The position numbers and the translations under genes were made by a program. A stretch of 64,000 nt of DNA, from the NCBI RefSeq assembly GCF_020382885.2, contig NC_058497.1, positions 23,490,330-23,554,329 on the forward strand. The letters run 5' to 3'. Positions 1-64,000 of the stretch are shown in pieces. Source of the stretch: Scatophagus argus. Taxonomy: Eukaryota; Chordata; Actinopteri; Scatophagidae. The notes beneath the pieces are model-generated. The model saw nothing but the letters and a program-made list of their open reading frames with translations, made no database searches and was not told where the DNA came from. The stretch's first letter is position 1. Each line of letters begins with the position of its first letter.

Positions 1-2315
1 CCAACACTCCTCCTGTTCCTCCTCAGACACGGGAGAGATAATGATGCCTCAGCCTGCTCCTCTCTGCCCTGTTTCCAAGTGTGTAGGAGGTAGAAAGAGT
101 GTGTGTTTCTCTGAGCTGAAGCCCAGGAGGAGTGAGTAGGCTTGTTTGACGGAGAGGGAGGGAGGGCGGGCGCTTCATTCACTTAAGCCTCAGACGAAGA
201 TTAAAATTGCGCAGGTCTTGTGTAATGCCGGACTCTGCGCAGGGATTTGGCTGGAAGCTCCTCTGTTAGATGTACTCGCCTGTGTGTGTCGGTGCCCTCC
301 GACACCATTTGCAGTTATCCTCCGCCGCAGATAACGCGGCAGATGGATGAAACAGCATAGCCAGGAGGGGTGGGGGGGACCTCGGGGTTACTTTTCAGAT
401 GAATCGCAGCCTCCGGGAGGCGATGAGCCTCTGTGCTCAGTCATGGGGAGCCAATCTGTACTGTTATGCTCTCAGAGTGTTTGTTTGTTAAGCCCAGCCA
501 GCTCTGCAGCAAGTTCAAATCTGCATTTTTTTTGCAACTCTCCTTGTTTGCAGATTTGACATTTGACTTACAAAGTGCCTTACAAAAGAATCCTTTGCAA
601 ACAGAAGGCTTGCTGTGCTTTCTGTGAGTGTGTTAGGTGACTTGATGGGCTCAAGATTATTCTCTTCTCATAAACCCCCCACCCATCCTGTCTTGCTCAG
701 GAGAGGCTGCCTGATGCATCGAAAGCTCTACTCCAACACTGGGACCATGTAATTTTCGTAATGAGGATTGTTTGTCAAACATCGACAGGAAGGTGCCACG
801 GGGGCTGCGGCGAGCCTTTAATGGGAAAGGTGTATTATTGCCATCTGTTGCTGGCTCTGGTGCACTGCACCCGTGTGTCGGAAGATTAAAACAGTCAATC
901 ATCATAGTGGGGAATAAACACCAGTTAACTGCCAAGAGCTGGTCAGCTTTGTCAGCGGCTGGTAGCTTTTCATATTCTGCCAACCACTTTGGCAGCAGAA
1001 ATGTGGAAATATTTCTCTTCTCTGAGCATCATATTGCTGGTAGAAACAGTGAAAGCGACTGGAGAACTTTTGGATTGCACAAAGTTTTGTGTCTGTTTGA
1101 CCAAAAGAGTTGTGATGCGGTGGTGGGGCTGACATGTGGGAGATCCTGTCAAGGCAGTTCAGAGCTGCAACACCGAACTGAAAATTACGTGCTGCAACTT
1201 GTTTTTATGTCTGCAAGTCGGCTGGCTGTGATCGAGTTCAACTCAAGAAAATATGCTGTCTGCCAGAAGGCACGTTGCTGCCGTTCGATTTAAATTTGAG
1301 AACATAAGCGAAGGTTCAGAACATTTAAACTGTGGGCAGAGAGCCGGCTGGCTGCTAAATTTGTCTCTTAAATTTTATGAAAATTTAAAGTCTCTTTCCT
1401 GGCTGTAGCAGTTACTCAGAAAGAGACTCATCTGTGGTTGTTGGCACATGTGGCATCATGGCAGCGGGAGAAGCTAAAACTTCACTAGAAGAAGGTTCTA
1501 CTCACAACAACCTCTTCATCTTCATCACGACAACATCGTCACAACAGCTCGTGTTCTTCAGCTTTTTTTCTCCTTTTTGCCTTCATCTTTACCTTCTCGT
1601 GGGCTTTGTGTTTTCTCTTCTTGTTTTCCGAAGATGAACTTTAATCTCTAATCTTTAATGAATTGTCTCGGCGTGCCGCCATGTTTTTTCTGCAGAGCAC
1701 AGCTTCTCTGCGCAAATCTCCAACCAGGAAAGCCAAAATTGTAATCTGTGATGTTATTAGGTGTCAAAACTTGTAACCTCATAAACTCAAAGAAGAGAAT
1801 TTCAGGGGGATTTTCTGGGATAAGACTTTATTACAGGTCATTAATGTCAGCTTTCAAATAAATTCTGTTGGGAAGAACATTTCTCACCAATAGTTGGCAA
1901 ATCACTCTGTAATTAGCTGTCACTGGATTAGCGTTGAAATGATTATTGAATTAATGGGTTTGTCATGTGCCGTAAAACGACATGACAACAATTTTAATGA
2001 CTGACTTATCAAGTATTTCATTTTTGTAAAAAAAATCCCGCTTGCCCAATGTAATGATCTCCAGCTTTTCGCAATATTTAACAATCGTAAAGATTGTTAA
2101 AGTTCTTCACTTTTGTTCAGACAAAGTAAGCCAGTGGAAGACAACACCTCAGGCTTTGGGAACTTAGAACGTTTTGATGTTTTGATTTATCCACGACCCT
2201 GCGATTAAGGCACATCATTTCCACACAGGGAAGCGGTTTCACTTTGATGTCGTCATAAAATTACGACAGGTGTTTGGTTTCATCGCACGCTGTTTGTCTG
2301 TTTTCTCAACGCCAG
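1..2315 (+). other. aplp2: aplp2 intron (left edge)
   Basis: No exon, RNA gene or recognisable mobile element was found here. The stretch ends in a pyrimidine-rich tract and AG acceptor at 2314-2315, directly before the first recognisable aplp2 exon, so it is the downstream part of an aplp2 intron. The upstream aplp2 exons (signal peptide, E1, any Kunitz domain, start of E2) lie off the left edge. The small open frames in this stretch resemble no family I know. Confidence 0.8.
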
Positions 2316-5300
2316 GTGATGACCCACCTGCGCGTCATCGAGGAGAGGATGAACCAGAGTCTGTCCCTGCTCTACAAAGTACCTTACGTGGCCGACGAGA
2401 TTCAGGATGAAATCGGTGAGTCATGATCTTTAAAGAAGCCCTCCCGGGCAGCTCGGAGAGGGAGGCGCCGTAATAAGAGCCAAGTGAAATGAAAACAGGG
2501 ATGGAATTCACACGTGTGCCAGACAGATAAAGCCAATACATCACATTTCCTCTGGACCCTCTGCGGATTTGTTGTTTATTTTTATATCGGGTGCAATCTG
2601 ACGAAAAACATTCTTGTCTTTGTGCAAAGGGAAACGCAAATATTTGAAGCTTTAAACCAATTACTAGAGACAGAAAGAAAAATATTGTCTCTTTTTTTTT
2701 CCTTAGTATAAACTTGTGAATTTAATAAAGCGTCTACTCACTGCTTTTAGGGGTCTCGGCTCACAAGCTCTGGTTTTTAAGAAGTAGATCTAAAACAGGA
2801 AACTGTATGTGGCATGTATTCATCTCCACTTGTAAAATTTAAGACGGGCAAACTCCAGTGTGTTTTATTATTGTCTGTTGTTTCCTGTGGTTCATTAAAG
2901 GAACCGAACAGCATGGTGTTGCAGCACAGATTAAAGTGGAACGGGTGCCGTGACAGAACTGGGTCACAGCTTTCACCATGCAGCATCCTGTTGGGAGATG
3001 TGCAGATTTACACGGAAAATAGCTCTCAGAAAAATACTAATTGGTAGTTAGCAGAAACGGGAGCAGACGTCTCTCTTGCAGCAGCAGCAGCTCTGTTTGA
3101 ACAAGAATGTTAACAGTAATTGGTGAAAATCTCATTTTGCATGTTGCTGCCATGTCCCGGGTCGGCAGGTGATCCGTCTCACAGTTTGTCATTTGCGCTT
3201 CCCTCTGCAGACGAGCTCCTCCAGGAGCAGAAGGCCGACATGGACCAGTTCCTGTCGTCTATCTCCGAATCGCAGCCAGATGTCACCGTCTCGTCAGAGG
3301 AGAGCGTGGAAGTCCCCGCGTCCGAGGGGAAACCCTACCGGCCCATCCAGGTCACATCCCTGGGATCCCGCTCAGAGCCAGAGGGTGAGCAGCTCCAGCC
3401 CCAGACACACTCACAAGCAGCATCATCAACCACGCTGTGGCTGCGTGGAGAGCAACAGGCCGCACACGCCGGTCACTCTGAAGGACGCTGGTGACGCCAG
3501 AACTGTTGCACAGTGAGGGAGAGTAGGTTTACAGTGTGTCGTAGGCCGATGCAGATGTGCAGCGGAGCCGTGGGTTTGGACTTATCTGTGCCTGGTCCCT
3601 GTGGCCGAGCTGTCAGTGCAGCACTACTGAAGTTCAGAAAAATGCACAGAGCCTCAGGCTTCGGTGCTGCGCCGAAGCCAAAAGCTTAGAGGAAAGAAAA
3701 AAACCAAGCAGTTATGGTTCTCTTCTTTGTCACATTTGTGCCAAACAAAAGATTGAATCCTCAAGGAGATGGATGGAACATTTCCAGCAGGATGGAAGGC
3801 AAATTACAAGTAAATCCCAAAGGAGCGTTTCATATACGTGCCAACACCCCAGAGGGCTTAGAAAGAGCTAGCCAATCTAGAAACGCCTCTCTTTTTTAAG
3901 TTTTGTTATGTCTCAGATTTATTTTTCGGACTTTTCCCTGCTGGACTCTTTTCCTAATCGATTAACACAGCTTGATAATCCTGCCGTTTCTCTTCTCACC
4001 TAAGTTTTCTCTCTTCTCTCCTTCCCCTTTTCTGTTCTTCTTTTTTTCTGTTGCTCATTTCTAATGCCAAGGCGATCTATCAGACTCCCCACGTGCCTTC
4101 AAGAAAGGTTGGTGCCTCTGTTGCGTCTTGTTTTTCTGCCCCCCCTCCACCCACCCTTCCTCATCTCCCAAGCCATTCCCATCTACTATTTTGTTCCACT
4201 GTTCTCTTTTCTCTTGGTGCAATTTGAGATCCTCTCTCTTTCTCCCACCATTTCTATTTTATCAGAAGCCATCTGGTGGTTAATTTTCTACTTTTTTTTT
4301 TTATTTTCTGATGACTCACATGGGCTGCGTGGTTGGGTTTCAGTTGCTCTTATGCTTTTCATCATACGAGGATTATCGCCTCACGCTGAATAGCAAAAGT
4401 CTGGTTAGCGACAGATCACAGCCGGCTCCCCTCGCTGGGAGACTTCTCAGTCTTGTGTTTTGCTGTCATCCCGTCCTCAGCACGTTTGTCAAAGCACCTT
4501 GCTTAATTATTCCCCGTCCCACGCACTGACCTGCCCCCCCTTCCCGATAGGAGCTTGGTGATTTCGTGGCCCCGTCTGAGGCTCAGTGTTTCCACTGTTG
4601 ACCCGCGGCCCAATCTGAAATTGGCCCAGTTTGTCCTGAGGCAGGGCTGTGGTTACGTCACGTGTTCTGTCTGATCTGGGCTTAACGCTGTGATCTCACT
4701 CAGCCCACACAGAGACACCTGCCACTAAATGCTGAATATCAATTATAGATCCGTTGTTTAAATGGTTGCACTGTGTCCCCTGTTGTTTTGGGTTTCTTCT
4801 GTAGAACTTTCTCGCCGCTGTTGAATTTTCATTTTTTTCTTGTCCAGGATACATTAGAAAGCAACTAAGGCTTATTTTCATTATGGATTAATGTATCGAG
4901 TATTTTCTCCATTAATCAATGAATTTCTTGTTATAAAAAAAGGGAGAACATCAGCTCCTTCCCATTGTGCTGTGTGTTCTCCCTGCAGTAACATCTGATG
5001 ACCTGCCAGAGTTTCAGACGTCACTCGCTGCACGCTGAAGCTCGTAAACACACATCACTGTTCTCAGCCTTAAGCCAAAGGCAATTGTGCTAATCTCAAG
5101 CGTTTGGCGTCAGCCGACCAGCAGCGGCATGAGACGATAAGTCGACGGCAGCCGCCTCATCGCCGCTGTACATTGTTCAGGTCGCTGCCCTCGCTGCCTC
5201 GCTCGCTCTCCTCCTCTCAGGTCTTCATTTATTCATGGCATATCTGCTGTGTGTGTATTTATAGACGATATGCCTGTTCGAAAGCCATCAGTCTAACATG

Positions 5301-8300
5301 CACATTTGACACTCTCGCCCACAAACTCAGGCTCACAAACTTACCGAGACTTTTTTAAAAAATAAGAGATCATCTGTTAAAATCTCCGGGGACTGTGAAG
5401 GAGTCGTAGAAACACAGTAATGCAGAGTTTTGACCAGGAAGTGAGGGATTAAAAAGCCAGTATGACTCATAATTGTTTAGAACAGTTTCATTCAGTGAGT
5501 CAGTGCTGGATGTTTACAGAGAAAAACCTCAGCTATATGCTAAACACCACTTTGAGAGAGAGCCTTTGTGGGAAATGTAAGGTCAGCGTGACGCCGGCGT
5601 CACAGTGCTCACACTGAATGAATGGAAGAAAGGGCTTTGTTGTCACCAGTGCACCAAGGCGACAGTGCTGAAGAGAAGAGCTGGACGGCCACCATCAGTA
5701 CCACCATCCCTGTTTGTTTGTTTGTTTGTTTGTTTTCCTGCTTGCCTATCTGTTTATTTGTGCAGCTCTGCTGTTGCTCACTGTGCTCCTCCACCTCCTG
5801 CAGGCTCCGCCATGTTGGGTTTAGACGGTCTGATAGGCGCTGAGGAGAGAATCATCAACAGCAAACCCAAGATCAGCAACAACGTGGTAAGAGCTCCGTG
5901 TCACTCTGTCGTCCTGTGTGCGCCTCAAAGCATCTCTGACTTGCTCAGCACATGAACTGAGAGCAGCGTTGTTAAAGCAGGAGAAATCGGACTAAATTGT
6001 TAACAGCGGATCAGCGTCTCGACAGTTTGATTTCATTGCGGCAGCCTCAGTCGCGCTGAAGGTTGACGAGTACGTAGCGGCGCTTTCACACAGCTCTCTT
6101 AAGTTCAGCTTTTAATGAGTCAGATTTTTCCAGTAACTATGTTGTCATAGTTACGGCTATCTCACACTGGGCTATTTGCGCGTCTGTCTCCGGCCTCTGC
6201 CAGCCGACCCTCGATCACATCGGCTCCATGCTTTGTTCCGGCAGTCATCCGCATGCTCCTTTTTCTTTGCCAGGCGCCCCATTCCTCCTCGTGGATTTTT
6301 CAAATGATGTCCGGCTGCTGAACGAGTGCTGTGCTTTGCATGCTAATCCAGCACCAACTGCAACGCTGTGTATTTGTGTGTATTTGTGTGTGTGTAAATA
6401 CGAGTCATGCAAGCCTTTGAACATGTATGCATGTTTCTTTTTGTAAATGCTACCTGTCCACGACGGAGCAATCTGGGGTGAAAGCGAACCAAAGCAAAAT
6501 GCCAGTTGTGATTATTTTGTTGTGAGAAACAGCCTCTGGACTGCTCTGTCTCTGCAAACAGCAGGTTTTGTCTCTGCCTCCTGCACACACCCACTTCCAC
6601 TCGCTCACTGTGCTTCTTCTTCTTCTTCTTCTTCTTTAGTTTCCAGCTCTCTGTAATGAGTGGCTGACGGTCTGTTTAGAAAGACATGCTAACTGTGTGC
6701 CTAGAAGAGAATCTGTTGTTGATGCTTGCAAACCCCCTCCTCTCTCCTTCCAGTCTGTACAGACAGCTCTGAGTGTATCATCACCCAAACACAGATAATC
6801 CTTACAGTTTACTTCGCTGCACATTCACACACACTCGCTCTTCGCCTGCCCCCCCATCTCTCTCTCTCTCTCTATCTGTCTATCTCTCTCTCATACACAC
6901 ACACACACACACTTTGTGGTGAGTGTAACCTGGGCTCCCCTGTCTGTGTTGACAGGTGATTGATGAGTCTCTGGATGTTAAAGAAGTGGTTTACAGTGCA
7001 GAGAGAGTCAGCGTTATGCATGATGATGAGCTGGTGAGTATAGCGGCGCCCTCCACAGGGCTCTCTGGGGAACTGTAGCTATCAGCGGGGTGAAGATGAA
7101 AGGAGGGAGTGTGGGAGTGTGCAAAAATATCAGTTGTGCGGCTGATAACAAAAAAAAAAAACTACAAGAAACGCAGCTTTGGAACAGACCCTGAACCCCC
7201 CGCCCCCCCTCTGCCCTCTCTTGGTTTTTACAGCTTTCTGTTCAGGCTAATATGTTTTGGTTATTTCTGCATGGGTGCATGTTTGTTATGTGAATGTATG
7301 TGAATGTACACATTGAGAATCTCAGTTCATACGATGAATGTGAATCCACACAAACTGAACGTGCTCAGTTTATGTGTGAGAAGTAAAAAAGAAGAAGAAA
7401 AAAAAAGAAAAGAGAAAAATCCCCCTCCCCGGTAGCTGTCCACATATGATTAGTTTGTGTCATATGTGCCAGATCACGTTGTGAAGATGGGTGAAGGTGA
7501 CTGTAGAGATGAGTGTGGTTTTGTGTGTATTCTGTGTTGCATGTGTACACACCGTTCACAGGTCGATAATATCTCCACTTCACTGTGTGTTATGCAACAA
7601 CATGAGAATAAAGGATTATTTCTCTTCCTCTTTCATTTCAAAGCTACTTTGAAGAAAATTGAGCTCATTATTTTAAATTACTGGCTCATATTCTAAAGGG
7701 AAATTCCTGAGTGTGTTAGCCTGGGTGCTAATCTTGTATCTTTCCATTATGACTATTGATCCTCTTAACAATTCACTCACCGCCTCCGCTGCAGATATCA
7801 GGCAACACAGATTTCAGCATCGACCACAGTCTGCTACAGCTTTCCAAAGAAGAAATCTAATTAAGAGAAATCACTGAGAACAGTAAACACCGATGAACCC
7901 TGCAGCTGTGGAGCACTTCCGGGTTTCCAAGCTGACAGCTGCTGGCTTCGCGCGTGGACGTCGTTCAGCGTGACGCCTGCTCTCACTCCGGCTCGTGCGC
8001 AGGTCAGACACGCGCGAGGAAACACCAGAGGACAGCTTGTGTTGAACTGAATTCAGTCGTTCACCTTAACGTGATCGCTGGTCATAATGGAAATTAGACG
8101 CAAACTAACAAATGCCGGAATTTCCCTTTAAAAATGGCTGACATGAGTGTTCGGGTGGCTTTAGCGTAAGAAGACTGTCTGACTGAGATTAGAAAGACAG
8201 CTTTATTGTCAGCACGTATCGCCTCCTCATGTCTTCCTCTCACCCCTCACGCCCGTCAGGAGACCTACCGTCCCCTGGGAGAGGACTTCAGCTTCGGGAG

Positions 8301-8730
8301 CAGCGCGCTGATTGGCTTGCTGGTGATCGCGGTGGCCATAGCAACTGTGATTGTGATCAGCCTGGTGCTGCTGAGGAAGAGGCAATACGGCACCATCAGC
8401 CACGGCATCGTGGAGGTAAGCCGGCCGTCACGTGGAGCAGAGCGCGGCGGTGTAAACTGCACACACCAGCGCTCTCAGTGAGCTGCTGTCCATCGCCCTT
8501 AGATTAAATTATCAGATCGCATGTGAATGGAGCCTGGGTTAAATGCAAGGCAAATTGAATTATTTTTCTGGATTAGAGTTGCCCTTGTCGAGGTCAGCCT
8601 TGATGAGCGCCGTGTGTGTGTCCCGCAGGTCGACCCCATGCTGACACCGGAGGAACGCCACCTCAGCAAGATGCAGAACCACGGCTACGAAAACCCCACC
8701 TACAAATACCTAGAGCAGATGCAGATCTAA
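2316..8730 (+). CDS. aplp2: Amyloid beta precursor-like protein 2, 3' seven coding exons (5' part off window)
   Basis: Single-pass type I membrane protein of the APP family, shed by secretases, with roles in adhesion and synapse function (family knowledge). Exons seen: 2316-2415, 3211-3384, 4072-4107 (36 nt), 5804-5886, 6956-7033, 8260-8415, 8629-8730, all GT-AG and phase-consistent. In order they encode the end of the E2 helical domain ([20 protein letters not shown]), an acidic linker, the juxtamembrane part, a transmembrane helix ([20 protein letters not shown]) with an RKRQYG stop-transfer, and the cytoplasmic tail with the NPTY endocytosis/PTB motif, ending KYLEQMQI. That ending fits APLP2, not APLP1 (RFLEERP-type end) or APP (KMQQN end). 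Downstream st14 in the same orientation matches the human APLP2-ST14 order. The paralogue letter, if duplicated in this fish, cannot be told. Confidence 0.95.
5711..5735. repeat. (GTTT)n microsatellite in aplp2 intron
   Basis: Uninterrupted TTTG/GTTT units lie about 70 bases upstream of the acceptor of the aplp2 exon 5804-5886. Together with later pyrimidine stretches they make this intron end T-rich. No function is implied. Confidence 0.85.
6612..6637. repeat. (TTC)n microsatellite in aplp2 intron
   Basis: Eight TTC units in the intron before exon 6956-7033. A further TC/AC compound microsatellite occupies roughly 6855-6912, just before the acceptor of that exon. Confidence 0.85.
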
Positions 8731-10540
8731 CTAGCGCCTACAGGGGGAGCTGTGGAGTCTGACAGAGGATGGCAACTGAGGGGGGACATACTACTGACCA
8801 ATAACATATGCTATTGTTAAAAAAAAAATCATTTATATCCAAACTCCATTTACTGGTTTGTTCAAAACAATCCTTAAGTAATGCTACTACTTCTACTACT
8901 GCTACTATTGTACTATAGAGCTCTTTTTGATCATGTTTCTTTTGAAAAGGTGACGTATCTGCCACTTTGCATTATGAATGATGATGTGATTCCGCAGATT
9001 TCTCTGTAATTATCAATACAGCTATCTCAGATCAAGATGTAGAACATTTCCTCGGACGGTTTCTTTATTTCTGAAAGTGAAATTTAAATGTTTTTTCGAG
9101 CAGCCATCCTCAAACCGGCGCACCGGACGCCAAACGTTTCGGCTCTCCAACACTCAAAGTGTCATTCATGCAGTTCCTGATGGTTTCCTCCAAAAGAATT
9201 GGTGTTTTATTTTGTTTTGTTCTGTTTTTTTCCCTCTCGATAGATTGCTTGTATATGAAGGTTCTTTGTACCGATTAAAATGTATAGTGAAACAACAAAT
9301 GAGAAAAAAATGAAATCATGACTTACTTACTTTCTGTTCTTTGTTATGATAACAAAGTATACATATACAGTTTAAATATATATAAGAGTAGATGTTTTTA
9401 TTCCACCTTTTTATTTTTTCCCTGGAAAGAGGTTTTAAGTCGGTTTAGGGTTCCTGAGTGGCGTTGGCAGGCGCACTGTGAGAAAGAGTCTGGGAAGGTG
9501 AAGGTGTGCACAGACCCCCCAGCTCAAACACATCAGCCTACTCTAAGCCCTTACTAAGTGAATGTGCAAATGTATCTCCTCCTACACACACGAAACAGAA
9601 CACATCAGCTGATTGATACATCATTGAATGTATTTTGGACCCTTGTTTTATTCCATATTTTGTACCGGACAAGTTCCCATGTTCCCATGTGGATTTCATT
9701 TTATCACAGGCATCGTGACACTGGGCTATGACATGCACCACAAACTGACAAACAGGCGTTGTTTATTTGTTCGTTTTCTTGTTTATTTTGTTTGTGTAAA
9801 ATTATGTAAAGCAAACAACAACAACAACAACAAAGTATCAGAAAAGCACCTTTGAAAACATATCCTGGGGATGATGTGCAAACACGTTACTGGAGAAGCT
9901 GTTGGCTTTGCTGGTCATAAAGCGGTGGACAGAACGAAACAGGGCCGGCCCAAAGGCTCGAGGGCCAGACTGCCACCGGTGGGTGGGTGGGGGGGGGCTA
10001 AAATGGAGCAAAAAAGTACTACATTCGACAAATAATCGCAATGGCTACTAAAATGAAATTCTGCAATCTGGATGTGGGGATTTGGGCACCCAGAAAGGCT
10101 CGGGCCGGCCCTGGATCGAAGCCAACTGAAGACTCGGAGCTGGAGGTCTGTGCAGGCAGACAGAGAGACGCACAGAAAGACAAAGTCTGGAGAGCTGGTT
10201 CCTGAAAACTGGTGTATTTTTACAGATTGAGAACGACACAAATGAGTAAAATGAATCCTAGAATCCTCTTTTCTCTCTCTCTCTCTCTCTTAGTATTGTC
10301 TTTGTATGCCTGTATAGTTGATGTTGCAATCATGGCTTTTTTCCAGGATTACCTGTGGTGTGCATTGTTCTTATATGAAATGATATGATATATATTTTTA
10401 AGTTTGTTTTCTTGTTTTCTATTTCTTCTCTTCCTGTGACAGTATCTCTGTATGTGACTGTCTCACTATGCACCCAAACGGCTTCAATCTTGTAACTGCC
10501 TGCTTGACTGTGGGAGGGGACTGAGAACTAATAAAATATG
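8731..10540 (+). other. aplp2: aplp2 3' untranslated region
   Basis: Follows the TAA at 8728-8730. It is AT-rich with no coding potential and contains a CTA-rich run (about 8880-8912), a CAA microsatellite (about 9817-9833) and a canonical AATAAA at 10530-10535 near its end. A second AATAAA lies about 90 bases later (about 10623). Length near 1.8 kb is usual for an APP-family 3'UTR. The end point is inferred from the poly(A) signal only. Confidence 0.7.
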
Positions 10541-10684
10541 CATATTAGTGATTTAAAAAAAAAAAACCCTGATTGACACCAACTGAAACAGATTTATGAT
10601 TGGGAGGGGGGGGGTACACATCAATAAACATAAACTCACAACTTCCATATGGACGTGTCGTCTTTTCATGGACAGACAGAACCG

Positions 10685-11010
10685 TTTTTAGGACTGCAAC
10701 TAACTATTATTTTCAATTAATCAATTAATTTAAAAAAACCCTGTCAGTTTATTTTTAATTAAATTGTTTGTTACCTGAAAAATCACCTATAAGGTAAAGA
10801 AAAATAAATTCCTCAGTTCACAGTTTCTTGTTTTACTGCATCAACAGTCTAAAATATTTACTTTAATATCATAAAAGAACATCAGGTTTTTCACAAGAAA
10901 AAAACTGAGCTGTAACATTTATTGATCAGTTTAATAGCTAATCGTTTCTGTGTGGGTCGGGATTTTTTGTAAAAAATTAATTCTCTTTTCAATAATTAAT
11001 CAGTCAGTCT
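10685..11010. repeat. AT-rich dispersed repeat of a type common in teleosts
   Basis: The left end reads GGACTGCAACTAACTATTAT followed by attaatcaattaat-type sequence. The right end carries a matching AATTAATCAGTCAGTC-like stretch. This layout (short imperfect inverted ends, AT-rich interior, no ORF) is one I associate with abundant small non-autonomous DNA elements in fish. A shorter similar piece (TTAATCAATGAATTTC) is at about 4908-4928. Family assignment is from memory and uncertain. Confidence 0.4.
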
Positions 11011-11984
11011 TAAGGTTATTCGGTTGTGTCAGTCCGGAATAAATAGTGCTGTCTGCTTGTATCAATCCGCCTGAGCTCAGCGGAGTAAAACTTTTCCTAA
11101 AATTAGCCGTTTATAAACCGGAAACATGGATTCATTTATCCTCCCACGGATCGGAGGGGGAATTTCCGTTTTTGTTGGGGGGGGGTACAGTTTTCTAAAA
11201 CAGAAACCTACGACTCACGATGGAGGTGATTCAACAGGAGTGAGTCATCATCATCATCATCATCATCGGAATATTACACAAACAAGGCAGCAGGAATCCC
11301 GGATAAGACCACGTGACTGATACCACAGCGGGCCGTATGAAATCCACACACCGACAAACGTTTACATAGTAAATCTAAATAAACACAACGTATTTTAATC
11401 CAACTTAAAAACTCCGTCAAATTGTCTCCGTGCGGGAAAAAAAAATAGTCCCGCTTCAAAACTCTCCAGCAAATCCAAAACCCCAGAACAACTTTGTGGG
11501 TGTTGAAACAGCCGAGTTAACTGTGCGTTTTATGTGGGACTCTTTGAGCACTTTTATATATATATATATATATAATGGTTTCCTCCCAAGAGGCCTTAAA
11601 AAACATATTTCCCTCACCTGCTGCAGGTAAACAGGAAGTCAGGTGGGGAGAGACACGCCCGCAGAAACCTGAAACTCCCGGAAAACGTTTTTTTCTCTCT
11701 CTCTCTCGCTGCTGTTTCGTGTAGTTTGGCTCCTTTGGTGTGGCGGCAGGTGGACGACATATTCTGCTCGGATACACTTTGGTGAACACGTCGGCCGCTT
11801 GTTAAACACACACCGCGAGACGTTTGCTCTTCTGTGTGAGCCGCTTCCTGTGCGACTTTCTTTGCTCGCAGGTTGAAGCCGTTGACAAACACAGGAGGCC
11901 TGCAGGTTCACCTAGTCGCATCAGACCAAAAAAAAACAAAAAAAACGCGACAGGTAGGAGGAAATAAGCCAGAAGTCGGAGAGA

Positions 11985-12003
11985 GAAGAAGAAGAAGAAG
12001 AAG

Positions 12004-12033
<30 letters not shown>
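11985..12033 (+). repeat. (GAA)n microsatellite in the st14 leader
   Basis: About sixteen uninterrupted GAA/AAG units, ending 54 bases before the st14 start codon at 12088. They are probably inside the 5'UTR or core promoter of st14. The rest of 11011-12087 holds a TA run (about 11554-11574), A-rich stretches and no identifiable coding sequence. Confidence 0.85.
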
Positions 12034-12034
<1 letters not shown>

Positions 12035-12087
12035 TCAGGTGTCTCAAGTCGTCTTCCTTTTAAGCCTGGTCCAGGAACTGCCTCCTG

Positions 12088-21250
<9,163 letters not shown>

Positions 21251-22040
21251 GCTACTGCAAAACGGCCCGATGAGGCCAAGGACATTGACACGAACATCGA
21301 CTAGTGACAAGTACCACAAACTTTTACCACGTTACGGATCTTTGCTGCGGTAAAAGACCGACCTTGACTTCCCTGCAGATTTAGTGGACTTGACCAGTCG
21401 TAGCCGCAGTGAAAAATGAACTGATTGCTTGAAGAGCAATTGAAACACATTTTATGTCCACTGTGATTTTATGAGGGTGGGGTTGAATGAAATGTTTTTA
21501 AATGTAAATAAATGTTTTGTTTTGTTTGTTTTTTTTATTGCTGTTGTTGTTGTAGCGTGTCTTGATGGAGAATGTCGTGTGCATCATAAGAGATATTAGG
21601 TAGCGTTGTTACACGTGTACACACACACACACACATGTACCCATGTTTTATCAGTAGCCGTCAAATGAATTTCTCACAGCTGTTCCTTGTTGTCTTTGTT
21701 GTAGATTTTATGAATTGAAAACAAAACGACAGCAAGCTCATTCTATCCTACCTCCTATGGCTTGGTATCAATGCTGATTTTATCATCCAATAGAAATCCC
21801 TGAAAAGTTAGTGATGTGATTACTCCCATTATAAAGTGCTATCCTCATGGATGACATGTCATTTTAACAGACGTGAAGTGCATTTCTGTCCCACAGAATA
21901 GTGTGTTTTGACATAAATCTTTTATGTTCATCCTGTTAATATGAACTCTCTTCCATTCAACACAATATTAGTCATTTCCTCCAGTTTAATTAGTCTTGAA
22001 TCTGTGTAAATGTCTATTTTATTGGAGATTTTTTTAAATA
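21251..22040 (+). other. st14: st14 3'UTR and poly(A) signals
   Basis: Follows the TAG at 21248-21250. AATAAA occurs at 21507-21512, and AATAAA-containing sequence recurs near 22036. A short CA microsatellite is at about 21619-21635. The first signal gives a short 3'UTR of about 280 bases; use of the second is possible. No ORF of interest. Confidence 0.6.
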
Positions 22041-23002
22041 AAATATTTCTAATATCATCAAGTTTTGCATGTTTATTTTGATACATTGATGGATCCCATC
22101 TGTGATTCATTTTTTGAAAGGCTTTGCTTTAAAGTTGCCTGTGTTCACTGTGCAAATGTGCATCACAGGTGTGCACTTCAGTGGGAAATTTTTCAGAAAC
22201 AAACTGGGGAGACGGGAGAGAGATTGACAGTGCTTGTGATGGACATCACATATGCAAAATTATTGTAGAAAATTATGTCACAGAAAGCTGTGCTTATTCC
22301 AGTCCATATCCAACTGATATTTTGTGCCCTTTTCATTTCATAAATGTCTCCATTATCTCTTTGAAAAGTATGGGTTATTTAAGACATTTCACGTACTCTG
22401 ATGGGTACGTGAAATAATAATAATATGTCATCTGAAAAATGATACGGATAAATCTTCCATTTCCAAAGCCTTTAATGTGAGTTATTTTGCTTATATTGCT
22501 TCATATCCTCCTGCTTCTGCTTACGGATGATGGCGATGAAAACAAATATTTCTTCAAACGGAACTGCTTTTTACACACCGGAACTTAATCATTACGCTTT
22601 ATCGGAAATATTTTAAGAACGGAGCGGAAACGGTCCCACCTTGTTATTGGTCCCCCGGTCTTCGCTGCAGTCTTTCGTCCATCTTTTCTGCTATCATTTG
22701 CCTTCACTCTTAACGTGTTAATATTGATATCCTCGGGTGTAACGGTTTAAAATAATGTTAAAAATTTGTGCTCCTTGAATGTCTCCGGCGATTGAACTGA
22801 AAACATCAGTTTGAGGTTTAAAATTGTGCGATTAGCTAACGTGGTCTTTGATTTGTTGTGTTCGTCCACTGGAGGTAACAGTCAGGTTAGTTAAAATGCT
22901 ACATGTTTGCAAACTTGTAAACACGTGGATTTGCTGTGTAAATGCTGAATGAACTTAGTGGTGGTGGTTTACTCAAAGCGAGTAGCCGAACTTGGAGTAA
23001 AT
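22041..23002 (+). promoter_or_regulatory. dhx34: st14-dhx34 spacer with probable dhx34 promoter and leader
   Basis: AT-rich spacer, then more GC-rich sequence from about 22,600. ATTGG (inverted CCAAT box) is at 22646-22650 and no TATA box is evident, as expected for a housekeeping gene. GGAG|GTAACAG near 22874 could be the donor of a non-coding first exon, but this is not provable here. An in-frame upstream ATG at 22949 would add 18 residues (see rejected list). Confidence 0.45.
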
Positions 23003-26000
23003 ATGGAGTCCGACAGGAGAGACGGTAGGAGCTGGGACTGGGACAGTCCGCAGTGCCGAACCCAGCTGGACGAGATCTTTTTCCGCCAGCATGATTACAT
23101 TCAGGCCGGCACCACGGAGCACAAAGAGTTCTGGGCTTTCTTTGACCGCTTCCAAAGGTTTAAAACCAAGAGGGACATGTCTGGGTCAGGATCCAGTCGA
23201 AAAGAAGAGAAAGAGGAAGGGAGAGACCGGAGAAAGTCTGGCACTGGAAAGGTAGACCTTGGCCTTCCTAAAGAGTACGATGCTCGCTACCGGATTAATG
23301 TGTCCGTGTGCACCAGGGATGTCGAGGAGCGCCTGGGAAAGTCAGAGAACAGACGCACGCAGAGATCTTCAGGTCCAGGTGGTCAGGAGATCTCGGACTG
23401 CCGCCTGGCTCTCCTGCATTTCCTGGACTTCAGCCAGAGACAGAGTTTTGCCAAACTTGCCAAGCTCCGCCGAGAGCAGAAGAACCTGCCCATCTTCCAG
23501 TACCGGGACAGGATCGTGGAGCTGGTGCGGCTTCACCCTGTGGTTGTGGTGGCAGGAGACACGGGCTGTGGGAAATCCACGCAAGTACCTCAGTATCTCC
23601 TTTCAGCTGGCTTCAGCCACCTAGCCTGCACTCAGCCTCGGCGTATTGCCTGTATATCCCTGGCGAAGAGGGTCAGCTTTGAGAGTCTCAATCAGTTCGG
23701 CTCAAAGGTTTGTCATGAACAATCAAATACTTTGTTTTTTTAAACAGTTTATGCCTGAAGCACAGTCTAGACTGTAGACTTGTCGAGCACACGTAAGACA
23801 TCTAGAGGAACGCTAGAAGTACAAGCATTAGTGCTGACGCAGTGCAGTCATGTTTTGCAGGTGGGACACCAGATACGCTTTGAGACCACCCGGACCGCAG
23901 CCACCAAACTGTTGTTCCTGACTGAGGGGCTGCTGCTCCGACAGATCCAGCAGGACAGGACGCTGGCCCAGTACCAGGTGGTGATTGTGGACGAGGTCCA
24001 CGAGAGACACCTCCACTGTGACTTCCTCCTTGGGGTCCTGCGTTCTCTAGTGGCCGACCGTCCCGACCTGCGTCTCATCCTCATGTCGGCCACCATCAAC
24101 ATCAAACTTTTCTCTGACTACTTCAGTGGTGCTCCTGTGCTGCAGGTACCAGGCAGACTGTTTCCTATACAGGTGAGCAGGTGACAGCAGTACTCACTGA
24201 TGTAAATATGCATCTCACTAAGAGAAATTCGTTTTCTGGCCCTAGAGGTAAGCGTACTCAAACTTGGATATGTTCTTTTGAACCACTTCCTACTTTTTGT
24301 GTCTGTCTCTGGGATTAAGGTGATATACCAGCCAATTCCACCTGAGGAGCAGTCCTCGCGTTCGGAGAAACTGGATCCCAGACCGTACCTGCGCATCCTG
24401 CAGAGCATCGACCAGCGTTACCCTCCAGAGGAGCGTGGTGACCTGCTCCTCTTCCTCAGTGGTATGGCAGAGATCTCCACCATCCAGGAGGCCTGTCAGA
24501 TTTATGCCACGCACACACGTCGCTGGATAGTCTTGCCTCTCCACAGCACCCTCTCTTTGGCCCAGCAGGATAAGGCACAGTCAGCTTTGTTTGGATCAGA
24601 ATGGACACATAATGTTTGAATCTGATTTGACGGCTGTTGTTTATCAGTTCTGATTCTCTGTCGTCATGCCAATCTTCAGGTTTTTGACATTGCTCCTCCT
24701 GGCGTGAGAAAATGCATCATCTCTACCAATATTGCTGAGACCTCAGTTACAATAGATGGGGTGCGTTTTGTCGTAGACTCAGGTATGGAACCGGGACTAC
24801 ATTTGTATCTGGGGATTAGATTTCTAAAATTTGCTGGTCTACACTGAGTCGATCATACAAACTTAATTTTGTGCAGCCAAACTTTGTTCAAAATGATAAA
24901 ACTCGATTTTAAACTTGCTTAAGATCCTCAAGGTCTGAAAGATACCAAATCGGTCATGTTATTTTATTTATTTATTTTTTTATTTTTTTTGAGGAAAAGA
25001 CATTCTTCTAACTTTGACAAGACATTTGATCAGTAAACACAGGCAATTAATAACAATGAAGAACAAGTGGATTGTTTTGTTTTTCTCCCATAGGAAAAGT
25101 AAAGGAAATGAGTTTTGATCCTAAAGCCAAGATGCAACGGCTGCAGGAGTTCTGGATCAGCCGAGCCAGCTCTGAGCAGAGGAAGGGTCGAGCTGGTCGT
25201 ACGGGTCCAGGAGTGTGTTACCGCCTGTATGCTGAGTCTGACTACAATGCCTTCGCACCTTATCCTGTGCCCGAAATCCACAGAGTGGCTCTGGACTCCC
25301 TCATTCTTCAGGTAACCGCATCCCTTAGAAAGCATGCTAGCAATCTTCCTTTTAATTTTTCAATCTCCACGGTTAAATTCTAGCTTTATTTATGCCATTT
25401 TGTTCCTGCAGATGAAGAGCATGTGTCTTGGAGATCCACTTTCTTTTGTCTTCATTGATCCACCTCCAACTGCCAGCATTCAGACTGCAGTTACTTACCT
25501 GAAAGAGCAAGGCGCACTGGACAGTCGCGGTGAATTGACTTCTATTGGTAGTTTGCTGGCACAACTGCCCGTGGATGTGGTCATAGGTAAGATTCACTAC
25601 GTCAGTCCCATATTTGTAAATATTTATTTATTTCCCTTCTTGTCATTTTTTCATGAATCTGACATCAGAACACAGTGCAGTGGTAAATGTTTGAATAAAC
25701 TTTAAATAGCATAATTTCAATTGTTGGTGTCTTCCACTTGAAGTCAGAAAACTTTCAGCAGCATTTAGATTCGGGTGTGTTTGTGTTCGCTCAGGGAAGA
25801 TGCTGGTACTGGGCTCTTTGTTTAACCTGGTGGAGCCCGTGTTGACGGTGGCAGCAGCCCTCAGCGTTCAGTCGCCTTTCCTGCGCAGCTCGCAGCACAA
25901 TCCAGACTGCGCCACCACCCGCCAGCCCTTGCACAGCAACCAGGGAGACCCCTTCACCCTGCTCAACACCTTCAATGCCTGGGTGGAGGTGAGTCACATT

Positions 26001-29000
26001 GTGTGACAGAGCCTATTTAATATGAACAAGTTCGCCCCTCATTGGGGACATAAGATAATCTCAATTGTGTATAAACTTGTTCATCTCCGATCTCAACAGA
26101 TAAAGGGAGAGAGAGGTGGTGGCTCGAGGAAGTGGTGCAGGAGGAGAGGCCTGGAGGAGCAGCGACTGTATGAGATGGTCAATCTACGCAGACAGTTCAA
26201 GGCAGGCTACTAACACAGCAGTTCGCACATTAAAACGTGTGTGGCCATGTTTGAGAAGTAGTTCACAAAAAGAACTTCCTCTCTGGTTGACAGGACTTGC
26301 TGAGGAGCCATGGCCTGCTGGAATCAGACTCCAGCGCCTCCTCCGGTGGAGACCGCAGCCAGCGTAGGGAGAGGCTAACAGAGAGGAGGAAACTGCATCA
26401 GCTTAAGAGAGATCATGAGCAGCAGGAGAGCAGCAGACGTAAAGTCCTGAGGCTGGACGAGGGCCAGGACGCAGAGTTCTCCTCAGGATCAGACACAGAG
26501 GGAGCAAGCAGAGGCAAGAAGGACAAGGACAAGACAGGTTCAGGACAGGACGTGGACATACAGGTAAAGTCAGGGCACGGCGTAACCTGACAGAAGGTTA
26601 CTACAAAGAAGCCCTAAACCTCATCAGCAATATTCAGCACCATCTTCGTGTCTTTGTGCATGTGTGAAACGGTCGCGCTCTGAGTGTCCTCTCTGTGTTG
26701 CCGTTCGCTTTGCAACAGGAGGTGAAGTTCAAGTTGCGTCACAACGTGTCAGAGCTGCAGGAGGCGGCCACCGTCAGCCAGGACTTGTCCTCCCGCCAGC
26801 AGGCTTTGCTCAAGCTGCTGCTTTGCAAAGGCCTCTACCCTCAGCTGGCACTGCCTGATGAACACAACACCACCCGCAAGGACTCTGAGCAGGTCAGGCC
26901 TGCTGCTGCACTCGCTCCACTCTCTAACCATACAGAGACGGGGGAAACCTCGCCTCAGTAAACCAGCTATTTTAAAAGTTGATGTAAGCGATGTACCATG
27001 AAATATACCTCTTCTGCTTTGTGATTTTTCCATTGTGTAGGTGTTTCACACAAAGAATAAGCAGGGAGTGGTGATCCACCCTACCAGCGTGTTTGCCAGT
27101 GACCCAGAGGTGTTGCACGTGCCTGAGAGTGACTGCAGAGACATGGGTAAAGCTCCGCCAACCTCTGTTCAGATGTTACACGCAGATTTTCATTTCGTAA
27201 CATTTAGTACCTGTGAAGACTCTTTGTGACATCTGTTTCACTCCAGTTGGATGGTTTATTGACTTGAAAACCAAACTTAAAAAAAAAAAACAAAACAGGT
27301 CAGGATCACTCAGAATACAAGAAGGCTTAACTTCCCTCGAGGCGGAAACGGAGAGCAGTAACAACAAGCGAGCATGAGAGAGGAAACTCACGTAAAGTCA
27401 TGATCACTGCACATACCATTCACATGAACACACACAACTTTAAATCAAACCATGATGTTTCTTTTTGGAAGTTACTTTTACTTTGAAATGACCACATTTA
27501 TTTCTGTTGCTGTTTCTCAAAATTTAGGCCAATTTTGCAAAAACATTTCACCCTCATTTTGCAAAGGTGATATTTCTACCGGCTCGTTCTGCACTTGAAG
27601 AACAGCAGCCTCCATTTTTCTCACTCGTTTGCGGTGAAACGAGTGCGTCGGAAGTAATGCGCTCCAAAATGCTGCATGCTGATCCGCTGATTGGTCTTTT
27701 TGTTTTTCCCCTGACATGTCTCTGCCTTTCCTTTCCTTTGTTATTGTGCATGTCTCTTATCATATCTCATCTGTCTCTCCCTCTTTGTCTCTGTGTGTTT
27801 CCTGCCTGAAGGGCCTGACAGGACGGACAGCAGCAGACACCAGCTGCTCGCCTTCGTCACTCTGCTGGAGACCAACAAGCCATATTTGACCAACTGCGTG
27901 CGGGTTCCTGCACTGCAAGTTAGTGCCAGATGTGGGACGTCCCTGTTCCTGACGCAAACTGTTTAATTTTTTTTTTTTAATTGTAATAATTTTTAAATGT
28001 TTATCTGTGGAGATTCTCAGTCATCAGTTCTATATGAAGAGTCATAAAATATGACCTACTGCATGTGAACTGGCCTGCAACCCCACAGCTGCCAGATTTT
28101 ATTTTATAATCAGACACAAATCTTTGTACTGTTGATTTTTTTTTTTTTGGAAAAAAATCTGTAATATGTCAATATAATATACCATCATTACTGCGAGCAG
28201 TTCTTACTTGTGTCATGATCATGTGTTCCCGTCACTCCTCTGTGTGTCATGTGGTCTCTAGACGCTGATGCTGGTAGCAAACTCTGTGGACAGTAACGCT
28301 GACTGTACGCGTCTGGTGGTGGACGGCTGGCTGGAGCTGGAGCTCAGGGAGCCAGAGGAGGCCCTGAGGGTGCTGTCCACAGCTCTCACCTTCAGGGCTG
28401 AGTGGGAGCACCTCCTGTTGGCCCAGCTGGGACAAAACACGATGAGGGGACCAGGAGTCCAGGGGGTGTCCCGCAAAGTCATGGAGAAGCTGAGCGAAGG
28501 CCTGGTCCGCTACCTGCTCTACACTGAGGTACTGATGCAGGGCCGACCTGGTGGTTACAGTATTACGCACCTCAAAAACAACAAGGAGCTCATACACACA
28601 CTGAGGTTAGACTGTTTAAAATAGTTTTTGAAAGGCATTTCTGGCTTTGTTTTTGGTTTGCTTCTGCATTGTTAAATCTAGTTTAAGTTTGAACTCTTTT
28701 TTGGACAACCCTAAAGAGGTTTTAAAAATATAAATATGAAGGTATATAAGGCAAATGGTGGAGAACAAGTGAAACTGCTTCACTGGATAAGAAAATCAAT
28801 GATGGAGTAAAGACGAAGACTAAAATGTAAATAGACTAAAATGAGTATTTCCTCCCAGGTCACTTACAGCCTACGGCGACTCACAGCTTTCCAGACCCAG
28901 AACCTGTACATCGGCCCCCGGTCTGAGTCCGAGCTGTCTCACACCACGTTTCCAGATCTGAACGTTCTGTTTCCGGGAGCCGAGACCACTCCGGACCCCA

Positions 29001-29893
29001 TTAAAGGAGGCCTGCGTGTCACCAACTTCTTCACCTACAACTGCCTGGCTGTGAGTCTGTCTAAAAAGCAGCCTGCATGCGGGTTCCTGCAGTCTGTGGA
29101 AGTTAATGTGAAATAAGCCTTTCAGCTGTTAGTGAAGCTGTCATCACAAACAAAACTGTTTGTTTGTTTTGTGGAAGACTTTAGAGACTTTGTCTGTACC
29201 AGTTCACATTCATGAAGATTAGCCATCATCATTTTATTTGCACAAACAAATTAAAACTGAAGTCTGATTGGTTTAACTAATGAACTATTTGTTAATATTC
29301 CTTCATTTTAAAAAAAGATTGATAACAAAATAACTGATAGCTATGTCAGGTTGACTTATGGATTCATTTGGGAGGAAAGTACTTGAAACAGGAAATCTTT
29401 ATCGACAAACACATCTGAATCAAACTGATCACCACACCTGACAGAAATATTATCATCAATCCTCCAACCTGATGCTTTGCAGGACTCGAAGGATCTCTAC
29501 AGCGAGTGTTTACGCACTTTCTGGACCTGTCCTAACTGTGACCTCTACATGCCTCTGACTCCACTGGAACGCATGCAGCATGAGGCCTCCTGCAGGCCAG
29601 CGGGAGAACAGCAGCAGCCGGATGAAGGTCAGGAATTCCTTTTGCCGATTTGTGTTTTGAGGTGTCTCTCTAGAAGCAGACTTGGTACATAAAGTCTGAA
29701 ACAGATCGATAATTTAGAAACTAACTGTGAGTACGTGTGGTGGTTTTCAGAGTCAGAAGGCAGGAAGGCGGGTCCCTCCTCAGTGTCAAGTCTCACCAGA
29801 GTTTATCACTGTGACGTCTGTAATGAAGACTTGACGCTCACCTCCACCGAGATCCTCAAACATAAAAGGCAGCACATGCATTCTGCCAAGTAA
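23003..29893 (+). CDS. dhx34: DExH-box ATP-dependent RNA helicase DHX34
   Basis: RNA helicase acting in nonsense-mediated mRNA decay with UPF1/SMG1 (family knowledge). Exons: 23003-23707, 23861-24172, 24320-24574, 24680-24782, 25094-25311, 25412-25586, 25795-25988, 26100-26201, 26294-26563, 26719-26892, 27041-27146, 27812-27918, 28262-28528, 28859-29050, 29483-29627, 29751-29893. That is 3,468 nt, 1,155 residues (human 1,143). Motif I is [10 protein letters not shown], Ia [45 protein letters not shown]. Winged-helix, ratchet and OB-type regions follow. The C-terminus has a CxxC pair (WTCPNCDLY) and a C2H2-like finger (CDVC...HKRQH). The introns at 24575 and 26202 begin GC, not GT. Start at 23003 ([14 protein letters not shown]) matches the family N-terminus best. 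Confidence 0.95.
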
Positions 29894-29957
29894 ACGACCA
29901 CAGCGTCTAAAGGACAGCGACTAATCACCACTCTGTTCTGTTGAAGAGACTTTATAG

Positions 29958-29963
29958 AATAAA
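29958..29963 (+). terminator. dhx34: dhx34 poly(A) signal AATAAA
   Basis: Canonical hexamer 65 bases after the dhx34 stop at 29891-29893, implying a very short 3'UTR. The convergent spred3 3'UTR begins shortly beyond it. Confidence 0.75.
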
Positions 29964-30025
29964 GTTGGGGTTTTTTTAATGTAACTTTTTTGTCACTGTT
30001 CTTCTTCCCTTTTGGATTTGAGGAA

Positions 30026-33000
30026 CTTTATTAATGTGCTTTTACTTCCTTCTGATCATCACTGTTGTAGTCGGCATAGTTGTAAAACTACTCTCCCAAA
30101 ATAATTCTTCTTATATTTAAACATACTTAGAGGCTGGAAACTAAAGAACCCATTCATATATATATATATTAATTTCTTTGATAACTATACAATACAACTT
30201 GCAGTGAGTCAATGACGTGCACATGTGAGAGAGAAGCACACACTGATTTAAAATATAGAGTGAGGGTTTAATAATGATACAAACCCACGATATGTAACAC
30301 CTCAAAGCAGCACATTGGCACAAAGTCAGAAGTAAGACAGCACGGAAGATAAAAACCTATCTCAAAAAAATAAAGAATCAGAATAAATATCTCAATAAAT
30401 AAATAAACAGGTAATATCTCATTAATTACTTTGAAACTAATAAATACGTACATTTGAAAATATGCACATTGGCAGAAATCAATAACCCAAAAAGTAAATA
30501 GTACTTAACACAGAGTTACTTAACAGAAATCATAAGTTATTGATTACTCAAATCAAAAGGCACATTTATTAAGATGTAAGAATGGGGCCTGCAGTTGTGA
30601 TCATATGACTGTCAGTACTGTACGCTAACACCGTTTCTGAACCAGAAGTAGCAAACTGTGTGCAATGGCTTTACTATTTCTGTGTATCTGCACCATCGAG
30701 TGAATGTGTGTGTCTGTGTGTGCGCGTGTGTGCGCAGGTCTATGCATTGCAGAATTGTGGGTGTGTGTGTGTGTGTGGGTGTTGGGGTAGGGGGTTAGTG
30801 ACCAGCTGAGTTTGTATTTCCTGCTATTGTGACAGGATGGTTTTTTTTCTGTTTTTCTTTTTGTTCTTTTCTGATTGGACGTTGTTTTGCGAGCTGGCTT
30901 AGTAGTGCAGACGACTGTCCCGTAACCGAGATGTCAAAGGTCGTGTTCATCGGCAGTCATGTGACCTGACTCTGAACCCTCCTGCCCGTCCGCTCACTTT
31001 AAGTCACTTTGGATAAAAGTTCTTGGCTAAGCTTAAAGTGTAGATAATCCAGTGAAGCTTCTGAAAGGTTCATTCTGCCATAATTGAGGGTCTACCAGGC
31101 GATCCTCAATCTGGGACTGAGACGGGAGACTGGCTGGCCTCAGAGCGTATGTATGTATTCCCATCTTTGATTTAAAGGGACCCCCCGGAGTTCCTCTCAC
31201 ACTGTCAGAATATCTTCATTCTGTGATGCTCGGCGCATTTCATGAGTTATTTTGAGATTATTCGTCGTCCTTTGCTTTTCAGCGGTCCTGTTTTTAACGC
31301 AACCTTCGTAGTCAAGCCGCGGTCTAGCCTGCTTTCTGATTATTTTTCCAACATCAGCTCACAGTAAACCAGACTCGAGCTTGTTGCACTCAGTAGCTGG
31401 TTCTTCATGTAGGGGAGGAGAGCATTAATGACAGCTGTGTAGGTGCTATCAGAGCCTCGAGGAGCTGCTGTCTCCTCCTCCTCGAAAAAATATTTTAACC
31501 TTGCGTGATTGTTTAAACACGGGTGCAAAGTGGAGGCAGCACAAAAGGCCATTCTTTGATTCTGAAAGATTTATACACACACACACACGCACGCACGCAC
31601 ACAATAATAAAAAAAAATAAAAACAAAAACATGTTTATGGTGACTTATTAAGATTTTTTGAAAAACATTCAGTTAAGAAAATCAGTCGTAGCTGTGATGG
31701 AAATAGCTTTTAAATCTACCCTTGGCCAGTAATTCACTGGAAGTAGAAAAATATACCACCAAATCAGCAAAATAGACACAGAAATGCAAGGTACATCACT
31801 AGAAGCATTTTCTAAGAAAAAAAAACGTTTTGGGGTGAACTTATCTTTAAGCCCAGCTGTAAACTTACAAAAAAACCTTCCTCACACACTCTTCAGCCTC
31901 CTCAGCACCTTGGGTGGAGTAAGAACTTGACTGCCACACCACCTCAGAGACTGCTAAGAGGCAGTGGGTACATTTGAATAGGGTTCGGACAGGACTTAAA
32001 ATAGCAGCTTTTTTTTGACTTCATACTTAAAGCAACATTCAGCAAACACATCTGCCACTGTGCCCAAACAAAGACCCACCGCCATTCATCTTTTTCAAGT
32101 TAATGCGTCTCTTTTCTTATCACAGGGTCAGCAGTCTGCGGCGTGCACCTTTAAATGTCACACCTGTGAGCTACGTGCAGCCGCTCAAAGACAACTTTGT
32201 GTTCCTTTCCGTCTTTTCTGCTTGATGCCGAACACAATAACACCCTACAGTATTCAGTTCCAACGCTTTTCGAGTTCCATTCAGTTTTTCTTTACTGGTA
32301 CAAAAATACTCTTCAATACACTGTTCATTGCACTTAATTTTTCTTTCTGTTTTGTTTTTTGGTGGCATCTCGTTCGAAGGTCGGGACGCACCTTGAGATT
32401 GGTTAGCACGGGGTCCTGTTTCGTCTTTCTTTGGGGTTGGGACTGTAAGGTCGTTGTATACTTTAGGTAGAATAGACTCGCTCAGAGGCCTCAGTTGTAA
32501 GCACCTTGACTGATTCAACAAGTACAGTGGTGTGATGCGATGTTTCCTAGGATTAATATTGAGAATACATGGGAAAATGAAGTAAACTATGTTTAAAGTG
32601 AGGGTGTTTCAGGTCCGACACACAGTCTTGATTTTTTTTTTCTTCTTTTTTTCGGAAAACAAAAATAATCTTGTATTTGGTTACAAAGGACCATAATGAA
32701 TCACATTATGACTTTTAAGTCTTTGTGGTTGTCATTGCAACTTCCCCTAACAATAATTGTCCCTTTGCATTTGATAATCTTTCTGCCACTGTGGTCTACT
32801 GCTTTAACCAAAAGACAACACTGGTGGTCTGGGATGCTCAGACTCGCTCCAAACCGCGCTCCCCCTTCTCTTTTTCCTCTCTTAACCAGGGTTTGAGTAA
32901 CATATGAGGTAAACTTAGAGGTAAAGGGCGACATCTGTTCATCTGACCGACGAACAGGCCAACACGAAACAAAGAACTTCCCACAGTCTCATGTTTGTGA

Positions 33001-33526
33001 ATATGTGATAGTGTGTGCCATAGGGGGATGCGGTCAATATGTTTTACATTTAATAAAATATACCAATTGAAATTATAACAATCATATATATAAACATCTT
33101 TTGTTTTCTGTGTTTTTCTCTCTAAATAAAAAAAAAAACAAAAACAGACATTTGAAACAGTGTACACATCATCGTTGCCTCTGCCACTCTCTTCCTGTGA
33201 GAAAGTCTCTGACTGCTAACTCTAGATGAGCCAAACCTCAGTAAATCCACTTTGAAGGCTCCAGATGACTCCCACAGAGCCCGGTCTGAGTGCAGTGCAC
33301 CTTCAGCAGGCATGGACCAGTGAGGAAGGCCCCAGATTGAAAAGAGAAAGAGCGGAATGCAGTGGAAGGCTGTGGGGCTTTGGAGGGCCACATCAGAGGT
33401 CTGGGTCTACAGAGAGCACTGTTCCACCTGCTAATCCCCATCCCGCGCATCCCCTACAGGTGCTCTCTTCCCTCAACACCCAAACCTCCTTGGTCCAGAG
33501 AACCCCTCCCATCCCCTAGCCTGGCC
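30026..33526 (-). other. spred3: spred3 3'UTR (long) and dhx34/spred3 convergent spacer
   Basis: No coding exon is found on either strand between the dhx34 poly(A) signal and the spred3 stop. Reverse-strand AATAAA (TTTATT as printed) occurs near 30026 and 30565, so the spred3 3'UTR may be about 3 kb. The stretch includes a TG-rich tract (about 30700-30785) and a CA/CG-rich microsatellite (about 31571-31602). UTR extent is inferred; no transcript evidence. Confidence 0.5.
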
Positions 33527-36500
33527 TCATCGGACCGCCTTGTGCTTTCCCCCACAGCAGCCACACCTCTCCCCACACCGCAGGCAGGCGCGCAAAGGCA
33601 GGTAGCAGCACATGCAGGGCACGAAGAGCGACAGGGCCAGGAGGGCCAACCAGCGGGCACAGCAAAGGGGGTGCGGGTGGCCCCCCATCGAGTCATCACA
33701 CGAGCAAGGCTCCCAGAACTCCCCCTCAGAGTCCGACATGCAGTGGTAGAGCAGGCTCTCTGCGCACCACACACAGGTCCACTGGCGCAGGCAGTGCAGG
33801 GCCGGGTCTGGGGCGTCTCTGCAGCGGCCCCGCCCGTTCTCCGAAGCGCTGAAAACAGAGCGGCAGTACACACAGCGAGATGAGCACGACGACGAAGCCT
33901 GAGGACACGGGCTGTCGTCGTCGGGGGAGATCGCCCCCGGGTCGCCGCTGCTGCTGGCCCCTCCTCCTCTCTTACGAGTCCGCGACCGGGGCGTAGCCAG
34001 TGAGGTGTGGATGCAGCAGGGAGAGGGCGAGCCTTTGCCCGTCTCCTGGGGTGAGCCGGCACCTGAGGACACGCCCGACACAGCGTTGGGCATGGACATA
34101 CAAGTGGGCGACGACGAGGAAAGACGCTGGGAAGCTTTGCTGTCCAGGCTCACTGTCACGTCACAGCCTGCCGTCCCCACTCCTGCCAGCTCTTTCTCGA
34201 AACGAACCACGCACAGCTCTGACTTGTCCTGCAGACTCCCTCCACCACCAACAACCACACCCCCGGTCAGCCCACCGACCATAGTCCTGGTGGCCCCTGC
34301 CCGTCTGTAGTCCTCATAACCTCGAGAACCCCACAGGTCTTTGCAAGGGTCCACAATGCGCAGGTCTCCCTCCTCCAGCAGAGAAATGGTGGGCGAGAGG
34401 GGGGAAAGAGGAGACGAGGCCGGGGGACCCACAGGAGGAGTAGGTGGAGCAGGAGGTGGAGGCGGTGGCGCAGGGGGGTTCAACACAGTCGTCATTTGTG
34501 AAAGCTGGTGCTGTCCTGGCCTGGTGTGGATCTGCCGAGAGGGTATAGGATTACAGAGTGAGTCAGGAACAGTGTGTACTGTGGCAGCAGTTACAGGCGG
34601 CTCTTGATCACGTGTGCATCTGTCTGAGATACCGCAGGATATCTCAGACAGATGCACAAATTTGATAAGATTTCATTCTGTAGGACTTCGATAGCTGCTT
34701 GGATTTTACTTAATGCAGATTAAACAAATGTCTCTGCAGTAGGTGTAGACTTCAGGGTGGTGTCGGGTGAAAAAAATCAGTTCACCTTCCACGTTTAATG
34801 TCTAATAATGAATTTAAAATATCAGCAACTTTGCTTGGAACCCCCTGAGGGACTCAAGTTGGTTCCCAGACCCCCCTACTCCTTTAGAGTAACAGTCAAC
34901 AGGCTGACGACTGTGACAAGAACACGTGCAGAGACGTCAAAGGACTCGGAGCAGGAGGTGGTGTCCTACCTGAGCAGGTGTCTGAGTGGTGACAGCATGG
35001 CTGGATCCAAAACTAAACTCTTCTGCCCGCACAAAGCAGGTAGACGACGACTCGCTCGTCACTATGGTGATGGGTTTGGGAAGCATCTCCTTTCTGCTGT
35101 TGGAGGACGACTCACTTCCTGTATGGGACTGGCAGAGGCTGCATGTCATCCCACAAGTCAACACATCAATATCTGCACTGGGGCGCAGTGGCAGCATAAA
35201 CAAGCCCTTTTTAGAGAGTAAACGGTCAAATGACGGACCGCTCGGATACTCACAGCTTGTCCGTCATCCTCGGTGTCAGCCTCTTCTGGTGTGGAGGACG
35301 AGGGCGAGTCTGAGCCTTAGGAGCATGAAAAGGGAGGATTCAGGCTTTGCTAGAAGTTTACTCAACCCAGTTCAAGCACAACCAATCAGTTTCTACATGT
35401 CGGCCCACCTCTGTCGAGCTTGTCTATGACAGTCTGCAACCCCTTCTCAAAGGAGATGGCGTCGGCGGGACTCTGGAACGTCAGGCCAAACTTTCGATCC
35501 TCTACTCTCCAGTGGTGGAAGATGGGGTTCACTTTGTTGTACACTAACCCCCTTTGAACTGCGCACTCCAGCACCGGCTAGAGACACCAAAGACAAAAAG
35601 TTAGTTTACCAGGTGAGGTGCATCCCCTCCTCTAATCACAGCCCTCACACAACGTGAATGTACGGTCTTTAGGTGGTGTTGAGGAGCAACGTGGCACCAA
35701 AGACAGCCATAACACACGCACACACTCACTGCTCGATCTCGCAGCCGTTCTCCACATATGATGTATTCTCTCCGCCCCCTGCCGTCATGACTCCTCCCCT
35801 TACATATGACCACATGACTCAGGCCGCCACCTCCAAGGGGCACCCAACCGCCACTGGAGTCATCACGTGTCATCACCACCGCACGAACACGCACACTGTC
35901 AGGGGGAAGCCAAGAGAGTGAGCAGAGGCCCAGGCTGATTAAACAACGCACTGATGTACACACACACACACACACACACAGAAGTGGGCGCAAACATTAA
36001 CGCACGGACACGCACATTCGTCCAGTTGAAATGAAACAATGGAACTTCCATAGTACAAAAATGCGTTGCTAAACTAATGGCTGCATGTGATCCCCAGGCA
36101 ACTAAACAGACGAAATCCACACAAAGAGGACGGAAGTGGCAGCTTGGCCTACGAGTGCTGGCGTTGCAACGTAAAGAGGTAAAGGCATCCCAAACACTGA
36201 CAGTCAGGGCGGGTTTTTTGTTGGTCTTCTGTCACGTGATTGAGATCAATCTGGCTTTAATTGGCATGTGATGGCGGTAAACAAATAGGAGAAAATATCT
36301 GGCGTGCTTTAAACGCCTCTGCTGCCGTACAGGAGCATATTATGAGAATTTGGGATGTTCGGCGTGCGGCTGACTGTAGGCTGCGCTGAGAATAAAGGAA
36401 CCACGGAGGCAAATGGATAACAGAAAGGAAGCCAGCGTTGAGAGAAATGGCTAAACGAGAGGAGGGAGGAAGAATGAGTGTTTCCCACATAGATGTATCA

Positions 36501-37676
36501 ATGAACGCACCCATTCGCCATCGGAGGCCCCGGCATTCTTGCAAAAAATAAATAAATAAACGAATAAGCTCTGCCCTCGCCAGTCGGCTGAATAATTCAG
36601 CACCGCAGTTCGACATGTGCATGTAACGCATGCACACAGCCGCGTCTTTTCCCTTGTTTTAAAGTCACACCGAAATGTAAATGTTGCAATTATTTTCCCA
36701 GACGCTCCTTTTCTCAATTCCGCCCCTGCTGCACGCACTCATTAACACACCCCGATATTATGTTATATTTTTTTATGAATGGGAGCAGGACAGGATTCGA
36801 CATCGCGCCGTGCGTTATACATTTTCGCCGGAAATTTATTTATTTATTTTTATTTTTGTTTTATTTATTTATTTATTTTTCGTTTTATTGCTACCAGGCC
36901 TAAATACAAATGCAATCGCGTGTGAAAAAGGAAAGGAAAAGGGAACGAGTGGGTGAGAGGATGGAGAGGAAACGAGAGATGGGGGGAGGGGGCCGATTAG
37001 AAAAGGGAAGGAGGAGAGGAGGGGTGAGGATGAGGGAGAGCGAGCGAGAGAGGAAAAAAAAATCACATTTCATTCATAAAGTTTGGCTTTAAAAAATCAT
37101 AATGAAACCCCGAGACACGTTGATAAAAATCACAACGCCTCCATCCCTCCCTCGTTTTACTGTAGCCATGTCTTGAATGACGCGATGCTGGCCCCAAACT
37201 CGCCATATTTCGCCTTTTTTCCCCCCCTCCATACATTTTACACACTGACTGATTTCGTGACTGTTTTTACCAATCGCTAACCACGCATTTAGTTCTGAAT
37301 TGTTGCATTAGGCTCCTGTCGCCTGTTTGATGTGTTTTCATTATAGATTTATATATATATATTTATAATTCTGCGCGTGTAGATGGTGTGCCAGTCCTGT
37401 AAAAGCACGGGTCCACATGTAGCTGGCTTAACATTTACCACATATGGCACGAGTGTATCAGAAACGGGGTGTATGCTGTTGATTCAACACTACGTAATGG
37501 TGTTTTTATTCTCGGCAGCCTGCTAAACTGTGGAGCACCGACTGTGGTAATAGTGCATGATGCTGGACTGGTGTAACACTGATGGCGGTGGCGATCTGTC
37601 TATCCGTTTTGGCGGATGGCTGAATGTATATGTGCAATGTTAAAAATGAAAATGTAAGGACTTACTCGCCCTCCAT
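33527..37676 (-). CDS. spred3: Sprouty-related EVH1 domain protein 3, inhibitor of Ras-ERK signalling
   Basis: SPRED proteins sit at membranes and dampen growth-factor ERK signalling. Exons in transcript order: 37676-37666, 35895-35730, 35577-35409, 35315-35254, 35128-34970, 34531-33527; 1,572 nt, 523 residues. The N-terminal EVH1 domain ([17 protein letters not shown] through [12 protein letters not shown] to [11 protein letters not shown]) spans four exons. A Ser-rich middle ([11 protein letters not shown]) precedes a Pro-rich stretch near 34,440-34,490 and GYEDYRR. The C-terminus is a cysteine-rich Sprouty domain ([37 protein letters not shown]). GYEDYRR, the Sprouty-domain ending and the psmd8 neighbour favour SPRED3 over SPRED1/2. 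It is longer than human SPRED3 (about 410 residues), mainly in the last exon. The first exon codes only MEG plus two bases, with a good Kozak context (GCCATGG). Confidence 0.9.
34613..34658. repeat. Perfect 19-bp inverted repeat in spred3 intron 5
   Basis: Arms 34613-34631 (TGTGCATCTGTCTGAGATA) and 34640-34658 are exact reverse complements around an 8-base loop. The site is 82 bases upstream (in transcript direction) of the acceptor of the last spred3 exon, so it would form a stable hairpin in the pre-mRNA. Confidence 0.9.
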
Positions 37677-37729
37677 GGCTCGGTGTTGCCCGCCGCTTGC
37701 AGCAGCCCACCCCAGGGTCTCCTCTCTCT

Positions 37730-37990
37730 CTTTTTTTATCCTCCTTTCAGGAAACACTCACAGACTCGCTCACATTCTCTCTCTATCTGCTCTCATTTTC
37801 CTAATCTTTCTCTCTCTTCCTCTCTCTCTCTCTCTCTCTCGCTCTCCTTCTCTCTCTCTCCACCTTGATGTCGTTTCGGTGTATCAGGATAGGCTTGAGG
37901 TTGCAGCAGCCATTTTCCGCTGGCAGCATCCTCCCTCACTCCTCTCCCTGCCTCCCTCCCTCCCTCCCTCTCTCTCTCTCTCTCTCGCTC
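37730..37990 (-). repeat. spred3: GA/TC-rich tract upstream of the spred3 start codon
   Basis: Several (TC)n runs on the + strand, i.e. GA-rich in the spred3 sense, lie 50-310 bases upstream of the spred3 ATG at 37676. They cover the expected 5'UTR or core promoter. GAGA-type tracts can be leader sequence or promoter elements; which applies is unknown. Confidence 0.7.
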
Positions 37991-38803
37991 CAAATCACTC
38001 CCTCGCTTATTCCCTTTCTCACTCCACCTGCCCTGTGCCAACACATCCGCACTAATCATTGACAGCATCGTGGCTTTGGGCGGGCTATATGGCTCGTCGG
38101 TGTGACCACTTAAATTACCGAAACTGAGCGCCGAGTTGCCGATAATATGCAGTGACGTGGGCGGTAAATGAAAAGCTGGGAAAAGCATCAATGACCTCAG
38201 GTTGATGCCCGGCGAACACATTCTACAGGACGAATCGAACACGTTGGGAAAACTGGTCAAAGTGGACGGATTTGCCCTTCTTTGCGTTTTTGCTGGCGTT
38301 TAAAGCTAAGTTATTGTATGCTTCCTGCTTACTCCTTTTACTTTTTACTCCTTTTACTTTTTAATTTTGTGTGTTTTGCAGTTGCCAGTCATAAGCAGGA
38401 AACGAACACAATGTGTTCCAAGAGGGACTACAGGATCCTGGTGTTGGTGCCGGTTTCAGCACCACGGACAGCAACAGCTCTACATAATAAGAAACGACAT
38501 AAAAACGACTTCAAACACGTGTAATTCAGGGTTTGCCGACATTTATTGGTGAATTAACGACCTCTGTTTGAATAACGCTTTGCTCAGATTAAGTATAAAG
38601 TTGTGTTATGTTTATTTGTGTTTGCGTGATTTAAAAAAAAACATCATCATCATCACACCGGATATTGCATTCCTGTCGAGTCCTCGGGCATTTTATGGTG
38701 TGTAGTTGGATAAAAGTCGGTGAAGTCAAAGTTCAAGCTTTAGAAAACCATCAAGACACTCAGTAATCTCACTGAGATATCGTGGGAATATGATGTAACA
38801 TAC
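37991..38803. other. Intergenic, spred3 upstream flank
   Basis: No coding exon or RNA gene seen. The part up to about 38,150 is moderately GC-rich and may belong to the spred3 promoter. The rest is AT-rich unique-looking sequence leading to the tRNA gene. Confidence 0.5.
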
Positions 38804-38875
38804 GGCTCGTTGGTCTAGGGGTATGATTCTCGCTTAGGGTGCGAGAGGTCCCGGGTTCAAATCCCGGACGAGCCC
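38804..38875 (+). tRNA. tRNA-Pro (anticodon AGG)
   Basis: 72-nt cloverleaf without intron. Acceptor arms GGCTCGT (38804-38810) and ACGAGCC (38868-38874) pair perfectly, with discriminator C. The anticodon loop TTAGGGT has AGG at 38836-38838, read as proline (A34 normally edited to inosine). The T-arm has GGTTCAAATCC, serving as B box, and TTTT at 38878-38881 is a Pol III terminator. It matches the canonical vertebrate tRNA-Pro sequence and looks functional. Confidence 0.96.
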
Positions 38876-39081
38876 AGTTTTGTCTCCCACAGTCCGACAT
38901 GGAAAAGGTTTGAAGTATCACATGAACAAGTGTTTGACATTGCTGCCACGTCTTTGTTTGATGCAGCCAGGCCGTATGAGTCCCAGTCCACTCGCTGGCC
39001 ATCAAACCTTGCTGTATCTCTAACGGGATCCTGGGAAGACGATACAGTCAAAGTGAACTTCCCGTACGTTTGCACTGTTTT

Positions 39082-39226
39082 GTAGTTCTCAATAACGACA
39101 CCGTTTCTTAAAAGAGAAGGTGCTTTATCGAACTTGGATTATTCACTTGCAGACAGTGACAACAACATCATCGTCTGACCCCTGCGGTCCAACTACTCAC
39201 AGACACAGAACGCCCCCTGCTGTCTG
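39082..39226 (+). repeat. Left copy of a 145-bp direct repeat (unknown retroelement part)
   Basis: About 96% identical to 41114-41256: five mismatches and one 2-nt indel over about 145 bp, running from GTAGTTCTCAATAACGACAC to GCCCCCTGCTGTCTG. This copy is followed by TATATAAGC at 39230-39238. The pair brackets 1.9 kb of other repeats. Confidence 0.85.
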
Positions 39227-39632
39227 GGTATATAAGCAGCATTAACTTAAACCACTGATACTAAGCAAATATGCACTTGCTGCTATCATTTCATTACTTC
39301 CTTTTTTCCCCAAAATAAAAGCATTCTACTTTTATAAACATCTCACAGTTCAAAATAAATGTATTTTACTTCTTTTTTTTAAACATAAACATTAAACATT
39401 TTTCAATTATAAACATAAAGTGTGTTAAGTTGTCTTCCTTTATATACATATACATAAAGAACAGCAGTAATATCCCTCTGATGTCTTGTTAAACCAAACG
39501 AAGTCAACCAGCTTGCACTAACCTTAGTCTGTTCAATGCCAGTACAGAACTACAGTAAAACTTAAAGAGATATTACGACATAATCTTACAACCAACATAT
39601 AATCACCTTTAAATCTGTGCAATGAGTCTCTC

Positions 39633-39775
39633 AGGGCACTGGGGTCAGCCGTTGGAGAAGCAGCTTGTGATCGGAGGGTCACCGGTTTGATTCCCCCACC
39701 GGATGGGCAGGAAAAATTAGGGTGTGGTGGAGTGATTAATGTGACAAATGCTTCCCCCCTCCATTAGCTGGAGAA
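39633..39775 (+). mobile_element. tRNA-derived SINE fragment
   Basis: It carries a Pol III B-box-like GGTTTGATTCC inside a tRNA-like head (GTCAGCCGTTGGAGAAGC...), then a tail of the ATGTGACAAATGCTTCC type. It does not fold into a complete tRNA cloverleaf and has no clean acceptor stem. It abuts the 3' side of the Tc1 remnant. It is a different family from the SINEs at 40061 and 50740. Confidence 0.6.
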
Positions 39776-40800
39776 TCTGGAGAAATTTCACCCCACGCTT
39801 CTAGAAGCCCCTCCCACAAGTTGGATTGGCTGGATGGGCACGTCTTGCGTACCATACGGTCAAGCTGCTCCCACGATAGCTCAATGGGGTTTAGATCTGG
39901 TGACTGCGCTGGCCACTCCATTACAGATAGAATACCAGCTGCTTGCTTCTTCTCTAAATAGTTCTTGCACAATGTTGAAGTGTTCTTTGGGTCATTGTCC
40001 TGCTGTAGGATTACATTGGCTCCAATCAAGCGCTGTCCACAGGGTATGGCATGGGATTGCAAAGATTATTAAAGATTAAAGTGACATATTTTGTCATTGG
40101 AGGGAACTCACTCCAACGAAATTTGTTCTCTGCATTTAACCCACCCAAGTGACGTGCACACACACACAGCAAACCCGGGGCAGTGGGCGACCGCGTGCAG
40201 CGCCCGGGGAGCAGTGGGGGTTAGGTACCTTGCTCAAGGGTACCTCAGCCATGGACACCGGGACGGGGAATCGAACCAGCGATCCACCGGTTACGGGTCC
40301 GACACCCTAACCGCTGATCCACGACTGCAAAATGGAGTGATAGCCTTCCTTATTCAGAATCTTTTTTCCAATCTTCCTTTGTCCAATGCCTTTTTTTTGC
40401 CCATATTAATCTTTTTCTTTTATTGGCCAGTTTCAGATATGGCTTTTTCTTTGCCACTCTGCCCTGAAGACCAGCATCCCTGAGTCGCCTCTTCACTGTA
40501 GATGTAGGGTACTATTTAATGAAGCTGCCAGTTGAGGACCTGTGAGGCGTCTATTTCTCAAACTAGAGACTCTAATGTACTGATCTTCTTGCTCAGTTGT
40601 GCAGCAGGGCCTCCCACTTCTCTTTCTACTCTGGTTAGTCTGTTTGTGCTCTTCTCTGAAGAGAGTAGTACACACCGTTGTAAGAAATCTTCAGTTTCTT
40701 GGCAATTTCTCGCTTGGAATAGCCTTCATTTCTAAGAACAAGAATAGACTGTCGAGTTTCACACGAAAGTTCTCTTTTTCTGGCCATTTTGAGCGTTTAA
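39776..40800 (-). mobile_element. Degenerate Tc1/mariner DNA transposon, split by a SINE
   Basis: The reverse strand encodes Tc1-like transposase pieces. At 40789 and downstream is an N-terminal helix-turn-helix part (MARKRELSCETRQSILVLRN), then RKRSGRPCCTTEQED near 40600. After the inserted SINE, at 40060-39780, is the catalytic end with QQDNDPKNTS (second Asp) and SPDLNPIE (final acidic residue). The first catalytic Asp segment is missing, and the middle is frameshifted. The copy is therefore dead and internally deleted. No clear terminal inverted repeats were located. Confidence 0.85.
40061..40328 (-). mobile_element. tRNA-derived SINE inserted in the Tc1 element
   Basis: The head, GCAGTCGTGGATCAGCGGTT, is at 40328 and reads leftward. 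The B box is GGTTCGATTCC, and the tail is an ATCTTTAA-type run at about 40061-40080. The body appears identical to the + strand copy at 50740-51015, down to a shared 79-residue chance translation. TGCAAA flanks both sides and may be part of a target-site duplication. Confidence 0.85.
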
Positions 40801-41113
40801 TCGACCCCACAAATGTGATGCTCCAGATACTCAACCGGCTCAAAGGAAGGTCAGTTTTATAGCTTATCTAATTAGCTAAACTGTTTTCAGGTGTGCTAAC
40901 ATTTTCGCCTGGTGTTTGTAAGCCGTCCATGTTGTCGTCGCTAGGTCCTCCTTGTCCCACGACGAGTTAGCAAGACTAAGTTCAGTGCTGAGCTGATGCG
41001 TCGGTACCGTTAGCTTGGTGGCTTACCGCGCTAGCTTGCCTCGGTAGCTCGTCATCGTTGTTAAAGTTCGTTACCTCTCTACAAGTCCATCTTCTGACGC
41101 GATGTAATGCTTC

Positions 41114-41256
41114 GTAGTTCTCAATAACGACACCGTTGCTTAAAAGAGAAGGTACTTTATCGAACTTGGATTATTCACTTGCACAGTGACAACAACAACA
41201 TCGTCTGACCCCTGTGGTCCAACTACTCACAGACACAGTACGCCCCCTGCTGTCTG
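41114..41256 (+). repeat. Right copy of the 145-bp direct repeat
   Basis: Same orientation as 39082-39226. Sequence unique to this side follows immediately after the shared CTGCTGTCTG, and different sequence precedes it, so the similarity ends sharply at both borders. Confidence 0.85.
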
Positions 41257-42885
41257 ACTGCGGTCAAGCCAGCCTGCCCAATGTTTTCGAGTGCCTCCGT
41301 ACATGAGACACTATGGTAATAGCGAGTTCGAACCGATTTCACAATAAAAGCAGTGTCCGAGAAGCTAGGCAAAGTTACATTCAATCATTAATTAAATAAA
41401 ACAAACATAATAACTGAATAAATGTATGAACGAATGAATAAATCAAGACAAATAAAATATTAAAAAGGATAAAATTAGTCTAAATGTCGTCAAATTTGTT
41501 CTCTGTGTTCAATGTGCAATTAAAAGGAAACGCCCTGTTGCCAGTGGCCAGTCTCACTTCAGCATGATGGCAGACCACCCCAGGGTGTCACACAATAAGT
41601 TTGAGGAAGTTCTGATGTAGCATTTCAAAATAAAGGCCATTCAAAATCCCATACATCATCAGATTTGTTTGAACAAAGCAGTTGCAAGCAACACCAACCC
41701 TGAGCCATGTCCTGGTGTGAAAATCACAGCAGAAGACATCTTAAACAATTACAAGATCCACCTCATCTGGTTGCTTGCTAACTAGCCTTCATGCAAGTGT
41801 TGTCCTAAACCGCTTTAAGAAGCTTCCCCTTGTCTTTTGTCCTGTCCCAGAGCGCATGCTATAGTGCTAACAGAACAGTTTAAAAGCTCATGTCGTATCA
41901 GATCTGTCCCAAAATGCATCACTGTGCCAGTAAGTTACTATATCTAATTGTTGAACTTGTATTTGGCAACCTCCCTAAATGTGGGAGTGAAGACAAACAA
42001 GAAGTGATCGCTAAACATGCTGCCTCGAAAACACAAGCACCTATGCACTGTTCGTATTTTGTGGTGTAACTACAGAAAACCTACATAGACCCCAAAAAAG
42101 GCAAAGGCACAAACGAAAACAAAGATCAACAAGTCAAAAATCCACTAACTGAACCTACCAAGCAACAGGCAAGGCTCACAGCATTGCAGAGCAAAGTCTA
42201 AAGAACCGCCCAACGTGTCAAATCAGTCAGAAGGTCAGGAAATCCAACAAAGCCTGACAAAGATGCCAAAGGGAATCACTTCATCTTGTGTAAGAAAAAT
42301 GCCAATGACTGCAGCCACGGGCGCAGGTGTCATATTAAGACTCAAACTTGAACTTAATGTTTTCCTCCCTCAAGGTGCTGCCCTGACAAAAACTGGCCTT
42401 ATAAAAGAAAAGATGCATGGGCAGGAGCCAGACATCAGCCTTTCAGTGCCTCCTGAACTCCAGAGTCACTGCCACCAATGTACTGTGCATCACTCCTGTT
42501 CCTGCAAGGTGTGCTTAAAGCCATTTTATGGTTAAGACAGTTTAACGCAAATAATCTTAATAACTAGTACACAATCTTAGGTCTGGAAAGTAAGAGGAAA
42601 CTGTTTCGTTCTTCCTTGTATTTTCCTTTAGTCTTATCACCCAGTAAAATTCAGTAAATAACTTCTTTGCTCACTACTTCCACAGGTCTCATGAATGCCA
42701 CATTTGAGTTTCTATACTGAGAGGACGGAAGAGATTCTCACCGATGAGAGAAGACATTCAAAATATTTGTTACTTAAAAATAAGTAAAATTGTTACATTT
42801 CTGTAAATGACTTGCTACACAGGAAAGTTCGAGTTGTGTCAAAAAAACAAAAAACAAAACTTGATGCACAAAGTTGTTCAAAAAG
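41257..42885. other. Repeat-like intergenic DNA without recognised genes
   Basis: AT-rich, with an AAATAAATGAATG-type run near 41390-41460. A 106-codon open frame at 42215-42535 (+) resembles no protein I know and has no splice or promoter support. An AATAAA on the + strand lies near 43358. Some of this may be old transposon sequence, but I cannot name it. Confidence 0.4.
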
Positions 42886-43659
42886 TTTATTTTCCGAGTC
42901 ATTTATTGCAGACAAAGATTTGCAACATGAGATCAACCGGATTACAAACCATCTAGGGAGGAAGAGGCATTACCATTTAGAAAACACTCACAAACTTCAA
43001 TGGCAATTCTCTCAGTTGCTAGGATACAAGGCAAGGGCAATACATTTCCGTGAGCGCTACTAACGGGAAAATGAACTTTGTATACAAAAAGAGTTTGCTT
43101 GAATTTGTGGGGAAAAATGTTTTGTGTTTATAGTTTTATGTGACACTGAAATGCAAAGTCACAGGGTGGTGATTGTAATTAACTTTTCCTGTAGTTATGA
43201 AAGAGCTGAGACACAAGGGCTTTCACTGTAGTGGCTGGACCGGATGTTATTGTCTTTCAGTCACCAGCTGGGAACTGCATAAAATTCTAATGTTGAAAAA
43301 TGGTATCTTGTATAAAATAATTAACTGTAACACTTAGAAACCCTAAAATATTTTCAATAAAGGTAAATGTGTAGCATGTGCTGAACCGACTGATCTCCTC
43401 TTATTCTTTTCATTTTGTTCCCCCTGTTATAAAATGAAAAGCAAACTGCCAAAGAGGAAGACCCGCAGACAGATTTGAGAATACAAGAAAAATAAACGTT
43501 GACTGATTTCTTTCTTATGTATGGGAATCAAATCAAACACCCAAGCAATCGATGAATTCATATTCCTCAGGGAAATGCATTTGAGTTGACTGGATGTATA
43601 CTGGACCAACGGCGTGTTGAGTGTGTCTGTACATGGCTGAGTGTGTTCCTGGGGGCGGA
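42886..43659 (-). other. psmd8: psmd8 3'UTR
   Basis: Extends from the psmd8 stop (43660-43662) to a reverse-strand AATAAA printed as TTTATT at 42886-42891, giving about 770 bases. End inferred from the signal only. Confidence 0.55.
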
Positions 43660-46297
<2,638 letters not shown>

Positions 46298-46409
46298 GGT
46301 GATTCTGCAAAATATACGACACCGGCCAGCGTAATACGTTAAATGACGTTGATGTCGTGAAACACTCGTATAGCTGGAGTGTTTTCCTTGAAACGAATTG
46401 TGGATCAAG
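46298..46409. promoter_or_regulatory. 112-bp bidirectional psmd8/nup88 promoter
   Basis: The whole space between the two divergent start codons. It contains TGACGT (CRE/ATF half-site type) at 46344-46349 within AAATGACGTTGATGTCGTGA, and no TATA box in a sensible place. Both transcription starts must lie in or overlap this interval, unless one 5'UTR extends into the other gene. Confidence 0.7.
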
Positions 46410-48563
46410 ATGGCGGCATACGGTGCTGAACGGTGGTTGGATGCCTTACCAAACCATGGCATTTTCAAAAAAATACGACAGAACCTGAGTCTGGATTCCA
46501 GCGCAAATGAAAGGGGGGCCGCTAAAAACCTCACCTTTTGTTTGGGTGCGGACTTCTTCGTGTGGGACGACGCAGACCGCGTGTTTTACACGACCAATTT
46601 GCGGCAGTTAAACTCGGAAGAGAGTAGCGGGAACTATCAAACACTGCTGTGTATTAACCCTCCTCTCTTCGAAGTGTGCCAGGTGTTGCTAAGTCCAACG
46701 CAGCACCACGTCGCTCTTATCGGCCAGCGGGGTGTCTCTGTGCTGGAGCTTCCTCTGCGGTGGGGCAAGAGGTCCGAATTCGAGGGTGGAAAGAGCGAAA
46801 TCAACTGCAAGACCATCCCGGTGGCGGAGCGCTTCTTCACCAGCTCGCCGTCGGTGAATCTGCGGCAGGCTGCTTGGTACCCCAGCGAGGCCGACGAGCC
46901 CCACCTGGTGCTGCTCACATCCGACAACACAATTAGATTCTATGGTTTGAAGTCGCCCCAGACATTGGCCAAAGTCCTGCCAGTGTCGCAGTCGGAAGAT
47001 GACAGCAGCGTCCATCCTCCGGCCCGTTCCTACGCAGCATCTCTTGGAGAGATAGCGGTGGCGTTTGACTTCGGGCCCGTTACGTCGCCCCCTCGGCAGC
47101 TGACGGCACGGTGCTCCAAAGAACAGCTGGTCTACCCTCTGTACATCCTCTACGAAAATGGGGAGACCTATCTGAGCTATACAAGCCAAGCAAACGGTCT
47201 GAGCATAAGTAAACCCGTTGGACCCCTGCCGATGTATCCTGCAGCAGAAGATAACTACGGCTACGATGCTTGCGCCATTCTGTGCCTGCCGTGTGTTCCC
47301 GGTATCCTGGTCATCGCCACAGAAACTGGCACGCTGTATCACTGTGTGGTGTTGGAGTCTGAGGAAGAGGAGGAGGCGGGGGCAGTGGAAAAGTGGATCC
47401 GAGGCTCAGAGGTGGTGCCGGCTCTCTACGTGTTTGAGTGTGTCGAGCTAGAGCTCACCCTCAAAGTAGCCACAGGAGAGGATGAGGAGCCTCAAGAGTT
47501 TGATTTCACCTGCCCGATCAGACTGCACAGGGACCCTCTGTGCCAGCACAGGTATCACTGCACCCACGAAGCAGGAGTACACAGTGTGGGGCTAATCTGG
47601 GTCAACAAGCTGCAGAAGTTCCTCCAGTCAAATGAGGAGGATAAGGACAGTCTCCAGGAGCTGGCTGCTGAGAAGCGATGTATTGTAGAGCACATTCTTT
47701 GTACCAGACCGCTACCGACCAGTCAGTCGGCTCCGGTCCGTGGCTTTTTGATTTTGTCTGACCTTTCCTTGGGCGCCACCATGATCTGCATCACCAGCAC
47801 CTATGAAAGCATTCTGTTGCCCTTGCTAAGCTCCATTCGCCCCCCCTCCCCTCCCCTGCTTTGTTCCAGTCCGGGTCCAGGCTCTGGTAGCTCCCCTCTA
47901 CGCGGGCTGGCTGACAACTCCTTCGAGCAGCACATCCGGAACATCTTGGCCCGAAGCTCCACCAATCCTCTTGTGCTTAAGGCTGGGGACAAGGACACAT
48001 CACCACCCCCTTCGGAGTGTCTGCAGCTCCTCAGCAGGGCCACACAGGTCTTCAGCGAGGAGTACATTCTCAAGCAGGACTTGGCCCGTGAAGAGATGCA
48101 GAGGAGGGTGAAACTCCTGACAGGTCAGAAGAACAAGCAGCTGGAGGAGCTGGCTCTGTGCAAGGAGGAGAGGATGAGTCTGACAGAGGCAGCCGAGAGG
48201 TTGGCTGATAAGTACGAAGATGCAAAGTATCGTCAGGAGACCATTATGAACAGGGTCAAAAGAGTACTGGGCAGCCTGCAAAGCCAACTGCCTATACTGT
48301 CAAACAGTGAAAAGGAAATGAAGAAGGAGCTGCAAACCATCAGCGATCAACTGAAGCACCTGGACAACTGCATCAAACAGGTGAACATGAAGATGGAGTA
48401 CCAGAAGACACAAGTGGACAAGGAAGCGCCTGCAGCCAGGACAACAGTGTCACTCAATGCCCAACAGAAGAAGGTTGTTCAGGATGTCCTCAGACAACAG
48501 GGACAGCAAATTGGTGACATGATGAAACAAATCAAAGACATCAAAAATCATATCAGTTTCTAG
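46410..48563 (+). CDS. nup88: Nucleoporin 88, complete single-exon gene
   Basis: Cytoplasmic-face nuclear-pore protein that anchors the NUP214/NUP62 complex and CRM1 (family knowledge). One uninterrupted frame of 718 codons encodes 717 residues (human 741) with no stop, frameshift or splice site needed. The N-terminal two thirds match the NUP88 beta-propeller: [78 protein letters not shown]. The C-terminal ~180 residues are coiled coil from LLSRATQVF to the end IKNHISF. The start MAAYGAERW at 46410 mirrors the human MAAAEG start; upstream in-frame sequence has only TTG. Conserved NUP88 genes I know of have many introns, so this intronless copy is probably a retrogene. It looks fully coding and under constraint. 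Confidence 0.95.
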
Positions 48564-49108
48564 GGACTGCAGTGATCAGAAGAAATGTTTTGGAAACAGC
48601 TGGGGATTATCGCTCAAATGTGTTTTTGACTACACTTATTAAATCTTGCTTAACTGAAATCTATTTTGTATACACTGATCAGTTGACCTTTGATACTACG
48701 TGTTTTGTCTCTTAATAACTATACAATAGCTTTTCCTTTTTGTCTTGCATAACATATTTGCATATTTGTTTACATGGCTTTCTGAATGTGAAGGTTTCAG
48801 TCTGTGCTTTTGTCAGAGCACAATATGCTTTGTGTAGGCAGGGAAAATGGGAAATATTTTGAGCATATATATTTTCAACATTCTCATTGTTTGGATTAAT
48901 TAAAAAAAATTAAAGTTCTCTCTAACTAACTTTTATCATTTGTGAGAAATTATATCAACCAGTTACTATTATCCAAGATAATTTATTTATTTATTTTTTT
49001 AAAAAAGGTGAAATTAGAAGATCATTTAAAAACAGACTTACTTCAGTATAATCTTCCTAAAATAAAAATGCATGTTAAATATACTGCAAAGGCGGAGAGG
49101 GGGATTTT
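48564..49108 (+). other. nup88: nup88 3' flank
   Basis: ATTAAA (variant poly(A) signal) lies at 48638-48643. An A-rich AATTAAAAAAAATTAAAG occurs near 48897-48915. No coding sequence. The A-rich tract could be a worn retroposition tail, but the DNA is generally AT-rich, so this is weak. Confidence 0.45.
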
Positions 49109-49512
49109 AAAGGATAACTTCGCATTTTTCAGTTTGCATACAGACACATGAATGTTGTTCATGTGTCTGTATGCAAACTGAAAACTGTTAGTTGCTGATT
49201 GTTATTCCCTCTGGCCTTGAAGAGCTTCCTTCCAACTGCAACTCCAGAAGAGAAATCGAAGTCCACAGCCCTCGTTTCATCCGGCACTGTGTATTAGAAA
49301 CACTGGGCCGAAGTTGCGTCTGTAAGATAACCACTCGATTTGTCCAACCTGTCAGTTTCCAGTGAATATGAAAAAGCTGTTTTGCACAAAAGGATGACAC
49401 ATCATGAATGATTTCAGTGCCAATGTGGGCACTAGGAACAACTACAGCAACCAGTAACATTGTCAACATATTACATACACCACAAATTAGAAAATACACA
49501 AACTTATCCTTT
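49109..49512. mobile_element. Small non-autonomous inverted-repeat element (MITE-like)
   Basis: Ends AAAGGATAACTT (49109-49120) and AACTTATCCTTT (49501-49512) are reverse complements with one mismatch. The 404-bp interior has no transposase. The left end contains a perfect 27-bp hairpin. No convincing target-site duplication was identified, and no family name is proposed. Confidence 0.6.
49126..49184. repeat. Perfect 27-bp stem with 5-base loop
   Basis: Arm 49126-49152 (TTTTCAGTTTGCATACAGAC...) and arm 49158-49184 are exact reverse complements around TGTTG. It sits at the left end of the MITE-like element. Either strand's RNA would fold into a miRNA-precursor-sized hairpin, though with no mismatches. 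Confidence 0.92.
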
Positions 49513-50500
49513 ACAGCTGTGTGCCTCCAGTCTGCCATCTACAGTTGGGCAGTGTTGTGTGCAGTTTCAGTGTAAGGTTGCCAGGAATCGTGAATCCACC
49601 AGATGTCACTCCTCTCCAGAGTTGATGACCTCAGTTTTGTCTTTCATGGCAGGTTTGCTGGTGAGGAATTCCCCACGTAAACACAGAGTGACGTACACGG
49701 GGACCCCGGTTTCACTGAGTAAGCTTCGTCGTTGGGGATGTTTGGTGTTTGTTGTGGGGATCCTCTGCTGTAACTTGGGCCTCCACCCCACTGATGTAGC
49801 AGCACTGTGTCCCTTGATCTGAGCATCACATTTTTGGCATGGTTTATGATTCAGCAGATTATTTATGTAACAGAAGGGCGTTGTTTAAACTGATATGGGG
49901 ATTTTTTTAAGGCAAGGCTAGAAAATACAGACAAAGTCAGCTTAAGTTAATGCATGATCAGGACATTTCAGCTACCTTCAGTGAATTTTGTCACTTTACT
50001 TTTTTCCCCCACATATCACCTCCCTCTTTCTCTCTCACACAGAAATACACTGGAGAGGGTGTGGTGTGCTGCAGGTCCAGCTCAGAAACTCTCCAAATAG
50101 GGGATGTTGTTCAGTCTTTCATAAAGGTACAGTGTCTAGATCCTGTGCGTGAGCCTGAGGAAACTTAGCGGACCCTAGGAAAGGAGATATTAATAACTCC
50201 TGGGCCAGCCCACCACATTCTTCATATGTGAGTCACTGTAAGGCAGAGAGCAGGGAGGAAAGGACTGCTTTGCCTCTGCTTCTCATTTGTGTTTCTTTCC
50301 ACGGAGGGGTGGAACAGAAGAGGGAGGCTGGAAGGCCACCCCTTCTTCTGCGAACCATGAAAGCCTTATGTGCGCTACACGGGACACATTTTTGTGCTCA
50401 CACTGCATGGTTTACACACAGCAAAAGTACTTACAGACATGTTTAGTGAAGGAGTGAATGTGGAAGTTGATAGGGATGAGGGGGGTGGGCTGTATTTAAC

Positions 50501-50533
<33 letters not shown>

Positions 50534-50739
50534 AAGGCTTCAGATGGTGGGAATGAGGGGAGAGAGCCTTGGAAAATGGTGGTATGGGGACTTGGCAGGG
50601 GAGAGTGTGACTCACTGTTTATCTGGTCTGTCACCGAGAGACCGAGTGAGCTTGATAGAAAAGAAAATCTTGTTAAATAAGAGTGCCAAATCAAATCCAC
50701 TCAGCTATTACTTCTTGTGCTTTATTTTTTTTTTTGGGG
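49513..50739. other. Intergenic, no established gene
   Basis: A TG/AG microsatellite lies at about 50503-50533. Two stretches have splice-like edges on the + strand (about 49652-49800 and 50043-50126, see findings), but no known protein matches either. Otherwise nothing recognisable. Confidence 0.4.
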
Positions 50740-51015
50740 CAGTCGTGGATCAGCGGTTAGGGTGTCGGACCCGTAACCGGTGGATCGCTGGTTCGATTCC
50801 CCGTCCCGGTGTCCATGGCTGAGGTACCCTTGAGCAAGGTACCTAACCCCCACTGCTCCCCGGGCGCTGCACGCGGTCGCCCACTGCCCCGGGTTTGCTG
50901 TGTGTGTGTGCACGTCACTTGGGTGGGTTAAATGCAGAGAACAAATTTCGTTGGAGTGAGTTCCCTCCAATGACAAAATATGTCACTTTAATCACTTTAA
51001 TCACTTTAATCACTT
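50740..51015 (+). mobile_element. tRNA-derived SINE, near-identical to the copy at 40061-40328
   Basis: A tRNA-like head starting AGTCGTGGATCAGCGGTT is followed by B box GGTTCGATTCC, a body including CCCCACTGCTCCCCGGGCGC, and a tail of three CACTTTAAT units at about 50985-51015. The body seems identical to the minus-strand copy 10 kb away. A T-run precedes it (about 50724-50735). Confidence 0.85.
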
Positions 51016-51104
51016 ATGCTCAAGTCACTCCATGTTTACCAGCTTTTGTAGGAACTTTTAACTTACAAACGGGTCACTAAAGAGATGAGACACAGTCAGG
51101 GAAT

Positions 51105-51850
51105 TTTATTTGGTTATAAGAACAGTTGGTGGAGCTGTGTACAGTAGTCAGTAATACATCATTCAGTCTAGTTGAAAAGTTCACCTCAGCATGTTCTTGT
51201 TTAAAACTCCTGCACATACAAAACAACAGCAACAGTTACAAAAATAATATATAAAGTGTATGCACAAAGTTGTCATGTAAAGCAACAGAGTGAAATGCAT
51301 TCAGGTTATTAGATTTGCGCTGCCAGTTTGATTTTAAAATGTTGTTTTTAAAAAACTCATTTGAGCAATATACATCTTTGTATAAGAATCTGTAGACCAC
51401 ACACTCACTGGAAAGCCCACACCTCAAATAGCATAACCCTACAAACGATCTCCTGTGTAATACTGGGACGCTCAAATAAATGCTGAATACTGTTCAGACT
51501 CTGTTTGCTTCTGCTCAGCAAACACAAGAAGATATATTTTTGAAGCTCGTCATAAAAAAAGCTAAATTTGAAGAGTCCAAGATGCGAAGCAACCAGACCC
51601 GTGTGACTCCTTAATACGTAATCATTTGCAGTAAGCTCTCTAGTCTCAGAGGATTGACTTACATTTCTAATACAGTATGTTCTATTGTGCACGGACGAAA
51701 TCAGTCTCGGAGGAAAAGCTGAACGCGTTAGGCTACAGACGACATTTTGACTTGGGTCTGGGGCGGGGGAAAACACAAGAGCAAATAAAAACAGTAGCAT
51801 AGGCGCGACAGCCAAAAGAGAAGAGTCTCTCCAGCGACTTTGTGACATGT
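51105..51850 (-). other. ehd2: ehd2 3'UTR
   Basis: From the ehd2 stop to the reverse-strand AATAAA printed as TTTATT at 51105-51110, about 745 bases. No coding potential. Confidence 0.6.
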
Positions 51851-54800
51851 CTATGCATCAGAACCCTTCTGCCTGCGTTTGGAGGGCGGGATCAGACGTG
51901 TAGGAAGCTCAGGGGGTAGACCGTGGCCCTCCAGCTTGACCTCGATCAGGTGGCTGGCCAGGGCGAACTCTTCGTCATCCAGCATACCATCGTGGTCCAG
52001 ATCCGACAGCTTCCAGATGCGACCCAGCACCGAGTTGGGCAGGCGGGAGCTCACCATCCAGTCCTTAGCCTTGGGGCCGCTCAGTTTCCCCTCATTGGGA
52101 GCGAGGTTATAGAAGATTTCATCATATTTGGGCTTGTCTTTGGTCACCACCCAATCCTCCTCATCTTCAAATTCCTCTCCGTTCTCCTCGGCAAAGGGGT
52201 CACCCTCGGTGAACGGTCCGGCACGGGTCCCAAGGAAGGCTCCACCCTGCACACCTGGTTGTTCGCCCGCTTCCAGCTCCTCCTGCCTCAGGAGGGGCAT
52301 CAGTTTGGCGATGTCAGAGGCGAGCAGCTCATCCAAGGCCGCCATCAGATTAGGCTTCAAGGTTTTGAACTTGGTGAAATCATGAACCATCAGTTGCTCC
52401 TTCAGAAAAGAGAACGGTAACATTGTGTGAGTCAGTAAAGTTGAAATGTAAACTCAGTAGTGGAAACAGACACAGACTCAGACTAACCTGCATCTTAGCA
52501 CAGTCTGGGAAGTCTCCAGCAGAAATGTTGTGCTGCAGCTGGATTTTAGAGAAAATAACTGGCAGCTGGTAGATCAGATTCTTCTTCTTGTTGTCCTTCC
52601 TGAAGACGGAAGGCATCTCCTGCTTCAGATAGCTGATGATGTGGGCGTGGACCTGGGATTCAGAAAAGCATACTAAAGGTTTTTAACACACAACTAACAT
52701 GACCAGAGCGCGGTAATTGCAACCTGTTAATAATCATTTACATGCTAAAAAAAACCCACCCTAACCAGGCGAGCCCTCTTGACCAGGTCGTTGAGCTTGC
52801 GTAAAGCCGCATTGCGAGGAAGGTTTTGGATGTCGGCAAACAGATCCTCCTCCTCCAGCTCAAACAGCTTACGGTTGTCCGTAACCATCAGCGGCTCTGA
52901 CCAGAAAGAGCCGATGTAGACTCGCAGAACCTCCGGGGTGCCGAACACTTTCCCCAGGGACCACATGAGAGCGCCGTACACTCGCATCAGCTGCTGGGTG
53001 CCCACCATGTCTGCCTTGTTGAGCACCACACGGAGCTTGTCTTCGTTTCCTTTCAGGGCGCCGATGGCCTCCGAGAACTCGTCGGATATCTCCAGTTTGT
53101 GAGCATCGAACAGCAGGATGATGCGGTCCACGCGCTCCGCAAACCAGCGCAGCACAGCTGGGAAGTCATAGCCTGATTGAACAGCAAAAGGGTTGAAGAC
53201 ATCGGTGTCCATAAAACTAAAGGTGCCGTATGCACTAAGCAAAAAGAGAGGCAGGAGAGGGGAGAAGGTCGACACAGACACAAACCCTTCACGCCTCTTA
53301 TCAGCTGCACAGGCACCAGGCCTTCAGTTTATACAACATAAAACAGCAATTCTTTGAGCTCTAATATGTAAACACAAGTCTACAAGTTTAACATGAGAAG
53401 TTATCATGTTTTTGAGTGACTTCTTCACCGGTACGAACATAATTATGCATGATGGTCATTTTCACCCAAATTACAAAAACCAGGTTTTCTGACATGGCAT
53501 ATTGCTTTTTGGATATCCATCTCTGGATGTTGTCTGTGCTGCTCACACAACTACCTGAAAGAAAATGAGCAGCATCGTCCCTTTAAAAACTTTGTCCCAG
53601 TTGCCCTGGATCTACCACAAACTTCACCGTGAGCTGAGTTTGGAATATCCAGAGAAACCGAAGCCCTCTTTCAGCCGTGACATGTTGAAGTTGAGTTTTT
53701 TTTTAATGTCATTTGTCAGGGCTGCGAGCACCGCAAACAACATTCCATTCACCTCCACCTAATTGGGGTGGAGGCATAAATCTCGCAGATGGATTTATTT
53801 TTTTTGTTTCTGTTTTTTGAAACCTCAGCAGATAAAACCAAAACTATCTGTGAGATAGCAGCAGTGCTAAGTGAGTACATATGTGTTTCATCATTTGGAC
53901 TCGTTAAACTTGTTAGCTGCTCATGCAGATTGACTTGAGCAATAATGAGTTACTTAATGCGTGGATGAATAGGAAAGTGAGAGACACTACAGTGACATGA
54001 TGATGATGATGAAAGTTATTTCTCAAAAGCACGTTCCTCAAGATGCGCTGATGGTGATTTTGTCTGCACTTTCTCTTTTCCTGGTTGTTATTTTGTGGCT
54101 GCTTGGTGATATTTTTTCTTGCCCAGCTGTCACATGGTGCTGTGGCAGAGCAAACTGGTCCCATGAGGTTAGCCAAGGCGTGCCAAGGAGATGAGTTTGT
54201 GAGCTGACGTTCAGGGATGTGTGTCTCTGCAGGACCCCCCATGCCCTCTCCTCACCTTTGCTGCTGCCTCTCTCACCTCGGCTCACTCTCTGCTTAGCAC
54301 CGGACAGGATCCCCGGCGTGTCAATAATGCTGATACTCTCCAAGACCTGGTTGGGCATCTGGGCGCACTGAAACCTATTTTCATCAGCAGACGGGGAGTT
54401 CAAAGAGTTCAGAGAGGTGATTTTTGTTTGAAACACTGACACTCGATTCTAAATCATGCGAAAAATGGTGAAGTCTTATCAAAGAAGCCAATGTGATCTA
54501 GGGAGCAGATTGGAGCCTGCCCTCTCCACACACCCCCACCCCTCCCACTGCAGACCATTGTGTGCAAGGAGGCCTCTCAATGCTGTGGGCTTCCTGAAGG
54601 AAAATGACCACTACTGCCAGAATCAAACAATAAGGCCTGCTAACGATGTGTGGCTTAGAACAACAGCACCACTTCCTGTGGCTTATGAGCTTAACGAGCC
54701 CACCGGCTCCCAGGACAGGAAGTCAAAGCAAAAGCAGAGACGCAAATACGTTCGCAAACACACCCTGCAGAGGGAGAGAGGGACTCTGCTGGAAAACTGG

Positions 54801-55880
54801 CATCACAAATCTCAAAGTAGAAGCCCAGTGACAGCACTGTACTCAATGTTCCCATCACGTGTGGCCTGCATGTCCATGTTTCTAAGCAGCTAACAGCACT
54901 TTATTAAAAAACATGCGACTTCTTTCTGGGTTTACATCAGTGGAAAAACATGCACAGAAATCTGGCAGCCCAAACCGTAAACAGAGCAAAAGAAAGAACT
55001 TCAGTGTCTCAAGGTTTCTCTTAGAGGTTCCCTAAGCCTCACAAAGTCTGTGACTTCATTTATTTATCTTTGCCCCGAAGGGCTGTGAAGCCCTCTGACC
55101 TCGTCTTTGAACTTGCGTACATCGCAGTTCCTGTCTGAGTACATTAGCTTTCATCACCCTCTTGGGTGATATCGCTTCCTTTCTCCGTTTTTCCACAAAT
55201 AAGGCAAGTGCCTCCCAGCTCTGAAATTTGGCACGAAGACTTGAAATTCCAAAGAGCTAAAAAACTTTCTGTTATCTCTCCTTCCCTATTTTCCCTCTCT
55301 TGCACAGTCTCTCCATTTCATACTGATCGTATGGCTCCCACACTGGAATCGTTACACAACACGCTGTGAACAAAGTCCCTGCTCTCACCTGTTAAGGAAG
55401 GTGTTTCCAAAAGGGTTGAGTTTACGGAAAGGCTTGTTGGGGTCTACAATAAGGGCGTTCCCGGGGATGACTCCTTCCACCTCCCCGTGCATGATGGCAG
55501 TGAAACAGTCAGTGGTAGGTTCAGGTCCCACCCTGCTTCCAGGAATATCCTGCTCCAGTAGATACCTGTCAGTCACACATATCGTCTGGTATTCACTCAA
55601 CAAGTATACAAAACTGAACAGTGAACAAATGTTTGATGCAGAGCTGTAGATGTTCTTACTTGATAAATGTTGTCTTTCCGGTGGAGTATTGTCCCACCAC
55701 CAACACCATAGGCTTGTTATCAAAGTCTGCATCCTCTAGACTGGCAGAGTGGAAATCATGGAAACCATAGTACTGCTCCAGAGGCAGGAGCTTCTTACGA
55801 TACAAGGACTTGAGCCCTTCTGTCACAGTGCGGATCACCTCAGGCGCCTTCTTCACATTTTTTCGCCCCCAGCGTGACAT
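51851..55880 (-). CDS. ehd2: EH-domain containing protein 2, dynamin-like membrane ATPase of caveolae
   Basis: Oligomeric ATPase that binds the caveolar neck and membrane tubules. Exons in transcript order: 55880-55660, 55565-55389, 54374-54277, 53172-52760, 52652-52488, 52399-51851; 1,623 nt, 540 residues (human 543). The G domain has the P-loop [13 protein letters not shown] and NKAD. The EHD2-type loop [14 protein letters not shown] is present, and the helical membrane-binding region follows. The C-terminal EH domain includes the EF-hand [13 protein letters not shown] and ends [11 protein letters not shown], typical of EHD2 rather than EHD1/3/4. [16 protein letters not shown] is the EH core. 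The family RFMCAQ reads RFQCAQ here. The first coding exon starts MSRWGRKN. bicra lies upstream in the same orientation, as in human 19q13. Confidence 0.95.
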
Positions 55881-58800
55881 GTTGATTGACTAATAAGATG
55901 ATAGGGAGCCTCTCAGAAAAAAAAAATGCTGTCAGAGTGTGTCTGTTTGTTTGGAGCCTTGCTTCCTGTGGCCAAACCTTGGAAAGCCTTCAGGTGTTTC
56001 CTGTATTTATGTGAACGCTGTTCACTTGTCCTTGAAGCGTCCTCTGCACACGCCGAGGGGAATGATAGGGCAGATGATAGGGCAGATGTCTCGTTTGAAG
56101 TCTGGATCTTCCCCTTTGAAATCAGCTGCCACACTGATAACTTTTAGCCCCTGAAATGCGGACAGAAACGGAGAAAAACAGAGATTAATCCGAATGGAGA
56201 AAAAGAGATGAATCCCGATGGGTCCAAAAAGCGTCTCAATGTTCTCGCATCTGGTGATAAAAGTCTGCCACAATGCCCGAGTAAAGATGTGGACTGTGGA
56301 GTAAGCTTCAGCCCACCAGGAGTCTGCCAAGCATTGTCAGTGCTTGCCTGGAAAAAGTTAGTGTTCACGATGGAAAACTTGCAAACCCAGCCCAGCGTCA
56401 GGATTTGCACAGGCACAGCTCATTTCTTTACAGTCAAAGGAGCAAGACATTCCTTTCATCCCCAGCAGTTCGTCTCAGTGGAACATGAATTACATGACTT
56501 AATTGTTCATGTAAGGGAAAGACCTTGTAGACAGCAGACTACACATGGAAAAACAAATTTAACCCTTGAGTAACAATCTTTTTTTTTTGTTTTTTTTAAA
56601 CTGTCGTCTACAGAAACAGTGGATTAGAAAGTGAGTCATTATTAGAAGCAGACAGCCACAAAGGCAAGAAGCATGTCAGCAGAGGTTAACTCATCAGTGG
56701 AGAGCTTCTTTATTGCAAATCCTATTTAAACATGGATGAAAAAAAAAAAGAAAATTTGCCCGGGGGAGAAAAGGCAGCACAGTCCTGACATGTCATAAGA
56801 CCAGTGTGGAAGGAGTTCTAGTCAAAATGGCGAACCCTGCAGACCTACAGAAGAGACATTAAATATAATTTGACTGCCATTACATAAAGAAGTACTGTGA
56901 CGGCCAAACTGTACGAGCAAAAGTTACAGGCTTCTTGAGTGAAATCAAAAGTGTGGCCAAGGTGCTGGGATCAATTTCTAAAGTTTAAGGATGGTGAAAA
57001 ATGCCTTGTGGGTTCATGTACCACAGTTGCAACACGGTTTTGGACTCAGAACGAGAAATGTAACATGCAGGAGCAACAAGTATCAGAGAGGTCACAGCCT
57101 GCTTTAATGACGGAGAAGAGACGGAAAGTTCGCGATTTCATGAATTCTGAAGCTGAGCTGTGATCTTTGCATCATGATAAACAATCAAGGGTCATTTTCC
57201 TCTACCGTATCACGGTCTGGCCACACATATTTAAGTAAAAATCTGAATACAAGCTGATCATTACAGCCATTTAAAGGTAAAAAGCAGTATTTACCACGTT
57301 ATTATGGAGAAAGCAGAGACTTCTTCAAGCACCTTGAGCTCGCCCTTCTCTCCAGTCTTGCCCTCTGGAGCGCTTGGAAAATATTTTGACTTGAGGACAC
57401 AAAAACAGTCAGTCTCTTGGAGGAGCTGCTGCTACATGCATGGGTGTACCTCTGACAGCAAATAGGAAGCCTGAGTGGAGCGCCAACGCAGCGAGATTAC
57501 AGAGGATCGTTCTTCTCCAGGGTTTAATGCATTTCAGATGAGCTCCAGATCTGGCAAAGATCCTTACTCTGCTTGCTGAAAGAGCGTAAGGCAAACACTG
57601 AGACACACACACACACCACACTGAGGATAAGTTTTCTCACCCGTTGCTTGCTTCTCCTAGTTTTAACACACCTCCTCTTCCAGGGATGCCTGGCAACGCT
57701 GTGGGCAACAATGACACTCTGCTCAGGGCAGGGATGGTCTGCGTTGTGGTCAGAAGGCGTGGATCTGGAGGAGAGGCGTGGTGGTGGTGGTGGTGGGGGG
57801 TGTGAATAAATAATTTGGGTGGAGTCGTATTTTTTTCTTTTTCATCCTCACATGACATAACTTCACTGTATCCTTGTGCATATTTTAGATAAACACAACC
57901 TCATGCTGCACCCTTCCAGCTGTGGCCTCTTAACTCCTCCATGTTTTTCTTTCTACTGAGCCTACTGTAACATGTCATAGGGTTTACAGATGTGACAGTT
58001 TCCCCTCATCACTCTAAACTCTCTCGCTCCTCCCAAACTCTGTGAACCCTTTGGTCGACAAAGCGCACATACCAGCTCGACTTTTCCACTTCCAAGCACC
58101 ACCTGCTGGCTGTCTGATGGAGAACACACCCCACGATCTCCTCCCCGCTACCATACGGTTCTCCTCAATCACCATTAGTCATCCGCAAGAATGTACCGTG
58201 CGGGTCAGGAATAACCATCGACAATGCTGGACAAATGGCTAGAGCACATGCAATGTTTCATAAAAGAAGCAAGGTTTAATTTACAGTTTTACTAAATGTA
58301 CATTTCTTTTTAAAAAGTGTCATTATACACAATAAATACAATACAAAATTAATCTGTAATACTATACTTCAAATTCTCTTACGGTCTTTTTGTACATTAT
58401 TATTGTTCCTTTTTCCATTTCAATGCTTGTGCTGTGTTTGTGTTTGAATTGTCCACCAGGCTTAAAGAAAAAAAAAAAAAAGACAAAGAAAAAACACACA
58501 GGAGAGGCAGGGATACAGTGGCAGAAAGAGGAAACAGACTGAGAACACAGAAATCGACGGTTAAAACTGGCCTGCCCCCTGCTGACTGAAATGCAGAAGG
58601 TCCACCTAACGTGGCATCAAAAGCAACAGGAGAGGAACAGGAGGAGGAGGAGGAGGAGGAACAGGAGGAGGAGGAGGAGAAGGAGGAGGAGGACAACAGG
58701 GGTGACAGTGGGGCAGGTGTGCATGAGGGTCTGCTCTAAAAACAAGAACCTGTAAAATCATGTGACATTGGAAGCAGGACAGAGATGAATTTCCATACAT

Positions 58801-58981
58801 TTCATTTACATCTTGACAGCACCTAAGAGCTGTCAAAAGGATAACAACTTCATTTTCAAAGTGATTTTCTCAACATGTTTCACTTTAAAATACATGATAT
58901 GAAAAGGAGGCCAAGACCAACTGATTTTGACAATCACAGACAGAAAGCAGTTGTCTTGTGAGCAGTAACTGAGCCTTCAGC
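55881..58981 (-). other. ehd2 upstream region / bicra downstream spacer
   Basis: No coding exon recognised on either strand. It likely holds the ehd2 promoter and any non-coding first exon. A CCGCATTTCAG acceptor-like site (minus strand, near 56150-56160) could bound one. A short tandem duplication (ATGATAGGGCAG twice) is at about 56065-56092. (GTG)n-like sequence lies at about 57779-57797, and a GGA microsatellite at 58635-58692. Confidence 0.45.
58635..58692. repeat. (GGA)n microsatellite
   Basis: Interrupted GGA/AGG units, broken by ACA and AGA triplets, about 290 bases beyond the inferred bicra poly(A) signal. The poly-Ser/Pro open frames across it are low-complexity artefacts. Confidence 0.85.
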
Positions 58982-59622
58982 TTTATTTACCTTCTAATGA
59001 AACATCCGCCTTCAGTTTGTGTCTGTAGGGCAGCTTTATGGTCAATAGAGAATCAATTCTGGCTGGTAAAGGAAGATTATGACGCTTTACAGTAAGATCC
59101 TGGTTGTTCTCTTCTGCAGGTCGCAGAGTTAAAGAAGGTTGTTGACAAAACTGAACAGCTTAGATGAGTTGCCTGATGCACGCCGGGACACCGTTTAAAC
59201 CAGAAGATGAACCGTTAGAGATAAAGAATGGTGCTTTAGGCCACATGAAAGGCATGTATGAATAATGAACATGGAAAAGAAGAGATCAAAAGTGAAACGG
59301 GAAGAAAGAAATTGGTAACTACGACCTCTGACAATTTTATCTTGTCACTCAATGTTGGATCACATACAAAATTGCAGGCATCTTCAACTCTGAAATTCTC
59401 AAATTTTAATTTAATTGAACCATCATCTCACCACCACGGGTCGACCTCATGCTGTAAATGACAAAGAAATGTCTGGACAATTCAAATGGACAAACAAAGC
59501 CAACACAGCTTGGCAGAGTAGTACAGTGATACTGTTCTCACAGCGCCCCTCCCTTCACCTGCCTCTAAACCGGTCTCTTAGCCCCCCCCCCTTCGTCAGT
59601 CTGGCATGGGGCTGAGGGGCTG
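58982..59622 (-). other. bicra: bicra 3'UTR
   Basis: Runs from the stop at 59623-59625 to the reverse-strand AATAAA printed as TTTATT at 58982-58987. Extent inferred; a longer form is possible. Confidence 0.5.
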
Positions 59623-62600
59623 TTATCTACTTTGAGTCTGGGGCACCAGGCTGCCATTGTGGCCACGGCCACCAACCTGAGGGTGCTGGGCCAAGGAGGA
59701 CGAGGAAGCAGAGGAGGAGGGTGGGACTGAGGGTCTGTGGGATGAGGCTGCCGGGCCCCCTGGGCGCTGGCTTTGGTGTTGATGGGACCTGCTGTTGCCC
59801 CCTTTAATGTGGTGCCCGCGGGCAGAGGGCTCCTGCTGCAGGTTTAGGATGCTGTCGATGGCGCACTGCAGGTGCTCATTCAGAGAGTCGTCCGGAGGGC
59901 TGCCGCTGGAGAAGCTGGCATTATCCATGTCAGGGGAGTCTGACTTGCAGCGTTTGGCAGGAAGCAAAGAGTCTCGTGTGAAGGAGGACTCTGGAGAGGG
60001 GGGCCCGGGGGCATGCTGGTCCATTCTGAATGTCCCACCTGCCCTATGTCTATTTTTTCCACTCGCCCGCTTGTATTTACTTACATCTGTTTCTTTGTCT
60101 GTGTGCTCCTCCCCTCTGTCCTTCGGCCCTTCCCTGTCTAACAGCTGTGGCAGATGGTGCTGTGTGGATTTGATACCCCGGTTAAACACCTCGTCCATGT
60201 CGTCCAGCCCCTGCATTGTACTACCTAAGCGGCCCGTTTCATGGCTCGACTCTGTGTGAGCGTGCGAGGCCTCCCTGCCTCTTTTCTCCACCTTCACACT
60301 GGCTATCACTGTCCGCTCTGAGGGAGGAGATGAGGCCTCGTGCCTGGGGGGTGACGGCGTGGGTCTGGGGTAGGACAAACTCTCGTCTCCTCCCCCTGGG
60401 ACACCAGGCCTGACCCGGGGACTAATGTTTTCTCTGTAGGTTTTTCGAAGTGGGAGACGACAAGTTGTCTGTGAGTGAGTGGCAGTGGAGGCAGAATTAT
60501 GTTTGACCCCACCCACGTCGTGATGATCCAATGTCCCGTTCATCTGAGTGGAGGAGGAGGTGGACAAAGACCAACTATGAGAGGAAGAGGTAGAGGAAGA
60601 TGGTGCCGCACTAGTGGGAACATTACCTCTCAATGTCGGATTACACTGAGTGGTTGCTATGGTGACTGATGAGGCTGAAGAAGCAGCACATACGGGGGGC
60701 TGCGTTCTGATGACTGTGGTAGAAGAAGTTGATAAAGGGTGGGACTTTGAATGCGGTACAACAGCTTCAAACTGAGGCTGAGTCTGAGGCTGCGACGTGG
60801 ACTGGCTGCTCTGCTGAGGCTGAGGTGTGTGCACTGGATCTAAGGCAGTGTTGTGGACTACCTTGCTGAACCCCGTTTGATCCTGCTTGATCTTAAGCTT
60901 CAAGCCAATTCTCCTGCGAGCTTCGTAGGTCTTGATTGGCGGTTTGCTGGTTCTCTGCGGGAGAGCATCGTCGTCATCATCAGCCACTTGAGAGTTGAAA
61001 GATGACGATGCTGCAGGAGCACGACTGAAGGAGGCGCTCTGGCTCGTGGGTTCAGACACCAGCCTGCTTGTCGCAGCTGGAGGTGCGGGGCAGCTGCTGG
61101 ACCAGGACACAGACGCTCCTCCTCCACCCTGCTTTATTACTAGTTTGGTCGGGGGGAAAGGGGTGGAGGAAGGAGTGGCAGAAGGTGCTGGAGCTGGGGC
61201 TGGAGCTGGGGCTGGGGCTAGAGCTGGGGCTGGGGCTGGAGCTTGGGCTGGAGCTGGAGCTGGGGCTGGAACTGGAGCTGGAGCAGGAGCTGGAGCAGGA
61301 GCAGGAGCAGGAGCTGGAGCAGGAGCAAGAGCAGGAGCGGGAGCTGGTCCTGGAGGAGGGTTTGGGACGATGTTTAGAAGAGGTGCTGAGGTTGGAGCTG
61401 CAGGCGCTGGAGCGGGCACAGCAGTAGCTACACCTCCACTCACTGAGGTGGGCTCTGCAGAAGATGATTTCTGATGCGATGAAACTACACTCTCCAACAT
61501 GCGTGCATTTGCCACAAACTCCTCTGCAACGACATAAGCACAATTATTAACCACTAGCACACACCTAATATATTTCAAGACAGCCACAAACCAAACCATA
61601 TATGGCCACAGACAGTGGTAGGGTACCTGGTCTCTCTCTGGCCAAAATCCTGTCCTGATTCAATGCTATCTTCTCCTCCTGTATGAACATCCGGTCAATC
61701 ATCACCATCTCTGCCGAGGGGCCCAGTCTCTGCTCAGGTTCACAACACCAAAATCCATCAGTTCAAGATCAATTCAAGACACAGAGGACACAAAGAAGGC
61801 GTATACTGGAAATGCTGAGTTATAAACTTACTTTGGACTCGGCAAAGAGCAGGTAGCGATATTTATCCAACATGGCCTGGGTCCTCTTCAGCAGCTGGCA
61901 GGAGACCCTCTCAAATTCATCATCCACTGTGCATAAGAGAAACAAGATGTTCATATAAAGATCATGAAATTATGTTAAGATAATTAACTATATTGTGGCT
62001 GTACAAAAGGTTTAGGACCTCTTTGATAATCTTGAGAAGAGTTGGCAGTTCCCTGGTAGAGATGATAAGGCAGCAGTCTGTGTAATGTGTCCTCAAAGGA
62101 GTGGAAAGGAGCACTGTAGTTTGGGTGAAGCACTGAACCCTGCTGTTTCCTCAGCTGTTCAAGCATCCTGCAGTGGAACGTGTATAAAGAAATACTATTT
62201 ATTTGAAAAATTACACTATTAGAGGTTACAATAAGCAATTAAAATGCATACCTGGCTTCTTTGCTGGGCTCTGCACTGAAAGGCATCTTTATTGTTGTTG
62301 TCTGAAATGTGAACAAACACATGACTTTCAGGATGAATCTTAATCTTATTAGAAGTTGTTAGGACCTGACTAATGTGCAGTCAAACACCTTTACCTGAGT
62401 GGGTACAGGAGCTGGCGGCTGTGGAGCAGGCATCTGAGTCAAACTAGCTCCTAACACCTGTATCTGCATGCCACCTTTCCCCAAAGTCATCCCTCCAACT
62501 GAGCTGATCACCCCTGGCTTTGGCTGAACCTGTTGGAGGGGAAAAAAAATCATCAAACATGAAAGGAATACATTAATAAAAAAAAACTAAAATCACCTTA

Positions 62601-63903
62601 AAACTCAGCATTGAATGGTAGAAAGAAGCACACAATGTCTAAAACCACAATGCCTGTCCTAGGAGGACTCTGTGATGTTACCCACCTGTGCAGGCTGGGT
62701 AAGGCTTGCAGGAGTGACAGTCTGATTCACCATTGCTCCAGCTGGTCCTTGGGCTCCTGAGAATACCTGTAAGTCACTTGATGCTGAAACAGGAGGAAAC
62801 AAATCATTACAAAGGAAAACAGCTCAAGGTCATTTTTGCATCATTACAAGTTAACTGCCCTAACCTGTAACAGGAGTTTTGACGAGCACTGGCGTCGGCT
62901 GCAGCACCGAGGAAAGCTGAGCAGGCGCACCAGTGCTGGCTGCAGATGCAATCACCACTTTATCAACAGGCACATCTTGCTGGGAGCTGAACTGACTGGT
63001 GGCTTGAGGCTGTGGTTGAGGCTGTGGTTGAGTCTGTGGCAGAGCAGGCTGCTTGGTCTGCAGCAGGATGTTCTGCTGAACCTGAAAACACATTAGGACA
63101 GTTTACTTATACATTCTGTATGCAAGAAATTCTAGACAACAAAACTTGGTTTCCTAAAAGCCTACTAATCCAATCACCGGCTGGATATGATGCATTTAAG
63201 CCAACAGCACAGAAAATAACTTTAAGAGGTTTTCATTTAGAGAACGTTGTGGTGTACTGGTGAAAATTACCTGGTGCAGCTTATCCAGCAGCAGTTTCTG
63301 CTGAGGAGAGGGCTGGGTGATGCCTGACAGGGTCTGAATTTGCGCTCCTACTAATTGCAGGTGGTGCTGCTGCTCTGCTGTCAGGCCCTGAATGGGAACA
63401 TGGGCTTTCACTACAGCAGTAGCGGAAGTGCTCACAGGAGGAGCAGTAAACTGGTGCTGTGCAGGTGGTGCAGCAGGAGGCTTCGGTGACTGTGACATAG
63501 GAGGAATATCTTGTTGATAAGGGGCGGGCTGAGAAGCTGGCCGTGGCTGCGGCTGTAGCTGAACTTGAATGTGTGCCTGCTGGGGCTGCGTCTGTTGTGG
63601 CGGGCCTTGTGGAGCTGGTTGGGGGGACTCCGCTATTTGGTTATGGACAATAAAAAGCGGAGGGTGAGATGAGGGTGTGCATGAGCGGGAGGGGGTTTGA
63701 GACTGTGGCTGTGGCTGAGGCTGAGAGGGAGGATGCGACTGCTGTTGATGGTGTGGCGACTGGATCTGCTGGCTCAGAGTGAGAGGAGACTGGGAAGGCT
63801 GCGGGCTGTCTGCCACTGTGGGCGCTGTGGTGTGAGTAGTCAAGGCCGGTGAGGGGGACATGCCCTGGATCTTCAGGGGCTGTTTATGTCCACTGGAGGG
63901 TAC
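59623..63903 (-). CDS. bicra: BRD4-interacting chromatin-remodelling complex associated protein (GLTSCR1), 3' nine exons; 5' part off window
   Basis: Defining subunit of the non-canonical BAF (GBAF) complex. Exons in transcript order: 63903-63271, 63081-62865, 62783-62686, 62529-62395, 62301-62252, 62167-62019, 61926-61832, 61729-61627, 61523-59623. All are phase-consistent. Early exons are Gln/Pro/Ser-rich. The conserved GLTSCR1 domain spans the middle: MLEQLRKQQGSVLHPNY, SFEDTLHRLLPYHLYQG, LLKRTQAMLDKYRYLL, PSAEMVMIDRMFIQEE. The last exon holds a long Ala-Pro tract, then PPIKTYEARRRIGLKLKIKQ, KVVHNTALDPVH, LPLRKTYRENISP and DDSLNEHLQCAIDSILNLQQ, which are BICRA landmarks. BICRAL is the alternative, but the last-exon motifs and the ehd2 neighbour favour BICRA. 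The right edge cuts the gene within an intron. Confidence 0.93.
61180..61370 (-). repeat. bicra: Coding hexanucleotide repeat giving an Ala-Pro tract in bicra
   Basis: Units close to GGAGCT/GGGGCT (printed strand) alternate over about 190 bases in the last bicra exon. They encode around 60 residues of nearly pure Ala-Pro, with occasional Leu, Val or Gln. The frame stays open through the repeat. The Gly-Ala open frame on the opposite strand is a shadow. Confidence 0.9.
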
Positions 63904-64000
63904 CTACAGAAGTGGAATCACAATATACTGATATGCTTATCTGATTCAAGACTGCAAACAAAATTTCAACATAAGAGGAAATCAAGCACAAAAACACACA
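63904..64000 (-). other. bicra: bicra intron (right edge)
   Basis: Polypyrimidine/AG acceptor on the minus strand (CTTCTGTAG before 63903). The remaining bases are intron, and the upstream exons are outside the window. Confidence 0.8.

Follow-up and report, generated by a model that had tools for sequence, protein, structure and literature searches.

How does a nucleoporin gene that has about 17 exons and 16 introns in human come to stand as one uninterrupted reading frame, head-to-head with a proteasome gene that has kept its introns? The question is raised by the nup88 locus of Scatophagus argus, which lies in a 64,000-nucleotide stretch of contig NC_058497.1 (positions 23,490,330 to 23,554,329 of the forward strand; hereafter the window). 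The initial annotation of the window had read this gene as a probable functional retrogene, relocated from its ancestral neighbourhood and, if no other copy remained, a replacement of the original. Here we analyse the frame, its protein, its copy number in the assembly and its surroundings. The features of the locus are collected in Table 1.

Table 1. Features of the nup88-psmd8 locus, in window coordinates
Feature	Position	Strand	Remarks
nup88 coding sequence	46410..48563	+	ATG at 46410, TAG ending at 48563; single exon, 717 aa + stop; Pfam Nup88, PDB chains
possible polyadenylation signal ATTAAA	48638..48643	+	consensus only; 75 bases past nup88 stop
A run, n=8	48902..48909	+	only run of at least 7 A within 48564-49200
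psmd8	43660..46297	-	seven coding exons, 265 aa
psmd8 exons 1-4	46297-46193, 45580-45508, 45389-45287, 45195-45030	-	
psmd8 exons 5-7	44732-44632, 44236-44125, 43797-43660	-	
candidate shared bidirectional promoter	46298..46409	.	112 bp between psmd8 and nup88 start codons
CpG-rich stretch	45700..47199	.	observed/expected 0.81-1.26, 300-base bins

A full-length NUP88 in a single reading frame

The nup88 frame comprises 718 codons including the stop, with no internal stop, and its 2,151 bases before the terminal codon are free of stops and frameshifts. Across 500 first-order Markov sequences simulated on the ORF, no stop-free stretch exceeded 317 codons, and 30 simulated versions of the entire window gave at most 220; the observed length far exceeds what a chance origin would give. 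The frame shows codon structure, with a GC3 of 0.66, and its start codon is preceded by A at -3 and followed by G at +4.

The encoded protein matched the Pfam Nup88 family (PF10168) over profile positions 2-702 of 702 (E 1.3e-299), scoring 995.5 bits against the curated cut-off of 24.4, which identifies it as a full-length NUP88. The best PDB chain was a NUP88 of 741 aa (E 3.7e-286), aligned to query residues 7-717. This chain is human NUP88, since D434, R509 and E634 stand at the positions published for the human protein in passages of PMC6307818. The same passages assign human R509 to exon 11 and E634 to exon 14 (PMC6307818). In the window, the codons aligned to these two residues stand at 47868 and 48237, 369 nt apart and in one frame, the human spacing being 125 codons. 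The coding sequence thus lacks introns of its orthologue, as is expected of a retrogene. The full-length intronless frame of 718 codons described in the initial annotation was borne out by the open reading frame itself, by the coverage of the Pfam profile and by the contiguity of the exon 11 and exon 14 codons.

Divergence of the NUP88 protein

The window protein was identical to human NUP88 at 436 of 709 aligned positions (61.5%) and to the 728-residue PDB chain Nup88A, which we take to be the Xenopus protein, at 415 of 702; human and Xenopus NUP88 shared 474 of 721. The corresponding Poisson distances were 0.486 (window-human), 0.526 (window-Xenopus) and 0.419 (human-Xenopus), and the window protein lies outside the human-Xenopus pair. 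The distance ratio, near 1.2, fits divergences about 430 and 350 million years ago, and therefore no relaxed phase is visible. As far as the protein sequences tell, the divergence of NUP88 looks about clock-like and the constraint continuous. All three proteins agree at 364 of 700 three-way sites, and the changes unique to the window protein number 104 against 51 and 68, the window count taking in the longer shared branch. The disease-linked human residues D434 and E634 are conserved, as D411 and E610 of the window protein. Human R509 is replaced by serine, and this residue is not conserved in zebrafish nup88 either, according to passages of PMC6307818.

The only NUP88 found in the assembly

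A second, intron-containing nup88, which the initial annotation had suggested looking for, was sought in the window's own assembly (570,666,677 bases, 48 contigs). A six-frame protein search of the whole genome yielded six candidates, and all six were scored; the sole one to match at E up to 0.001 was the window nup88 itself, on contig C5, with 100% identity over residues 1-717. The Pfam Nup88 profile, run against the whole genome at E up to 10, likewise gave one candidate and one match, the window nup88. As positive controls, the same genome search recovered seven of seven psmd8 exons (weakest E 9.0e-6), and the rabaptin profile gave seven matches on contig C14, the shortest of 46 residues, plus a weak one on contig C16. 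The C-terminal domain of rpain was also found, in one exon. Since the controls were recovered exon by exon, a moderately diverged, intron-bearing nup88 should have been seen, and neither the protein nor the profile search found one in the 570.7-Mb assembly. Within this assembly, no intron-containing parent is detectable, as the term orphan retrogene implies.

A retrogene whose parent is still present, but missing from the assembled contigs or diverged past detection, would give the same result, and the genome search scores only the leading candidates of an initial pass. However, the contigs are about 23 Mb long, the protein and profile searches agree on one place, psmd8 and, in the profile search, rabaptin gave exon-sized matches, and zebrafish is described in passages of PMC6307818 as having one nup88 (720 aa, 63% identical to human). 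We therefore consider a hidden parent quite improbable. Equally, the window gene might be a recent, non-functional retrocopy that has yet to decay. The searches found no NUP88 in the genome besides this copy, its identity to human is near that of the zebrafish protein (passages of PMC6307818), and its frame is unbroken throughout, so that this reading is hardly credible.

Separation of nup88 from its probable former neighbours

In human 17p13, NUP88, RPAIN and RABEP1 are, as we take it, neighbours, with RPAIN presumably the head-to-head partner of NUP88. In S. argus, rpain was identified above cut-off on contig C16 near 4.373 Mb, between a PCI-domain gene, which we read as psmd11, and a CDK5-activator gene; next to it, another three stretches resemble RPA_interact_N or RPA_interact_M, each at a score short of the curated cut-off. 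Rabaptin lies on contig C14 near 20.365 Mb. With window, human and Xenopus NUP88 as tblastn queries, no NUP88 remnant above chance was detected in the 40 kb round rpain (best E 1.1), the 40 kb round rabaptin (best E 0.56) or the 20 kb round the weak C16 rabaptin match (best E 0.81), three 40-kb Markov controls having given best E values of 0.77, 0.32 and 0.039. On the assumed human linkage, the place of nup88 on C5 beside psmd8, apart from both rpain and rabaptin, is a new genomic location such as a retrogene would occupy. The gene has probably moved, in support of the relocation that the initial annotation had claimed.

If the three genes were once linked, their presence on three contigs means that ordinary rearrangement has also operated, and because of this, relocation alone is no proof of retroposition. 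Both former partners now adjoin 26S proteasome genes, nup88 beside psmd8 and rpain beside the psmd11-like gene (L004, 4704-8739, and L005, 600-1703, both on the minus strand), which is probably a coincidence.

The initial annotation had also described the surroundings as an otherwise 19q13-type neighbourhood. This holds for the Sprouty-domain gene, psmd8 and the EHD gene, but not for the APP-family, LDLa and trypsin sequences at 8.6-20.5 kb. The latter stretch (8581-20450) carries an APP-family C-terminus together with LDLa and trypsin exons, is joined to the 19q13-like block, and is presumably aplp2-st14-like, corresponding to human 11q24. Within the 19q13-like block, a GLTSCR1 match was weak and below cut-off.

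An inverted 263-bp repeat flanks the psmd8-nup88 pair (40068-40328 and 50739-51001, 99.2% identical) and probably represents a recent transposable element family; its left copy adjoins Tc1-like transposase fragments (HTH_Tnp_Tc3_2, 40353-40511). Rfam gave a single match across the window, to the tRNA family at 38804-38875 and above the gathering score, which could belong to a tRNA gene or to a SINE.

Search for traces of retroposition

Neither a target-site duplication nor a poly(A) tail was found at nup88. When 46298-46409 was compared with 48564-49300, the longest common word had a length of 8, which is typical of 200 controls. No poly(A) tail was present in 48564-49200, where the run of eight A is too short to be a retained tail. 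Since old copies lose both marks, nup88 may still be a retrogene, and its RNA-mediated insertion is a step that we infer.

A direct repeat whose two 20-nt copies agree at 18 positions (46180-46199 and 49028-49047) was rejected as a target-site duplication, as one copy lies on the psmd8 exon 1 donor and psmd8 exon 1 would then fall inside the insert. A repeat of this quality was reached in 1 of 40 Markov controls. Further downstream of nup88, an inverted repeat at 49123-49187 has 30-bp arms that are 97% complementary, with 5 bases between them; it had no Rfam match at the gathering threshold and is perhaps a small hairpin transposon.

The missing hallmarks would also suit an in-place, mRNA-mediated loss, in which nup88 had already come to lie beside psmd8 by rearrangement and recombination with its cDNA removed all introns. 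The dispersal of rpain, rabaptin and nup88 over three contigs points the same way, since any former linkage must have been broken by rearrangement. Yet this account needs two events, and the adjoining psmd8 has kept six of six introns. Moreover, the complete removal of about 16 introns, by the human count, through cDNA recombination is rarer than retroposition. Taken together, we regard in-place loss as unlikely.

The head-to-head interval between psmd8 and nup88

The psmd8 gene has GT-AG boundaries at all six introns, and its protein matches PDB PSMD8/RPN12 with an E value of 1.3e-149. The interval between the two start codons contains 8 CpG at a G+C content of 0.43. The CpG-rich stretch covers this interval and reaches on one side through psmd8 exon 1 into intron 1 and on the other ~790 bases into the nup88 frame; the G+C content of the interval region is 0.42-0.47, making it CpG-rich but not G+C-rich. 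Bidirectional pairs are recognized by head-to-head starts within 1 kb of each other in a CpG-rich setting, and psmd8 and nup88 show this arrangement with a CpG observed/expected ratio of 1.14-1.26. The layout is as expected of a captured bidirectional promoter, and nup88 is likely to owe any expression to capture of the psmd8 promoter. The motif AAGATGGCG, presumably YY1-like, occurs at 46407 and overlaps the nup88 start. The ARE pattern, which we take to be the stress-response element of proteasome genes, was absent from both strands of 45900-46450.

Along nup88, the CpG observed/expected ratio falls to 0.14 at 48300-48599, and CpG by codon position drops likewise. This gradient is no proof of promoter capture, because 38 of the 213 bins of the window reach 0.8 and a similar CpG fall occurs in a stretch that we read as dhx34 (DEAD match 25.6 bits against a cut-off of 26). 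The same controls weaken it as an argument about age.

nup88 as a probable orphan retrogene

We consider it probable that nup88 is an orphan retrogene, that is, a retrocopy that came to lie beside psmd8 and is expressed from the psmd8 promoter, the original intron-containing gene then having been lost. The retrogene reading is supported because the adjoining psmd8 keeps six introns while nup88 has none. The replacement reading of the initial annotation likewise gains support from the single, intronless nup88 found genome-wide by searches that recovered their controls, although retroposition itself is deduced. In such a course of events, spliced NUP88 mRNA would have been reverse-transcribed and the cDNA inserted directly upstream of psmd8, facing away from it, where the existing CpG-rich psmd8 promoter, working both ways, would have transcribed it. 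The retrocopy would have supplied a complete NUP88, beta-propeller and coiled-coil included, to the cytoplasmic face of the nuclear pore; loss of the intron-containing original would have followed. Zebrafish mutant for nup88 do not survive the larval stage, death coming at 9 days or later (passages of PMC6307818), and each step of the replacement must therefore have been viable.

The introns may instead have been lost long ago, in an event common to all fish. The zebrafish nonsense allele sa2206 lowers nup88 mRNA by about 90%, which in the authors' reading suggests nonsense-mediated decay (passages of PMC6307818). Should this decay need exon junctions, the zebrafish gene would carry introns, and the event would postdate the divergence of zebrafish. 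On these passages, the mRNA decay hints, as a lead only, that the intronless nup88 is confined to some fish.

The closest precedent is amphioxus SYCP1 (AmphiSYCP1), a retrogene replacement (PMC5803294). There too, a normally multi-exon gene has a single coding exon in a new neighbourhood and its parent is lost, and its transcription start lies beside that of its neighbour CHIC, with which a common bidirectional promoter was proposed (PMC5803294). Unlike nup88, a nucleoporin known here from sequence, SYCP1 is a meiotic gene that has expression data and gained a multi-exon 5' UTR (PMC5803294), for whose introns the interval upstream of nup88 would leave little room. The 25 human 'orphan' retrogenes (Ciomborowska et al. 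2013, cited in PMC8793726) are likewise functioning retrocopies with a lost parent, but they belong to another lineage, and nup88 is not named in the PMC8793726 passages. Among fish, intronless rhodopsin and hatching enzyme genes of teleosts have been attributed to retroduplication or retrocopy; for rhodopsin, however, intron-containing and intron-less teleost genes are both on record, whereas nup88 has no detectable intron-containing copy.

A zebrafish survey counted 440 intact genes among 652 retrocopies (passages of PMC3091775). Since it compared copies with multi-exon parents, that screen would pass over orphan retrogenes. The main texts of PMC8207432, PMC3155783 and PMC3091775, as far as available, make no mention of nup88, and no report of an intronless nup88 was found in the literature on the gene, covered mostly as titles and abstract openings. 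Fish genome annotations may well already list nup88 as a single-exon gene. Searches for relatives in prokaryote and viral contig collections gave 51 and 11 pattern matches, respectively, none confirmed, as expected for a vertebrate gene.

Implications

The S. argus nup88 adds to a known kind of retrogene replacement, and its interest lies in the gene concerned and in its promoter partner. Tentatively, and with more doubt than confidence, we suggest that throughout a fish clade a retrocopy under the psmd8 promoter has taken the place of an essential nucleoporin gene, that nup88 and psmd8 are co-regulated from the 112-bp interval, and that a 2.15-kb intronless housekeeping gene persists despite HUSH-type surveillance. 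HUSH, which is known from human cells, targets long intronless transcripts, and the A content of L1 ORF2 is 41% (passages of PMC8770142). The sense strand of nup88 contains 25% A, and this low content may be part of its escape from surveillance of that type. It is rare for an essential gene present in one copy to give way to its own cDNA, and such a case allows one to ask what its introns were doing. The nup88-psmd8 pair would let one test, in a natural setting, whether housekeeping retrocopies commonly survive by capturing a head-to-head promoter, and nup88 itself for what length of time genes lacking introns escape transcription-dependent silencing.
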